A DNA stretch of 64,000 bases. Origin: Mycobacterium sp. NBC_00419. Its GTDB lineage: Bacteria; Actinomycetota; Actinomycetes; Mycobacteriales; Mycobacteriaceae. A model generated the notes under the pieces. The model was not told the origin of the DNA and did no database searches. It saw only the letters and a list, made by a program, of their open reading frames with translations. The stretch covers positions 2,542,001 through 2,606,000 of the forward strand of contig NZ_CP107931.1 of the NCBI RefSeq assembly GCF_036023875.1, written 5' to 3'. A program made the position numbers and the translations under genes. Below, piece by piece: positions 1-64,000 of this stretch (position 1 is its first letter; each line of letters begins with the position of its first letter).

Positions 1-1
1 C

Positions 2-1288
2 TTCGTCGCCGTGGCCTACAAGCACCTCACCGACGCTGCCCCGGACGCGGGCACCGTGTTCACCTGGGGATCCAAGGCGATCGCGCCACACATCGGCTGG
101 ATCGGCGGCTATGCGCTGGTGCTCTCCAGCATTCTCGCCGGCGTCGGTGCGGCGGGAATTCTGGTCAATGCCACCGCAGTCGTGCTCGGCCTCGACGATC
201 CGCCGTCCTGGTTCAACGTGCTGGTGGCCGCGGTGTTCATTCTGACGACTACCTGGCTGGTGGCGCGCGGCGCCGAGGAGTCGTCGCGGACCACGCTGAT
301 CCTGACCATCGTGCAGTACGGCGGGCTGGCCGTGTTCGCGGGCATCATGGTGATCGCCGCGTTCCGTGGCCACCAGAGCCCGACCGCCGAGGCGTTCTCC
401 CTCGAGTGGTTCAACCCCTTCGCCATCGAGAGCCCCGGGGCGCTGCTGGGCGGATTCCTGGTCGCCATTTTCATCTTCTGGGGCTTCGACGCCTCACTGG
501 CGATGTCCGAGGAGACCACCGGCACCCCCGAGCAGGCCGGCCGCAGCGGCGTGACGGCCATCATCATCACCGTCGTCACCTACGTCGTATTCAGCGTCGC
601 CGCACTGGCTTTCGCAGGTATCGACGAAACCAGCCCGACCAGCCTGACCAATCCCACCAACATCGACGACGTCTTCACCACGCTGGCCGGTCAGGCCATC
701 GGCACCCGGGGCGCGGTGATCGCCGCGCTGATCGTCGGCATCTCGGCGTTCTCGGCCACGATGTCCACGGTGATGCCGACCGCCCGCGGGGTGCTGTCGA
801 TGGCCACGTACAAAGCGCTGCCGAACCGGTTCGCCTCGGTCGACGAGGTGAGCCAGACGCCGAAGTTCGCCACCTGGGTGATCGGCCTGACCAGTCTGGC
901 GATCTACGGGGGCCTCACCCTGGTCAGCGAATCCATCGTGGAGGATTCGGTCTACAGCGTCGGCATCGCCATCATGACCTACTACTCGGTGGTCGCGGTG
1001 TCCTCGGTGGTGTACTTCTGGCGCACCGCATTTCGGTCGGTGAAGACCGCGCTGGAGCAGGTCATCCTGCCGGGTATCGGGGCCCTGATCCTCATCCCGG
1101 TGGGCATCACCGAGGCCTATCACATGGTCGACCCCGAGTACGGCTCCGGCGGCTCGGTCGCCGGTATCGGCACGGTGTTCGTCGTCGGCGTACTCAGCCT
1201 GGCATTCGGGGTGGTGCTGATGATCCTGTGGAACATCAAGGCGCCGGCCTTCTTCCGCGGCGAGACACTGCCCACCGAGCGAACCTGA
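2..1288 (+). CDS. APC-family amino acid permease, 5' end cut off by window
   Basis: Polytopic membrane protein of the amino acid-polyamine-organocation (APC) superfamily, likely importing an amino acid or amine across the inner membrane. The open frame runs into the window edge, so the N-terminal segment (the first one or two helices of a protein usually near 480-500 residues) is missing and the visible GTG at 11 is internal. About 425 residues are seen, with many hydrophobic segments, an ADA-type internal helix around 'FWGFDASLAMSEET' and a loop 'MSTVMPTARGVLSMA' typical of the family. Substrate cannot be read from sequence. It stands alone, followed by a 144-bp gap before a small secreted protein gene. 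Confidence 0.8.
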   Translation, partial: FVAVAYKHLTDAAPDAGTVFTWGSKAIAPHIGWIGGYALVLSSILAGVGAAGILVNATAVVLGLDDPPSWFNVLVAAVFILTTTWLVARGAEESSRTTLILTIVQYGGLAVFAGIMVIAAFRGHQSPTAEAFSLEWFNPFAIESPGALLGGFLVAIFIFWGFDASLAMSEETTGTPEQAGRSGVTAIIITVVTYVVFSVAALAFAGIDETSPTSLTNPTNIDDVFTTLAGQAIGTRGAVIAALIVGISAFSATMSTVMPTARGVLSMATYKALPNRFASVDEVSQTPKFATWVIGLTSLAIYGGLTLVSESIVEDSVYSVGIAIMTYYSVVAVSSVVYFWRTAFRSVKTALEQVILPGIGALILIPVGITEAYHMVDPEYGSGGSVAGIGTVFVVGVLSLAFGVVLMILWNIKAPAFFRGETLPTERT

Positions 1289-1432
1289 CGCAGGCGTCAG
1301 ATACGTTGTCTGCGGACCGTTTTCGACCTGTTACCCAATGCCCAGTGTGGGCCTAACCTCGACACAGCTCGCGCCAATCGGTCATCCATACCGTTGAGAT
1401 CGCAAACACAACCGACTTAATCGGAGTAAGCG

Positions 1433-1741
1433 ATGAATCTCAAGCGCATGGTGTCCACCGCGACCGCGGCGACCGCTATCGGTGCAGCCGGCCTGTTCGG
1501 GCTGGGCGTCGGCACCGCCAGTGCAGACCCCGGCCAGCCCTGTGGCGGGCCGAATCCGGCTGCCTGCCAACAGGGTCCGGGCGGACCGGGCGGACCTGGC
1601 GGGCCGGGCGGACCGGGCATCAATCAGGCTCGCCAGGATCATCAGCCGTTCAACTACAACGGGCAGTGGGTACAGCCGATGCCCGCAGGCAATGGCCACG
1701 GCTGGGGCTTCTGGTTCCTCGGCCAGTGGATCGGCCTGTAA
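1433..1741 (+). CDS. Small secreted Gly/Pro-rich protein
   Basis: 102-residue protein with a clear Sec signal peptide (basic start, hydrophobic core, cleavage after 'GTASA' near residue 31). The mature part has a run of Gly-Gly-Pro units (about residues 50-62) and an aromatic C-terminus rich in Trp/Phe/Gly ('NGHGWGFWFLGQWIGL'). A cysteine pair sits near residues 37 and 45. I recognise the general style of small mycobacterial exported proteins but not a function. An SD-like 'GGAG' lies a few bases upstream of the ATG. Its TAA stop directly abuts the stop of the convergent kinase gene with no spacer. Confidence 0.75.
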   Translation: MNLKRMVSTATAATAIGAAGLFGLGVGTASADPGQPCGGPNPAACQQGPGGPGGPGGPGGPGINQARQDHQPFNYNGQWVQPMPAGNGHGWGFWFLGQWIGL

Positions 1742-3031
<1,290 letters not shown>

Positions 3032-3044
3032 TGGGGAATCCTAG

Positions 3045-3464
3045 TCACGCGGGACGGTCGTAGACGACACGGCTGCCCAGTATGACGTCCTGCACGGAAC
3101 GTCGCTTTTTGTCGACGGCGACCCACAGCAGCCCGATGGGGAACAGCACACACCCGAGGGCACGCAGCACGGCAACCGCCAACGGCATGCGCTCCGAGCG
3201 CCGCCCGATCACCCGCACCCCCAGCAGCACCGCACCCACGGTCCGCCCGGACAGCGTCCAGCACGCGGTCAGATACAACACCGACACCGCGAACGTCACC
3301 GCGGTCGAGAAGATCACGTTCGGCGCCGGGAACCGGAACGCGGTCGGGCTGACGATCAGCGTGGTCAGCACCAGCCCGAGATATAGCAGCCCCATGGTCC
3401 CGATGACGACCAGCATGTCGACCAGGGCCGCCAGGCCACGCGACACGATGCCGGCATTGGTCAC
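3045..3464 (-). CDS. RDD-family membrane protein
   Basis: 139-residue membrane protein with three to four hydrophobic segments and the RDD signature: 'SRGLAALVDMLVV' (Arg-Asp) near the N-terminus, 'GRTVGAVLLGVRVIGRR' in the middle and a conserved 'DKKRRSVQDVILGSRVVYD' C-terminal end. Function of RDD proteins is mostly unknown (some act as ion antiporters or assemble with secretion or kinase systems). GTG start at 3464 overlaps the stop of the upstream gene by 4 nt, so the two are translationally coupled, and it ends 13 bp before the kinase start. This order suggests one transcript and a shared envelope-related role (inference). Confidence 0.8.
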   Translation of the reverse strand: MTNAGIVSRGLAALVDMLVVIGTMGLLYLGLVLTTLIVSPTAFRFPAPNVIFSTAVTFAVSVLYLTACWTLSGRTVGAVLLGVRVIGRRSERMPLAVAVLRALGCVLFPIGLLWVAVDKKRRSVQDVILGSRVVYDRPA

Positions 3465-3853
3465 TGAAGGTCCTGGGGGTCCTGGTTGCGGCCGAGCATC
3501 CGGTCGACGAAACCGGAGACGACGTCGTCGGCACGGGCGGTTTGGGTGCGGACGTCGGTCATCACTTCGGCGGTGACGGTCCCGGTGGACTCCCGGATGA
3601 TCGTGGGCAGATCGACCCCGTCGATGATCTGGTCGGCCAGCCCGATCAGATCAATTCTGGCGATGATGGCGTCGATGTCGACATCGGCCACGATGGCATC
3701 AATATCGACGCGCTCGCGGACCAGCGCCGTCAGATCGATCTGGTCGAGCACCAACTCGGTGATCTTGGTCGCGGCCGCGACAGTGACCCGGGTGGCTTCG
3801 ACACGAGTGGTGCGAAGCCACCCCCCGATCAGCGGCAGGTGTTCCCAGGGCAC
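3461..3853 (-). CDS. Conserved hypothetical protein upstream of RDD gene
   Basis: 130-residue soluble protein with repeated amphipathic 'D-I-D-A-I' units (VDIDAIVADVDIDAIIARIDL) over about residues 48-75, giving an Asp/Ile-rich helical repeat. No signal peptide or membrane helix. This repeat style occurs in mycobacterial proteins located next to RDD genes. GTG start at 3853, 4-nt overlap with the RDD gene, so it is first in a coupled pair. I cannot assign a biochemical function; a scaffold or partner of the RDD protein is only an inference from context. Confidence 0.7.
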   Translation of the reverse strand: MPWEHLPLIGGWLRTTRVEATRVTVAAATKITELVLDQIDLTALVRERVDIDAIVADVDIDAIIARIDLIGLADQIIDGVDLPTIIRESTGTVTAEVMTDVRTQTARADDVVSGFVDRMLGRNQDPQDLQ

Positions 3854-3887
3854 CCCGGAATCGTAGTCACGCTCCCGATCCGTCGGA

Positions 3888-4526
3888 TCAGTTCATGTTC
3901 CAGGGTTCGCCGTAGGTGGTGACGCTGTCACCGGCCTTGGAGATCAGGCGGGCGAAGGGGCGCAGCAGCACGCCGCCGGCCGCACCGGTGACGGTGCCGT
4001 GGGCATTCGCCACGGCCACCGAGCCGTTGGGGCCCTCGACGTCCACCGAGAAGGTGGCGACTTCCTGGATACCGGGGCCGTTGCCCAGGTCAGCGCTGAT
4101 CGACACACCCGGAAACAGGTTCGGGGTGATGACCGAGCCCAGCGGGTTGAAACCCGTCGGGGACAGGTCCACGTCGTCGAGCAGGATGTTGGGGGTGGTG
4201 TAGCTGAAGTTGATACCCACACCGAGTGACCACGGGAAGCCGACCTGGTAGCCCAGCTCCAAGGTGCCCGCGAAGTCGTCGGCACCGTCGCCGACCACGC
4301 TGTAGACCGCCTTGCCGGAGTGGAACCACTCACGGGTCAGCCGGTTGCGGTCCAGGGGGAACACACCGTCGAGGAAGGTGTCCCACTGCTGAATCGTCAA
4401 CGTACGGCCACCGCCGTCGACCAAGCTCAGCTGATTGTCCAGACCCGCGTTCGAGGTACCCGTACCCACGAACAATGCCGCGACAGCGGCGATCATCGCT
4501 ACCAGCAGCCGACCGATAACCCTCAT
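3888..4526 (-). CDS. mspA: MspA-family outer-membrane porin
   Basis: Octameric porin of the mycobacterial outer membrane, the main route for small hydrophilic solutes in fast growers. 212 residues from the ATG at 4526, which has a strong 'AAGGGAG' ribosome site; a longer open frame upstream has no such signal. A 27-residue signal peptide ends 'TSNA', leaving a mature start 'GLDNQLSLVDG' as in MspA. By direct count the three constriction-zone aspartates fall at mature positions 90, 91 and 93 ('LDDVD'), identical in spacing to MspA, and the next loop is one residue longer ('LSPTGFNPLGS'). The C-terminus 'TTYGEPWNMN' matches the family. Its presence argues strongly against the M. tuberculosis complex. 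Monocistronic, with 236 bp of gene-free DNA upstream. Confidence 0.95.
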   Translation of the reverse strand: MRVIGRLLVAMIAAVAALFVGTGTSNAGLDNQLSLVDGGGRTLTIQQWDTFLDGVFPLDRNRLTREWFHSGKAVYSVVGDGADDFAGTLELGYQVGFPWSLGVGINFSYTTPNILLDDVDLSPTGFNPLGSVITPNLFPGVSISADLGNGPGIQEVATFSVDVEGPNGSVAVANAHGTVTGAAGGVLLRPFARLISKAGDSVTTYGEPWNMN

Positions 4527-4762
4527 GTTCTCCCTTAGCGTCGAGCGATTCCTGGCAGTTGACTGTGGAATTCGTACCCGGAGGGTGTCACACGAGCAAT
4601 AAGTTCGCCACACCCCTTCCCGGTGCGCGTCGTGGCGCGTCGCCACGACAGCTACCGGCATGACTGCGCCCCAACTGCAGCTTTGTTATCTGCGCAACCA
4701 CAATCACACCGTTGAAAAAATTCTGACGCCGTCGTCGACGCCCAGAATCGCGGCGATTCGAT

Positions 4763-5521
4763 CTAGCTTTCCGTGGGTGCCTTGAGCCTGGCGAGCGCAG
4801 CAATACTGAGCCGCGCCAAGTCCTCGGTCTCCGCGGGGCTCAGCACGGCTCCGATGATCTCGGCGATCCGGCGGTTGGTCAGCTCCTCAACCTCGGTATA
4901 GCGGCCCTTCTTGGCCGGATCGACCTCCACGTAGGGCGGCTGCCACCCCATGAACGCGGCGTACTCGGGGCCCTTGTTGAGCAGGTGCGCCTCGACCGGG
5001 CTGATCCCGGAGATCGTCAGCGCGTTGAAGTGCACGGCGGCCCGCAGTTCGCGCAGCACAAACATCACCTGGAACGCCCGTGCCGCGGAGTCGTCCGCGA
5101 GCGGCATGGCGCGCCAACCGGCGTAGAGCGGCAGGCCCGGCTCCGGCGCGGCGGCGATCACCTTCTCGCCCAACTCGGCGATCTGGTCCAGGCCCTCGGC
5201 TCCGGCCAGATGAGCGCGGCCGAAGTCTGCGGCCTGCTCCCAGTACAGCCGCGCGCTCTCAGGCGCGTCGTGCACGGCGACGCCGGCCTCCCAGCAGGTT
5301 CGGGCCACGGTCGGCTCGAAGACGGCGAACACGGCGTTGATGGTGGTGCCGGTGGCCCGGCCCAGTACCCCGCCGCGGCCGGCGAAGTACGCGGCGAACG
5401 GGTCCGGGTAACCGGCGGCCAGGCTCTTTTCCATCGTTTCCGGGCTGAGCATGAAGATGCTCACGGCCTCGCCGATGGCGGCGCCTGCGCTGCGGACGGC
5501 GTCCATATCGACCGTGCTCAT
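4763..5521 (-). CDS. SCO6745-family protein
   Basis: 252-residue soluble, mostly helical protein. It resembles the actinobacterial SCO6745 family by its 'GRGGVLGRATGTTINAVFAVFEP' region, the central 'LPLYAGWRAMPLADDSAARAFQVMF' segment and 'EAHLLNKGPEYAAFMGW' further on. Members are annotated as hypothetical or regulator-like; no catalytic motif is obvious. Single gene, 90 bp after the stop of the molybdopterin oxidoreductase on the same strand. ATG at 5521 is preceded by 'GAGGAGATCA', a good ribosome site. Confidence 0.7.
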   Translation of the reverse strand: MSTVDMDAVRSAGAAIGEAVSIFMLSPETMEKSLAAGYPDPFAAYFAGRGGVLGRATGTTINAVFAVFEPTVARTCWEAGVAVHDAPESARLYWEQAADFGRAHLAGAEGLDQIAELGEKVIAAAPEPGLPLYAGWRAMPLADDSAARAFQVMFVLRELRAAVHFNALTISGISPVEAHLLNKGPEYAAFMGWQPPYVEVDPAKKGRYTEVEELTNRRIAEIIGAVLSPAETEDLARLSIAALARLKAPTES

Positions 5522-5611
5522 GATTGATCTCCTCGTGTCATGCCTCGATCGTGTGGGCTATGTACACATTTCGTCGCGAATTCGCACTTTAGGCCCACAC
5601 TCGAAGCCAGT

Positions 5612-7855
5612 TCACGGCAACTGGCCTGACGCGACGGCCACCGTGACCGGGATGCCGTTGAGCGCGCCGTTACCCGAGGGCTCGTCGAGAAATGTTGGCG
5701 GAGAAAGGATGTTGGTGTTCACCCCGGGTGAGCCGTTGGCCACCGACAGCCGGGTTCCCGGCTGACCGTGACCCCAGCCGTGCGGCATGGAGACAACCCC
5801 CGGCTTGATGGCATCGGTCACCTCGACGGCAACCTCGATGCGGCCCGCCGAGGAGGCGACGCTGACGGTGTCGCCGTCGGCCACCCCGCGACGGGTCGCG
5901 TCCGCCGGGTGCATCAGCAGCGTGCACCGGTCGCGACCCTTCATCAACGCCGAAACATTGTGCAGCCACGAGTTATTCGAGCGCAGGTGCCGACGGCTGA
6001 CCAACACCAGTTCCTCGGGCTCACGCTCCAGCCGGCCCGCCAGCCGGGGCAGGTCGTCGAGCAGATACTGCGGGGCCAACCGGATCTTCTTGTCGGTGGT
6101 GTTGAGGATGTCGGGCACCTGGGCCACCATCGGGCCGAAGTGGATGCCATTCGGGTGAGCTTTGAGCAGGTCGAGCGACAGACCGCCCGGGTTCTGGCCG
6201 TAGCGGTCACCGAACGGCCCGGTGCGAAGCGTGAGGTCCAGGATGCGGTCGGGCCCGCCGCTGCGATAGTGGCTGCGGATCTCGGCACCGTCGAGACCCT
6301 GCGTGAAGCAGAGGTAGTCGAAGAAGCCGTCGTCGATGGCGGCGACATCGACGTCCTCGGCAGGCGTTCCCGCACACAGCCCGGTCAGGCGGACCAGGAT
6401 CTCCCACTCCTGCGGCCGATCCGGGTCCTCGGGGTTGAACACCGGCGCGGAGTAGTTGGAGATGCTCCCGATCGCGAACGCCAGGATCAGGTCGTCGTGG
6501 TGCGGCTGCTCCAACGGCGACAGCCCCGGCAGGATGACGTCGGCGTGGCTGGTGGTTTCGTTGAGCCACAGGTCGACGGCGATCATCGCGTCGAGTTGCG
6601 GCAGCAGTTCGGCGAGACGGTGCCCACCCGGGGTGGACAGCACCGGGTTTCCGGCGACGGTGATCAGCGCCTTGATCTGGCCCTCACCCGGGGTCTCGAT
6701 CTCCTCGGCCAGACACGACACCGGCACCTGGCCGAGCACCTCCTTGGCGCCGCGCACCCGGGTCTTCCAGCGACCGAACTCGGGCAGTCCGCCTTCCATC
6801 CCGGGCTGCGGCTGGGCGGTGACAGTCCAGACCGCCGGGCGCGGGAACATCGCACCGCCCGGGGTGTCGAAGTGTCCGGTGAGGATGTTGACAACGTCGA
6901 CGAGCCAGCTGGCCAGGCTGCCGAACTCCTGATTGCACAAGCCGATTCGGCCGTAGACGACGGCTCGTTCCGTCTCCGCCAGTTGGCGGGTCAGCTGTTT
7001 GATGCGGTCGGCGTCGATGCCGGTGACCGGGGCCACCCGCTCGGGCGTCCAGTCCGCTGCCGCCTCGCGCAGGGTGTCGACGCCGTCGATGTGGTCACCG
7101 AGCCGGCCGAGGTTCACCAGGTTCTCGGCGAACAGGGTCTGCACGACCGCAAGCAGCAGGGCGGCGTCGGTGCCCGGGGTGATGGGCAGCCATTCGTCGG
7201 CCTTGGCCGCGGTGGGGGTGCGCACCGGGTCGATGACGATCACGGTGTCGATACCGGAGATGATGCCCATGACATCGGGTGCGGCCAGCAGCGAACCCTG
7301 CGATGCCGCCGGGTTGGCACCCATGATCACCAACAGGTCGGTGCGCTCGATATCGGGCACCGGGAAGCCCCACCAGTTGCCGTACATCAGGTGCGAGGAC
7401 AGGTTCTTGGGCCACTGATCGACCGTGCCCGGCGAGTAGCTGACCGGGATGCCGGACATGCCCAGCAGCACGCCGGTATAGCGGCCCAGCGAGAATGAGT
7501 GCGCCAGCGGGTTGCCGGTATAACAGGTGACCGCCCCGATACCGTGCTCGGCGATCACCGGAGCCAGCAGTTCGGTGCAGCGCCGGAACGCCTCGTCCCA
7601 GCTGACCTCATGCCACTGACCGTCGACCTTGATCATCGGTGCCCGGATGCGGTCCGGGTCGTGATGAATGGCGCCCAGCGAGGTGCCCTTGGGGCACAGG
7701 TGCCCGCGGCTCCACACGTCGTCGGGGTTGCCCCGGATACTGGCCACGCGGCCGCTTTCGACCTGAATTTCCAAGCCGCACATGGCTTCACATAGCGGGC
7801 AGGTGTAGAGGTGGCGGCCGTCCCGGCCGGTGGTGGCGAGCGGCTCGGTGGTCAC
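5612..7855 (-). CDS. Molybdopterin-dependent oxidoreductase (formate dehydrogenase-like)
   Basis: 747-residue cytoplasmic enzyme of the DMSO-reductase superfamily. An N-terminal [4Fe-4S] site is seen as C-x2-C-x3-C with a fourth Cys in 'HLCPKG' (residues about 19-54). The central part carries bis-MGD binding segments ('VIMGANPAASQG', 'VIVIDPVRTPTAAKAD', 'LITVAGNPVLSTPGG') and the C-terminal ~120 residues form the molybdopterin dinucleotide-binding barrel ('LVSRRHLRSNNSWLHN', 'LMHPADA', 'VSMPHGWGHGQPG'). There is no twin-arginine signal and no obvious Cys or Sec Mo ligand. It resembles Rv0197-type mycobacterial oxidoreductases; the substrate is unknown. GTG start at 7855. No accessory subunits lie beside it. 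Confidence 0.85.
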   Translation of the reverse strand: MTTEPLATTGRDGRHLYTCPLCEAMCGLEIQVESGRVASIRGNPDDVWSRGHLCPKGTSLGAIHHDPDRIRAPMIKVDGQWHEVSWDEAFRRCTELLAPVIAEHGIGAVTCYTGNPLAHSFSLGRYTGVLLGMSGIPVSYSPGTVDQWPKNLSSHLMYGNWWGFPVPDIERTDLLVIMGANPAASQGSLLAAPDVMGIISGIDTVIVIDPVRTPTAAKADEWLPITPGTDAALLLAVVQTLFAENLVNLGRLGDHIDGVDTLREAAADWTPERVAPVTGIDADRIKQLTRQLAETERAVVYGRIGLCNQEFGSLASWLVDVVNILTGHFDTPGGAMFPRPAVWTVTAQPQPGMEGGLPEFGRWKTRVRGAKEVLGQVPVSCLAEEIETPGEGQIKALITVAGNPVLSTPGGHRLAELLPQLDAMIAVDLWLNETTSHADVILPGLSPLEQPHHDDLILAFAIGSISNYSAPVFNPEDPDRPQEWEILVRLTGLCAGTPAEDVDVAAIDDGFFDYLCFTQGLDGAEIRSHYRSGGPDRILDLTLRTGPFGDRYGQNPGGLSLDLLKAHPNGIHFGPMVAQVPDILNTTDKKIRLAPQYLLDDLPRLAGRLEREPEELVLVSRRHLRSNNSWLHNVSALMKGRDRCTLLMHPADATRRGVADGDTVSVASSAGRIEVAVEVTDAIKPGVVSMPHGWGHGQPGTRLSVANGSPGVNTNILSPPTFLDEPSGNGALNGIPVTVAVASGQLP

Positions 7856-7969
7856 CTCGTCACGGTAGTTCGGGGGCCCCGACGGGACTGTTGTTTCGTC
7901 AAAAATGACACCGGCGCTAAGTTACTTCGAATTACACAGGTGTGAGTAAGTTCTGTGGATAGCCGGAAA

Positions 7970-8524
7970 CTAGCTGGTCCGGCTAATTTCCAGCAGCTGA
8001 TCGACCGACCACTGGTCGTCGGCGTGGCTGCCGTAGTGCACGGCGAGCAGGGTGCCGTCGGTGTCGATCAGGAAGTCGGCAGGCAGCCCGAGATGCGTCG
8101 TCCCGTCGTTGTCCCCCACACCGGCCCAGTCCGGGTCGCCGCGATGCGCCATCCACTGCCGGCCGCCGCGGAAAGCCGCGGCCAGCGCCCGCGGGTTGGC
8201 CAGTGACCGCACACCCTTCTCCACCCCGAAGCTGCGGTAGTACCCCCGGTCGAGGTCGGCGACGACGGCGAAGGGCAGGTCGGCCTGATAACCACGCAGG
8301 TGCTCGGCGGACGAGTGGAAGAACGCCACCTCGGTGATACCGGCGGCCGCGATCTCGGCGTGCCGGCCGGCGAAGCCACGCAGGTGCAGGCTGCAGATCG
8401 GGCAGCCGGCGAACCGGCGGAACTGCAGGTGCACCCGTCCCGGTCCCGGCACGGCGATGACCGATCCGTCCAGTGCGGTGAGTGCAACGGGTTCGACCAC
8501 GTCACCGGCCGCCAGCCTGGTCAT
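7970..8524 (-). CDS. Peroxiredoxin-like (AhpC/TSA, redoxin) protein
   Basis: 184-residue thioredoxin-fold protein of the AhpC/TSA-like group. The active-site helix carries a 'GCPICSLHL' motif (Cys-x-x-Cys) directly after a beta strand 'HLQFRRFA', and there is a cis-Pro-side region 'GLPADFLIDTDGTLLAVHYG'. Likely a cytosolic thiol peroxidase or reductase. It begins only 4 bp after the accD4 stop, so it is almost certainly the last gene of the pks13-accD4 transcript. A link between mycolate synthesis and redox protection is inference from this spacing. I cannot tell whether it is a one- or two-cysteine enzyme. Confidence 0.8.
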   Translation of the reverse strand: MTRLAAGDVVEPVALTALDGSVIAVPGPGRVHLQFRRFAGCPICSLHLRGFAGRHAEIAAAGITEVAFFHSSAEHLRGYQADLPFAVVADLDRGYYRSFGVEKGVRSLANPRALAAAFRGGRQWMAHRGDPDWAGVGDNDGTTHLGLPADFLIDTDGTLLAVHYGSHADDQWSVDQLLEISRTS

Positions 8525-8528
8525 CTGA

Positions 8529-10076
8529 TTAGATCGGGATCAGGCCGTGCTTACGCAGCACGCGAGTGACCTGCTTGTCGCGCAACAACTTCAGTGTCTG
8601 ACGCAGCAGTAGCCGGGTCTGGTGCGGCTCGATCACCGCATCGATGAATCCACGCTCGGCGGCAATGTAGGGGATCGCGATGTTGAGGTTGTAGCCCTCG
8701 ACGAAGTCGGCGCGAATCTTCTGCACCTCGGGAGCCTTGGGGTCCGGGAACCGCTTGACCAGCAGCTGGGCAGCACCGTCGGCGCCGATCACCGCAATCC
8801 GGGCGGTAGGCCACGCGAAGTTGAGATCCGCGGTGAGTTGCTTGGAGCCCATTACCGCGTATGCGCCGCCGTAGGACTTGCGGATAGTCAGCGTCACCTT
8901 CGGCACCATGGCCTCGACGACGGCGTAGAGGAAGCGGCCGCCGCGTTTGATGATGCCGTTCTTCTCCTGCTCCACGCCGGGCAGGAAGCCCGGGGTGTCG
9001 ACGACAAAGACCAGCGGGAGGTTGAAGGAGTCGCAGAACCGGACGAACCGCGCCGCCTTGTCGGAAGCCTCGTTGTCGATCGCACCCGACATGTACATCG
9101 GCTGGTTGGCCACCACACCGACCGGGCGTCCGTCCACGCGGGCGAAACCGGTGATCATCGCCTGGCCGGCCTGGGCCGCCACATCGAGGAAGTCCCCATC
9201 GTCGAAGATCCGGATCAGAATCTCGTGCATGTCGTAAGCGGTGTTGTCCGCATCGGGAACCAGACTGTCCAGTTCCAGGTCGTGCGGGGTGATCTCGGGC
9301 TCCAGGCCAGGATTGACCACCGGGGCGTCATCGAACATGTTGGGCGGCAGGAACTCCAAGAAATCGCGAACGTAAGTGAAGGCGTCCTTCTCGGAGTCGA
9401 CGACCTGGTGGATGTTGCCGTACCGGGCCTGGTAGTCCGCACCACCGAGTTCGTCGAGGGTGACCTCCTCGCCGGTGACGTCCTTGATGACGTCGGGTCC
9501 GGTGACGAACATGTAGCCCTGGTCACGCACCGCGACAATCAGGTCGGTCTGGATCGGCGAGTACACCGCGCCGCCCGCGCACTTGCCCAGGATGATCGAG
9601 ATCTGCGGCACCACACCGGACAGCAGTTCATGGCGGCGGCCGAGTTCGGCGTACCAGGCCAGCGAGGTGACGGCGTCCTGGATGCGGGCGCCGCCGGAGT
9701 CGTTGATGCCGATGATCGGGCAGCCGACCATGGCGACCCACTCCATCAGCTTGGCCACCTTGCGGCCGAACATCTCGCCCACCGAACCGCCGAAGACGGT
9801 CTGATCGTGGGAGAAGACGCCCACCGGGCGGCCGTTGATGGTGCCGTGGCCGGTGACCACGCCGTCGCCGAAGAGCGCGTTCGGGTCACCCGGGGTACGG
9901 GCCAGTGCACCGATCTCCAGGAAGCTACCCGGGTCGAGCAACGAGTGGATGCGGGCACGGGCGCTGGGGATGCCGCGCTTGTCGCGCTTGGCGGCCGCCT
10001 CCCCGCCGGGCTCCTTGGCCAGCTCCAGCTTCGCGCGGAGTTCGGCCAGCTTCTCGGCAGTTGTGCTGGCGGTCAC
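8529..10076 (-). CDS. accD4: Acyl-CoA carboxylase beta subunit AccD4
   Basis: 515-residue carboxyltransferase subunit that, with AccA3, carboxylates a long-chain acyl-CoA to give the alpha-branch donor for Pks13 in mycolic acid synthesis. The two crotonase-like halves are seen: an N-terminal acyl-CoA half with '[14 protein letters not shown]' and the 'GGAVYSP' oxyanion loop, and a C-terminal carboxybiotin half with '[13 protein letters not shown]' and 'SYGGAYAVM'. The start is GTG at 10076, overlapping the pks13 TGA by three bases (GTGA), so translation is coupled to pks13. Assignment to AccD4 among the AccD paralogues rests on the pks13 neighbourhood, which is diagnostic in mycobacteria. Confidence 0.95.
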
Positions 10077-13000
10077 TGGTTCTCCTCAGCATCAATGCGG
10101 TTGATCGCCGCGCTCATGTGGGCGCCCACCTTCGCAATGTACGGCTCGTCGATCGCCTGGATGTGCTCGCCCCCGATCGGAACGACTTCGAGCTCGGAGA
10201 CGAACTCACCCCAGCCGCCATCGGGCTGGCGAATTCCGTAGCGCGGCTCGAACATGATCGCGTCATCGTGGTAGCGATCGGCCATGTACAGCGTGACGTG
10301 ACCGTCGTACTGCTCGATGTTGGCGGTGTCGAGTGCCCGGTTGTCCAGATACGACGTCCGCTGGTGCTCGATGATGCCGCCCGGGATGTCGACCCCGGCG
10401 TCCTTGACGGCGTCGAGCACGAAGCGCACCTGACCGTCGTCGTCGAGCTGCTCGAGCTGCTCGTAGGGAATCTCCGGAATCTCGACGTTGAACGTCCGCT
10501 GGGCGAACAGCGCGTAGCGGTCCCAGCGGGCCCGGATCTCCTCCTTGGTCTGCGGCACCTCCTCGCCGGCGCGCACCGTGTCGATGAGCCCCACGAAGCG
10601 GACGTCACAACCGTTGCGCTTGAGACCGACCGCGCAGGCGTAGGCCAGCGCGCCACCCAGCGACCAGCCGGCCAGGATGTACGGGCCCTTGCCGCCCAAC
10701 TCCATCAGCTTGGGCACATACTCGGCGGCCCGTTCCTCGATGGAGCCCTCGACACGCTCGAGTCCGTAGACCGGGGTCTCCGGCGGCAGACGCTTGAGCA
10801 GGGGTTCGTAGACGACGGTCGACCCGCCGGCCGGGTGGAACACGAACACCGGAACGTGGGTGGAGCCCTCTTTCGGCGCGCGCAGCGTGCGCACGAAGCC
10901 CTCGAGCTCACCAGCCTCGAGGAACCCGCGCACCGTGGTGGCCAACTCCTCGATGGTTCTGGCCTTCTTGACGTCCTCGACGGCGATGGTGCCCTCGGCC
11001 CGTTCCGAGAGCCGTGCGGCGATCTTGGTGGCGGTGTCGTCGTCGACGGCAGGCAACTCGTTGAAGATGCCGCCCGGCGACTTGCCGGTGACGATGGCCC
11101 ACGTCGCGAAGGTCACCCGCTCGGCGGCCTCGCGCGGCGGGACGTCGGCGCCCAGCGCCTCGGTTACGGCCTCCTGGGTGAGGACCTTGGCAGCCGCCGC
11201 AGCGGCAGATTTACCCGGGCCCGACGGATCTGTCGGCGGCGGCGGGATGTTCGGCCCGGCCGGGTTGGTCGGCGGCGGCGGAACCGCGGCAGGCTCCGAC
11301 TCGTCAGCCAGCGGATGGCCGGCCTCGGCGAGCTTGGCCTCGAGTTCGGCGACCGTGGTCGCCCCGCCCAGCAGCTCGGCTTGGGCGGCAGCGATCTCCT
11401 CGGCCGTCTTGCCCTTCTGCGCCTCGGCCAGCTGGTCGACCTCGTCGCGGTGCTCGATCGCGTATTCGATGAGCTTCTCGACGGCGTAGAGGTTGGCGTC
11501 CCGGACCGCGGTCAACTGGATCGGCGGCATATCGAAGTCATACTCGACCCGGTTCTTGATCCGCACCGCCATCAGTGAGTCCAAGCCCAGCTCGATCAGC
11601 GGCACCTCCCACGGGAGGTCCTCGGGCTCATACCCCATGGCGCTGCCCACGATCGTCGACAGCCGGTCATGCACCGTCTCACCGGAATCCGGGGACCACT
11701 TGCCCAGCGACGCAGCGACACCGGCGCCGGCAGCGAGATTGTCGGTCAGGATGGCCGGAGCCGCTCCGGCGGCGACATCAGATCGAGCGTCATCTTCGGG
11801 TGCTGCTGCGGCGGGCTCGCTCACCGCGACTCCGGTGGCCACTGCCGCCGGCAGTGCCGACACAGCACCGGAGCGGGCGACGATCGCGTCGTACACCAGC
11901 GTGAACGACTCATCGATACGCGCATGCACCTGCACCGACGCGCCGCCGGGGTGGCGGGTCAACGTGGTCACCAGCCGGGCGCCGTCACCAGGCACCGCGC
12001 GCTGCTCCGAGGCGGTCAACGTCGCATCCGGAAGCACCTGTACCGCAGCGGCTTTCACCAACGCGGCCAGATCCGTCTGGCCCTGGCCCGCGAACTCCCA
12101 GACATGCTTGCCGTCGGGGGTTGCCACGTGGGTGCCGGGGATCATCGTCGAGCCGTCGGCCGAGAACTGCGCGTTGAGCCAATGGTCCTTGCGCTTGAAC
12201 CGGGTCGGCGGGACGGCGGCGAACTCGCCTGGCCCGAACAGAGTCCGGATGTCCAGGTCGTGGCCGTACGCATAGAGCTGCGCCATCGCCGCGATCATCG
12301 ACTCGACTTCGTCCTGCTTGCGGGCCAGGGTCGCGATGAGCTGCGCGTCATGCAGCCCAGCCGACGCGGTGGTCAAGCCAACCTGCATGAGCGCCACCGG
12401 ATTCGGCGCCAACTCCAGGAACGTGGTGTGCCCGTTGTCGACGGCGTTGCGGATGCCCTGGGTGAAGTAGACGCTGTGGCGCAGACCCTTCTTCCAGTAC
12501 TCGACGTCGTGGATCGGCTCACCGCCGGCGCGGATCAAGCTGCCCTCGTGCACCGTCGAGTAGTACGGGATCCGCAGCGGATGCGGCTCGATCCCGGTGA
12601 TCTCGGCCGAAAGCTCACCGAGCAGCGGATCCATCTGCTGAGTGTGGCTGGCGCCCTTGGTCTGTAGCTTGCGCGCGAACTTGCCCTCGGCTTCGGCGCG
12701 GGCGACGATGGCGTCGATCTGGTCCGGCGGACCGCCGATGACGGTCTGGGTCGGTGCGGCGTAGACGCACACCTCCAGGTCGGGGTAGTCCGAGAACACC
12801 GTCTTGACCTCGTCGGCGGAGTACTCCACCAGCGCCATCAGCCGGATGTACTCACCGAACAGCATTGCCTCGCCCTCACCCATGAGGTGCGCACGCGAGC
12901 AGATGGTGCGGGTGGCGTCGGCCAGCGACAGCCCGCCGGCGAAGTACGCCGCGGCGGCTTCACCGAGCGACTGTCCCACCAGCGCACCGGGTGTGGCGCC

Positions 13001-15436
13001 GTGGTGGCGCAGCAGTTCACCCAGCGCGATCTGGAGGGCGAAGATGACCGTCTGGACGACCTCGATCGGGTATTCGCAGGTGTCGTTGGTGTAGTCGATG
13101 GCGTCGTCGAGGATCAACTCGACGATCGAGTAGCCCCGCTCGTCCTGGATCAGCGCGTCGACCTTGTTGATCCACTCGGCGAACACGTCGTCGCGCAGAT
13201 ACAGCTCTTTACCCATCTTGCGGTGCTGCGCACCGAATCCGGCCAGCACCCACACCGGTCCGTTGGTGACCGGGCCGTCGGCGCTGTACACCAACGGGCT
13301 CTGCTTGCCGTCGGCGATCGCACGCAGACCCTTGACGGCCTCGTCGTGGTCGTGGGCCATCACGACGGCCCGCGAGCGGCCGTGGTTGCGCCGCGACAGC
13401 GCACGGCCGATGGACTCCAGCGACGAGTCCCGGCCTTCGGCGCTGTCGATCCAGTCCGCCAAGTCAGCCGCAGCGGCCCGCTTACGGGAGGTCAGGAAGC
13501 CCGAAATGACAATGGGGACAACAGGAACCGGCTTGTCGTCGCGGGCCTCCCACTCTGCGCGGGCGGCCTCGATGAGCTCGAGCGCCTCCTCGGTGAGGCC
13601 TGGCAGTTCGGGTTCGGAGCCTTCGGTTCCGTACTCCGCGGACTCATAGTCGTAGCCCCCGACGAAGTCGTCCTCGTCATCCTCGACGAGCACACCGCCG
13701 ACATAGACCGCGTCCGCATCGGAGGCAGACTTGTCCTCCACCGGTTCGGAAACCGGCTCGGGCTCGACGAGATCCGACGGCAGCACCTCGCGCAGCACCA
13801 GGTGCGCGTTGGCACCGCCGAAGCCGAAGCCCGACACACCGGCGATCGCATGGCCGCTGTAGCGGGGCCAGTCGGTCGCGGTCTCGGCCACCTTGAGGTG
13901 CACGCCGTCGAAGTCGATGTACGGGTTGGGTCCCGCGTAGTTGATCGACGCCGGAATCTTGTTGCGGCTCAACGACAGTGCCACCTTGGCAAGGCTGGCC
14001 GCACCGGCCGCCGACTCCAGGTGCCCGACATTGGACTTGACCGCGCCCAGCAGCGCCGGCTCGTCGGCGGGCCGGCCGCGGCCGATCACACGGCCCAGCG
14101 CGTCGGCCTCGATCGGGTCACCGAGGATCGTTCCGGTGCCGTGTGCCTCGATGTAGTCGACGCTGCGCGGGTTGATACCGGCGTCTTTGTAGGCCTTACG
14201 TAGGACCTCGGCCTGCGCATCCGGGTTCGGTGCCAACAGGCCGTTGGAGCGCCCGTCGTGGTTGATCGCACCACCGGCGATCACCGCCAGGATCTCGTCG
14301 CCGTCGCGGCGGGCATCGGCGAGGCGCTTGAGCACCAGGACGCCGCCGCCCTCCGACCGCGCGTAGCCGTCGGCGTCGGCCGAGAACGACTTGATCCGGC
14401 CGTCGGCGGCCAGCACGCCACCGACCTCGTCGAAGCCCAGCGTCACCGCCGGGGTCACCAGCGCGTTGACCCCACCCGCGACGACGACGTCGGCCTCGCC
14501 GGCACGCAACGCCTGCATGCCCTGGTGAACGGCCACCAGCGAGCTGGAGCAGGCGGTGTCGACGGCGACCGACGGGCCGCGGAAGTCATAGAAGTAGGAC
14601 ACCCGGTTGGCGATGATGGAGCTCGCCGTACCGGTGATGGCGTAGGGATGCGCGGTACGCGGATCCATCATGGCCAGGTAGCTGTAGTCGTTGGTGGAGC
14701 TGCCGATGAAGACGCCGACACTCTCCCCGCGCAGGCTGGAGGCGGGGATGCGGGCGTATTCCAGTGCCTCCCAGGTGAGTTCGAGCACCATCCGCTGCTG
14801 CGGATCCATGTTGTCGGCTTCCATCTTCGACAGCGCGAAGAACTCGGCGTCGAAACCCTTGAGGTCCTTGATGTAGCCGCCGCGGGTGCGGGCCTTGGCG
14901 ATCCGCTCGGCCAGCCGGGGCTCGGTCATGAACTCGGCCCAGCGGCCGTCCGGCAGATCGGTGATCGCGTCGCGGCCCTCGAGCAGCGCCTGCCACATCT
15001 CGTCGGGAGTGTTCATGTCCCCCGGGAAACGGGTGGCCAGACCGACGATCGCGATGTTGGCGACACCTTCGTCGACGGTGCGGGCCCAGTCCTGCTCGTC
15101 GTCGCTGTACTCGACCTCCGGCTCGCCTTCGATGATGACGGTGGCCAGCGCTTCGATGGTCGGGTGACGGAAGGCCACCGTGGCGGTCAGCGTGACACCG
15201 GTGAGGTCCTCGATGTCGGAGGCCATCGCCACCGCGTCACGCGAGGACAGTCCGAGCTCCACCATCGCGGTGGACTCGTCGATCTTATCCGGCGACTGTG
15301 CGGTGGCATTGGCCACCCAGTTGCGCAGCCACTCGCGCATCTCGGCCACAGTCATGTCGGTTCGGGCCGGGGTTACCGCTGCCGGCTCCGGGTCAGTCGT
15401 CGTGAAATCTTCTGGGGGCGTGTTTGATTCAGACAT
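10073..15436 (-). CDS. pks13: Polyketide synthase Pks13 (mycolic acid condensase)
   Basis: 1787-residue type I synthase that condenses the meromycolyl chain with the carboxylated alpha chain and transfers the product to trehalose. Domain order and active sites, positions counted from the DNA: N-terminal acyl carrier domain with phosphopantetheine Ser65 ('LGLSS'), ketosynthase with Cys296 ('DTACSSS'), acyltransferase with Ser823 ('GQSLGEA'), second carrier domain with Ser1287 ('LGLDSL'), a Pro-rich linker (about 1370-1410, '[19 protein letters not shown]') and a thioesterase with Ser1592 ('GWSLGG'). It is somewhat longer than the M. tuberculosis enzyme (1733), the extra length being in linkers. 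It sits 84 bp after fadD32 and overlaps accD4, the standard operon. Confidence 0.98.
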
Positions 15437-15520
15437 CAGGCCTCACCTCGTACGAGGGAGCGTTCGACCACGGTCTCGTGCCGTACGCCCCTTCGTCCAC
15501 TTAGGAACTTCTTCCAGTCG

Positions 15521-17413
15521 TCATTCGGTCTCGTCCGGGAAGGCATTGGCGACCTTCCCGCTGCGCAGGCTGCCGTCCAGGTAGGCCGACCGGCAGGCGC
15601 GCCGGCCGATCTTGCCGCTGGAGGTACGCGGGATCGCGCCGGCCGGCGTCAACAGCACGTCACGCACCGTGACACCGTGCCGCACGGCGACCGCCGCGCG
15701 GATGTCGTCGACGACCGGCCCCAGCTCGAGCTTGTGCGAGCCGGGTGCTCGCTCTGCGACGATCACCAGCTGCTCGGAGGTGTCGTCGGCATCGCGCTTG
15801 AGACCCGCGTGGGCGTTCTCGAACACCTCGTCGGGAAGCCGGTTGGCCGGCACCGAGAACGCCGCGACGAATCCGGTGCGCACCGCCTTGGTGGCCTCCT
15901 GCGCGGAGTACTCCAGATCCTGCGGATAGTGGTTGCGGCCGTCGATGATCACCAGGTCCTTGGTGCGCCCGGTGATGTAGAGCTCGCCATCGTGATAGGC
16001 GCCCAGGTCACCAGTGCGCACCCACGTTGCGTCGTCTGCCGCGCCGTCGGCGTGCGACGGGTTGGTACGCGACTTGAGGATGTTCTGGAAGGTGGCAATG
16101 GTCTCTTCGGGCTTGTTCCAGTAGCCGGTGCCCATGTTCTGGCCGCTGATCCAGATCTCGCCGATCTGGCCGTCGACAAGTTCGGTGGCCGAATCGTTGT
16201 CGACGATCACCGCCCACTCGTCGACCCCGATCTTGCCCGCGCCGGCCTGGGCGACGGCCTTGGGAGAGTCGTCCGGAACGGCGACGAAGCGCCCTGCGTT
16301 CAGCTCGTCGCGGTCCACCGAGATGATCGTCGGCTCCTCCGAGGACGGGGTGGTCGACACGAACAGCGTGGCCTCGGCCAGGCCGTAGGACGGCTTGATG
16401 GCCTTGGGCTGGAAGCCGAACGGCCCGAAGGCATCGTTGAAGCGGCGCACGGTGGCCGCCGAGATCGGCTCGCTGCCGTTGAGGATCGCCTTGACGTTGG
16501 ACAGGTCCAGCGGCTCCTCGTCGTCCTTGGGCAGGCCACGCGCAGCGGCGTGGTCGAACGCGAAGTTCGGGGCCACCGAGATGGTGCCGCCGGTGTCGCC
16601 GGGCTTGCGGGCCAGCTCACGAATCCACCGGCCGGGGCGGCGAACGAACGCCGCGGGCGTCATGAAGGTGAAGTAGTGGCCGATCATCGGTGACAGCAAC
16701 GCGGTGATCAGACCCATGTCGTGGAAGAACGGCAACCACGAGACACCACGGTCGCCCTCTTCACCCTCGAGAGCCTCGATAACCTGGACGATGTTGGTGG
16801 CCAGGTTCAGGTGGGTGATCTGGACACCGGTGGGGATCCGGGTCGAGCCCGACGTGTACTGCAGGTAGGCGACGGTGCTCTCGTCGATGCTGTCGTAGTG
16901 CTCCCACGTCGCACCGACCTCGTCGGGCACGGCATCGACCGCGATGACGCGGGGCCGGTCCTTGGCCGGGCGGCTGCGGAAGAACTTGCGCACACCTTCG
17001 GCCGAATCGGTGGTGGTCAGGATCGCCGACGGCGCGCAGTCATCGAGGACCGCATGCAGACGACCGACGTGGCCGGGCTCGGACGGGTCGAACAGCGGCA
17101 CCGCGATACGACCCGAGTACATCGTGCCGAACATGGCGATGAGGTACTCGAGGTTCTGCGGGCACAGGATGGCTACTCGGTCACCGGGCTGGGTCACCTG
17201 CTGCAGCCGGGCGGCCACGGCGCGGTTACGGGTGCTGAACTCGGCCCAGCGCAGCTCGCGAACCAGGCCGTCGCGTTCGGTGGAGAAGTCGAGAAAACGG
17301 TAGGCGAGCTTGTCGCCGCGGACTTTGGCCCAGCGCTCGACGTGCTTGACCACACTGGCGCCCTCAGGGAAGGTGATGCGGCCGTTCTTGATGAACGGGT
17401 TATGGAACGGCAT
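15521..17413 (-). CDS. fadD32: Long-chain fatty acyl-AMP ligase FadD32
   Basis: 630-residue fatty acyl-AMP ligase that activates the C48-C62 meromycolic acid as an acyl-adenylate and loads it on the N-terminal carrier domain of Pks13. The adenylate-forming motifs are present: '[13 protein letters not shown]' (P-loop), '[13 protein letters not shown]' and '[19 protein letters not shown]' with the C-terminal '[13 protein letters not shown]' lysine motif. Between the last core motifs it carries the FAAL-specific insertion expected of the family. ATG at 17413 with an 'AGGAGAG' site a few bases upstream. First gene of the fadD32-pks13-accD4 operon; a 230-bp gap separates it from culp6 and must hold its promoter. 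Confidence 0.97.
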
Positions 17414-17643
17414 ACCACTCTCCTGTCACAACACTTCTGTGTCGGGTCCTTCGGCGGCCGCGCGTAGGTCGCGCCACCGGTCACCCTGCGTCGCGGGGCC
17501 CAAACCTCACAGATGGTACAGAGAACATCTAAGTCCCGGCTGTACCGAGATTCTGGATACCCCGACGCCGTAGCTCTTATTTTCTTCTTAATGTTAGGCG
17601 CAGTAGCGGCGGCGGCCAAATCGGATCGGGTGTCGTTACCGCA

Positions 17644-18663
17644 TCATCCGTGTTTCGGTACCGGAGCGTTCTGGATGACGTCACGCGCCCAATTCAGTGT
17701 CCACGCCGTCGCCGTCTGGCCGTCGAGGTTCCAGAACTGCGGCGTGTTGTACATCGCGTGCACCGGCTGCCCGGCGCCCCCGGCGAGGACATCGAGGGTC
17801 TCCGGCAGGTTGGTGATGTTGAACGCCTGCTCCGGTGCGGCGCAGATCAGGTCCCCCGGCGCGCAGATCTGGTTGGTCCGGTTGTTCAGCGCGCCGAACC
17901 CGCCCGGGCGTTCGCCGCTCATGGTCAGCCCCATCGCCGAGAGCACGGGTACCTCGTGCAGCGTGATCTCCGCGCCCTGCCCCGGCGGGTTGGGGCCGAT
18001 GTCCTGACCGACGTTGTCCTGCCTGCGGCCGTCGGCGATCAACGTCACACCCAGCACCAGGTCCTCGTCGACCGGGCCGCGGCCATTGCCGATGTCGCTG
18101 GCCAGGTCGCCACCGATCACCGCGCCCTGGGAGAAGCCGACGATCACATACGAGGTCAACGGGCAACGCTCGTTCATCTCGGTCATGGCCTTGACCGTGG
18201 CGCGGGTTCCCTCGGTGCGGCTGTCGTTGTACGACATCTGCTTGTCGGCCGACAGCGGATTGTGGAACTGCGCGGTGTAGGGAACGGTGTACACCTCGAC
18301 GCGGTCACGCCCGAACTGCTCGGTGAGCGGCCCGGTCACGTTGCGCAGCAGCGCGATGGGGAACTGCGTCGGGTTGAGCGGATCGTCGGTCGGCGAGGAC
18401 TCCCACGTGCCGGGGATGGCGATCAGCTGCACGTCCGGGCAACTGGCGTCCTGGAACTCCGGGCGCGGCTTCTTGCCGGGCTGAGCCGTGGTCGGCGGGA
18501 CCGCCGTGGGTGGCACCGCGCTCGGCGGTGACTCCGGTTTACGCACCACGATCACGATGATCGCGACGATCAGTGCCACCGCGATCGCCATCGCACCCGC
18601 AGCGATCAGGCCGAGGATGCGGTGCCGGCGGCGCCGGGCATTAGTCCGGGTTTTTCGAGCCAT
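17644..18663 (-). CDS. culp6: Cutinase-like serine esterase (Culp6, Rv3802c type)
   Basis: 339-residue cell-envelope esterase with phospholipase/thioesterase activity in the M. tuberculosis homologue, essential there and tied to mycolate and envelope homeostasis. A basic N-terminus is followed by one transmembrane helix (about residues 15-40), a Pro/Thr linker ('[18 protein letters not shown]') and an alpha/beta-hydrolase cutinase domain. The nucleophile elbow is '[13 protein letters not shown]', the Asp/His pair lies in the C-terminal part ('CAAPEQ' to 'PVHAMYN'), and cysteine pairs typical of cutinases are present ('DASCPDVQ', 'ERCPLTS', '[12 protein letters not shown]'). It lies between the mycolate-synthesis operon and the mycolyltransferases. 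Confidence 0.93.
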
Positions 18664-18685
18664 TGAGAGGGGAGCTGTCTTCCTG

Positions 18686-19231
18686 CTAGCAGAGGCGTTG
18701 GGTGGCGATGCGGATGTAATCCGCGGTCGCCGTGTTCACCTGGATGTCGGAAGCCGTCTGCGCTGACGACGAGGGGGCATCGGCGACGTCGCTGCGCACC
18801 ATCGGGGCGATGTAGTCCCACACCGCCTGGTCACTTTGGCCGGCCGCGTGGGCCTGGCACACCGAGGAGCCGATGGACAGCGCCTGCAACTCGCTGGAGG
18901 GGTGCACACCCGCGCCGGACAACGCGTCCAGGAAGGAACGCTGAACCGGGGTGACGTCGAGCTTGGCCGACTGCATCTCGTTGTCGGGCGACAACGATGC
19001 GCCCTGCCCGTGCACCGGCCCCAGCACCTGTTCCGCCGGGGCGGCGGTGGTGACCAGATCCTCCCCGGCGCTACAGCCGATCAACAGCCAGGCCGCCGGT
19101 ACCAACAGGCCGGCCACGGCCAGGACGTGCCGCGACGAACCGGTGGGCGCCGTCGCCTCACCGGCAGCGTTGCCGGTCACCCGGGCATCCGTGGGCTGCA
19201 CGTCTCCACGGTACCGGGTGAACACATGCAC
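18686..19231 (-). CDS. DUF732-type lipoprotein
   Basis: 181-residue exported protein. A hydrophobic stretch ending in the lipobox 'LLIGC' (Cys about residue 52) indicates a lipoprotein. The C-terminal ~80 residues match the DUF732 style common in mycobacteria ('[26 protein letters not shown]' to 'IRIATQRLC'), with a conserved Cys pair that probably forms a disulfide. The GTG at 19231 gives an unusually long pre-signal region, and an in-frame GTG at 19179 would give a more typical signal peptide; I am unsure which is used. The gene sits between culp6 and mpt51, a position empty in M. tuberculosis. It ends 22 bp before culp6. Confidence 0.75.
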
Positions 19232-19283
19232 CCAGGATCGCCGAGTGGTTGCGGATGGCTAACAGTTGGTCACAGAACGTGCA

Positions 19284-20174
19284 CTATTTGATTGCTGCCG
19301 CAACGTCGTTCGCCATGGCGGCCAGTTGAGCCGACCAGCTGCCCCAATCGTGCTGACCGTCGACCGGGAAGTCGAAGTGGCCGTTGCGGCCGCCCAGCGC
19401 GCGGTAGTGCGCGTAGAACGTGCGGTTGCCGCCCTGGGCCTGGTCGCAGTAGCCCAGCATCGCCGGGACGTCGGAGCACGACGTGGTTTGCGGGCTGAAC
19501 ACCCACAGCCGGGTGTTGTTGTCGACCAGCAGCTGGGCGTGCACGTCGGGGTCGTGCCACTTCCACCGGCCGAGTTGGGCGGCACCCCACATCGCCTGGG
19601 TGTTGACGCCGCCGAATTCGTTCATGCCGGCCGTGAGAGCACCGTTGACGAAGGTGTTCGACGGGTTCGGGAAGCCCGACAGCGAGCCGGCGTAGCGGTA
19701 GCGGTCGGGATGGAAGGTGGCCTCCATCAGGGCGCCGGTGCCGCCTTGGGAGGCGCCGACGATCGCGTGCCCGCTGGGGGCCAGACCCTTGTTGGCCGCC
19801 AGCCAGTTGGGCAGTTCGTCGGACAGGAAGGTCTCCCATTGCCGGGTGCCGTCCTGCTCCCAGTTGGTGTAGAGAGTGAACGCGCCGCTGGCCGGGGCCA
19901 CCACCGAGATGCCCTTACCGGCGAGGGTGTTCATCGCATTGCCTGCGGTCACCCAGTTGCTGACGGGATCACCGGCGTTGAATGCGTCGAGGAGAACCAC
20001 GGCGTGCGGACCGCCGGCCTGGAAGGCCACCGGGATGTCGCGCCCCATCGCCGGGGACGGAACCATCAGGTACTCGACGCCGGCGGCGTGGCCCGTCGGG
20101 GCCGTCGCACCCCAGACACCGACAGCCAGGGCTGCCGCGCACACTCCGCCGAACAACCTCGACAACATCTTCAT
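19284..20174 (-). CDS. fbpD: MPT51/MPB51-type antigen 85 homologue (FbpD)
   Basis: 296-residue secreted alpha/beta-hydrolase of the antigen 85 superfamily. The start is the ATG at 20174 with a 'GAGGTG' ribosome site; the longer open frame is not coding. The signal peptide ends near 'PTGHAA' and the mature protein starts 'GVEYLMVPSPAMGRDIPV'. M. tuberculosis MPT51 is thought to be non-enzymatic because the catalytic triad is lost, with Ala-Gln at the nucleophile elbow. Here the elbow reads 'GASQGGTGA' with Ser142 and the histidine position reads 'DGQHDWGSW' with His275, but the usual acidic residue is not obvious. It may bind fibronectin and mycolates or retain some activity. An intrinsic terminator lies just upstream, after fbpA. 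Confidence 0.92.
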   Translation of the reverse strand: MKMLSRLFGGVCAAALAVGVWGATAPTGHAAGVEYLMVPSPAMGRDIPVAFQAGGPHAVVLLDAFNAGDPVSNWVTAGNAMNTLAGKGISVVAPASGAFTLYTNWEQDGTRQWETFLSDELPNWLAANKGLAPSGHAIVGASQGGTGALMEATFHPDRYRYAGSLSGFPNPSNTFVNGALTAGMNEFGGVNTQAMWGAAQLGRWKWHDPDVHAQLLVDNNTRLWVFSPQTTSCSDVPAMLGYCDQAQGGNRTFYAHYRALGGRNGHFDFPVDGQHDWGSWSAQLAAMANDVAAAIK

Positions 20175-20200
20175 GGGCACCTCACGTCGACTCGTCACAA

Positions 20201-20254
20201 TAAAAAGACCCCGGCCACCTGCAGGTAGTGAATCACATGCGGCAGTGGCCGGGG
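20201..20254 (-). terminator. Intrinsic terminator after fbpA
   Basis: On the minus strand a perfect 10-bp stem (CCCCGGCCAC at 20245-20254 read in reverse, partner at 20209-20218) encloses a 26-nt loop and is followed at once by 'TCTTTTTATT'. This is a textbook Rho-independent terminator, uncommon in mycobacteria. It ends the Ag85 transcript before the mpt51 start at 20174. A second GC-rich hairpin without a U-tract lies just before it at 20272-20310. Confidence 0.75.
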
Positions 20255-20271
20255 CATCGATCCCTGAACGC

Positions 20272-20310
20272 CAACGGCGGCGACCCGAACGAATCGGGGC
20301 GCCGCCGTTG
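20272..20310 (-). terminator. GC-rich hairpin after fbpA stop
   Basis: Perfect 11-bp inverted repeat (CAACGGCGGCG at 20272-20282, CGCCGCCGTTG at 20300-20310) with an inner CCCG/CGGG pairing in the loop. It starts 22 bp after the fbpA stop on the minus strand. There is no U-tract, so it may act as an RNA 3'-end protector or a pause hairpin ahead of the U-tract terminator. Confidence 0.5.
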
Positions 20311-20332
20311 AGCGGATGTCGATGCCGACGGA

Positions 20333-21406
<1,074 letters not shown>

Positions 21407-21460
21407 TCAACCACAGTTGATGTGATCGTTCCTCTTCAGAGATCTCCTCGTGATTGGCTC

Positions 21461-22513
<1,053 letters not shown>

Positions 22514-22624
22514 CTATCTGCCGACATTGGTCTGGGCAAGCGTTTCCCCACTTGCGCTGTGTATCGCCGCGAACTGACCGCAGCGTTACCGGCCGGGGCC
22601 CTCCCAGCTAACGTCCTGCGACGG

Positions 22625-24640
22625 CTAGGGCCCGGTGGCCGGTAACCCAGTGTACGGGGTGCCGTCCAACGCGGGCTCATCGAGTCCGCAGCGCAACAGC
22701 TCGTACTGGGGCACCCGATTGATCCGATATCCGGTGAAATCGAGGGAATGCATGACGTTGGACAGGAAGCGACGAACGCCGAGCGGGGCCCGGATGGACT
22801 CCAGCTTCCTGGCGGTCTCGGGGCACTGCAACGCCACCCCGGCCTCTTTGATCCACCCCTCGTCGAGGTAGGGCGGAACGTAGGGGTGTTCCTTGAGCCA
22901 CGGCCCCTCGGCGACCGCCCAGTCCGGGAAGAGGTTCTTGTCGTGCCCGATGCGGGCGTCCTCGAGGCGCGCGGTGTGCGCGGCCAGCGGATTGGCCAGG
23001 CCGATCTGGTCGATCACCCTGGTGTTGAGTCCGACGTTCATCCCGACCATACCCAGGTTGGTGAAAAAGACTGTGTGAGGCGCGATTTGACGACGCCAGG
23101 TGTCCATCGGCACACCGGGCGGAGGCGGAGGCGGCGGGAATGCGGGGACGACGTCCCATACGTCGTAGTTACCCGACGGCAGCAGCAGGGCACCGTCTGG
23201 TGTGTTGTTGATGGCCACCACCACCGCACGCATCCGCGGGTAGTCCAGGTAGTCGGCGGCGGTGAGCGGGTGCGCGTGACCGGTGGCCTGGGAGTAGAAC
23301 CGGCGCTCGTCGACGATGCCGGAGTAGGTGACACGGGTGGCGTCCGAGCCCATTCCCGGCGAGTTGGCCGCCCACAGCGACCACCCGATGACCGCGAGCC
23401 ACAGTGCGCAGGCCGCGCCGGCCAGCAGGCGCCCCTTCTCCCGAGAGAATCGGATGCCGTCGGGCAAGGCGAAGGGAATCACCGATATCGGGGCCAGCAG
23501 GCAGAACACCGGGGTCAGCAAAACCCGCCCGTGCATGAAATCGCCGCCCTGGCGAATCCAGTACAGCCCTTGCAGCAGCCCGCTCAGGAGCATGAAGATC
23601 ACCACCGCGGCAGGGCTCTGAATGCGGTGGACCAGCCGACCGGAACCGCGGGGCGCCTCGGGGGTCCGGACCCACCACGGTGTGGCGCGACCGGCGAGCA
23701 GCACTGCGGCCAGACCGATGAGCAGCAGCGCCGGGATCCACAGCGCGTAGGGCTTGTTGAAGTTGGCCAGATAGATCAGTCCCTGGCCCCACTTGTCGCC
23801 GGTGGCGTCCTTGGCCAGCGCGGTCTGCGGGACCAGCAGGGCGTAGTACCCCATCCGGAAGATCTGGTAGGCGACCGGCAGCAGGCCGCCGGCGACCACG
23901 ATGAGCACGCGGGCGCGCCAGCCGCGCGCGCAGATGAACATCATCAGCAGCGCCAGCCCGCCGATGAGTGCCAGTTCGGGCCGGACCAACACGCTCAGCC
24001 CGGCAACCACAGCCAGTGCCGCGGTGAACCAAGGGGTGGCGGGCCGCGAAAGGGGACGCTGGGACCAGCAGACCAGCATCCACCACAGCAGGCCGATCCA
24101 GGCGAGCACGAGACCGTTCTCCAGCCCCGAGGTGGCGAAGTCCCGGGCCGGCGGGATCGCGATGTAGACCACCACGCCGGCCGGCAGCAGCAGGGCACTT
24201 CGGCCTCGCAGGCTCGGCGCGTAGAGCCGGGCGGTGCCCAGCATCACCAGGACCACACCGGCCACCGAGAGCGACAGCGCCAGCGTCAGCGCCACGTATT
24301 CCAGACGTACCGGCCCGCCGATCACCGCACCCAGGTAGTTGAGGTAGGTCCACAGCGTCGAGGTGTTGGACTCCACCCGCTCGCCGGCGTTGAACACCGG
24401 GCCGTTGCCGGCCAGCAGGTTGCGCACGGTGCGCAACACGATCAGGCCGTCATCGGCGATCCAGCGGCGTTGCCATGCACCCCAGCCGAACAGCCCGGCG
24501 ACCACCACAACGCTGACCCACAGGCTGATTCGGGTGACCGGTGCATACGGGAAAGCCAGGGCCCAAAGCTTCTTGGGCCCTTCGGGTTTCACCCCGCCGG
24601 GTTCAGGAGTCAGCAGCTCAACTGAAGACGATCGCTGCAA
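22625..24640 (-). CDS. aftB: Arabinofuranosyltransferase AftB
   Basis: 671-residue GT-C-fold membrane enzyme that adds the terminal beta-1,2-arabinofuranose to arabinogalactan and lipoarabinomannan using decaprenyl-phosphoryl-arabinose, outside the inner membrane. About ten hydrophobic helices fill the N-terminal two thirds; the first extracytoplasmic loop holds the GT-C acidic motif ('RWIADDGLIVLRTVRN'). A soluble C-terminal domain follows from about residue 430. The apparent start is TTG at 24640, overlapping ubiA by 23 bp; 'GGAACAG' upstream is a weak ribosome site, so the true start may be internal. Gene order matches Rv3805c. Confidence 0.93.
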   Translation of the reverse strand: MQRSSSVELLTPEPGGVKPEGPKKLWALAFPYAPVTRISLWVSVVVVAGLFGWGAWQRRWIADDGLIVLRTVRNLLAGNGPVFNAGERVESNTSTLWTYLNYLGAVIGGPVRLEYVALTLALSLSVAGVVLVMLGTARLYAPSLRGRSALLLPAGVVVYIAIPPARDFATSGLENGLVLAWIGLLWWMLVCWSQRPLSRPATPWFTAALAVVAGLSVLVRPELALIGGLALLMMFICARGWRARVLIVVAGGLLPVAYQIFRMGYYALLVPQTALAKDATGDKWGQGLIYLANFNKPYALWIPALLLIGLAAVLLAGRATPWWVRTPEAPRGSGRLVHRIQSPAAVVIFMLLSGLLQGLYWIRQGGDFMHGRVLLTPVFCLLAPISVIPFALPDGIRFSREKGRLLAGAACALWLAVIGWSLWAANSPGMGSDATRVTYSGIVDERRFYSQATGHAHPLTAADYLDYPRMRAVVVAINNTPDGALLLPSGNYDVWDVVPAFPPPPPPPGVPMDTWRRQIAPHTVFFTNLGMVGMNVGLNTRVIDQIGLANPLAAHTARLEDARIGHDKNLFPDWAVAEGPWLKEHPYVPPYLDEGWIKEAGVALQCPETARKLESIRAPLGVRRFLSNVMHSLDFTGYRINRVPQYELLRCGLDEPALDGTPYTGLPATGP

Positions 24641-25532
24641 CTACTGTTCCGATCCACAAAAGCCCCAACAGCTGCAACACCCGGTCGCGCAGTGCGATCT
24701 CCTCGGGTTCCCCGGCCAGTCCGCCGTCGACGTCGACGGCGTAGCGAAGAATCGCGATGGTGAACGGCACGATCGACACCGCCCACCAGGACCCGGTGGT
24801 GCCGTCCCGTTCGAAGGCGAACAGGCCGTAGCAGAGGACCACCGCGGTCGCCGACAGGGTCCACACGAAGCGCAGGTAGGTGCTGGTGTAGCGCTCCAGC
24901 GATTTGCGGATCTTGGCCCCGGTGCGTTCGGCGAGTTGCAGTTCGGCATAACGCTTTCCGGCCGCCATGAACAGCGATCCGAAGGCCATCACCAGCAGGA
25001 ACCACTGGGACAGCGGAATGCCTGCCGCCACACCACCGGCGATGGCGCGGATCAAGAAACCTGAGGAGACGATGCAGATGTCAAGCACCGCTTGATGTTT
25101 GAGGCCGAAGCAGTACGCCAGCTGAATCGCGATATAGACCGCCATCACCAGCGCCAGCTGCGGCTTGAGCCACCAGGCGATGCCCAGCGAGGCGACCCCC
25201 AGCACGGTCGCGATGCCGTAGGCCAGCCCGACGGGCAGCACACCGGCGGCGATCGGCCGGAACCTCTTGGTCGGGTGGGCCCGGTCGGCTTCCACGTCGC
25301 GGGCGTCGTTCACCAGATAGATCGACGACGCCGCCAGGCAGAACACCACGAAAGCGATCGACACCTTGAACAGCACGTCGCCGTAGTCGTAGTGCACGTC
25401 GCGACCCAGCGCTGCCAGCGGAGCTGCCAGCACCAGCAGGTTCTTCACCCACTGTCGGGGGCGGATGGCCTTGACGATGCCAGCGGCCAGATTGCTCGGG
25501 GGCCCGGTGACCGGTGCCGCTTCCTCACTCAC
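24618..25532 (-). CDS. ubiA: Decaprenyl-phosphate phosphoribosyltransferase UbiA
   Basis: 304-residue UbiA-superfamily prenyltransferase (Rv3806c type). It joins phosphoribosyl diphosphate to decaprenyl phosphate, the first committed step to the arabinose donor DPA. Multiple helices carry the two Asp-rich motifs: 'NDARDVEADRAHPTKRFRP' and the second region 'CFGLKHQAVLDICIV'. The start is GTG 25532, which overlaps the stop of the PAP2 gene (GTGA); a longer open frame upstream is a shadow of the PAP2 gene. It is the ethambutol-resistance-linked gene in M. tuberculosis. Coupled with the phosphatase that acts next in the same pathway. Confidence 0.95.
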   Translation of the reverse strand: MSEEAAPVTGPPSNLAAGIVKAIRPRQWVKNLLVLAAPLAALGRDVHYDYGDVLFKVSIAFVVFCLAASSIYLVNDARDVEADRAHPTKRFRPIAAGVLPVGLAYGIATVLGVASLGIAWWLKPQLALVMAVYIAIQLAYCFGLKHQAVLDICIVSSGFLIRAIAGGVAAGIPLSQWFLLVMAFGSLFMAAGKRYAELQLAERTGAKIRKSLERYTSTYLRFVWTLSATAVVLCYGLFAFERDGTTGSWWAVSIVPFTIAILRYAVDVDGGLAGEPEEIALRDRVLQLLGLLWIGTVVAAIVFS

Positions 25533-26063
25533 TTCTGCGTCTCCTTCTGCGGTGAGGCAAAGCGGGCGGCCGTGCGCGCGACCACCGCGCCCACAGCTGC
25601 CCCGGCGAGCACATCGGTCGGGTAGTGCACACCGAGCACGAGCCGCGATAGGGCCATCGCGGGCACCACAACCAGCGGAAGCGGTGAGCGAGTGGCCCGG
25701 CACAGCAGCATAGCCGCGGCGGTCGACGAGGTGGCATGCGCCGAGGGGAAGCTCAGGGCACTCGGCGTGCCGACATTGACGGCGATAGCCGGGTGATGCG
25801 GACGCTTGCGGCGCACCACGAGTTTGATCGCGATCGCCGCGGCATGTGCGGCCACCGCGCCGACACCGACCAGCAGCCAGTCCCGGCGCCGCGTGCATGA
25901 CACCAGCGCGCCGACCGCGGACAGCGCCACCCAGCCCTGGGCGTGCTCACCGAAGTGCGACATGGCCCGGGCGACGGTGAGCACCGGCGGGGTGGCTAGT
26001 CGCGACTGCACCGCCACCAGCGCGGCGACCTCGCCGCTGGGCGGCGGGGCGACCGGCTCGCGG

Positions 26064-26071
<8 letters not shown>
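25529..26071 (-). CDS. PAP2-family phosphatase, likely decaprenylphosphoryl-5-phosphoribose phosphatase
   Basis: 180-residue membrane phosphatase of the PAP2 superfamily (Rv3807c position). The three family motifs are complete: 'KLVVRRKRP', 'SFPSAHATSS' (general PSGH with Ala) and 'SRLVLGVHYPTDVLAG'. Family knowledge and the location between ubiA and glfT2 point to removal of the 5-phosphate from decaprenylphosphoryl-phosphoribose, the second step toward DPA. ATG at 26071 overlaps the glfT2 stop by 8 bp; its own stop overlaps the ubiA start, so all three genes are coupled. A long upstream frame is not coding. Confidence 0.9.
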
Positions 26072-29227
<3,156 letters not shown>

Positions 29228-29433
29228 CTAGGGTATCCGACCCGGCCTATGTGACCCGCATCTCAAGCCGGGGTGCCATCAGGAGAAGTAGTGGCGTTCC
29301 ATCTCAATCAAGGTCGCGATTGGCTCACGATTCCGCATCGTCACTCTAGACACACTAGTCACAGCCGTACCATCGAACACGTTGGCTTCGGTCTCGGCGC
29401 ACGGCCGAATTTCGGGGCTCGCGAAAGAAGTTC

Positions 29434-29451
29434 AGACATGAACTGATGTCT
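29434..29451. promoter_or_regulatory. Inverted repeat upstream of pirG start
   Basis: AGACAT-gaactg-ATGTCT is a perfect 6-bp inverted repeat just upstream of the 'GAGGAG' ribosome site of pirG. As DNA it may be an operator; as RNA it would form a hairpin in the leader. Function is unknown. Confidence 0.35.
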
Positions 29452-29468
29452 ACATTGAGGAGACTTCC

Positions 29469-30383
29469 GTGCCTAACCGTCGTCGACGCAAGCTCTCGAC
29501 AGCCATGAGCGCAGTCGCCGCCTTGGCCGTCGCAAGTCCGTTTGCAGCCGTTGGTGTCATCGAACTGACGTCCAACACCGCGGCACCAGAGCACCATGAT
29601 TTCGTCCAGGCCGCTGTCGTCACCGACCTGCCTAACGAATTGCTGTCCGCACTCCAGCAGGGTCTGTCGCAGTTCGGGATCAACATCCCTCCGCTGCCGA
29701 CAGGCTTGAGCCCGGCAGGCGCGCAGCCCGTTCAGGCCGGGCCGGCACTGACCACGCCGGGGCTCACCGCCCCCGGTCTGACCACCCCGAGCCTGACCAC
29801 CCCTGGTCTGACCACCCCGAGCCTGACCACGCCCGGTCTGACCACTCCTGGCCTGACCACGCCGGGGCTGACCACGCCCAGCCTGACCACGCCGGGGCTG
29901 ACCACGCCCAGCCTGACCACGCCCAGTCTGACCACGCCGGGTCTGACCACACCCGGTCTGACCACACCTGGTCTGACGACGCCGAGTGCGACGCTTCCGG
30001 GCGGCGCGGCGGCCACGACGCCGTCGCTCACCGATCCGGGCCTGACCACGCCGGGTCTGACGACACCCCAGCTGGGGACCCCGTCACTCACCAGCCCGTC
30101 GGCCACCGGTATCGGACTGCCCAACGAGCAGCCGATCAGCGCGCCCCTGGGCCCGGTCGCCGGGACCTACCCGATCCTCGGTGATCCCTCGCTGGGGGTG
30201 CCGACCGCGCCGACCAGCTCGGGCGGGATCATCAGCGATCTGAGCAGCGCAGCCAACCAGCTTGGTGTTGGGCAGGCCGTTGACCTGCTCAAAGGTGTCC
30301 TGATGCCGTCGATCACGCAGGCGATTCAAGGCGCCTCGTCGGCGGCCGCGGCGGCACCTGCAGCAGCGGCTCCGGCCGGATAA
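29469..30383 (+). CDS. pirG: Exported repetitive protein Erp (PirG)
   Basis: 304-residue surface-exposed virulence-related protein. GTG start at 29469 with 'GAGGAG' ribosome site. The signal region is 'RRRRKLSTAMSAVAALAVASPFA', followed by a conserved N-terminal domain ('HHDFVQAAVVTDLPNELLSALQQG'). The central repeat block (residues about 93-200) consists of five-residue units of the form P-G/S-L-T-T/A, then a conserved domain and an Ala-rich hydrophobic C-terminus. Erp homologues differ mainly in repeat number between species; here the block is regular early and degenerates after about residue 172. Divergent from the glf operon, as in other mycobacteria. Confidence 0.92.
   Translation: MPNRRRRKLSTAMSAVAALAVASPFAAVGVIELTSNTAAPEHHDFVQAAVVTDLPNELLSALQQGLSQFGINIPPLPTGLSPAGAQPVQAGPALTTPGLTAPGLTTPSLTTPGLTTPSLTTPGLTTPGLTTPGLTTPSLTTPGLTTPSLTTPSLTTPGLTTPGLTTPGLTTPSATLPGGAAATTPSLTDPGLTTPGLTTPQLGTPSLTSPSATGIGLPNEQPISAPLGPVAGTYPILGDPSLGVPTAPTSSGGIISDLSSAANQLGVGQAVDLLKGVLMPSITQAIQGASSAAAAAPAAAAPAG
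29748..30073 (+). repeat. Erp central repeat block (PGLTT/PSLTT units)
   Basis: Tandem degenerate 15-bp units coding P-G/S-L-T-T, about sixteen in the regular part, then an interruption around 29995-30035 ('SATLPGGAAATTPSLTD') and a few more copies. Codon identity between units varies (ggt, ggc, ggg; acc, acg), so the array is protein-level, not a recent DNA-level expansion. Confidence 0.9.
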
Positions 30384-30531
30384 GAAGCCTGCATCAGAAC
30401 GGCACCGCAGGGTGGGGCCGACCGGAAGGTCTGTGCACCCGGAGAGGCCCCTGCGGTGCCGTTGCAGGAACCAATAATCACTTTCTGCACACTGGCCCGT
30501 GTCGAAACACTGGCATCAGATATCACATACG

Positions 30532-30537
30532 TAACAT
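30532..30537 (+). promoter_or_regulatory. Leaderless -10 box before the PGRP gene
   Basis: TAACAT fits the mycobacterial TANNNT -10 consensus and lies six bases before the GTG at 30544, the spacing seen when the start codon is itself the first transcribed base. There is no ribosome site upstream. Confidence 0.55.
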
Positions 30538-30543
30538 CGCTGT

Positions 30544-32184
30544 GTGCCGTCTCGACGACCCACACCGACGATCCTGTTCACCGCGCTCGCGGCGACTGTC
30601 GTCATCCTGCCGTGGGCAATCAACGGAGTACCCGGATCCGAGCACAAGGACGGACCCAGCGCTGCTGACACGGTGCTCAACCAACAACCCTTGACCGGGC
30701 TGGGCGACGGCCAGACGATCCGCGAGATCAGCCAGTCCGCGCCGTTCTCGATGGTGGCACTCACCGGCACCGACCTGACCGGAACCACCGCCGAGGTGCG
30801 GGCCAAGCGGCCGGACGGCTCCTGGGGCCCCTGGTACAAGGCCGACACACTGGAATCCAACGCAGACGACGGCCAGTCCGGCGGACCCCGCGGCACCGAC
30901 CCGGTGTTCGTCGGCACCACCACCGCCGTGCAGATCGCCGTCAACAGGCCCAAGGGCGCTCCCGTCACCACCGCGCCCCCCGAGCACGGCCTGGATGCCG
31001 GCAAGGAACTCGGCTACGTGCCGGCCAACGTCGAACAGCCCTTCGCGCAGAACATCTCAGCGGTCCTGATCACACCGCCCAAGGCGCCGGTCGACTCGCA
31101 GTGGACACCGCCGACCGCGGCACTGGGACCCGGCCAGCCACCGAATATCATCAGCCGTTCCCAATGGGGCGCTGACGACCACATGCGTTGTGGTGCACCG
31201 ATATACGGCGGTGGAATACGGGCCGCAGTCGTCCACCACACCGCGGGCAGCAACGACTACGCGCCGGAGGATTCGGCTGCGATCGTACGATCGATCTACG
31301 CATATCACACCCGCACACTGGGCTGGTGCGACATTGCCTACAACGCGCTGGTGGACAAGTACGGCCAGGTGTTCGAGGGGCGCGCGGGCGGAATCACCAA
31401 GGATGTCCAGGGATCTCACACCGGCGGGTTCAACCGGGACGTGTGGGGCGTGTCGATGATCGGCGACTTCGAGACGGTCCCGCCCGACGACGTCATGATC
31501 CGTACCGTGGGCCGGTTGCTCGGCTGGCGGATGGGCCTCGACCGTGTCAACCCCTTGGGCACAGTGCAATTGACGTCGGCCGGTGGCGACTACACGTTCT
31601 TCCCCGCCGGTTCGACTCCGACATTGCCGACGATCTTCGCCCACCGCGACGTCGGCAACACCGAATGCCCCGGTAACGCAGGCTATGCCGCACTGCCCGT
31701 GATCCGCGACATCGCCGCCCGGTTCAACCGGCCGCCAGACATCGTCGACTCACTGCGCGGTGGGGCGATATTCGACCGCTGGGAAGCCATGGGCGGCAAG
31801 GACGGTCCCCTGGGGGCACCCTCGAGCCCGGAAGCCGCCGGCGACGGTGACGCACGGTATGCGACGTTCGAGCACGGTGCGGTCTACTGGTCACCGTCGA
31901 GCGGGGCGCAGCCGTTGACCGGCGCGATCTATGAAGCGTGGGCGTCACTGGGTTACGAGCGCGGCGCGCTGGGACTGCCGACCAGCGGCGAGATTCAGGA
32001 ACCCGAGTGGATCGTGCAGAACTTCCAGCACGGCACACTGAACTTCGACCGGCAGACGCACAACGTGCTGCGGGTGATCGACGGGTTGACCCTGGTCATG
32101 CCGCCACCGCCGGTGGATGGTCCGCCGGTTCAGCTGGAACGCTTCACCCGCATCGCCAATCCGATCCTGGAGCCGGCCGGCTAG
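30544..32184 (+). CDS. Secreted PGRP-amidase-like protein with LGFP repeats (Rv3811 type)
   Basis: 546-residue exported protein. One N-terminal hydrophobic signal/anchor (residues 8-27) is followed by a ~150-residue region of unknown function. A peptidoglycan-recognition/amidase-2 domain is then seen from 'ISRSQWGADD' through 'AAVVHHTAGSNDY', 'AYHTRTLGWCDIAYNALVDK', 'GAGG...GFNRDVWGVSMIGDF' and 'IFAHRDVGNTECPG'; the zinc ligands (His-His, His, Cys) of active amidases appear intact. The C-terminal ~150 residues contain LGFP-like repeats ('KDGPLGAPSSPEAAGDGDARYATFEHGAVYWSP'). Likely binds or cleaves peptidoglycan at the cell wall. GTG start; the -10 box suggests a leaderless mRNA. Confidence 0.88.
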   Translation: MPSRRPTPTILFTALAATVVILPWAINGVPGSEHKDGPSAADTVLNQQPLTGLGDGQTIREISQSAPFSMVALTGTDLTGTTAEVRAKRPDGSWGPWYKADTLESNADDGQSGGPRGTDPVFVGTTTAVQIAVNRPKGAPVTTAPPEHGLDAGKELGYVPANVEQPFAQNISAVLITPPKAPVDSQWTPPTAALGPGQPPNIISRSQWGADDHMRCGAPIYGGGIRAAVVHHTAGSNDYAPEDSAAIVRSIYAYHTRTLGWCDIAYNALVDKYGQVFEGRAGGITKDVQGSHTGGFNRDVWGVSMIGDFETVPPDDVMIRTVGRLLGWRMGLDRVNPLGTVQLTSAGGDYTFFPAGSTPTLPTIFAHRDVGNTECPGNAGYAALPVIRDIAARFNRPPDIVDSLRGGAIFDRWEAMGGKDGPLGAPSSPEAAGDGDARYATFEHGAVYWSPSSGAQPLTGAIYEAWASLGYERGALGLPTSGEIQEPEWIVQNFQHGTLNFDRQTHNVLRVIDGLTLVMPPPPVDGPPVQLERFTRIANPILEPAG

Positions 32185-32223
32185 TCCTGTAACGCGGGGG
32201 CACCAGGACCACACCACGCTGGC

Positions 32224-32748
32224 ATGAATTCCCCTTCACTGCCCGCATCAGCCCTGCAGGACCGACAGACCGCTTCGCCGGTCGCCGGGTGGTGGCTGAC
32301 CTTCGCGGCCGGTTTCGTACCGCTGATCGCAGGACTGATGACCTTGTTGACGTTCTGGATCGCTGCAGCCAGGCCACAATCTCCGGTGTGGACGGGCCTG
32401 GGTCACCTGGACTTCACGTACTCAGGACTGTCCTCGGTGAGCGCCGAGGCAGACGGGTGGCTGCGGCTCCTCGGTTCGGTCGGCGGCGTCAACGTCGCCG
32501 CTGCTGCGGTGGCGGTCATCGTTGTATCGCGCTTCGCGCTGCGGGCGGGTCAACCATGGGCCTGGTGGTTCCTCGCGTTCTGCCTACTGTGGGTCGGCGT
32601 TCATGACGCCGTCATGGCGACCAGATTTTTTCTGGCGACCGGATCACCGGTGATGGTGATGCCCTATACGTATGTGGCGCTGATGGCGGCCGGGCTGTAC
32701 CGAACCCGCAAGGTAATTCGTCCCGCGCCCACCAGTCGGGCCGGCTAG
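32224..32748 (+). CDS. Four-helix hypothetical membrane protein
   Basis: 174-residue integral membrane protein with about four hydrophobic segments (roughly residues 22-48, 80-105, 113-130, 140-158). No catalytic motif. It starts at ATG 32224, 39 bp after the PGRP gene stop. The TAG stop overlaps that of the convergent HAD phosphatase (CTAG shared by both strands). Function unknown. Confidence 0.65.
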   Translation: MNSPSLPASALQDRQTASPVAGWWLTFAAGFVPLIAGLMTLLTFWIAAARPQSPVWTGLGHLDFTYSGLSSVSAEADGWLRLLGSVGGVNVAAAAVAVIVVSRFALRAGQPWAWWFLAFCLLWVGVHDAVMATRFFLATGSPVMVMPYTYVALMAAGLYRTRKVIRPAPTSRAG

Positions 32749-33557
32749 AGCCACCAGCGTTCGAGCACCCGCGCCAACCCGTCGTCGGTATTGGGTGCGG
32801 TGACCTCGTTGGCGGCCGCGATCGCCTCCGGGTGGGCATTGCCCATCGCCACGCCGAGGCCCGCCCAGCGCAGCATCGGCACGTCGTTGGGCATGTCACC
32901 GAACGCCACCACGTCCTGCGCGGTGATCTCCAGCGGCCTGGCCACCTCTTCGACCCCGGTGGCCTTACTGGTGCCGATCGGATTGACCTCGATGAGGCCG
33001 TTGTTGGTCGAGTAGGTGATATCCCCCTGGATACCAATGTGTTTGAGCAACACCTCGGCCATATCGGAGCTACGCGCCCCGGCCTTGCGGATCAACAGCT
33101 TGACCGCCGGGGCGCTCAGCAGGTCCTCGAAGGACACCTCGGTGTTGTCCGGATTGAGCCAGGCATGTTCATAACCGGGCGAACTGACGAACTGCGGGGT
33201 AGCCGAGTCGTGCGCACTGCGGCCCACCCGTTCGACCGCCAGCCCCACACCGGGGATCACGCGGGTCGCGATCTCGGCGAGCTCGCCGAGCACGTCGACC
33301 GGCAACGTGCGCGCGGAGATGACCCGGTCATGCTCGGGGTCGTAGATCACCGCACCGTTGGCGCACACCGCCATCGGCGCGAACCCCAGGGCTTCCACGA
33401 TCGGCGGGATCCAACGCGGCGGGCGGCCCGTGGCCAGGACGAAGTGCGCACCCGATGCCACCGCGGCCCGGATGACCTGGCGGGTCCGGTCGGTGACGCG
33501 CTCATCGTCGTTGAGCAGGGTGCCGTCCACGTCGGTGGCGATTAGTGCGGGCAACAT
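32745..33557 (-). CDS. HAD-superfamily Cof-type phosphatase (Rv3813c type)
   Basis: 270-residue HAD phosphatase of subfamily IIB (Cof/YbjI). Motif I is 'IATDVDGTLLNDD', motif II 'VLATGRPPRW', motif III lysine lies in the 'NPIGTSKATGVEEVAR' segment and motif IV is 'VAFGDMPNDVPMLRWAG'. Likely acts on a sugar phosphate or small phosphorylated metabolite. Start chosen at ATG 33557, overlapping the stop of the upstream remnant gene by one base (TGATG), so it is translationally coupled to it; the in-frame TTG at 33560 is less likely. Confidence 0.88.
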   Translation of the reverse strand: MLPALIATDVDGTLLNDDERVTDRTRQVIRAAVASGAHFVLATGRPPRWIPPIVEALGFAPMAVCANGAVIYDPEHDRVISARTLPVDVLGELAEIATRVIPGVGLAVERVGRSAHDSATPQFVSSPGYEHAWLNPDNTEVSFEDLLSAPAVKLLIRKAGARSSDMAEVLLKHIGIQGDITYSTNNGLIEVNPIGTSKATGVEEVARPLEITAQDVVAFGDMPNDVPMLRWAGLGVAMGNAHPEAIAAANEVTAPNTDDGLARVLERWWL

Positions 33558-33796
33558 CAACTGCGCTCCGAGGCCCGACGCGGCAACGATTCGCCGTACC
33601 GAACGGTGTAGGGGACCAGCGACATGCGTACCGCTCCGTTCTTGAAGTCCTTCGACTCGAAGGCGTGGCTGATGGTCGCCTCGGTGACCGGGATGGCGCC
33701 GGTCCTACCGATCAGATAGTCGACGATGATCTTGGTCCCGGCTGCCCTGACCGCGGTCGAGGCGGCGATCTCCAGAGTGCGGAAGACGGGCTCCAT
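33557..33796 (-). pseudogene. Internally deleted PlsC-type acyltransferase remnant
   Basis: 79-residue frame that joins two separated parts of a lysophospholipid-acyltransferase gene. Residues 1-24 ('MEPVFRTLEIAASTAVRAAGTK') match the start of the intact neighbour ('EPVYGTVIQLARLVWRTQGLK'), and residues about 37-59 ('VTEATISHAFESKDFKNGAV') match its later region ('YPEATISRSFELKEFKSGAA'). The catalytic block between them, including the H-x4-D motif ('NHTSYFD' in the neighbour), is gone, and so is most of the C-terminus. In M. tuberculosis this locus has three such paralogues (Rv3814c-Rv3816c). The frame is still open with ATG start and coupled to the HAD gene, so it may persist as a spacer; catalysis is not possible. 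Confidence 0.8.
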
Positions 33797-33802
33797 GGCT
33801 GC

Positions 33803-34576
33803 CTATCCCGGCGGTCCTGTCCCGTCGCGCTGCGCCCTGCGGGCCGCCTTCTCGGCGGCCTCGGCGGCCTCCAGCTCGGCCGCCTGCGCCGGCGTCGGCG
33901 CACCCCCGCCCAGCTTGTGCGGCACCCAGAACTCACCGGCCGGATAGGGGCCGTAGGCATCCTGGACCTGCTCGAGCAGATGCTGCATGCGCGAGCGCAG
34001 CAGCGCGGTCAGCTCGGTGGGCGGCAACGTCGGCTGGATCGGCTCGCCGACGGCGATGGCGATCGGAACCTTGGGCCGCCACATCTTCTTCGGATGGTCC
34101 TTGGTCCAGATGCGTTGGGCGCCCCACACGATGTGCGGGATGATCGGCACGTCGGCAGCGATCGCCATCCGTGCGGCACCGGACTTGAACTCCTTGAGTT
34201 CGAAGCTGCGGCTAATGGTCGCCTCGGGGTAGACGCCGACCAGTTCGCCGGCCTTCAGCGCGAGACAAGCCGAGTCGAACGAGGCGGCGCCGCTGTCCCG
34301 GTCGACGGGGATGTGCCGCAGGCTGCGCATGATCGGCCCGGTGATCTTGTGATCGAACACCTCCTGCTTGGCCATGAAGCGGACCTTGCGGCCGCGGTGC
34401 TGCAGGTAGGTGGGCAACCCCGCGAAAGTGAAGTCGAAATAGCTGGTGTGGTTGATCGCGACGACGGCACCGCCGGTGACGGGCAGGTTCTCGACACCGG
34501 TCACGGTGAACTTCAGCCCCTGCGTGCGCCAGACCAGGCGGGCTAGCTGGATGACTGTCCCGTACACCGGCTCCAC
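33803..34576 (-). CDS. Lysophospholipid/1-acylglycerol-phosphate acyltransferase (PlsC family, Rv3816c type)
   Basis: 257-residue acyltransferase moving an acyl chain to a lysophospholipid or glycerol phosphate. The H-x4-D motif is 'AINHTSYFDFTFAG', the second block 'VRFMAKQEVFDHKITGPIM', the third 'VYPEATISRS' (EG-like motif as 'PEAT') and the fourth 'DVPIIPHIVWG'. The start is GTG 34576 ('EPVYGTV'), giving a length equal to the M. tuberculosis homologue; the 20 extra residues upstream are a shadow. First gene of a minus-strand group with the remnant and the HAD phosphatase. Divergent from the Rieske gene, with the 5' ends 74 bp apart. Confidence 0.9.
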   Translation of the reverse strand: MEPVYGTVIQLARLVWRTQGLKFTVTGVENLPVTGGAVVAINHTSYFDFTFAGLPTYLQHRGRKVRFMAKQEVFDHKITGPIMRSLRHIPVDRDSGAASFDSACLALKAGELVGVYPEATISRSFELKEFKSGAARMAIAADVPIIPHIVWGAQRIWTKDHPKKMWRPKVPIAIAVGEPIQPTLPPTELTALLRSRMQHLLEQVQDAYGPYPAGEFWVPHKLGGGAPTPAQAAELEAAEAAEKAARRAQRDGTGPPG

Positions 34577-34650
34577 AGCGGCCAGCCTAGACCCAGAGCC
34601 TGCGGCGGCTAAGCTCGTATCGGGTGCCACGACCACTGGAGAGGGAATAC

Positions 34651-36201
34651 GTGCAGGTCACATGCATCGGCCACGCCGGCTTTCGGATCGACACCCCGGC
34701 GGGAAGCATCCTGTGCGACCCCTGGCTGAACCCGGCGTACTTCGGCTCGTGGTTCGTCTTCCCGGATAACAGCGGCCTGGACTGGACAGCCATCGGCGAC
34801 TGCGACTACCTCTACGTATCGCACCTGCACAAGGACCATTTCGATCCCAGGCTGCTGGCCGAGCACGTCAACAAGGACGCGGTCGTGCTGCTGCCGGACT
34901 TCCCCGTCCCGGACCTCAAGCGCGAGTTCGAGAAGCTCGGCTTTCACCGCTTCTACGAGACCACCGACGGCGTCAAACACCGGATCAGCGGACCCAAGGG
35001 CGACCTCGACGTGATGATCGTCGCGCTGCGGGCACCGGCGGACGGGCCGATCGGCGACTCCGGGCTCGTGGTCTCGGACGGCACCACCACGGTGTTCAAC
35101 ATGAACGACTCGCGCCCGCTGGCCGTCGACGTCGTGGCCGAGGAGTTCGGCCACATCGACGTGCACATGCTGCAGTACTCCGGCGCGATCTGGTACCCGA
35201 TGGTCTACGACATGCCCGAGCGCGCCAAGGCTTCCTTCGGCAGCCAGAAGCGCCAGCGCGGGATGGACCGCTGCCGGCAGTACATCGCCGACACCGACGC
35301 AACATGGGTGATTCCGTCAGCCGGCCCGCCGTGCTTCCTGGATCCCGAGCTGCGCGATCTCAACGACGACCACGGCGATCCGGCGAACATCTTCCCCGAC
35401 GAGATGGTCTTCCTCGACCAGATGCGCCAGCACGGGCACACCGGCGGCCTGTTGATGATCCCCGGATCGGTCGCTGATTTCACTGGCTCCCAACTGAATT
35501 CGCTGACCCATCCGCTGCCCACCGACGAGGTCGAGGCGATCTTCACCACCGGGAAGGCCGACTACATCGCCGCCTACGCCGAACGGATGGCGCCGGTGCT
35601 GGCCGCCGAGAAGGCTGCTTGGGCACCCGCGGCCGGGGAACCGTTCCTCGAGCCGCTGCGTGCACTGTTCGAGCCGATCATGCTGCAGAGCGACCAGATC
35701 TGCGACGGGATCGGCTACCCGGTGGAGCTGCAGATCGGCGCCGAGATCGTGGTTCTCGACTTCCCCAAACGCGCTGTGCGGGAACCTATTGCGGACGAGA
35801 AGTTCCGCTACGGCTTCGGGATAGCCCCGGAGTTGGTGCGCACGGTGCTGCGTGACAACGAGCCGGACTGGGTCAACACCATCTTCCTGTCGACGCGATT
35901 CAAGGCGTGGCGGGTCGGCGGATACAACGAGTATCTGTACACGTTCTTCAAGTGCCTGACCGACGAACGGATCGCCTACGCCGACGGCTGGTTCGCCGAG
36001 ACACACGATGACACCACCGATATCACGCTGGACGGCTGGAACATTCAGCGCCGCTGCCCGCACCTGAAGGCGGACCTGTCGAAGTTCGGCGTGGTCGAGG
36101 GCTCGACGCTGACCTGCAATCTGCACGGCTGGCAATGGAATCTGGAGAACGGAAAATGCCTGACCACCAAGGGCCACGAGATTCGCTGTTCACGAACATG
36201 A
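34651..36201 (+). CDS. Metallo-beta-lactamase fold and Rieske fusion protein (Rv3818 type)
   Basis: 516-residue fusion. The N-terminal half is a metallo-beta-lactamase fold of UlaG type ('CIGHAGFRIDTPAGSILCDPW', zinc motif 'SHLHKDHFD'); a middle domain follows; the C-terminal ~80 residues form a Rieske [2Fe-2S] site with ligands C469-x-H471 ('CPHLKAD') and C489-x2-H492 ('CNLHGW') by count. The combination is that of CMP-N-acetylneuraminate hydroxylase (CMAH) but with the domains in the reverse order, so a hydroxylation of a sugar or lipid is conceivable (inference). GTG 34651 has a good 'GGAGAGG' site and gives the same length as Rv3818. Its stop overlaps the next ATG. Confidence 0.9.
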   Translation: MQVTCIGHAGFRIDTPAGSILCDPWLNPAYFGSWFVFPDNSGLDWTAIGDCDYLYVSHLHKDHFDPRLLAEHVNKDAVVLLPDFPVPDLKREFEKLGFHRFYETTDGVKHRISGPKGDLDVMIVALRAPADGPIGDSGLVVSDGTTTVFNMNDSRPLAVDVVAEEFGHIDVHMLQYSGAIWYPMVYDMPERAKASFGSQKRQRGMDRCRQYIADTDATWVIPSAGPPCFLDPELRDLNDDHGDPANIFPDEMVFLDQMRQHGHTGGLLMIPGSVADFTGSQLNSLTHPLPTDEVEAIFTTGKADYIAAYAERMAPVLAAEKAAWAPAAGEPFLEPLRALFEPIMLQSDQICDGIGYPVELQIGAEIVVLDFPKRAVREPIADEKFRYGFGIAPELVRTVLRDNEPDWVNTIFLSTRFKAWRVGGYNEYLYTFFKCLTDERIAYADGWFAETHDDTTDITLDGWNIQRRCPHLKADLSKFGVVEGSTLTCNLHGWQWNLENGKCLTTKGHEIRCSRT

Positions 36202-36533
36202 GCGCCCCGCCGCAGCAGTTCTACGACGACGGTCTGGTTGCGCTGGACCGCCAGGCCCTGACGTTGCGGCGCTACCACTTTCCGTCGGGAACCTCGAAGA
36301 TCATCCCGTTGCAGTCGATCCGGGGCTACAAGGCCGAATCGCTGGGGTTACTGACGCAGCGGTTCCGCCTATGGGGCAGTTCGGATTTCCGTCGTTGGCT
36401 GCCGCTGGATATGTACCGGCCGATGAAGTCGACGCTGGTGACCCTCGACGTGCCGGGCACCTATCCCGCCCCGGCGTTCACCCCGGTCAGGCCGCGGGAG
36501 TTTCTCGCGGTGTTCGACGAAGTGCTGGGTTAG
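36198..36533 (+). CDS. Small hypothetical protein coupled to Rieske gene (Rv3819 type)
   Basis: 111-residue protein translated from ATG 36198 (ATGA overlap with the Rieske gene), the same length as Rv3819. It has an N-terminal beta-rich region resembling a small PH-like or bacterial PH domain ('GLVALDRQALTLRRYHFPSGTSKIIP', 'IRGYKAESL', 'WRLWGSSD'-style, 'FRRWLPLDMYRPMKST'). No signal or membrane helix. Probably a subunit or adaptor of the Rieske protein, judging by strict coupling. Confidence 0.8.
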   Translation: MSAPPQQFYDDGLVALDRQALTLRRYHFPSGTSKIIPLQSIRGYKAESLGLLTQRFRLWGSSDFRRWLPLDMYRPMKSTLVTLDVPGTYPAPAFTPVRPREFLAVFDEVLG

Positions 36534-37345
36534 GGCTCCCAGACCAGCTGGCGCAGTTCGGATGCGGCATCGCTCTCGGTGTCGTACACCCGCACGATCG
36601 CCTCGTCGCCGGTCTTGAGATAGGTCGTCTCGCCGAGCTTGGTGTACTTGGTGGCGCCGATGCCGATCAGGACGTTCTTCGGCCGCCCACACGCCACCAT
36701 CAGAGCGCCGACATCCTCCAAAGGCGTGTCGGGCGAACCCTTCTGGTTGGCCAGCCGCTCGACGATCCAGTCCAGCAGCACCTCGCCGTAGTAGGAGTAG
36801 CCCAGCAGCGGGCTGTCCACGCCATACTCGTGGTGCACGCCGTCGGCGGTGCGCAGGTGGCACAGCAGCCGCAGTGTCGCGGTGGGTCCGTCCGGAGTCA
36901 GGTCGCTGATGTCGAAGAACTCGTGCGCGACACCCTTGGATGCCGGGCCCCAGTTCTTCTTGTAGCTGATCTTCGGCGCGTTGGGCCGGCGGATCGAGCA
37001 GTCGTTGAACGCACCAAGTGCGAAGGGCCGCAACGTGACCACGGTGTCGCCTTGCCAGACCACCTCGCACGCCAGACCGACCTCGGGCTCGATCTGCAGG
37101 TTCAGCGGGCCGTCCGCCTCCGTGGTCTGCGGCACGATCAGCGCATCGTGGGACAACGGGAACTCGCCGAGGAAGCTGTCGTAACCCGGCGCATACCAGG
37201 GGAAGATGCCCTTCGGGGCGGCGCCCACGCTGGTGACGTTCGCGAAATCGACTGCCTCACCGGCCTGTTCGAGGTGACCGGCAAAGTTGCCCGCCACACC
37301 GAAGCCGAACCAGCCGCGTAACTCGTCGAGGTCGAGTTCGATCAC
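36530..37345 (-). CDS. DUF5718-like protein (fumarylacetoacetase-like fold)
   Basis: 271-residue protein. It has features of the DUF5718 group: '[24 protein letters not shown]' and '[15 protein letters not shown]', which is close to the E-x-E metal site of fumarylacetoacetate hydrolase-like enzymes, and '[13 protein letters not shown]'. A hydratase or hydrolase of that fold is possible, but the assignment is uncertain. The start is GTG 37345, overlapping the serS stop; the ~80 residues of longer frame upstream are a shadow of serS. Convergent and overlapping by 4 bp with the Rv3819-like gene. Confidence 0.65.
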
Positions 37346-38595
37346 GGTTGCAGGACCTCCGTCCCCACATAGGGCACCAGGGCGGCGGGCACCCGCACGC
37401 TGCCGTCTGGCTGCTGATGGTTTTCCAGGATTGCGACCAGCCACCTGGTGGTGCCCAGGGTGCCGTTGAGCGTCGCGGCGATCTGCGGCTTGCCGTTCTC
37501 GTCGCGGTAGCGGGTGGCCAGGCGGCGGGCCTGGAACGTGGTGCAGTTCGACGTCGAGGTCAGCTCGCGGTAGGTCTGCTGGGTGGGGACCCACGCTTCG
37601 CAGTCGAATTTGCGCGCCGCCGACGAGCCCAGGTCACCGGCGGCGACGTCGATCACCCGGTAGGGCACATCGATCAGCGCCAGCATCTCCCGCTGCCAGC
37701 CCAACAGCCGCTGATGCTCGGCCTCGGCCTCCTCGGGCCGGCAGTAGACGAAGCCCTCGACCTTGTCGAACTGGTGCACCCGGATGATGCCGCGGGTGTC
37801 CTTGCCGTAGCTGCCCGCTTCCCGGCGGAAGCACGACGACCAGCCGGCGTAGCGCAACGGGCCGTCGGACAGGTCCAGGATCTCGTCGGCGTGGTAACCG
37901 GCCAGCGGCACCTCTGAGGTGCCCACCAGGTACAGGTCGTCGGCCTCGAGCTTGTAGATCTCGTCAGCGTGGGAGCCCAGGAACCCGGTGCCCGCCATCA
38001 CCTCGGGACGCACCAGGACCGGCGGGATCATCAGCGTGAAGCCGTTGTCGACGGCCACCCGCACCGCCAGCTGCAGCAGGCCCAGCTGCAGCAGGGCACC
38101 GCGGCCGGTCAGGAAGTAGAACCGCGAGCCCGACACCTTGGCGCCGCGCTCCATGTCGATGAGCCCGAGGTTCTCGCCGAGTTCGAGGTGGTCCTTCGGG
38201 TTCTCGATTACCGGCGGCTCACCGACGACGTCGAGCACGGTGAAGTCGTCTTCACCGCCGGCCGGGACGCCCTCGATGATGACGTTGCCGATCGCCATGT
38301 GGGCAGCCGAGAACGCCGATTCCGCCTGAGCCTGGTCGGCCTCGGCCGACTTGACCTCAGCGGCAAGTCCTTTGGCGTGCTCGAGCAGTGCGGGCCGGTC
38401 TTCGGGCGAGGCGCTGCCGACCTTCTTGCTGGCGGCCTTCTGCTCGGCCCGCAGGTTGTCGGCGGCGGAGATCGCCGCGCGGCGCGCCGTGTCAGCGTCC
38501 AGCAGAGCGTCGACGAGACCAGGATCCTCGCCACGGCTGAGCTGGGACCGCCGCACCGCTTCGGGGTCGTCGCGCAGCAGTTTCAGGTCGATCAC
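37342..38595 (-). CDS. serS: Seryl-tRNA synthetase
   Basis: 417-residue class II aminoacyl-tRNA synthetase. An N-terminal coiled-coil arm (about residues 25-100, '[20 protein letters not shown]') binds the tRNA-Ser extra arm. Class II motifs: motif 2 '[21 protein letters not shown]' and '[13 protein letters not shown]', motif 3 '[18 protein letters not shown]' with the C-terminal '[12 protein letters not shown]'. GTG start at 38595; the much longer frame upstream is not coding. Essential and monocistronic or with the DUF5718-like gene whose start it overlaps. Confidence 0.97.
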
Positions 38596-38725
38596 GACCT
38601 GAACCCTACTTTTGTCCGTCGAGCCGCGCGTCAGCCCCTCCGGGTGACGACGACCCATCGGCACAGCACAACCCCATAACATTACTTCTGTATCACTTGT
38701 CACACTGCTCGGCGCGCCTGACACA

Positions 38726-40129
38726 ATGGACGCGATGTTGCAGTTGACCGAGCGTGAGGACACGCCCGCGACGGAGGCCGATGCGGCCACGTCGCGGCGG
38801 ACGTTCCTCGGCACCCTGCAGGCCACGTCGACCCGACGTGTCCTGCTGCTGACTGCGCTCGGCGGCCTGCTGATCGCCGGCGTGCTCACCGCCCTGCCAG
38901 TGAGCATGAGCAACCGCCTGACCGGATACGCCGGCGACCCATTCGTCGGCTCCAAGGGCACCGCGGCATTCGCCAACGCCAGGGCCGGTAGCTGCCTGAA
39001 CTGGCCGAACAAGAACCCCGACGCCGCGACCATCGTGGACTGCAAAGACGACCACCGCTTCGAGGTCGCCGAGTCCGTCGACATGCGGACCTACCCGGGC
39101 ACCGAGTACGGACCCGACGCCGCACCGCCGTCACCGGCGCGGATCCAGCAGATCAGCCTGGAGCAGTGCCAGCCGGCCGTGGAGCGCTACCTCGGCACCA
39201 AGTACGACCCGAACAGCCGCTTCACCATCAGCATGCTGTGGTCCGGCGACAAGGCCTGGAAGCAGTCCGGCGAGCGCCGGATGCTGTGCGGCGTGCAGCT
39301 GCCCGGAGCCGACAACCAGCAGATCGCCTTCAAGGGGAAGGTCGCCGACCTCGACCAGTCCAAGGTGTGGCCCGCGGGTACCTGCCTGGGCATCGACCCG
39401 TCGACCAACCAGCCGACCGACGTTCCGGTCGACTGCGGAGCACCCCACGCCATGGAGGTCACCGGTTCGGTGAACCTGGCCGAGAAGTTCCCCGGCGCCC
39501 TGCCGCCGGACGCCGACCAGGACGCGTTCATCAAGGACGCCTGCACCCGGATGACGGATGCCTACCTGGCCCCGCTGCAACTGCGGACCACCACGCTGAC
39601 GCTGATCTACAGCACGATCTCGCTGCCGAGCTGGTCCGCGGGCAGCCACCAGGTGTCCTGCAGCATCGGCGCCACCCTGGGCAACGGCGGCTGGGCCACC
39701 CTTATCAACCCGGCCAAGGGGCCGCTGCTGATCAACGGGCTGCCGCCGGTGCCGCCGCCGGACATTCCCGAGGAGCGGCTGAACATGCCGCCGATCCCGC
39801 TGCTGCCCGAGGCGCCGGCGACCACCTACTCGCCGTCGCAGACCGACAACTCGCAGTATTCCGGCAGCCAGCAGCAGCAACAACAGCAGCAGGGGCCGAC
39901 CCAGCACCTCCCGCAGCAGTCGACCGCGCCGACCAGCCAGTCGCAGGCGCCCACCTCGACCGCGGCACCGAGTTCGCCGGCCGCTCCCCCGCCGCAGGGC
40001 AACGTCATCAATGGCGACCCCGCTCCGGCACCGGCGCCCCAGAACGACGCACCGCCGATGGAAGGTGGTGCCCCCGCCGGAGCGCCGCCGGGCCCCGTCG
40101 AGCCCGTCATCCTCCCGCCGGCGGCTTAG
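38726..40129 (+). CDS. Membrane protein with septum-formation-like domain (Rv3835 type)
   Basis: 467-residue protein. After a short cytoplasmic N-terminus there is one transmembrane helix (about residues 38-60), then two Cys-bearing extracytoplasmic repeats resembling the septum_form domain ('[31 protein letters not shown]' and '[32 protein letters not shown]'). The C-terminal ~110 residues are low-complexity Pro/Gln/Ser, with a run of eight Gln at about 39878-39892. Suggested role: an envelope or division-related factor (inference from the domain name). Its TAG stop overlaps the GTG of the next gene by one base. Confidence 0.82.
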
Positions 40130-40479
40130 TGCCCGCAGAGATGAGCCCGCAGCGGTTCGAGGAACTCGTTTCCGACGCGCTGGATCTGATCCCGCCCGAA
40201 CTGGCAGCAGCCATCGACAACGTGGTGGTGCTCGTCGAAGGACGCCATCCCGAAGAACCCGATCTACTCGGGCTCTACGAGGGCATCGCGCTGACCGAAC
40301 GGGACTCGAGCTATGCCGGCGCACTGCCCGACACCATCACCATCTATCGCGACAGCCTGCTGGAGATCTGTGACACCGACGCCGACGTGGTCGAGGAGGT
40401 GGCGATCACGGTGATCCACGAGATCGCCCACCATTTCGGAATCGACGACGACCGCCTTCACGAACTCGGCTGGGGCTAA
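40129..40479 (+). CDS. Zincin-like metallopeptidase family protein (Rv3836 type)
   Basis: 116-residue small metalloprotein with the zincin site 'VIHEIAHHFGIDDDRLHELG' (HExxH plus a downstream acidic residue) and a conserved N-terminal 'FEELVSDALDLIPPELAAAIDNVVVLVEG'. Members are called metallopeptidase family or possible zinc protease; no substrate is known. The GTG at 40129 overlaps the preceding stop and is taken as the start; an ATG at 40141 with 'GCAGAG' just upstream is an alternative. Co-transcribed with the Rv3835-type gene. Confidence 0.82.
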   Translation: MPAEMSPQRFEELVSDALDLIPPELAAAIDNVVVLVEGRHPEEPDLLGLYEGIALTERDSSYAGALPDTITIYRDSLLEICDTDADVVEEVAITVIHEIAHHFGIDDDRLHELGWG

Positions 40480-40486
40480 ACGCTTT

Positions 40487-41233
40487 TCAGCGCGCCGGGT
40501 CACCTTTCCAGGTGAAGCTATTGACGTACTTGCCCATGTCCTGCGCGATCTGCAGGTTGACCCCCGACGGCAGGCCAGGGCCGAAGTCCGGTCCGAAGGC
40601 GTGATACGGGCCAACCGCGCCGGCTACGAGGGCCAGATCGTTCTTGACGGCGACCAGCAGCACGGTGCGGATCCGGATGTAGCTGTTGGAGGTGCCCTGC
40701 GGCCAGCTGTCGGCCACCTCGCCGTAGCCGGGCTGGTAGCCGACCATCGCATTGGGGATCTCGTAGGCGATCTTGGCGTCGGGGAACTTCTTCGCGAGCA
40801 GATCCAGGGCGATCTGGCGGGGCTGGCGGCCCCGGGCGGGCTCGGAGAACAGCTGCAGGACGCCGGTGTCACCGCCGGTGAATTTCGCGGTGATGCCGCG
40901 CTTGTCCTGGGAGACCTCGTAGGCCGACTCCGGCGAGGGATACGACACCGAGAACGAACCATCCGGCGAGGTATAGCGGGGCAGCGCGGCCACCGGCGTG
41001 CCGGTGGGGGGCCGACCACAGTCCGGCGGGCACATGAAACGCGGGGCCTTCTTGGTGACCGTCAGGGAGACCCCGACGAGCACCGCGGCCACGACGACGA
41101 TGCCGGCCGTCCACACACCGACGGTGCGGGCCAACCCGGTGCGTTTGATCTCCGGGGCGACGTAGGTCCCCGCCGGCACCGCGTACCCGGGGTAGAGCTC
41201 CTCGTCGGGGTCGGCCGTCTTCGGATCGCTCAC
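40487..41233 (-). CDS. Hypothetical single-pass membrane protein
   Basis: 248-residue protein with a short acidic cytoplasmic start, one transmembrane helix (about residues 38-60) and an extracytoplasmic domain of ~180 residues with a 'MCPPDCGRP' cysteine pair near its base. The outer domain has beta-rich sequence 'YTSPDGSFSVSYPSPES'. No known family recognised. Overlaps the zinc-ribbon protein by 4 nt (ATGA-like), so the two form an operon and probably work together. Confidence 0.7.
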   Translation of the reverse strand: MSDPKTADPDEELYPGYAVPAGTYVAPEIKRTGLARTVGVWTAGIVVVAAVLVGVSLTVTKKAPRFMCPPDCGRPPTGTPVAALPRYTSPDGSFSVSYPSPESAYEVSQDKRGITAKFTGGDTGVLQLFSEPARGRQPRQIALDLLAKKFPDAKIAYEIPNAMVGYQPGYGEVADSWPQGTSNSYIRIRTVLLVAVKNDLALVAGAVGPYHAFGPDFGPGLPSGVNLQIAQDMGKYVNSFTWKGDPAR

Positions 41234-42444
41234 GAACCCTCCGCGACGACCTGGCGCACTGGTCGCGATTCCCGGCGCTCCTGGCGCGAGGAACGCGACG
41301 ACGCACGGGTAGCGACTCCGCAGGCCGGGCAGAACGCCATGTCAGGAACGACGTGCTCGCAGTGCACGCACAGCAGCGGCTCATCTTCCTGAATCGGGTC
41401 CTTGGCCTCGCGTAACAGCGCCATCTGCAACGCAATCCGCAGCAGGACCAGCACGATGATCGTCATCGCGAGGTGAATCACCAACATCTGCATCTGCGGC
41501 ATCCCGACGATGTCGGTGATGGCGACCCCGGTGTGGATCAGCACGACCAGGATCGCCAGCAGCCACAGGGCCGCCCGGGTGCGGGCGGGATGTTCGTGCG
41601 GATTCTCGGTCTGTCCCTTGAACCACAACGCAATACCGACCATGCCGCCGGCCACTGCGCCGGTCAGTGGGATCGTCACCCCGCAGATGACAGCCTCGAC
41701 GAGAAGGCTCATGAAGGGGCGGGCGTGAGCCAGTAGACCGGTGGCGAACTGCGGCGCCAGCCTCGTCAGCGTGGCGGCGGCGGTGAACATCAGCGCGGCC
41801 AGCGCGCCGATGGCGAACCCGTCCAACGACTCTCGAGACCGTCGCTCGATCAGCCGCACGACAAAGGTCGGCACCAGCATCAGGATCATCCCGCCCGCGG
41901 GGATGATGACGCCTTCCCGCACCAGGTGATGGATGGCCAGGCCGGCCGCCATCGGGACGCCGTACGCGCGGGCCACCATCTCGCCGGTCAGCAGCACCCA
42001 GCCGACACCGAGACCGAGACCGAGCAGGGCGGCGACCGCCAGCGAGAGCGCAGACACGTCGCGGTACACGCTGGATTCGCTGATGTAGAGCACGAAGAGC
42101 AACGGGAGCCCCAGCGCCGCAACGGTTATCAGTGCGGCCGGCAATTTCAGGACCGCGAAGCCAACCAAGCCGACCAGCACCAGCGCCAGGCCGATCCGGA
42201 ATGGGGTGCGCGACTGATTGGGCAGGTGCGGGAACAACGAACTGGCGATCGACGGCCGTAGCACACTCTCGTTGGGTGCTGCCCCGAAGGTGTCCTGCCG
42301 CAACCACTTCGGTCCCGGGCCGGGCTCCGACGTCAGGTGTCCGCCACAGTAGCCACAGAATGCGCCTGCCGGGACATCAATCTCGCAGACGGAGCATTCG
42401 ACCCGCGGCACGCCGTTCGCACCGGTGTCGCTATCGGTAGTCAT
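41230..42444 (-). CDS. Polytopic membrane protein with zinc ribbons at both ends
   Basis: 404-residue protein. The N-terminal ~40 residues contain a C-x2-C...C-x2-C ribbon ('CSVCEIDVPAGAFCGYCGG') and the C-terminal ~60 another ('CVHCEHVVPDMAFCPACG'), both probably cytoplasmic. Between them are about nine hydrophobic segments. The fold slightly resembles PrsW-type membrane proteins, but I see no protease motif. It overlaps the single-pass protein gene downstream. Role unknown; the double ribbon suggests redox or metal-sensitive assembly. Confidence 0.7.
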   Translation of the reverse strand: MTTDSDTGANGVPRVECSVCEIDVPAGAFCGYCGGHLTSEPGPGPKWLRQDTFGAAPNESVLRPSIASSLFPHLPNQSRTPFRIGLALVLVGLVGFAVLKLPAALITVAALGLPLLFVLYISESSVYRDVSALSLAVAALLGLGLGVGWVLLTGEMVARAYGVPMAAGLAIHHLVREGVIIPAGGMILMLVPTFVVRLIERRSRESLDGFAIGALAALMFTAAATLTRLAPQFATGLLAHARPFMSLLVEAVICGVTIPLTGAVAGGMVGIALWFKGQTENPHEHPARTRAALWLLAILVVLIHTGVAITDIVGMPQMQMLVIHLAMTIIVLVLLRIALQMALLREAKDPIQEDEPLLCVHCEHVVPDMAFCPACGVATRASSRSSRQERRESRPVRQVVAEGS

Positions 42445-42460
42445 GGGCGGTTCCCCCTGG

Positions 42461-44071
42461 TCAATCGATTACCTTCTGCGTCACCAGAATGTTCTGCGCG
42501 AGGTTCGCGATATCAGGTGTACCCAATCCGGTCACCAGGTCATACCCGGGGCCGGCGATGGCAACGGCGTTGCCGCCGAGCGTGATATCGCGGAACGCAC
42601 GAAACGGTGCGCCTTCGGCGATGTGGTAGAGCAGCGGATTCAAATCACCGATGAGGCGCCCGTTGCGGCTGATCAGGAATTGGTTCATCAGTGCGGTCAG
42701 TCCGGCCCAGATGGGCGCTGACAGCGAGGTCCCGCCGCCGACCACGACCTGCTGGTTGAAGACGATCTTGACGCCGGTGAACGGGTCGGCGACTGCGGCG
42801 ATGTCGGGTGTCAGGCGCTGGCCGGCACCCGTTGTCACCGTGACGTTCTCCTGCCAGTCGGGGCGCTCGAACAACGCGGATACCCCACCGCCGGTGCCCT
42901 GCGACAGGGGCGCGTCAAACCACGCCTGCTCGGCCAGCCACGTGCCGTCGGTGTCCGTCGACAACGTGGTGCCGCCGACGTCGGTCATCTCCGGCATCGA
43001 AGCCACCGCGTCGAGTCCCACATCGTTGGTGCTCGGCGGCGAGGACCACTCCTGACCGCCCTTGCATTCCAGGCCCGCGAGGTCTCCGCTGGCGTTGAAC
43101 GCGGTGGTGCCGGACTTGTGCGCCCTGGCCAGCGCCGCACGCACCGGAGCGAGGTCGGCGGCGGTGATCAGCTTGTCGCAGCCCCAGCCGATCGAAAAAC
43201 TCCACACCGCACCGGGATACCGCTTCTCGGTGTCCTCCATCAGCGCGGCGATCTTCTCGTAGGACCCGTCGCCTTCGACGGTGGGCCGCGCGTTGACGAG
43301 GACTTTCTTGGCGTCGGGGGCGATCGCGTGGATCGCCTCGAGGTCCATCGTCGCTTCGCCGCGGCGGGCTTCCGGCTGGCCGCCGACGACGTCCGGGGTG
43401 AACTTGGGCAGGTTGAACGTCGTGGCGAACATGTCGAGGTCGGCCTGGTCGAACCCGTCGAATGCGAACACCACGACGGTCTGGCCTTTGCCGCTGAAAC
43501 CCTTGTCACGCAACGGTGTTGCGTTATAGGTGCGCAGTATGCCGCCGGGGGTCAGGCCTTGGTCGGGCACTTCCAGTGGCATCACCGACGGCGTCGACTC
43601 GTGGTGCGGTGTGTAGCCGAGAATCCGGCCGAGTTCGGCCACCTCGACGCGCAACCCGGACGGGACGACCGGCTGCTGCGGGGAGGCATAGAACACCTGG
43701 CCGCGCTTGCCGCGATAGTCGTGAACGTCAACGTCGAAGGCCCCCGCCACCGCGGTGGGTTCACCTTCGACGATGGCCCAGGTGTCGCCGGGGCGCCAGC
43801 GCACCGAAAGGCCCTGCTGCTGCGCCCACCCCATCAAGAGATCGGGTCGGTCGGCAGCACGCAGGGCCACGGTGAGCTGGACGTGATTGGTTCGAGCCGG
43901 ACCGAGGTCCGTCGAACTCGCCAGCAGAGACGCGTACGGGCCGCTGATCGTGCCGACCGCCTCGGCCGGGGCCAAGGGGTGGCGAAGATCAGCGACCAGT
44001 GCCGCGCCGATGGCCAGCACCGTCAGCAGCCCTACGACGGACAGCGTCCGTGAACGATGGCTTCGGTTCAC
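42461..44071 (-). CDS. Secreted S53-family serine peptidase (sedolisin-like)
   Basis: 536-residue exported protease. N-terminal signal/anchor (residues 8-30), a pro-domain to about 175 ('VQLTVALRAADRPDLL' to 'ILGYTPHHES'), then the sedolisin catalytic domain. By count the tetrad is Glu239 and Asp243 ('EATMDLEAI'), Asp330 ('NASGD') and Ser449 ('GGTSLSAP'). The C-terminal calcium site is visible as 'RDITLGG...GLGTPD'. All residues needed for activity are present, and most members act in acid conditions. GTG start at 44071. A small lipoprotein gene lies 42 bp upstream on the same strand. Confidence 0.9.
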   Translation of the reverse strand: MNRSHRSRTLSVVGLLTVLAIGAALVADLRHPLAPAEAVGTISGPYASLLASSTDLGPARTNHVQLTVALRAADRPDLLMGWAQQQGLSVRWRPGDTWAIVEGEPTAVAGAFDVDVHDYRGKRGQVFYASPQQPVVPSGLRVEVAELGRILGYTPHHESTPSVMPLEVPDQGLTPGGILRTYNATPLRDKGFSGKGQTVVVFAFDGFDQADLDMFATTFNLPKFTPDVVGGQPEARRGEATMDLEAIHAIAPDAKKVLVNARPTVEGDGSYEKIAALMEDTEKRYPGAVWSFSIGWGCDKLITAADLAPVRAALARAHKSGTTAFNASGDLAGLECKGGQEWSSPPSTNDVGLDAVASMPEMTDVGGTTLSTDTDGTWLAEQAWFDAPLSQGTGGGVSALFERPDWQENVTVTTGAGQRLTPDIAAVADPFTGVKIVFNQQVVVGGGTSLSAPIWAGLTALMNQFLISRNGRLIGDLNPLLYHIAEGAPFRAFRDITLGGNAVAIAGPGYDLVTGLGTPDIANLAQNILVTQKVID

Positions 44072-44113
44072 TGTCGGTCAGCAGGAGCTGCGGACGGTTG
44101 CTGGCCGAGCGGC

Positions 44114-44374
44114 TCAGTTACCGCCAGTGATGACGTTGCCGGGCAGCGCGGTCGGTGCCGGCGGAGCCTTGACCGTGGGGGTGAAGGAGTTGGCGCCACC
44201 AGGCGACACGGCCTTCTCGGTCGGCGACGGCGCGGGAGCAGAGGTGCTCGTGGGCGACGTGGTCTCCGGAGCCTTCTCCTTGTCCTTGCTGCAAGCAGTG
44301 AGGGTCCCCATACCGACGATCGCGACACCGCCAGCAACAAGTGCAATCTGGCGCGTCAGACGACGTGACATCAT
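44114..44374 (-). CDS. Small lipoprotein
   Basis: 86-residue lipoprotein with a basic start, hydrophobic segment and lipobox 'TLTAC' (Cys about 28), followed by Pro/Thr/Ser-rich low-complexity sequence ('APETTSPTSTSAPAPSPTE') typical of cell-wall-spanning stalks. Start at ATG 44374 with 'TTAGGA' ribosome site. It precedes the S53 peptidase in what may be a two-gene operon; a role as its cofactor or anchor is inference. Confidence 0.72.
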   Translation of the reverse strand: MMSRRLTRQIALVAGGVAIVGMGTLTACSKDKEKAPETTSPTSTSAPAPSPTEKAVSPGGANSFTPTVKAPPAPTALPGNVITGGN

Positions 44375-44585
44375 GGTCAGTCCTAACTTTCTAGGCCGTG
44401 TAATTGAATAACGCTGGCTGGCCCGGCAGTTAACCAGCCCACCCCCGAAGGGCTGAGGGTACTAAACATAACTCACCTCGCCAGCAATTGCATCCCGCTT
44501 TCGCCCGCGGCGTAAAGCGCAGCCATCGACTCCCGCGCGGCAACGCCTCTTTGTCGGAGCCGGATGTTATGAACGGACTATGGGG

Positions 44586-44777
44586 ATGAACTGCCGAGAC
44601 TGTGCCGCAGGGCTCGCACACTGTCATGGCACTCTGATTCGTCATTCCCGGTATCGCGCGGAATGCACCGACGACGGCTGCGAGGCTCCGGAGCTAATTC
44701 TGCACGGGCTGGTGATTGATTGCGAGACCGTCGGCTGCGACTGCGTCCAGCAAACCCTCGAACGGGTCGCCGTCTGA
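44586..44777 (+). CDS. Small cysteine-rich protein (likely metal binding)
   Basis: 63 residues from ATG 44586 (an ATG at 44580 is also in frame). Eight Cys and four His, spaced as CxxC...CH, C...C and C...C-x-C: 'MNCRDCAAGLAHCHGTLIRH', 'CTDDGCEAPEL', 'DCETVGCDCVQQ'. Zinc or iron-sulfur binding is likely. I recall similar actinobacterial proteins but no function. It sits alone in the divergent region between the lipoprotein and the phosphatase gene. Confidence 0.7.
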   Translation: MNCRDCAAGLAHCHGTLIRHSRYRAECTDDGCEAPELILHGLVIDCETVGCDCVQQTLERVAV

Positions 44778-44787
44778 ACTGGGGCCC

Positions 44788-45474
44788 TCAGCCCATCGGA
44801 TCGGCGGACTCCAGTGCGTCCTCGACGGGATGGACGTCCGGCTCGGGGTAGAACGGCGGTTTCTTCGATCCCCACTGCACGCAGCTCCAGCGGCCGTCGG
44901 TGATGGGTGCCAGTACCACCGACTCGGTGTTGGCCAGATGGTTGTCGAGGACGAAGCTGTGCTCCACGCCGGCCAGCGTCGCCGCGGTCAGCCGGATCGC
45001 CGCGCCGTGGCTGACCACAACGATGTCCTCGTGCCAGGCGTGGTCGTCGAGGTAGCGCAGCCGCAGGTCGGTGATCACCGGCAGGTAGCGGTCGAGCACG
45101 TCGCGCGCCGTTTCCCCACCGGGCATCGCGAGGTCGAGATCGCCTTCGTGCCAGCGCTGGTAGATCGCGTTGAACTCGGCGATCGCGTCCTCGTCGTTGC
45201 GGTTCTCCAAGTCACCGGCCTGCACCTCGTGGATGCCCTCGAACTCCGCGGGGTCCACCCGCAGTTCGGCGCCGATCTCGGCGGCGGTTTGCGCCGCGCG
45301 CCGCGCGATCGAGTGGATCAGCAGGCCGGGCGGCCGCTCGCTGTCGCGGGCGAACGCACGGGCCTGGTCACGGCCGAGATCGGTGAGGTCGGCACCCGGC
45401 GGCCGGGTGTCCAGGCGACGCTCGACGTTGGCGTGGGACTGGCCGTGGCGGACCAGGATCAGACGTCCGCTCAT
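44788..45474 (-). CDS. Histidine phosphatase (phosphoglycerate-mutase family, Rv3837c type)
   Basis: 228-residue member of the histidine phosphatase superfamily. Catalytic motif 'LILVRHGQSHAN' at the N-terminus, second His in 'VVVSHGAAIR', Arg in 'IARRAAQTAAEI', Glu in 'GIHEVQAGDLENRN'. A broad phosphatase or cofactor-dependent mutase. ATG 45474 overlaps the pheA stop (ATGA), so it is translated from the pheA transcript. Confidence 0.9.
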   Translation of the reverse strand: MSGRLILVRHGQSHANVERRLDTRPPGADLTDLGRDQARAFARDSERPPGLLIHSIARRAAQTAAEIGAELRVDPAEFEGIHEVQAGDLENRNDEDAIAEFNAIYQRWHEGDLDLAMPGGETARDVLDRYLPVITDLRLRYLDDHAWHEDIVVVSHGAAIRLTAATLAGVEHSFVLDNHLANTESVVLAPITDGRWSCVQWGSKKPPFYPEPDVHPVEDALESADPMG

Positions 45475-46391
45475 GTCGCATCGCCCTGACGCAGCCGGGC
45501 CAGCCAGCGGTCGGAATCGTCGAGTTGGGGTGGCACCGCGCCGGCGGCCGACTCCGTCGGCCAGGACCCGAGAAAGCGGACACCGGCGCAGCGCCGGTGC
45601 AGAGCCTTGAGCGCCTCGGCCACCGCGCTGTCGTCGATGTGCCCGACACAGTCCAGGAAGAAGATGTAGGTACCCAGTTCGGTGCGGGTCGGCCGGGACT
45701 CGATGCGGGTCAGGTCGATGTCGCGGATTCCGAACTCGCTCATCGCCGACACCAGCGCACCCGGGGCGCTGTCGATGCGCAGAACCACCGACGTGCGGTC
45801 GGCCCCGGTGCGAGCCGGCGGTGGGCCCGGGGTGCCGACGAGGACGAACCGCGTGCGGGCGTTGGGTTCGTCGACGACGCCGTCGGCCAGAGTGGACAGA
45901 CCGAAGCGCCGGGCAGCCAGTGCGGTGCTCACACCGGCATCGGCGCGCCCGTCGGCCACGTCCTGTGCGGCGGCGGCGTTGGAGTTGGCCGGAACGATCT
46001 GCGCGCCTGGCAGGTTGTCGGCCAGCCAGCGGCGTACCTGTGCGGCGGCGACCGGGAAGGCCGCCACGGTGCGCACGCTCTCGGCGCCGACACCGTCGCC
46101 GACGACGATGCTGAACGCGACGTCGAGGGTCAGTTCGGCGTAGATCTGCAGCGGCGAACCGGCGGCGAGGCTGTCGAGGGTCGGCAGCACGCTGCCCTCG
46201 ATGGAGTTCTCGATCGGCACGCATGCGAAGTCCGCCGCGCCGGACCGGACCGCCTCCAGCGCTGCCGGTGTGCTGTCCTCGGGTTGCGGCTGCACGTCAC
46301 TGCCGCCGGGGACCACGCCGGTGGCGATCATCTTCAACAGCGCCGCTTCGGTGAACGTGCCCTCGGGACCGAGGAAGGCGATGCGCACCAC
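45471..46391 (-). CDS. pheA: Prephenate dehydratase
   Basis: 306-residue enzyme of phenylalanine synthesis converting prephenate to phenylpyruvate. The catalytic domain shows 'AFLGPEGTFTEAALL', 'ENSIEGSVLPTLDSL' and the 'NARTRFVLVG' TRF motif, and the C-terminal ACT regulatory domain shows 'GALVSAMSEFGIRDIDLTRI', 'ESRPTR' and 'YIFFLDCVGH', the Phe-sensing site. Start is GTG 46391. Monofunctional; no chorismate mutase part. Coupled to the histidine phosphatase gene. Confidence 0.95.
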   Translation of the reverse strand: MVRIAFLGPEGTFTEAALLKMIATGVVPGGSDVQPQPEDSTPAALEAVRSGAADFACVPIENSIEGSVLPTLDSLAAGSPLQIYAELTLDVAFSIVVGDGVGAESVRTVAAFPVAAAQVRRWLADNLPGAQIVPANSNAAAAQDVADGRADAGVSTALAARRFGLSTLADGVVDEPNARTRFVLVGTPGPPPARTGADRTSVVLRIDSAPGALVSAMSEFGIRDIDLTRIESRPTRTELGTYIFFLDCVGHIDDSAVAEALKALHRRCAGVRFLGSWPTESAAGAVPPQLDDSDRWLARLRQGDAT

Positions 46392-46448
46392 GTCTCAACC
46401 CTATCCGGTCACACCGCGCGTAAGCCTTGCGCCGCTCACTCGTCGAAG

Positions 46449-46467
46449 TTAACTTAGGCTTACCTCA
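46449..46467. promoter_or_regulatory. IdeR iron box upstream of the DUF2470 gene
   Basis: TTAACTTAGGCTTACCTCA matches the IdeR/DtxR consensus TTAGGTTAGGCTAACCTAA at 15 of 19 positions and lies 17 bp before the ATG at 46485. The M. tuberculosis homologue Rv3839 is known as IdeR-regulated. Expected: repression by Fe-loaded IdeR, induction in low iron. Confidence 0.85.
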
Positions 46468-46484
46468 CTAACGGAAGGTGCGCG

Positions 46485-47255
46485 ATGACCTCAGCGACGC
46501 TCTCAACACCGACCACCGCCGAACGCGTGCGTAGCGCCTGTATGCGTGCCACCGGTGCGATCCTGGCCGCCGACTCGGTACCGCCGGCTGCCGCTCCCCT
46601 GCATCATCTGATGGCCGACGGATCGTTCGCCCTGACTGTGCCCAGTGACTCGGCGATGGCCCAGGCCGCCGGCGACACCCGCAGCGACGGTGTGGCCGCC
46701 GTTCTGGAGCTCACCGACTATGCACCCCTGCCGCTTCGGGAACCGGTGCGGTCGCTGGTCTGGGTGCGCGGGCGCGTCCACCCGGTGCCGGCACACGCCG
46801 TGCGGGAGCTGGTCGACATGATCGCCGCCGAGCATCCCGACCCCGCACTGCTCGACATCGGCGCCGGGCAGAGCCTGCTGCTACTCGGGGTGGAGTCCGT
46901 CGTCGTCGCCGACGCCTCCGGCGCCGAGCCGGTCGGCATCGCCGAGCTGCTGGCCGCCCGGCCAGACCCGTTCTGCGAGTTCGAGGCGGCCTGGTTGCAG
47001 CACCTCGACAGCGACCACCCCGAGGTACTCGCCCGGCTGGCGGGCAAGCTGCCCGCGCCGTTGCGCCGCGGGCAGGTCCGTCCCCTCGGGCTGGACCGGT
47101 ACGGGGTTCGGCTGCGGGTCGAGAACGCCGACGGCGACCATGACGTGCGTCTGCCGTTTCCCGCCCCGGTGCACGATGTCGGCGGCCTGGGCCGGGCGAT
47201 CCGCGTGCTGATGGGCTGCCCGTTCGTCAACGGGCTGAGGGCGCGCCGAATCTAG
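46485..47255 (+). CDS. DUF2470-domain protein, iron-regulated (Rv3839 type)
   Basis: 256-residue cytoplasmic protein in two halves. The N-terminal ~150 residues resemble the flavin-reductase/pyridoxamine-oxidase-like split-barrel of haem-utilising proteins ('LHHLMADGSFALTVPSDSAM', 'RSLVWVRGRVHPVP'), and the C-terminal part has the DUF2470 features ('HLDSDHPEVLARLAGKL', 'LGLDRYGVRLRVENADG'), a domain found next to HugZ-type haem oxygenases. The IdeR box places it in the low-iron response. ATG 46485 with 'GGAAGG' site. No haem-binding motif can be confirmed by eye. Confidence 0.82.
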   Translation: MTSATLSTPTTAERVRSACMRATGAILAADSVPPAAAPLHHLMADGSFALTVPSDSAMAQAAGDTRSDGVAAVLELTDYAPLPLREPVRSLVWVRGRVHPVPAHAVRELVDMIAAEHPDPALLDIGAGQSLLLLGVESVVVADASGAEPVGIAELLAARPDPFCEFEAAWLQHLDSDHPEVLARLAGKLPAPLRRGQVRPLGLDRYGVRLRVENADGDHDVRLPFPAPVHDVGGLGRAIRVLMGCPFVNGLRARRI

Positions 47256-47273
47256 GGCCGCTACCGTGGCGGG

Positions 47274-48038
47274 GTGAGCGCGCCCCCCGACGAATCGGCC
47301 GAGAGCCGGCGGGGACTCACGATCGAGGTCGGCGTCATGCTCGCCGTCAGCTTCGGGGTGAGCGCGGCGATCGCCGTCCTCCAGCTCATCGACGCGGTGC
47401 TGTCAGGTCTGGCCGGACGCCGGGTGCGCCTCAACGAGAACCTGTCCCGCTACGACCTGATCAACCTGGGACTGAACCTCGCGACGATCGCCCAGCTCGT
47501 CGCCTGGGGAGCACTCGCCCTCTACCTGCTGTGGCGCGGCGGGATCTCCCCGGCCCGGCTCGGGCTCGGCAGACTGCGCTGGCGCGCCGACGTTCTCGGC
47601 GGGCTGGGCCTGGCCGCACTGATCGGCATACCGGGGCTGCTGTTCTACCTGGCGGCGCGCTGGCTGGGCATGAACGCCGACGTGGAGCCGTCGGCGCTAC
47701 ACAGCAGTTGGTGGCGGATCCCGGTACTGATCCTGGCCGCCTTCGCCAACGGATTCGCCGAAGAAGTCGTGGTTGTCGGCTATCTGATCACCCGGCTCCA
47801 GCAGCTGGGCATGACCGAGAACCGGGCGATCCTCGCCACCAGTGTGCTGCGCGGGACCTACCACCTCTACCAGGGCTTCGGCGCGGGCCTGGGCAATCTC
47901 GTGATGGGTCTGGTGTTCGGCTACACCTGGACTCGCACCGGGCGGTTGTGGCCGCTGGTGATCGCCCACGGCGTCATCGACACCGTCGCTTTCGTCGGCT
48001 ATGCCCTGCTGGCCGGCCAACTTGGCTGGTTGAAGTAA
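47274..48038 (+). CDS. CPBP-family intramembrane metalloprotease
   Basis: 254-residue membrane protease of the CPBP (CAAX protease, bacteriocin-processing) family. Motif 1 is 'GFAEEVVVVGYLITRLQ' (EExxxR-like with Arg two turns on), motif 2 'LRGTYHLYQGFGAGLGN' with His, and motif 3 'IAHGVIDTV' with His/Asp; the residues needed for activity are all there. About six to seven helices. GTG start at 47274. Follows the DUF2470 gene by 19 bp and so probably falls under the same IdeR control; target unknown. Confidence 0.85.
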   Translation: MSAPPDESAESRRGLTIEVGVMLAVSFGVSAAIAVLQLIDAVLSGLAGRRVRLNENLSRYDLINLGLNLATIAQLVAWGALALYLLWRGGISPARLGLGRLRWRADVLGGLGLAALIGIPGLLFYLAARWLGMNADVEPSALHSSWWRIPVLILAAFANGFAEEVVVVGYLITRLQQLGMTENRAILATSVLRGTYHLYQGFGAGLGNLVMGLVFGYTWTRTGRLWPLVIAHGVIDTVAFVGYALLAGQLGWLK

Positions 48039-48061
48039 TCCAGCCACGTAAATTGACACCG

Positions 48062-49333
48062 GTGAGCGACGACTGGCCGAACCGGCCTGTGCCGGATCAG
48101 CCCACCACGCCCATCCCACGGCCCGCCCCACCGCGGCCGCCGTCGCTGGGGCCACGCCGCGAGCCGCCACAGATGATCCCGCGCAACCCCGGCTATCGGG
48201 CTACCCCAGTTCCGCCCTCACCTCCCCCACCGCCACCGCGACGTCCACCGCCGCCGGCTCCCCCACCCCGGCGACCCCCGCCCCCGCCGCCACCGGTCAC
48301 CCGGCGCCCACCCCCGGCTCCGCCCACTCCCCCGAAACCCAGCCGGCCGAAGAAGAAAAAGCATTGGGGCCGAAGGATTTTCGTGACCCTCATGGTGCTG
48401 CTGCTGGCAGCGGTCACCGCGCTAGTGGGTACCGCGTTCTGGATCGACTCGACCCTGCGTCGCATTCCGGTCTTCAGTGCCTACACCGACACCGACACCG
48501 CACGGCCCGCCGCCGGCGCGGGTACCACCTGGCTGCTTGTCGGCTCCGACAGCCGCGAGGGGCTGACCCCCGAACAGCAGGCCGAGCTGACCACCGGCGG
48601 CGACCTGGGTAACGGCCGCACCGACACCATCCTGGTGGTGCACATCCCCGCACTGGGGTCGGGTGCGCCCACCACGATGGTCTCGATTCCGCGCGACTCC
48701 TACGTCGAGATCCCCGGCTATGGCCAGGACAAGATCAACGCCGCCTTCGCCGAGGGCGGGGCCGCCCTGCTGGCGCAGACCGTCGAACAGGCCACCGGGC
48801 TGCGCCTCGACCACTACGCCGAAGTCGGCTTCGGCGGCTTCGCCGGTCTGGTCGATGCCCTCGGCGGTGTGCAGGTGTGCCCGGCCGAACCAATCAGCGA
48901 CCCGCTGGCCGGAATCGAGCTGCCGCCGGGCTGCCAGACGCTGGATGGACGCAATGCGCTCGGGTACGTCCGCAGCCGGGCCACCCCGCGGGCCGACCTG
49001 GACCGGATGATCCACCAGCGCGAGTTCATGTCCGCCCTGCTGCATCGGGCCAGTAGTCCGGCGGTGTGGCTCAACCCGTGGCGCTGGTATTCGGTGCCAC
49101 ACGCCGCGGTCGCGTCACTGACCGTCGACGACGGCGAGCGCGTCTGGGATCTCGCCCGTCTGGGGTGGGCTCTGCACGGGTCGACCACCGCGCTGACGGT
49201 GCCGATCGGCGAGTTCACCGGCAACGACTCCGGTTCGGTCGTGGTGTGGGATTCCGATGCCGCACAACAGTTGTTCGACGCGCTGCGCACCGATGCGCCG
49301 ATCCCGCAGCAAGTGCTCGACGCCCAGCCCTAG
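48062..49333 (+). CDS. LCP-family (LytR-CpsA-Psr) cell-wall glycopolymer transferase
   Basis: 423-residue membrane protein that transfers lipid-linked polymers (in mycobacteria, arabinogalactan to peptidoglycan). A Pro-rich cytoplasmic N-terminus of ~95 residues ('PPPPPPRRPPPPAPPPRRPP') and a basic stretch 'KKKKHWGRRI' precede one transmembrane helix (about 105-128) and the LCP domain with 'LLVGSDSREG', 'GRTDTILVVHIP', 'MVSIPRDSYVEIPGYGQDKINAAF' (catalytic Arg and Asp) and 'LGYVRSRATPRADLDRM'. Start is GTG 48062; a longer frame is the shadow of the protease gene. It is in the Rv3840 position and longer than that gene. Third gene after the iron box. Confidence 0.9.
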   Translation: MSDDWPNRPVPDQPTTPIPRPAPPRPPSLGPRREPPQMIPRNPGYRATPVPPSPPPPPPRRPPPPAPPPRRPPPPPPPVTRRPPPAPPTPPKPSRPKKKKHWGRRIFVTLMVLLLAAVTALVGTAFWIDSTLRRIPVFSAYTDTDTARPAAGAGTTWLLVGSDSREGLTPEQQAELTTGGDLGNGRTDTILVVHIPALGSGAPTTMVSIPRDSYVEIPGYGQDKINAAFAEGGAALLAQTVEQATGLRLDHYAEVGFGGFAGLVDALGGVQVCPAEPISDPLAGIELPPGCQTLDGRNALGYVRSRATPRADLDRMIHQREFMSALLHRASSPAVWLNPWRWYSVPHAAVASLTVDDGERVWDLARLGWALHGSTTALTVPIGEFTGNDSGSVVVWDSDAAQQLFDALRTDAPIPQQVLDAQP

Positions 49334-50154
49334 TCGGGGCCCGGGACGGTCAGCCCGTTCTGCAGCCAGGCTTTCGTGCGGCCCGGGTGGTTCGTCGCGA
49401 TCCAGCCGACACCGAGGTCGCGGCAGTAGCCGACGTCCTCGTAGTGGTCGACGGTCCAGCAGTACATCGCCCGGCCTTGGGCGGCCGCCCGATCGACGAG
49501 TTCAGGATGCTCGCGAAGGGTGGCGATCGAGGGTCCGACGGCGGTGGCCCCGACGGTGGTCGCCGCACTGCCGCCGAGGTAACGCGACGTCTCACCGAGC
49601 AGCACGGTCGGCAGTAGGGGGGCCGCCCGGCGGATGCGCCATACCGCGGCGGCCGAGAACGACATCACCACCGCGCGCGACAGGTCTGCCGACAGCGGGG
49701 CAGCGATGCCGTAGCGGTGCAGCAGGGCCAGGACCTTGCTCTCCACCAGGGCGCCGTAGCGCACCGGGTGCTTGGTCTCGATGAAGAGCTTGACCGGCCG
49801 GTTCCAGTCCAGGACCAGGCGAACCAGGTCGTCGAGAGTGAGCAGGCCGGTGTCCCCGAGAGTGCCGTCAGCGCGCCAGCTGCTGTGCCACGCGCCCCAG
49901 TCCAGCCGCTTCAATTCGGCCAGCGTCATCTCGCTGACCAGTCCGCTACCGGTCGAGGTCCGGTCGACGCGGCGGTCGTGGACACAGACCAGGTGACCGT
50001 CGCGGGTCAGCCGCACATCGCACTCGACGCCGTCGGCGCCCTCCTGCAGGGCCAATTCGTAGGCCGCCAGGGTGTGCTCGGGCCGATCGGCCGACGCACC
50101 ACGGTGGGCCACCACGAAAGGGTGCCCGCCGGTGGCTCCGTCGGCCGTCGTCAT
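49330..50154 (-). CDS. glpQ1: Glycerophosphodiester phosphodiesterase GlpQ1
   Basis: 274-residue GDPD-family enzyme, same length as M. tuberculosis GlpQ1 (Rv3842c). Motifs 'PFVVAHRGASADRPEHTLAAY', 'GADGVECDVRLTRDGHLVCVHD' (HR, E-x-D and HD metal-binding/catalytic residues) and 'CWTVDHYEDVGYCRDLGVGWI' near the end. Releases glycerol-3-phosphate from glycerophosphodiesters. ATG 50154. Convergent with the LCP gene, stops overlapping. In M. tuberculosis bfrB separates it from Rv3840; here bfrB is missing. Confidence 0.94.
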   Translation of the reverse strand: MTTADGATGGHPFVVAHRGASADRPEHTLAAYELALQEGADGVECDVRLTRDGHLVCVHDRRVDRTSTGSGLVSEMTLAELKRLDWGAWHSSWRADGTLGDTGLLTLDDLVRLVLDWNRPVKLFIETKHPVRYGALVESKVLALLHRYGIAAPLSADLSRAVVMSFSAAAVWRIRRAAPLLPTVLLGETSRYLGGSAATTVGATAVGPSIATLREHPELVDRAAAQGRAMYCWTVDHYEDVGYCRDLGVGWIATNHPGRTKAWLQNGLTVPGPD

Positions 50155-50158
50155 AGGC

Positions 50159-51190
50159 CTATGCTGCCGGTTCCTGTCGGTCCGACTCAACCGCAGCGAC
50201 GGATTCGACAGGCGCCGGCTCATCATCGGCGACGATCACCCACCGGTGCAGCGGCCGCTCGACCGGCTTGCGGACGAATCCGTCGAACACCCGCCACAAC
50301 AACACGACGGTGGCCAGGCCGACCAGATAGGCGATGATCACCGTGACGGTGTTGTCAGCGATGCCCTGCGGCTCGGTCGTGAAGCTCGTCGCGATGCCGA
50401 AGATCGAGATGCCGGTGGAGAACAACCACGCGATCCACCACGCGGTGATCGGCGGGCGAAGCCGGGCGTGGGAGTCCTCGGCGTGGGCAAGTTCCAGGAC
50501 GAAGACCGGCGCCCAGACCAGATTCACGACGGGCACGAGGCAGCCGGCCCACAAGGCCCAGGCCGGGCGGGGGTCCTCCTGGCCGCGGAACTGGTACACC
50601 GCCGACCGCCGGGCGATCAGCCACGACGTCATGACGACCGCTGCCAGGATCACCGCCACGATCGCGGCGAGGCTGACCAACACACCCAGCCACAGGGCCC
50701 CACCGGCGACGAGCGGGGGCAGCAGCGAGGTGCGGTTGATCAGCAGCAGCACGTAACGAACGATGTGGACTGCGGCGGCCAGGCCGAAGATGGTGGCCAC
50801 CGAGAGCAGCGCGGCGCGGACCGTCGTGGGTGCGGGGCCACGCCGGACGGCGGTCTGCTCGGCGGGGGCCTGCGGCGTGAGCTGGTCGTACAGTCCCCAG
50901 CGCGGGATCGTGAAATAGCGCGGGGTCGGGCCCAGCGGTCGACGTCGCCGCCGAGGCGGGGGCGGCGGACCGGGACGGACGGCGATCCAGCGAAATCCGG
51001 ATGGCAGACGCGGCGTGTTGCCCTGCTGCGTCGGCGGGTGTGTCGGCGGGTGCGTCGTCGCGCGCGGATCCCAGCGCGGGTCGGGCGGACTACTCGGTGC
51101 CAGCAGCGCACCGTTGCAGCGCGGGCACCAGGCACGCTGCCGGTCCCGCACATTCCACCGCGTCCCGCATTGGGAACACACCTGAATCAC
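50159..51190 (-). CDS. DUF4328 membrane protein with N-terminal zinc finger (Rv3843c type)
   Basis: 343-residue protein. The N-terminal 28 residues hold a C-x2-C...C-x2-C ribbon ('CSQCGTRWNVRDRQRAWCPRC'), then a Pro-rich basic linker, and about five membrane helices with the DUF4328 signature ('RAAVMTSWLIARR...LWAGCLVPVVNLVWAPVFVLELAHA' and 'PPITAWWIAWLFSTGIS'). Function unknown. Start GTG 51190. Separated by 4 bp from glpQ1, so one transcript. Upstream lies the 584-bp palindrome-rich gap. Confidence 0.82.
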   Translation of the reverse strand: MIQVCSQCGTRWNVRDRQRAWCPRCNGALLAPSSPPDPRWDPRATTHPPTHPPTQQGNTPRLPSGFRWIAVRPGPPPPPRRRRRPLGPTPRYFTIPRWGLYDQLTPQAPAEQTAVRRGPAPTTVRAALLSVATIFGLAAAVHIVRYVLLLINRTSLLPPLVAGGALWLGVLVSLAAIVAVILAAVVMTSWLIARRSAVYQFRGQEDPRPAWALWAGCLVPVVNLVWAPVFVLELAHAEDSHARLRPPITAWWIAWLFSTGISIFGIATSFTTEPQGIADNTVTVIIAYLVGLATVVLLWRVFDGFVRKPVERPLHRWVIVADDEPAPVESVAAVESDRQEPAA

Positions 51191-51353
51191 CGGACCAGCC
51201 TAGCGATGACGGCGGCGCCCGGTGGTGAAGCGAGCCGTGATCGCCTCCGCTTGACCGGAGCCCCGATCTGCCTGCGGATTCCGCAGCGGATTGGCTGCCG
51301 ATTCTGGCACGCAGTGCCGCTTAGGCGGCCGCACCGCCACAGCAATCCTCCGG

Positions 51354-51453
51354 CTATCCACAGTTTCCACAGGTTTATCCACAACACCTGAGGCGGGCAT
51401 AGTGCCACTTAGCGCACTATGCGGGCGTGCGGCGGTCCGGAACTTGTGGATAA
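51354..51453. promoter_or_regulatory. Cluster of three DnaA-box-like sequences
   Basis: Two forward (one the exact E. coli consensus TTATCCACA, one with C in position 1) and one reverse (TGTGGATAA, extended TTGTGGATAA) boxes within 100 bp. The intergenic location, away from the known oriC, suggests a DnaA-titration or DnaA-regulated promoter site. Not proof of binding. Confidence 0.45.
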
Positions 51454-51697
51454 CCGAGGGGCCGTCGGGAGGTGCGATCAACAGGTTGATCATGGCCGAG
51501 CGAAATCGGTTGGTGTCCTAACCGCATGAGGACGGGCCGCGACGCGCCGCGCGACACGCCGGACGCCATTTTGGCGGTCAGCTCTTGGCAGGCAAATACC
51601 CACCGACAGGGCAGACCAATCACGGCGATTCTGCTCACCATGATCCGTATCCGACGGCACAGCGCCCGCCGGATTTTCCTCCGGCTACACGAGGGGT

Positions 51698-51703
51698 TAT
51701 GAT
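51698..51703 (+). promoter_or_regulatory. Putative -10 box of the 52-aa membrane gene
   Basis: TATGAT, a strong mycobacterial -10 hexamer, 72 bp before the ATG at 51775. No clear -35 box. Only the proximity to the small gene supports a role. Confidence 0.35.
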
Positions 51704-51774
51704 CGCGCTCACACTTGGTGCTGTGACAAATTTCACCAAGCGCGGTAGTTGAACACACAGGTCAGGACGGTTTG

Positions 51775-51933
51775 ATGGCGTCGCAATCAGTGGGGCCGCG
51801 GTCCACACCGCAGCCATCGCAGTGGTACGCATCGTCGTCGACATGCAACCGCTCGTACATGATGGCCGCGATGCGCGCTGGACTCATCGCCTTGGTCCTG
51901 CTCGGGATTCTGGCCCTGATCGTCCTGTTCTGA
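51775..51933 (+). CDS. 52-aa single-helix membrane peptide
   Basis: ATG at 51775 with an 'AGGACGG' ribosome site starts 52 codons ending in TGA at 51931-51933. The N-terminus is Ser/Pro-rich ('MASQSVGPRSTPQPSQWY') and the C-terminal half is one hydrophobic helix ('AGLIALVLLGILALIVLF') ending at the stop. That is the pattern of small tail-anchored membrane regulators. It lies between the DnaA-box region and the Rv3847-type gene. I know of no named homologue. The good ribosome site, start and helix raise it above chance. Confidence 0.6.
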   Translation: MASQSVGPRSTPQPSQWYASSSTCNRSYMMAAMRAGLIALVLLGILALIVLF

Positions 51934-52080
51934 GAACGCCGCATTCGGCCAGACAGATTCAGTTCATGCCCCGTTAGCACTCGTGTCCTCTTGCGTGCCA
52001 ACCGCACGGTGCCTCATCCTGATCCGAACCGACCCGCTGTCGTGTCGCACGAAGAAGTACTGAAGTGTCGCGGAGGCGAG

Positions 52081-52614
52081 ATGGATACAGGATCCGGGCC
52101 AGCAGTTGAAGTCGCCCCCTTTCATTCTCGCGGTGCCCTCAAGGGCTTCGTCGTCTCAGGCCGGTGGCCGAACTCCACCAAGGAATGGGCGCAACTTCTA
52201 ATGGTCGCGGTCCGAGTGGCATCGCTGCCCGGATTGCTTTCCACGACAACGATTTTCGGTGTCCGGGAAGAACTCCCCGACAGACCCCAGCCAGGTACCG
52301 TCGGCCTCGTACTCGCCGAGGGCACTGTGGTGGGTGAATCAGCCGTTCCGCCAGGACATTTCGCCGACCGGCAGCCCCCGGCCCTACTCATGCTGCACCC
52401 GCCGTCGGAAACCATGCCGTCGCTGCCGGAATGTTCCGGTGCCGCGTCGGGATGCGTGCTGCTGCCTGGACTGCCACATCTGGGGCTCGAGCATCGGGCC
52501 GCCTGGGTCGAGGCCGAGTCCGACGGCACCATCACCAGCATGGTCAGCCGGGTGGGTGTCGACCCGATCAGCCATCCGGACACCGCGATCCTGGCGATGT
52601 TGCTTGCGGCGTAG
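52081..52614 (+). CDS. Conserved hypothetical protein (Rv3847 type)
   Basis: 177-residue soluble protein, the same length as Rv3847. Starts at ATG 52081 with a perfect 'GGAGGCGAG' site. N-terminal 'DTGSGPAVEVAPFHSRGALKGFVVSGRW', then 'KEWAQLLMVAVRVASLPGLLSTTTIFG' and 'MLHPPSETMPSLPECSGAASGCVLLPG'. No catalytic motif, signal or helix. Well-conserved mycobacterial gene of unknown function, upstream of a Mn-riboswitch-controlled transporter. Confidence 0.8.
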   Translation: MDTGSGPAVEVAPFHSRGALKGFVVSGRWPNSTKEWAQLLMVAVRVASLPGLLSTTTIFGVREELPDRPQPGTVGLVLAEGTVVGESAVPPGHFADRQPPALLMLHPPSETMPSLPECSGAASGCVLLPGLPHLGLEHRAAWVEAESDGTITSMVSRVGVDPISHPDTAILAMLLAA

Positions 52615-52720
52615 CAGGATTGGGCGAGACGGGTTTCGGTAGCTCGCGACGACGAATTACGGTGACCCGAACTTCGCTCCCCGGCTGGCGCACCCCCATC
52701 AACGCCGCTAGCGTTGGACC

Positions 52721-52820
52721 CGTCAGCGAAGGGGAGTAGCCCCCAATCGTCGTGTCGACATACTGGCGAAAGCCCGGCCGGCGAACCGGACCTCTGGTCC
52801 GGTGGGTGAGACCTTCGACC
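52721..52820 (+). promoter_or_regulatory. yybP-ykoY (manganese) riboswitch
   Basis: The diagnostic elements are all there: 5' 'GAAGGGGAGTAGCCCCC', the middle 'GACATACTGG', and 3' 'GGGTGAGACCTTCGACC'. The first and last parts pair as P1 (CGAAGG at 52727-52732 with CCTTCG at 52812-52817). This is the Mn2+-sensing aptamer found upstream of TMEM165/GDT1-, MntP- and P-ATPase-type exporters. It ends about 60 bp before the GDT1 start, leaving room for an expression platform. Confidence 0.9.
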
Positions 52821-52879
52821 GGATGCCCGGCGGCCGCGTGCGCGCCGCCCACGGGCGACGTGTCGGAAGGTCGTGGCAG

Positions 52880-53605
52880 ATGCTCACTGCAGTCCTGGTC
52901 AGTCTTGGGGTGGTTTTCCTCGCGGAACTAGGCGATAAGTCCCAGCTGATCACCATGACCTATGCGTTGCGCCATAAATGGTGGGTGGTGCTGAGCGGCG
53001 TCGGTATCGCGGCGTTTTTGGTTCACGGTGTGTCGGTGATGATCGGCCACTTCCTCGGGCTGACGCTGCCCGAGCGTCCGATCGCTTTCGCGGCCGCGAT
53101 CGCCTTCCTGGGGTTCGCGTGGTGGACCTGGCGCGAGAAGTCCGGCGACGACGAGGATCCCGACACCGCCCAGCCGCCCGCCGAGCCCAGGTTCGTCGTG
53201 TTCGCGGTGGTGTCCTCCTTCGTGCTCGCTGAGCTCGGTGACAAGACGATGCTGGCCACAGTCGCGCTGGCGAGCGACTACAGCTGGGCCGGCGTGTGGA
53301 TCGGTGCGACCGTGGGCATGGTGCTCGCCGACGGGGTGGCGATCGCGGCAGGCCGTCTCCTGAATCGCCGCCTCCCCGAGCGCCTCCTGCACGTGATGGC
53401 CAGCCTGCTGTTCCTTCTGTTCGGCCTGTGGATGCTGTTTGATGCCGCGCTGGGCTGGCGCCCGGTCGCGATCGCCGCGACCGGCACGGTGGCCCTGGCC
53501 GCCGCTGTGGCCGGCGGGGTGCGGCTGTGGCGTGCCCGGCGGCACGAGGATGCCCCGGCCACCCCGCCGCGGCCCGACAGCTCCGCGCAGCAAAGCGAAT
53601 ACTGA
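52880..53605 (+). CDS. TMEM165/GDT1 (UPF0016)-family cation transporter (Rv3848 type)
   Basis: 241-residue membrane protein with the two inverted halves each carrying the family signature E-x-G-D-(K/R)-(S/T): 'FLAELGDKSQLITM' and 'VLAELGDKTMLATV'. Members move Mn2+ or Ca2+ with proton exchange. About six helices and a basic cytoplasmic tail. The ATG at 52880 with 'GGAAGG' site is chosen because the longer frame from 52802 lies inside the riboswitch. Together with the riboswitch this predicts manganese efflux when Mn is in excess. Confidence 0.92.
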   Translation: MLTAVLVSLGVVFLAELGDKSQLITMTYALRHKWWVVLSGVGIAAFLVHGVSVMIGHFLGLTLPERPIAFAAAIAFLGFAWWTWREKSGDDEDPDTAQPPAEPRFVVFAVVSSFVLAELGDKTMLATVALASDYSWAGVWIGATVGMVLADGVAIAAGRLLNRRLPERLLHVMASLLFLLFGLWMLFDAALGWRPVAIAATGTVALAAAVAGGVRLWRARRHEDAPATPPRPDSSAQQSEY

Positions 53606-53905
53606 CGGCAACTGATTCCGTAGGTGGTTGCCCAGTGGTACCGGCGGTATCCCCCCGTCCGGTGGCGAGCGGAATGCTGAGCCATACCCGTCCCGACCAC
53701 CGGATTCTTTGCCTAACGCCATTCGGGAATGGCCGCGACGGTGGTACAGGGGACGCCGGGAAAAGTTTGCCCGGGGGTCAATAATGACCGCGTGCGTCAA
53801 TTATGCGATAGTTTGCACTTGGTTGTCGGGACATGTGTCGCTACGATGATCAGCAAATAAGCCAACGGAAACGATCGCTCTTCTATGCATGCGGAGGTCC
53901 TTGAG

Positions 53906-54304
53906 ATGAGCACGACGTTCTCGGCGCGTCTGAATCGCCTGTTCGACACGGTATATCCGCCCGGCCGCGGCCCTCATACCTCCGCCGAAGTGATCGCCGC
54001 GCTCAAGTCTGAAGGTGTCACGATGTCGGCCCCGTACCTGTCGCAGCTGCGCTCAGGCAACCGGACCAACCCGTCGTCGACCACGATGACCGCGCTTGCC
54101 AACTTCTTCCGAATCAAGCCGGCGTACTTCACCGACGATGAGTACTACGAGAAGCTCGACAAGGAGCTGACGTGGCTCGCGAACATGCGTGACGAGGGTG
54201 TACGCCGGATTGCCGCACGGACGGTCGGACTGTCTCCGGAGGCCCAGCAGGACATCGTCCACAAGGTCGACGAACTGCGCCGCCAGGAGCACCTCGACGA
54301 TTAG
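53906..54304 (+). CDS. espR: Nucleoid-associated regulator EspR
   Basis: 132-residue DNA-binding protein, equal in length to EspR (Rv3849). N-terminal helix-turn-helix (XRE-like) 'ARLNRLFDTVYPPGRGPHTSAEVIAALKSEG' with recognition segment 'SAPYLSQLRSGNRTNPSSTTM', and a C-terminal dimerisation region 'ARTVGLSPEAQQDIVHKVDELRRQE'. It is a global regulator of ESX-1 and envelope genes. Start ATG 53906 with a 'GGAGG' site; a shorter-named upstream ATG at 53885 is less likely. The 300 bp before it (53606-53905) hold no gene and presumably its long 5' control region. Confidence 0.95.
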   Translation: MSTTFSARLNRLFDTVYPPGRGPHTSAEVIAALKSEGVTMSAPYLSQLRSGNRTNPSSTTMTALANFFRIKPAYFTDDEYYEKLDKELTWLANMRDEGVRRIAARTVGLSPEAQQDIVHKVDELRRQEHLDD

Positions 54305-54310
54305 CCCGCC

Positions 54311-54327
54311 ACTCCCTTCCTGGGAGT
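54311..54327 (+). terminator. Short hairpin after espR
   Basis: ACTCCC-ttcct-GGGAGT, a perfect 6-bp stem with 5-nt loop, located 7 bp after the espR stop and before the convergent gene. No U-tract, so termination is not certain. Confidence 0.35.
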
Positions 54328-54349
54328 CGCGGCAACATCGAACTGCTGT

Positions 54350-55486
54350 TCAGGCGGTCTTGAGCGCCGTCAGTACGCGGTACTGACGGGCGATTTCCAG
54401 GATCCATTCCCGGTCGGAGTAGTTCTCCGGCTGCCGCAGCCACTCAAGACCGGGGAACTCCCCCTCGGCGGCCGGATTGGCCAGTCGCGGGGTTTTCCGG
54501 CCGGCGTCGATCCAGGCCGCGATCGCGGCAGCCTGCTCGGTAGGGCTGACCATCGGCCGCTGCGCATCGGTGAGCACGTCCAGCGTGGTGTGGTCGGATC
54601 GGCCGGCGTGCGCCCGTTGAGCCACGGTGGCCTCCAGGTACAACGCGTCAGAGATCAGCGACAGCCGTTCGGCGACCCGGAAGACCAGCGGGCCGCGGGG
54701 GCGTTCACCGATGCCGACGTCGGGCTGGCGGCGTTCCAGTTCCTGCAGCAGCGGGTCGATCAGCTTGAGTTCGCGCCGACCGCCGAACCAGTCCTCGATG
54801 GCCGGCAACAGCGATCCGGCCGCGACGATCGCCATCGCCGCCCCCAGCAGGGTGGCGGCCGTGCCCACCCCGACCAGCTGGGTGCTGCCCACCGCGCGGA
54901 TCAGGAAGAACGCGCTGGCTGCGACGATCAGCGCGATACCGAGGGTGAACACGAACAATGCGCGCCCCCGACGGGTCCGGTTGGAGTTCCGCATACCCGC
55001 CCACAGCACCAACGTCAGCGCGAGCAACACGTAGAGCAACGGCAACAACCACGGCAGCGAGGTCTTCGACGAGCCGAGGTTGCGGCTCAGGTACTCCTGC
55101 GGGGCCATCTCGGGCTGCTCGCCGCCGGCGAAGAACAGCACCAGGGTGACGACCGCGATCGCCGCCGCGATCACGTACTGAACGATCGCGATTCGCCGGG
55201 TGGCCGCCGGGCTCCGGGTGGAGGCGACCGTGGTGATCATCACGCAACTGCCCGCCGCACATGCGATCAGCGCCACCTGGCTCAGGCCGATCGAGATGTT
55301 CGCCCAGTGCAGGGTGGTATCGAGCAACAGCGTCAACGGAGGCCAGTTCAGAGCAGCCACCAGAGCCAGGCTGCCGAGCGCGACGATCATCGCGGTGCTG
55401 ACTACCGACTGTTTGTTGACCAGTGCCCACCCGATACGCAGGCCGGTGGCCATCCCCAGGAGACCGGCGATCACCCAGACGATCAA
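54350..55486 (-). CDS. MAB_1171c-family membrane protein
   Basis: 378-residue membrane protein with seven or so hydrophobic segments in the first ~230 residues and a helical cytoplasmic C-terminus ('RRELKLIDPLLQELERRQPDVG', 'VAERLSLISDALYLEATVAQR', 'EQAAAIAAWIDAGR'). This layout is that of the MAB_1171c-like group, usually beside an ImmA/IrrE-type protease. TTG start at 55486 with an 'AGAGG' site overlaps the protease stop (TTGA). Function unknown. Confidence 0.72.
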   Translation of the reverse strand: MIVWVIAGLLGMATGLRIGWALVNKQSVVSTAMIVALGSLALVAALNWPPLTLLLDTTLHWANISIGLSQVALIACAAGSCVMITTVASTRSPAATRRIAIVQYVIAAAIAVVTLVLFFAGGEQPEMAPQEYLSRNLGSSKTSLPWLLPLLYVLLALTLVLWAGMRNSNRTRRGRALFVFTLGIALIVAASAFFLIRAVGSTQLVGVGTAATLLGAAMAIVAAGSLLPAIEDWFGGRRELKLIDPLLQELERRQPDVGIGERPRGPLVFRVAERLSLISDALYLEATVAQRAHAGRSDHTTLDVLTDAQRPMVSPTEQAAAIAAWIDAGRKTPRLANPAAEGEFPGLEWLRQPENYSDREWILEIARQYRVLTALKTA

Positions 55487-55974
55487 CCAAACGCCTCTCC
55501 GAGGCGGACCTGCACGATCGAGGAGCGGTCCGACGGGAGTCGGCCGAGCCGGTAGAGCAGAAGCGCCGCGAAGTCCTCGGCCTCCTGCTCGGCATCCTCC
55601 CCGCTGGGGCCCATGCATCCGGTGCGCTGGTTGAGCATGTAACCGATCAGGTCGTCGCTGGCCACTTCGGCGACGTCGCGGGCCGCTTCGGTGACGGGAA
55701 TGCCGAAGTGGCCCAGGACCAGGTGGCCCAGTTCGTGAGCCAGCGTGCGGTCCCAGGTCGGCAGCCCGTGCTGGATCAGGAACACGTCGTGATCGGCGTA
55801 CTGGCGCCACTGGCCGCACACCCCCGGCGGCAGATCGGCCATGGTGATCTCGATGGGCCTGCCCTGTTGCTCGCTGACGGCCGCCACCAGGCGGATCAGT
55901 GAGACCTCGCCGTGCCGGGGAGCCAGGTCCAGGACGTCGTTCACCGCTTTGGTGACTTGGCGACTCGCCGACAT
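55483..55974 (-). CDS. ImmA/IrrE-family metallo-endopeptidase
   Basis: 163-residue protein with the zinc-protease motif 'LAHELGHLVLGHFGIP' (His80, Glu81, His84 by count). Members cleave XRE-type repressors in mobile elements and stress systems. The rest includes a beta-rich N-terminal third ('HGEVSLIRLVAAVSEQQGRPIEIT') and an acidic helix ('EDAEQEAEDFAALLLYRLG'). It is coupled to the downstream membrane gene and convergent with espR, an XRE-like regulator. This pair is absent in the M. tuberculosis locus. Confidence 0.85.
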   Translation of the reverse strand: MSASRQVTKAVNDVLDLAPRHGEVSLIRLVAAVSEQQGRPIEITMADLPPGVCGQWRQYADHDVFLIQHGLPTWDRTLAHELGHLVLGHFGIPVTEAARDVAEVASDDLIGYMLNQRTGCMGPSGEDAEQEAEDFAALLLYRLGRLPSDRSSIVQVRLGEAFG

Positions 55975-56024
55975 CTCAACCCCTTCCCCGGTCGGCTGCG
56001 GGTGGTGGACGCCCTTACCTACCG

Positions 56025-57062
56025 TTAGCGCATGAACCGTGCGGTGCCTGCGGCCCGTACGCCATGTCCGGCTTTGGCTTGGCGGTATCCGAAGACACCG
56101 CCAAGGGCCGTCAGGGCGAGGAGGCCGGCGAATCCCGGCAGCGCCAGCGCGGCGACCTCCCCAATCTTGGCCTCCCGAAGGTATTCGGGATAGCCCACCC
56201 TAAAGGACGGCGCTGCTTCTGTACCGCTGCCGACGCTGGCGGGCAGTCGCTCCCGCCCGGTAGCGGGCTCCTTGACCGGATTGCCGCGGCCCGGCCCGGA
56301 TTCGGCCGGGGCATTTCCGTTGGGTCCACCGACGGGGCGCAGCGGGGCTTCGAAGACGGGCGGCAGCCCGATCAAAGGCGGCATCTCGAGGGTGGCCGGC
56401 TCGCCGGTGGCAGCAGGCGCGGCGTGCTCGCCACCGGCGCTGACGGGAGTCGGCTCAGTGGGGACCCCGGGGACCGTCGGGACCGTGACCGGCGGGAAGC
56501 CGATCCCGCCGCCGCTTCCACCGCCCGCGCTCTGCGGCGGTCGGGCGATGCCGACGCTGGGGGCCGGCGATCCGACACTTCCGCCATTCCCGCCGTTTCC
56601 GGGGTCGTGGTCGCACGGCGGCCACGGCCAAGGCCAGTTCGGGTACTCGGGATCCTCGGGGAATCCGGGGACTTCGATGTCCGGGTCGGGCTCGTCCGCT
56701 GCGGCGGCGCCCGGTCGGATCGGGAGTGCCGGCAGCTGGTTGGCCCGCGGAAAGCGGTGCGCTCCGGGACGACCGGCGGCGGGGACCTGGCCACCCTCGA
56801 CGCTCGGCGAGGCGGTGTCGGCGGAGGTGTCTGTGCCGCCGTGGCCGCCGCCCGGTCGACGAGGGCGGTGGCCACCGACGTTAATGGCACCCTGGTCGTT
56901 GCTGGGCTCACCGGCGTCGGTGTCGGCTGTCGCCGGCCCGTTATTCACCGTGCCGGGTTCCGCCGCGGCCGGTACTGCCGCCAGCGTGCCCGCACCGCCG
57001 TAGAGCACGCCGCCGGCGATCATCCAGCTAATCGCAGCGGCCCTCACGGACGACCGGTTCAC
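56025..57062 (-). CDS. Exported Pro/Gly-rich protein with C-terminal membrane anchor
   Basis: About 345 residues from GTG 57062 ('AGGAA' site); an ATG at 57119 is possible. Signal peptide ends near 'AVPAAAEPG'. The mature protein is low-complexity: Pro/Gly/His-rich, with two 'PWPWPP' and 'GNGGNGGS' blocks, and a conserved end 'FRVGYPEYLREAKIGEVAALALPGFAGLLALTALGGVFGYRQ' which reads as a cell-surface segment, one membrane helix and a short basic tail. Similar C-termini occur on several mycobacterial exported proteins. Function unknown. Confidence 0.68.
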   Translation of the reverse strand: MNRSSVRAAAISWMIAGGVLYGGAGTLAAVPAAAEPGTVNNGPATADTDAGEPSNDQGAINVGGHRPRRPGGGHGGTDTSADTASPSVEGGQVPAAGRPGAHRFPRANQLPALPIRPGAAAADEPDPDIEVPGFPEDPEYPNWPWPWPPCDHDPGNGGNGGSVGSPAPSVGIARPPQSAGGGSGGGIGFPPVTVPTVPGVPTEPTPVSAGGEHAAPAATGEPATLEMPPLIGLPPVFEAPLRPVGGPNGNAPAESGPGRGNPVKEPATGRERLPASVGSGTEAAPSFRVGYPEYLREAKIGEVAALALPGFAGLLALTALGGVFGYRQAKAGHGVRAAGTARFMR

Positions 57063-57233
57063 AGGGTTCCTCGAGTTAGCGGCGCGTACGGTGCGCCGAG
57101 TCGGAAGCTTCCCGATCATTGTGGCATAGGCGCAGGTCGTGAACTGCCGCCTTGGGCCGGGCGATAGGGTGGGAACACCTGGTCGCGAGGCCACCTCGCC
57201 GATCGCCGACGACCTACCCGGGAGGCAGCAGGG

Positions 57234-57890
57234 ATGGGCCTGTTCACCAAGCGCAAAAGCCGTGCGACCCGTCGTGCGGAAGCCCGCGCGATCAAGGCCC
57301 GCGCCAAGCTGGAAGCCCGGCTCGGCGCCAAGAACGAGGCCAAGCGAATCAAGGCTACCGAGCGTGCCGAGAACAGGGCGATCAACGCTCAGCTGAAGGC
57401 CGCCCGCGACTCCGACCGGGCCTCGGTGAAGGTTGCCCAGGCCGAGCTGAAAGCCGCCCGCGAGGGCAAACTCCTGTCCCCTGCCCGGATCCGCCGAGCC
57501 CTGACGGTCTCGCGGCTGCTGGCCCCGGTCGTCGTGCCGATCGCCTACCGCGCCGCCATCGCCGCGCGGGGGGTTATCGACGAGCGTCGCGCAGACCGGC
57601 TCGGTGTCCCGCTGAGCCAGCTCGGCCAGTTCTCCGGTCAGGGCGGGCAGTTGTCCGCGCGGATCGCCGGGGCGGAGAGCACGCTGCGCGCGGTGGCCGA
57701 CAAGAAGCCCAAAGACGCCGAGACCAAACAGTTCGTCGCCGCGATGACCGAGCGCTTGAGCTCGCTGTCGGCGGCTGTGACGGCAGCCGAGAACATGCCG
57801 GGCCCGCGACGACGGGAAGCCCACGCCGCGATCTCCGAACAGCTCGACGGCATCGACGCCGACCTGATGGCCCGCCTCGGCGTGCTCTGA
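57234..57890 (+). CDS. Conserved hypothetical protein (Rv3850 type)
   Basis: 218 residues, same length as Rv3850. A strongly basic N-terminal coiled-coil half ('MGLFTKRKSRATRRAEARA' to 'KAAREGKLLSPARIRRAL', many Arg/Lys/Ala) is followed by a hydrophobic helix ('LLAPVVVPIAYRAAIAA') and a helical tail ('ISEQLDGIDADLMARLG'). Actinobacterial DUF6474-like. Role unknown; possibly a membrane-associated nucleic-acid or envelope adaptor. Ribosome site 'GGAGGCAGCAGGG'. Confidence 0.78.
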   Translation: MGLFTKRKSRATRRAEARAIKARAKLEARLGAKNEAKRIKATERAENRAINAQLKAARDSDRASVKVAQAELKAAREGKLLSPARIRRALTVSRLLAPVVVPIAYRAAIAARGVIDERRADRLGVPLSQLGQFSGQGGQLSARIAGAESTLRAVADKKPKDAETKQFVAAMTERLSSLSAAVTAAENMPGPRRREAHAAISEQLDGIDADLMARLGVL

Positions 57891-57895
57891 CCCCC

Positions 57896-58408
57896 ATGCC
57901 CATCCGGCCCGCTGATCCCGCCGCGCTGCGCGGGGTGGCCGTCGGATCGCTGACAGCTGCGCTGGCCGTAACCGCTCACGGCGCCGCCGGAGCGGCGATG
58001 TCAGGAGCGGCCCTGGCGCTGCTGCTGCTTGTGTCGGCCGGTGTCGGCGGGCTGGCCAGTTCGGTGCGGCGGGCCGGTGAACCCGTCGTCCTCGTTGCCA
58101 TGCTGGCGCTGGGTCAGGTCCTCGGACACGTCGTCCTGGCCGCAGCAGGCCATGTCCACGGCGGGTCGCCCGATTCTGCGATGCTGTCGGCGCACCTGCT
58201 CGCCGTGGTGGCCGGCGGGTTGTTACTGGCCGGCGCCGAGCGGCTGTATCGGACGCTGTCGAGCGTGCTGCAGGCTCCCGGCGGGCGCCCCAGCCACCGG
58301 CCGATGGTCCGCCAGCCGCGACGGCCGACCCGCGCCGATCACCCATTGCAGTCCAGACTTATTGTCGCCGTGTCGATTTCGCATCGAGGGCCGCCCGCCT
58401 GGCGTTGA
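57896..58408 (+). CDS. Hypothetical membrane protein (Rv3851 type)
   Basis: 170-residue protein of four hydrophobic segments ('GVAVGSLTAALAVTAHGAAGA', 'ALALLLLVSAGVGGLAS', 'VVLVAMLALGQVLGHVVLAA', 'AHLLAVVAGGLLLAGAE') and a basic Pro/Arg-rich end. Begins at ATG 57896, 5 bp after the previous stop. The His in 'AAAGHVHGGS' and 'LLAVVAG' are not enough to assign a metal role, but the next genes are copper-related. It is longer than Rv3851. Confidence 0.65.
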   Translation: MPIRPADPAALRGVAVGSLTAALAVTAHGAAGAAMSGAALALLLLVSAGVGGLASSVRRAGEPVVLVAMLALGQVLGHVVLAAAGHVHGGSPDSAMLSAHLLAVVAGGLLLAGAERLYRTLSSVLQAPGGRPSHRPMVRQPRRPTRADHPLQSRLIVAVSISHRGPPAWR

Positions 58409-58449
58409 CCCCGAATCCGCGAAACTTCGACAACAGAAAGCACAAATTC

Positions 58450-59148
58450 ATGACGACCCACCATCGGTTGGTGCCGCGCGCCCTCAAGACGGCCGCGGTT
58501 ACCGCCACCTTGACCCTCGGGGCCTGGATCGCTGCGGCGAGCGCAGGCGCCCATGTCCATGTCGAGTCCGACCATGCCATCCGGGGCGACGACGCGCTGG
58601 TCACCTTCCAGGTGCCTAACGAGTCGGAAAAGGGTTCTCCCACAACACAAGTCACGATCACGCTGCCCAACGTCTCGTCGGCGAGCACCGATGTGCTGGC
58701 AGGCTGGACGGCCAAGCTGGACCGCAACCCGGACGGCGCATACCGGTCGGTCACGTTCACCGCGACACCCAACGCGGGCATCGGAGCCGGGCAGTTCGAA
58801 CTGTTCCCGATCTCCGTGCAGCTGCCCGATGCCGACTCGGTGACGTTCCCGGTGGTGCAGACCTATGCCGACGGCACCACCGTGCACTGGGATCAGCCCC
58901 CGCTGGCCAACGGTGACGAACCCGAATTCCCCGTACCGGCGCTGACGCTGGCCGCCGGACCGCACGAGGCAGAAGAACACCACGCGACGCCGACGGCGCC
59001 ACCGGCGTCGGCCGCACCGTCGGTCAGCGCCGCCCCCGCCGCCGAGCCCGCCGCCGCCCCGGACAACACCGCCCGAGCCCTGGCCGGGGGTGCACTGCTG
59101 GTCGGCGCGATCGGCGTCGGCGTCGCACTCGCCCGGCGCCGAACGTGA
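58450..59148 (+). CDS. YcnI-type copper-binding protein (DUF1775)
   Basis: 232-residue exported protein. A signal peptide ('TAAVTATLTLGAWIAAASAGA') ends before 'HVHVESDHAIRGDDALVTFQVPNES', so the first mature residue is His, the copper(II)-binding site of YcnI-type proteins. The beta-sandwich core shows 'KGSPTTQVTITLPN', 'GAYRSVTFTATPNAGI', 'FELFPISVQLPD' and 'TYADGTTVHWDQPPLA' (Trp). Followed by a low-complexity linker and a C-terminal helix ('AGGALLVGAIGVGVALARRR') that anchors it. Coupled to copC by a 4-bp overlap. Confidence 0.9.
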   Translation: MTTHHRLVPRALKTAAVTATLTLGAWIAAASAGAHVHVESDHAIRGDDALVTFQVPNESEKGSPTTQVTITLPNVSSASTDVLAGWTAKLDRNPDGAYRSVTFTATPNAGIGAGQFELFPISVQLPDADSVTFPVVQTYADGTTVHWDQPPLANGDEPEFPVPALTLAAGPHEAEEHHATPTAPPASAAPSVSAAPAAEPAAAPDNTARALAGGALLVGAIGVGVALARRRT

Positions 59149-59642
59149 GGAAGCTGCTCGCCACGGTCCTGCTGGTCGCCGCCATGGCGATCAGCGGGAC
59201 CGGCGTGGCGTGGGCGCATGCCGTTCGGGTGGCGGCAGACCCCGCTCCTGACGCGTCGGTCACCGGCGGCCCGAGCCGGGTGACGGCCACTTTCAACGAG
59301 CAGTTGCAGGCCGACTTCGCCGCGATGACCGTGGTGGGGCCGGACGGCAACCTCTGGTCGGACGGATCGGCCCAGGTTCAGGGCGCAACGGTCAGCGTCG
59401 GGGTTCGCCCACTCGGGCCTGCGGGCACGTACACGGTGAACTACCGGGTCACCTCGGCGGACGGCCACGTCGTCTCCGGCTCGTGGTCGTTCACGTTGAC
59501 GGCGGCCGGTGCGGGCACCCCCGGCCCGTCGGCGTCGGCCGCCAGTGCGTCGGACGGGGGCCTGCCGGTGTGGCCATTCCTGGCCGGTGCCGCGCTGCTC
59601 ATCGCCGCCGGTGCGGCGTGGGCGCTACGACGCCGGGCGTGA
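59145..59642 (+). CDS. CopC-domain copper-binding protein
   Basis: 165-residue exported protein. Signal peptide ends in 'AWAHAVRVAADPAPDASV', giving an N-terminal His as in CopC/PcoC. CopC domain residues: 'VTATFNEQLQADFAAMTVVGPDGN' and 'YRVTSADGHVVSGSWSFTLT' (His-Val-Val-Ser-Gly). A Ser/Ala linker and C-terminal helix follow, so it is membrane anchored on the outside. GTG start 59145 overlaps ycnI; the stop overlaps copD, so three proteins are made together. Confidence 0.9.
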   Translation: MRKLLATVLLVAAMAISGTGVAWAHAVRVAADPAPDASVTGGPSRVTATFNEQLQADFAAMTVVGPDGNLWSDGSAQVQGATVSVGVRPLGPAGTYTVNYRVTSADGHVVSGSWSFTLTAAGAGTPGPSASAASASDGGLPVWPFLAGAALLIAAGAAWALRRRA

Positions 59643-60565
59643 CACCCACCAGCCGACACCTCCTGGGGAGCGCGGCGCTCGCTGCCACCCTGGCGTGGGC
59701 GCTGGCCTGGCTGCTGGCCGGCGGCCAGGCCGCTCCCGCGCAGTCGGCGGTTCGGGCGGTCGCCGACTGCGCCGCCGTCGTTGCGCTCGGGCTGGCCGTT
59801 GTGCCCGCGCTCGACGAGGTGCGCCACCGGGCGGACATGCTGCGCGCCACGACCGGTCCACTGCTGACGGTGAGCGTGACGTGGCTGCTGGCCGAAGGCG
59901 TCCGGTTGGCGATCTCGGCGGCGCAGGCCGCCGACGTTCCCCTGTCACATCTGCGGCTGGCCACCGCCTCGGAGTTCGTCACCACGATCGCGGGGCGGGC
60001 AGGACTGATCAGCCTGGTCTGCGCGGCTGCCGCGATCCTCGCCACCGTCATCGGGCCGGGTGAGACCGCTGGGCGCATCGTGGTCGCGGCAGCCGTCGCG
60101 ACCGGTCTCGGGGCACGCGCGGTGTCAGGGCATCTCGCCGACGGCACCGTGGGTGCGCTGGCGATCGTCGTGCACATCCTTGCTGCGGCGCTGTGGTGCG
60201 GCGGCCTGGCCGCGATCGCGCTGACCGTCGAACACCGGGGTCAGTGGGCCCGGATACTGCCGCGGTTCTCCGGGCTGGCGCTGGTCTGCGTGGTTGCGCT
60301 GCTGACGGCGGGCACGCTCGGCGCACTGGTCACCGTCGCCAGTCCGGGCGCGCTGATGACCACGGGCTATGGCCGGCTGGTGCTGGCCAAGGCTCTGGTG
60401 GCGGCCCTGCTGCTGCTGTTGGGCTGGCTGAACAGGTCTGGCTGGGTCCCTGCCGCGCGGGCCCATCGGATCACGGCGACGCAGTCGCGCGGTCGGGCAC
60501 AGCGGGAGATCGCCCTGATGGTTGTCGCGCTGACATTGGGCGCGGCACTCTCGGTTGCCGGTTAG
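59639..60565 (+). CDS. CopD-family membrane protein (copper uptake)
   Basis: 308-residue integral membrane protein with about eight hydrophobic helices and the CopD signature ('AIVVHILAAALWCGGLAAIALTVEH' with His and Cys; 'YGRLVLAKALVAALLLLLGWLNR'). Works with CopC in copper import or handling. Start GTG 59639 overlaps the copC TGA. The longer frame starting at 59483 is a shadow of copC. This trio is not in the M. tuberculosis equivalent locus, where hns follows Rv3851 directly. Confidence 0.9.
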   Translation: MTPTSRHLLGSAALAATLAWALAWLLAGGQAAPAQSAVRAVADCAAVVALGLAVVPALDEVRHRADMLRATTGPLLTVSVTWLLAEGVRLAISAAQAADVPLSHLRLATASEFVTTIAGRAGLISLVCAAAAILATVIGPGETAGRIVVAAAVATGLGARAVSGHLADGTVGALAIVVHILAAALWCGGLAAIALTVEHRGQWARILPRFSGLALVCVVALLTAGTLGALVTVASPGALMTTGYGRLVLAKALVAALLLLLGWLNRSGWVPAARAHRITATQSRGRAQREIALMVVALTLGAALSVAG

Positions 60566-60644
60566 CCCGCCGGTCCTTGCGACCCCGCTGGCATGATGGG
60601 TACCGCTTGGCGTAGGTGAGAAGACACTGCAAAGGAGCAGCCCG

Positions 60645-61067
60645 ATGGCAGAAGCTCAGGACCAGCCCGAACAGGGTGGTGCCACGCCGCCGGAGCCGCA
60701 ACAGCCCGAGGAGGCCGTCGCGAAGAAGGCTCCGGCCAAGAAGGCACCGGCCAAGAAGGCGGTGAAGAAGGCGCCCGCCAAGAAGGCGCCCGCGAAGAAG
60801 GCACCGGCGAAGAAGGTTGCCCCGCCGGCGCTCGAGGCACCGGCCACCCACGCGGCACTGGCCGCCGGCAACGGATCCCCGCCGGTCGCCGAGGCGGCCC
60901 GGGAAGCAGCCGCCAACGCGAAGTCGACGGTGGAGCAGGCCGCCAGCCCGCTGTCGACGCCGTCGGTACCGGCCGTCCCGGAGCCGGGCCGGTCCCCGCT
61001 GCCGTTCGCGGTGGCATTCGCCGTCACCGTCCTGCTCGCGTTGCTCATCCGGCGGCTGCGTCGGTGA
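60645..61067 (+). CDS. hns: H-NS-like membrane-anchored nucleoid protein (Rv3852 type)
   Basis: 140-residue DNA-binding protein. An acidic N-terminus is followed by KAPAKKA-type basic repeats (about residues 27-57), as in H1-like tails, a Pro/Ala linker and a C-terminal helix '[22 protein letters not shown]' which would anchor DNA to the membrane. 'AAGGAG' site at 60634. The 3' end is involved in a 47-bp tandem duplication (see repeat entry), so the last 14 codons recur downstream. Confidence 0.88.
60720..60816 (+). repeat. Lys/Ala/Pro codon repeats in hns
   Basis: About seven units coding 'APAKKA' or shortened forms ('[19 protein letters not shown]' and further). The codons vary moderately (gcc/gcg/gca), so it is not a simple DNA slippage array. 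It supplies the basic DNA-binding segment. Confidence 0.8.
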
Positions 61068-61114
61068 CCGTCACCGTCCTGCTCGCGTTGCTCATCCGGC
61101 GGCTGCGTCGGTGA
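61021..61114 (+). repeat. Perfect 47-bp tandem duplication at the hns-rraA junction
   Basis: Copy 1 at 61021-61067 and copy 2 at 61068-61114 are identical; the next five bases (ccgtc) begin a third partial copy. Each copy spans the last 15 codons of hns, its TGA and the first bases of the next start. Because 47 is not divisible by 3, the two copies read in different frames. Flanking bases differ, so the duplication is bounded exactly. Confidence 0.97.
61064..61114 (+). CDS. 16-codon mini-ORF created by the duplication
   Basis: GTG at 61064 overlaps the hns stop (GTGA) and reads 16 codons, [16 protein letters not shown], ending in the TGA at 61112-61114 which overlaps the rraA GTG at 61111. 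The peptide is the hns membrane tail again. Before the duplication hns and rraA were presumably coupled by a single GTGA; now both junctions are. Whether it is translated is unknown. Confidence 0.35.
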
Positions 61115-61593
61115 CCGTCGCCTTCCGCCCGACCGCCGACCTCGTCGACGACATCGGACCCGAGGTCCGCAGCTGCGATGTCCAGTTCCGCCAGTTCGGC
61201 GGTCGCCAGGAGTTCGCCGGGCCGATCAGCACGGTGCGCTGCTTTGAAGACAACGCCTTGCTCAAGTCGGTACTGTCCGAGTCCGGCGACGGCCGCGTTC
61301 TGGTCATCGACGGTGCGGCATCCGTGCACGCCGCCCTGGTCGGCGATGTCATCGCCGAGTTGGGGCGCTCCAATGGCTGGGCCGGCGTGATCGTGCACGG
61401 CGCGGTACGCGACGCCTCGACGCTGCGCACCCTCGACATCGGCATCAAGGCGCTGGGCACCAATCCGCGCAAGAGCACAAAGACCGGTGCCGGCGAGCGC
61501 GATGTGCCCGTGAGTTTCGGGGGCGTCACCTTCACCCCGGGTGAGCTTGCCTACAGCGACGACGACGGTATCGTCGTCACCCCGGCTGGCTAA
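61111..61593 (+). CDS. rraA: RraA-family protein (MenG homologue, Rv3853 type)
   Basis: 160-residue protein of the RraA family, regulators of RNase E in E. coli, earlier misnamed MenG. Motifs: '[27 protein letters not shown]', '[20 protein letters not shown]', '[23 protein letters not shown]' (the R-G-type pocket) and '[10 protein letters not shown]'. Trimeric in known structures. Start GTG 61111, coupled to the mini-ORF. Confidence 0.93.
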
Positions 61594-63059
61594 ACCCGCA
61601 CCGCCGCAAGCTGTCTGGAGAACTGCAGCGCTTCGTCGTCGACCTTGCCGTGCCGGATCAACCGAAGGTCCAGCAGATAGTTCTGCTTGAGTCGCCACGG
61701 CGCCCGTGAGCCGGCCTTGGGCAGACGGTCCAGCGCGCGCAGTACGTACCCGGGCGTGAAGTCCAGCAGCGGACGTTCGTCGACCCCGGCGTCCGGACTG
61801 CCGGGTTCGACGTGATCGAATCCGCCGGCATCCATGTGATTCAGTACGCGACAGACGAATTCGGAGACCAGGTCGGCCTTGAGGGTCCACGAGGCGTTGG
61901 TGTAACCGATCGTGAACGCCATGTTCGGCACGCCGGAGAGCATCATGCCCTTGTAAGCCATGGTGGTGGTCAGGTCCAGGGGTTGCCCGTCCTTGCGGAT
62001 CTCCGCCCCACCGAAGAGCTGGAGGTTCAGACCCGTTGCGGTGACGATGATGTCGGCTTCCAGTTCACGCCCGGAGCTCAGCTTGATCCCCGTCGCGGTG
62101 AAACGCTCGATGGTGTCGGTCACCACCTCGGCGTGGCCCTTGCGGATGGTCCGGAACAGATCGCCGTTGGGGGCCAGGCACAGTCGCTCGTCCCACACCT
62201 TGTAGGCCGGGCCGAAGTGCTTCTCGACGTCGTAGCCTTCCGGCAACCGGCGCTGCGCCATCGTCATCAACTGCTTGCGCATGAAGTCGGGGAAGCGCCG
62301 GGCCAACCGGTACTGGGCGGACTGGAACAGGATGCTCTTCCACCGGTTCACCACGTAGGCGGGTTTGTCGGGCAGTACCTTGCTGACCCTGCTGGCGAAC
62401 GGGTCGACATCGGGCAGCGCCCCGATGTAGGTGGGTGAGCGCTGCAGCATGGTCACGTGTGCGGCACCCGAATTCGCAAGCGCCGGAATGAGAGTCACTG
62501 CGGTGGCACCACTGCCGATGACGACGACCTGCTTGCAGGTGTAGTCGAGGTCCTCGGGCCAGTGTTGCGGGTGCACGACGGTGCCGGTGAAGTCCTGCGC
62601 GCCGGGGAACTCGGGCGAATAGCCCTCGTCGTAGTTGTAGTAGCCGCTGCAGGCAAACAGGAACGAGCAGGTGATGTCGCGTTGTTCGCCGTCGGCTTGG
62701 ACCCGCACGGTCCACTGGTTATCGGCACTCGACCACTCGGCACTGACGACGCGCTGGTCGTAGCGGATGTGCCGGTCGATGCCGTACTCGCGCACGGTCT
62801 CCTGCAGATAGCGCATGATCGACGGCCCGTCGGCGATCGCCTTGGTGTCGGTCCACGGCTTGAACCGGAAACCGAGGGTGAACATGTCGGAGTCCGAGCG
62901 GATACCGGGGTACTTGAACAGATCCCAGGTGCCGCCGAGATTGGACCGGCGTTCGAGCACCACGAAGGTCTTGCCCGGGCAGCGGTCCTTCAAATGCCAG
63001 GCGGCGCTGATTCCGGAGATCCCTGCGCCCACGATCACCACATCGACGTGTTCGGTCAT
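61590..63059 (-). CDS. ethA: EthA-type flavin Baeyer-Villiger monooxygenase
   Basis: 489-residue FAD/NADPH monooxygenase (Rv3854c homologue), activator of ethionamide-type thioamides. Two Rossmann motifs, '[16 protein letters not shown]' (FAD) and '[14 protein letters not shown]' (NADPH), and the BVMO fingerprint '[12 protein letters not shown]' (FxGxxxHxxxWP). '[15 protein letters not shown]' and '[10 protein letters not shown]' are typical of the EthA branch. ATG 63059. Convergent and overlapping with rraA, divergent from ethR across the 76-bp operator region. Confidence 0.95.
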
Positions 63060-63071
63060 GCGGTCACGTTA

Positions 63072-63126
63072 TCAACACCGTGTTGAATAGGTCAACGCTG
63101 TGTCGAGAAATTCAACACCCTGTAAG
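63072..63126. promoter_or_regulatory. ethA/ethR operator: three palindromes on a 20-bp period
   Basis: Sites at 63072-63086 (TCAACACCGTGTTGA, near perfect), 63092-63106 (TCAACGCTGTGTCGA) and 63112-63126 (TCAACACCCTGTAAG) each start exactly 20 bp apart, spanning 55 bp. The EthR operator of M. tuberculosis is also described as a 55-bp region bound by several EthR dimers. Predicts repression of ethA and autoregulation. Confidence 0.9.
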
Positions 63127-63135
63127 GTGAGGGCC

Positions 63136-63798
63136 GTGTCCGCCGTCAGTCCGACCCGCTCTCGAGGCCGCCGCGCCACCCGTCCCTCGGGTGACGAACG
63201 CGAGTCGGCGATCCTCACCACGCTGGAGCGAATGCTCGAGCAGCGGCCGTTCGCCGAGATCTCGGTCGACGACCTCGCCAAGGGCGCGGGCCTGTCGCGG
63301 CCGACCTTCTACTTCTACTTCGCGTCCAAGGACGCCGTCCTGGTGCGGCTGTTCGAGCGGATGATCACGGCCGCCGACCCGGCGGCCCTGAAGGCAGCCG
63401 ACCCGACGGCCGCCGACAATCCCGCACAGGTGTGGCGCGACGGCATCTTCGCGTTCTTCGAAGTGTTGCGGCCACACCGCAACGTGGCGCTGGCCGGGCT
63501 GACCGCGATGGGGTCGAGCCCCGGCCTACGGCAGTTGTGGTCGAGGTTCATGACGGCGTGGATTGATCACACCGCCACTCTCATCGAGGCCGAGCGGGCC
63601 CGCGGCGCAGCGCCGAACACCATCCCGGCACGCGACCTCGCGACGGCGCTGAACCTGATGAACGAGCGCGTCGTATTCGCCTCGCAGGGCGACCAGGAGC
63701 CCACCCTGCCCGAGGACGCCGCTCTCGACGCCGTCGCGCACGTCTGGGTGACGAGCATCTACGGCACCGTGCAGAACATGACGAACGCCACTTCTTAA
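63136..63798 (+). CDS. ethR: TetR-family repressor EthR
   Basis: 220-residue repressor of ethA. The TetR helix-turn-helix is 'ISVDDLAKGAGLSRPTFYFYFASKDAVL', almost identical to M. tuberculosis EthR. The C-terminal ligand-binding domain contains the hydrophobic segments 'FFEVLRPHRNVALAGL' and 'LNLMNERVVFA'. Start GTG 63136 is chosen by comparison with the family; GTG 63127 and ATG 63100 are in frame but would fall in or at the operator. Followed by a PBP gene. Confidence 0.92.
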   Translation: MSAVSPTRSRGRRATRPSGDERESAILTTLERMLEQRPFAEISVDDLAKGAGLSRPTFYFYFASKDAVLVRLFERMITAADPAALKAADPTAADNPAQVWRDGIFAFFEVLRPHRNVALAGLTAMGSSPGLRQLWSRFMTAWIDHTATLIEAERARGAAPNTIPARDLATALNLMNERVVFASQGDQEPTLPEDAALDAVAHVWVTSIYGTVQNMTNATS

Positions 63799-63843
63799 CT
63801 CACTGCTTCCTAAACTGGACGGTTCTCCCTCCGGTTGGCCCTA

Positions 63844-63849
63844 ATCTGG
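63844..63849 (+). promoter_or_regulatory. Leaderless -10 box before the PBP gene
   Basis: TAATCT, a TANNNT -10 hexamer, with seven bases between it and ATG 63857, consistent with a leaderless mRNA. It supports 63857 as the start over the GTG at 63899. Confidence 0.45.
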
Positions 63850-63856
63850 CGGACAT

Positions 63857-64000
63857 GTCGGAGGAGCAACCGGGGTTGCCGACCAGGAGAACCACCGTGG
63901 CACGGCTGGCGCTGTACTGCCTGCTCGCCGGCGTACTCGTTGCCGGGTTGCTGTTCCCGCTTGTCGGCGGCGCCGGGCTGGTGATCAACAATGCCTCCGA
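63857..64000 (+). CDS. Class A penicillin-binding protein, N-terminus (cut by window)
   Basis: 48 codons seen: a short polar start and a hydrophobic segment 'LALYCLLAGVLVAGLLFPLVGGAGLVINNAS'. It is like the N-terminus of PonA2-type bifunctional PBPs ('LGLMSNRAS'-style ending), i.e. the membrane anchor before the glycosyltransferase domain. The rest is outside the window. ATG 63857 fits a leaderless start; GTG 63899 with 'AGGAG' site is an alternative. Not close enough to tell PonA1, PonA2 or PonA3. Confidence 0.6.

Follow-up and report, generated by a model that had tools for sequence, protein, structure and literature searches.

Between the hns and rraA genes of Mycobacterium sp. NBC_00419, two short identical copies of sequence lie directly side by side and create a 16-codon reading frame that overlaps both genes. 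This locus raises two questions, namely, how the extra copy arose and what it does to ribosomes that pass from hns to rraA. The stretch analyzed here (hereafter the window) comprises 64,000 nucleotides of contig NZ_CP107931.1, positions 2,542,001 to 2,606,000. We suggest that the duplicated segment is probably a locally born, MIRU-like coupling cassette that relays ribosomes from hns to rraA.

The duplicated hns-rraA junction

The features of the junction, in window coordinates, are as follows.

60645..61067, + strand: hns, an Rv3852-family protein of 140 aa, lysine-rich and with a hydrophobic C-terminal tail (NCBIfam NF050153)
61021..61067, + strand: copy 1 of the 47-bp unit, the end of hns including its TGA (sequence and TRF)
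61064..61067, + strand: GTGA, overlap of the hns stop and the mini-ORF start (sequence)
61064..61114, + strand: mini-ORF of 16 codons with a GTG start, overlapping at both ends (sequence and strict chain check)
61068..61114, + strand: copy 2 of the 47-bp unit, matching copy 1 at every base (sequence and TRF)
61111..61114, + strand: GTGA, overlap of the mini-ORF stop and the rraA start (sequence)
61111..61593, + strand: rraA, RraA family, 160 aa, GTG start (NCBIfam PRK09372.1 and PDB 1nxj_A)
61115..61119, + strand: CCGTC, repeating the first five bases of the unit, a possible slippage pairing site (sequence)

An earlier sequence-only reading had claimed two identical, abutting 47-bp copies, and comparison of the window sequence confirmed them at 61021-61067 and 61068-61114. 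TRF reported the array at 61021-61126 with a score of 198. The exact period-47 match extends beyond copy 2 to 61119 because the opening CCGTC of the unit recurs directly after copy 2; since this motif both opens the unit and adjoins copy 2, there is microhomology at the duplication joint. The coordinates also agree with the claim of a GTG-started, 16-codon ORF that overlaps the hns stop and the rraA start with GTGA at either end. This mini-ORF, checked singly, passed the strict test for an unbroken chain, and the 4-nt stop/start overlap of NTGA-coupled gene pairs is present in the array. Furthermore, the rraA GTG in copy 2 has 43 upstream nucleotides identical to those of the mini-ORF GTG in copy 1. 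At the level of sequence, the duplication did turn a two-gene coupling into a three-step chain of overlaps, as had been proposed.

Both neighboring proteins are intact despite the duplication. The hns product matches NCBIfam NF050153 (Rv3852_fam) over residues 1-140 with 104.4 bits (cut-off 100), and rraA scores 228.9 bits against PRK09372.1 (cut-off 136) and 210 bits against TIGR01935 (cut-off 123.8), with a match of its product to PDB 1nxj_A at an E value of 2.1e-81. The gene name hns is a legacy one, and Rv3852 is described as unlike H-NS (PMC8233713). Since both proteins are intact, the duplication was likely tolerated and may be near neutral, and any effect on RraA is likely modest at most. 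The predicted Shine-Dalgarno match of the rraA GTG (-4.3 kcal/mol) lies within the range of NTGA starts in 13 sister rows (-1.1 to -5.0 kcal/mol). In six sister rows, a second start two codons downstream has -6.9 kcal/mol, and the spaced rraA starts of two other loci reach -11.7 (L090) and -10.3 kcal/mol (L101). This comparison is neutral, speaking neither for nor against a relay, and does not set the rraA start of this genome apart from sister NTGA starts.

A perfect tandem copy of 47 bp cannot be put down to chance. A scan of 2.0 Mb of the genome, in five 400-kb blocks, yielded 11 perfect tandem arrays with a unit length of 15-300 bp (eight in the first 1.6 Mb and three in the further 400 kb). 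The unit length is a multiple of 3 in nine of these 11, the exceptions being the 47-bp array at hns-rraA and a 35-bp array at pbpA-pknA. Among TRF arrays whose unit is 10 bp or longer and not divisible by 3, these two also have the highest scores in the first 1.6 Mb (198 and 162, respectively; all others at most 80). The three perfect arrays of the further 400 kb all have multiple-of-3 units, so that this block contains no new perfect array of the other kind and adds no case bearing on the frame rule discussed below. Imperfect arrays with units that are not multiples of 3 reach TRF scores of 93 (25 bp) and 372 there; the latter is a diverged 128-bp tandem pair at L420:12010-12259 (genome 752010-752259), with an 85% match and a unit of 2 mod 3. 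In the window itself, about eight diverged copies of a 30-bp unit are found at 29748-29983 (TRF score 283). Given the duplication, the chance of an unbroken mini-ORF chain is about 0.31 when length and order are randomized.

The copy could also be an artifact, with one true copy doubled in the consensus by assembly or sequencing. We consider this very improbable. The genome is a single contig of 5,615,436 bp, in which the hns-rraA junction occurs once, and the assembly has a completeness of 100 and a contamination of 0.04. In addition, the comparable array at pbpA-pknA has counterparts with one, two, and more copies in other assemblies. The 94 bp of the two copies are shorter than ordinary sequencing reads, which likewise speaks against such an error.

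The sequence-only reading took the identity of the copies as a sign of recency. The identity holds, but its value for dating is weak because zero differences over 47 bp bound the divergence only to below about 6% (95% bound) and because an array can stay uniform through slippage or conversion.

The junction in related genomes

We found an rraA match in 286 of 297 genomes of the genus, and in 78 of 80 and 18 of 19 genomes in two further sets. After a distant paralog (L340) was dropped and identical junctions were merged, 250 matched loci gave 191 distinct rraA junctions, in which the upstream neighbor is not hns in every case. Only two of these contain a perfect array whose unit is 10 bp or longer, namely, the junction studied here and L093; the other 48 array rows among the matches listed have units of 7 or 9 bp. 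A search with the 26-bp joint of the two copies, allowing up to three mismatches, matched four of 396 genus genomes including this one. The remaining three matches have three mismatches each and lie far from rraA, such that the joint occurs at the hns-rraA locus in this genome alone. This agrees with the expectation, raised earlier, that a single copy elsewhere would mark the duplication as lineage-specific, within these 396 genomes and with other species as the comparison.

The closest relative by PknA (G241, 97%), which by RraA also ranks among the nearest (92%), lacks both the duplication and the overlap at this junction. Its hns tail is longer, and 10 nt separate the hns stop from the ATG of rraA. 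When one unit is removed from our junction, the alignment with G241 still shows 26 bases fewer around the hns stop; the two lineages therefore differ by an indel in addition to the duplication.

Direct overlap is common close to this species: among the 25 junctions nearest in rraA sequence, 18 have an NTGA overlap, five are spaced, and two are the arrays. It is rarer over the full set of 111 distinct junctions, where a test of the upstream ORF found an NTGA overlap in 28 and no upstream ORF in five; a looser test found no NTGA link in 123 of the 191 junctions. Judging from these sequences, coupling of hns and rraA is not maintained across the genus. Short NTGA-to-NTGA frames at the 191 junctions numbered seven in one listing and three under a stricter rule for the upstream gene. 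Those other than L093 were set aside as possibly due to chance. The array of this genome is absent from both listings because the frame of its mini-ORF is open far upstream.

L093 (genome G136) belongs to another species and carries 2.9 copies of a 20-bp unit at its hns-rraA junction (L093:1444-1501). This array gives two chained 7-codon frames, MSTRNAE, each joined by ATGA, ahead of rraA. Both in sequence and in length the unit is unlike that of our array, and the two are therefore taken as independent. Yet, 20 is 2 mod 3, like 47; the chance that both arrays at this junction have this residue is 1 in 9.

A copy-variable cassette at pbpA-pknA

The layout recurs in the same genome at the array below and, for this second junction, in relatives.

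Genome 2817523-2818761, - strand: pknA-named ORF (Ser/Thr kinase models, below curated cut-offs)
Genome 2818750-2818830 (L205:18750-18830), - strand: 35-bp tandem array at the pbpA-pknA overlap (perfect-array scan and TRF)
Genome 2818828-2820450, - strand: pbpA-named ORF (penicillin-binding protein models, below curated cut-offs)

The family scan of the pbpA-named ORF covered its 390 C-terminal residues. The two gene names lean on these matches below cut-off and on a gene order that we presume from other mycobacteria. The array has two copies and two chained 12-codon frames, with the joints GTGA, ATGA, and ATGA, and 35 is again 2 mod 3. No match to the unit with up to three mismatches was found elsewhere in the genome, where the two tandem copies stand alone.

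We compared this junction in our genome and 30 relatives, chosen mostly by rraA similarity. There is no insert in nine of these 31 genomes and an insert of one, two, or more copies or variants in 22. The number of copies per junction ranges from zero to at least three, and the unit is common to several species. An unbroken NTGA chain leads from pbpA to pknA in all 22 inserts, and the nine junctions without an insert all have a direct NTGA overlap. In G241 there are two copies that differ from each other, whereas the two of our genome are identical over the array; this contrast could reflect either homogenization or separate duplications.

A wider search with a cassette-end pattern matched 52 of 396 genomes, with one to six matches each; the pattern ended in ATGA and so favored intact right ends, a bias of which the set of 31 genomes is free. 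The pknA start was found in 29 of the 30 loci kept from this search, and in 60 of 61 overall when all 31 chosen genomes are included. A small number, such as those in G361, G289, G293, and G354, are located away from pknA. One locus (L378, genome G267) has six matches to the 35-bp type of cassette before pknA, arranged as two blocks of three that are separated by an 8-bp step with an N in it.

Merging of identical or short-flanked rows left 46 pbpA-pknA junctions, nine of them without an insert. With the pattern-found loci added, the chain is unbroken in 37 of 37 inserts, compared with about 10.8 expected if the frame were left to chance, although these rows are related by descent and 21 of the 37 share a 34-nt spacing. 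Stop-to-start lengths are 34, 49, 58, 64, 69, 70, 105, 136, and 217. In a copy with one extra base, the two frames are joined into one without breaking the chain, with steps of 71 bp. A greedy test that always took the nearest start reported four of the 46 junctions as broken because the chains there run through longer, fused frames; all four are intact once any in-frame NTG is allowed. A looser version of the test ended several chains at any long open frame, whereas the strict versions require pbpA's own stop. Because any simple chain step is necessarily 2 mod 3, the information lies in the unbroken chains rather than in the residue of the step. They may point to purifying selection for chain integrity.

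These cassettes bear on two other readings of the mini-ORF. It might act as a brake, in line with the lower RraA synthesis that the sequence-only reading had suggested, each additional round of termination and reinitiation losing ribosomes and thereby lowering RraA relative to hns. Coupling efficiency is described as varying strongly with context (PMC12548453), so an extra step could have a cost, with loss at every step being an assumption of this reading. However, up to six cassette matches stand in series before pknA (G267; L378, the locus holding an N), and chains are therefore tolerated at pbpA-pknA. We regard the brake as unlikely.

The other reading is that of a functional small membrane peptide, which the sequence-only reading had considered. 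The 16-residue product has a 10-residue hydrophobic core followed by RRLRR, copied from an Rv3852-type tail, and the C-terminal hydrophobic stretch of Rv3852 is described as a tether to the membrane (PMC8233713). However, only nine of the 17 hydrophobic residues in the hns tail are shared by the peptide, its length is about half of a membrane span, and the joint is found at this locus in one of 396 genomes. The peptides from the parallel cassettes (MSTRNAE and MSPRSRAKRGKP) are hydrophilic and unrelated; it is therefore the layout that recurs and not the peptide, and we rejected a peptide function common to the cassettes. A membrane function of the product appears very improbable.

Proposed ribosome relay and frame rule, and known systems

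In the relay that we consider probable, a local tandem duplication copied the final 47 bases of hns along with its GTGA joint, probably through replication slippage in which the CCGTC at the head of the unit paired with the one immediately after the hns stop. As 47 is 2 mod 3, the first GTG opens the hns tail of copy 2 in hns's own frame, which ends at the second TGA; this stop again overlaps the rraA GTG. A ribosome that finishes hns may restart at the GTG at 61064, make 16 residues, terminate, and restart at rraA. Reports from other systems are compatible with these steps. Termination-reinitiation at the AUGA overlap of uPPE2-PPE2 is described as reporter-tested in M. smegmatis (PMC11260477), RTGA-coupled small ORFs are given as over-represented in mycobacteria (PMC4633059), and the E. 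coli studies covered by one review place the most efficient coupling at spacings of -4 to +3 (PMC12548453).

The same reasoning can be put in a general form. A tandem copy across an NTGA overlap leaves both genes readable and changes only the destination of a ribosome restarting at the first NTG. If the unit is 0 mod 3, such a ribosome would run into the second gene and add an N-terminal extension; if it is 1 mod 3, the ribosome would enter a third frame; if it is 2 mod 3, the ribosome would translate the copied tail as far as the second stop and then reach the true start. Only the last of these would preserve the relay to the native start. Whenever a copy finishes at the NTGA overlap and its length is 2 mod 3, a start-to-stop cassette is re-created mechanically. 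We tentatively propose as a frame rule that only units of 2 mod 3 across stop/start overlaps keep the relay and so persist as self-propagating coupling cassettes; on present data, we lean slightly against its holding generally.

The hns-rraA array illustrates how a coupled small ORF can be born in a single step, by one duplication of the right length and with its neighbors intact. If the frame rule is true, NTGA overlaps would, through slippage, continually supply mycobacteria with new small ORFs and might be where MIRU-like elements originate, with hns-rraA as a young case and pbpA-pknA as an older, copy-variable one. Reinitiation dependence is otherwise tested pair by pair with reporters; under the rule, natural tandem copies at overlaps would provide a genome-wide readout of gene pairs that depend on it.

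Our literature search covered Rv3852/Rv3853, mycobacterial coupling, MIRU and senX3-regX3, short ORFs, and pbpA and pknA repeats, a scope outside which most subscription papers fell. At the level of titles and abstract openings, it returned no description of tandem copies across stop/start overlaps and, in the pbpA/pknA repeat literature, none of the 35-bp cassette.

The nearest known kind is the MIRU (mycobacterial interspersed repetitive unit), whose layout the array has: a short unit lies where two genes meet and contains an ORF described as coupled to the downstream gene at a spacing of -4 (PMC12548453). The mini-ORF likewise has a 4-nt overlap with its downstream gene (GTGA at 61111-61114). 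The MIRU of senX3-regX3 is reported to have 77-bp repeats, two BCG strains carrying two and three of them (PMC9392950); by arithmetic, 77 is 2 mod 3, as is 47. A dispersed element of this type inserted at the overlap would account for the internal ORF with its -4 spacing (PMC12548453). However, MIRUs are described as mobile repeats dispersed over several loci, whereas the unit here is hns's own end and both the junction and the 26-bp joint occur once in the genome. On this single-locus occurrence we rejected MIRU membership, and insertion of such an element is the least probable of the alternatives weighed here. The pbpA-pknA cassette of the same genome resembles the hns-rraA array in its NTGA-to-NTGA layout, its 2 mod 3 unit, and its two copies, but differs in sequence, in being copy-variable (up to six matches), and in being common to several species.

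Two other systems are similar in part. In the RTGA-coupled small ORFs (Shell et al., 2015; PMC4633059), the TGA of the small ORF is described as overlapping the RTG of the next gene. Those small ORFs are described as preceding an annotated gene, whereas the hns-rraA mini-ORF overlaps genes on both sides and its tandem origin is visible. In uPPE2-PPE2 of M. tuberculosis (PMC11260477), a short ORF is described as handing ribosomes on at an NUGA overlap, as we propose for hns-rraA; uPPE2 is the ORF of a riboswitch leader, whereas the mini-ORF is a duplicate of the tail of its upstream gene.
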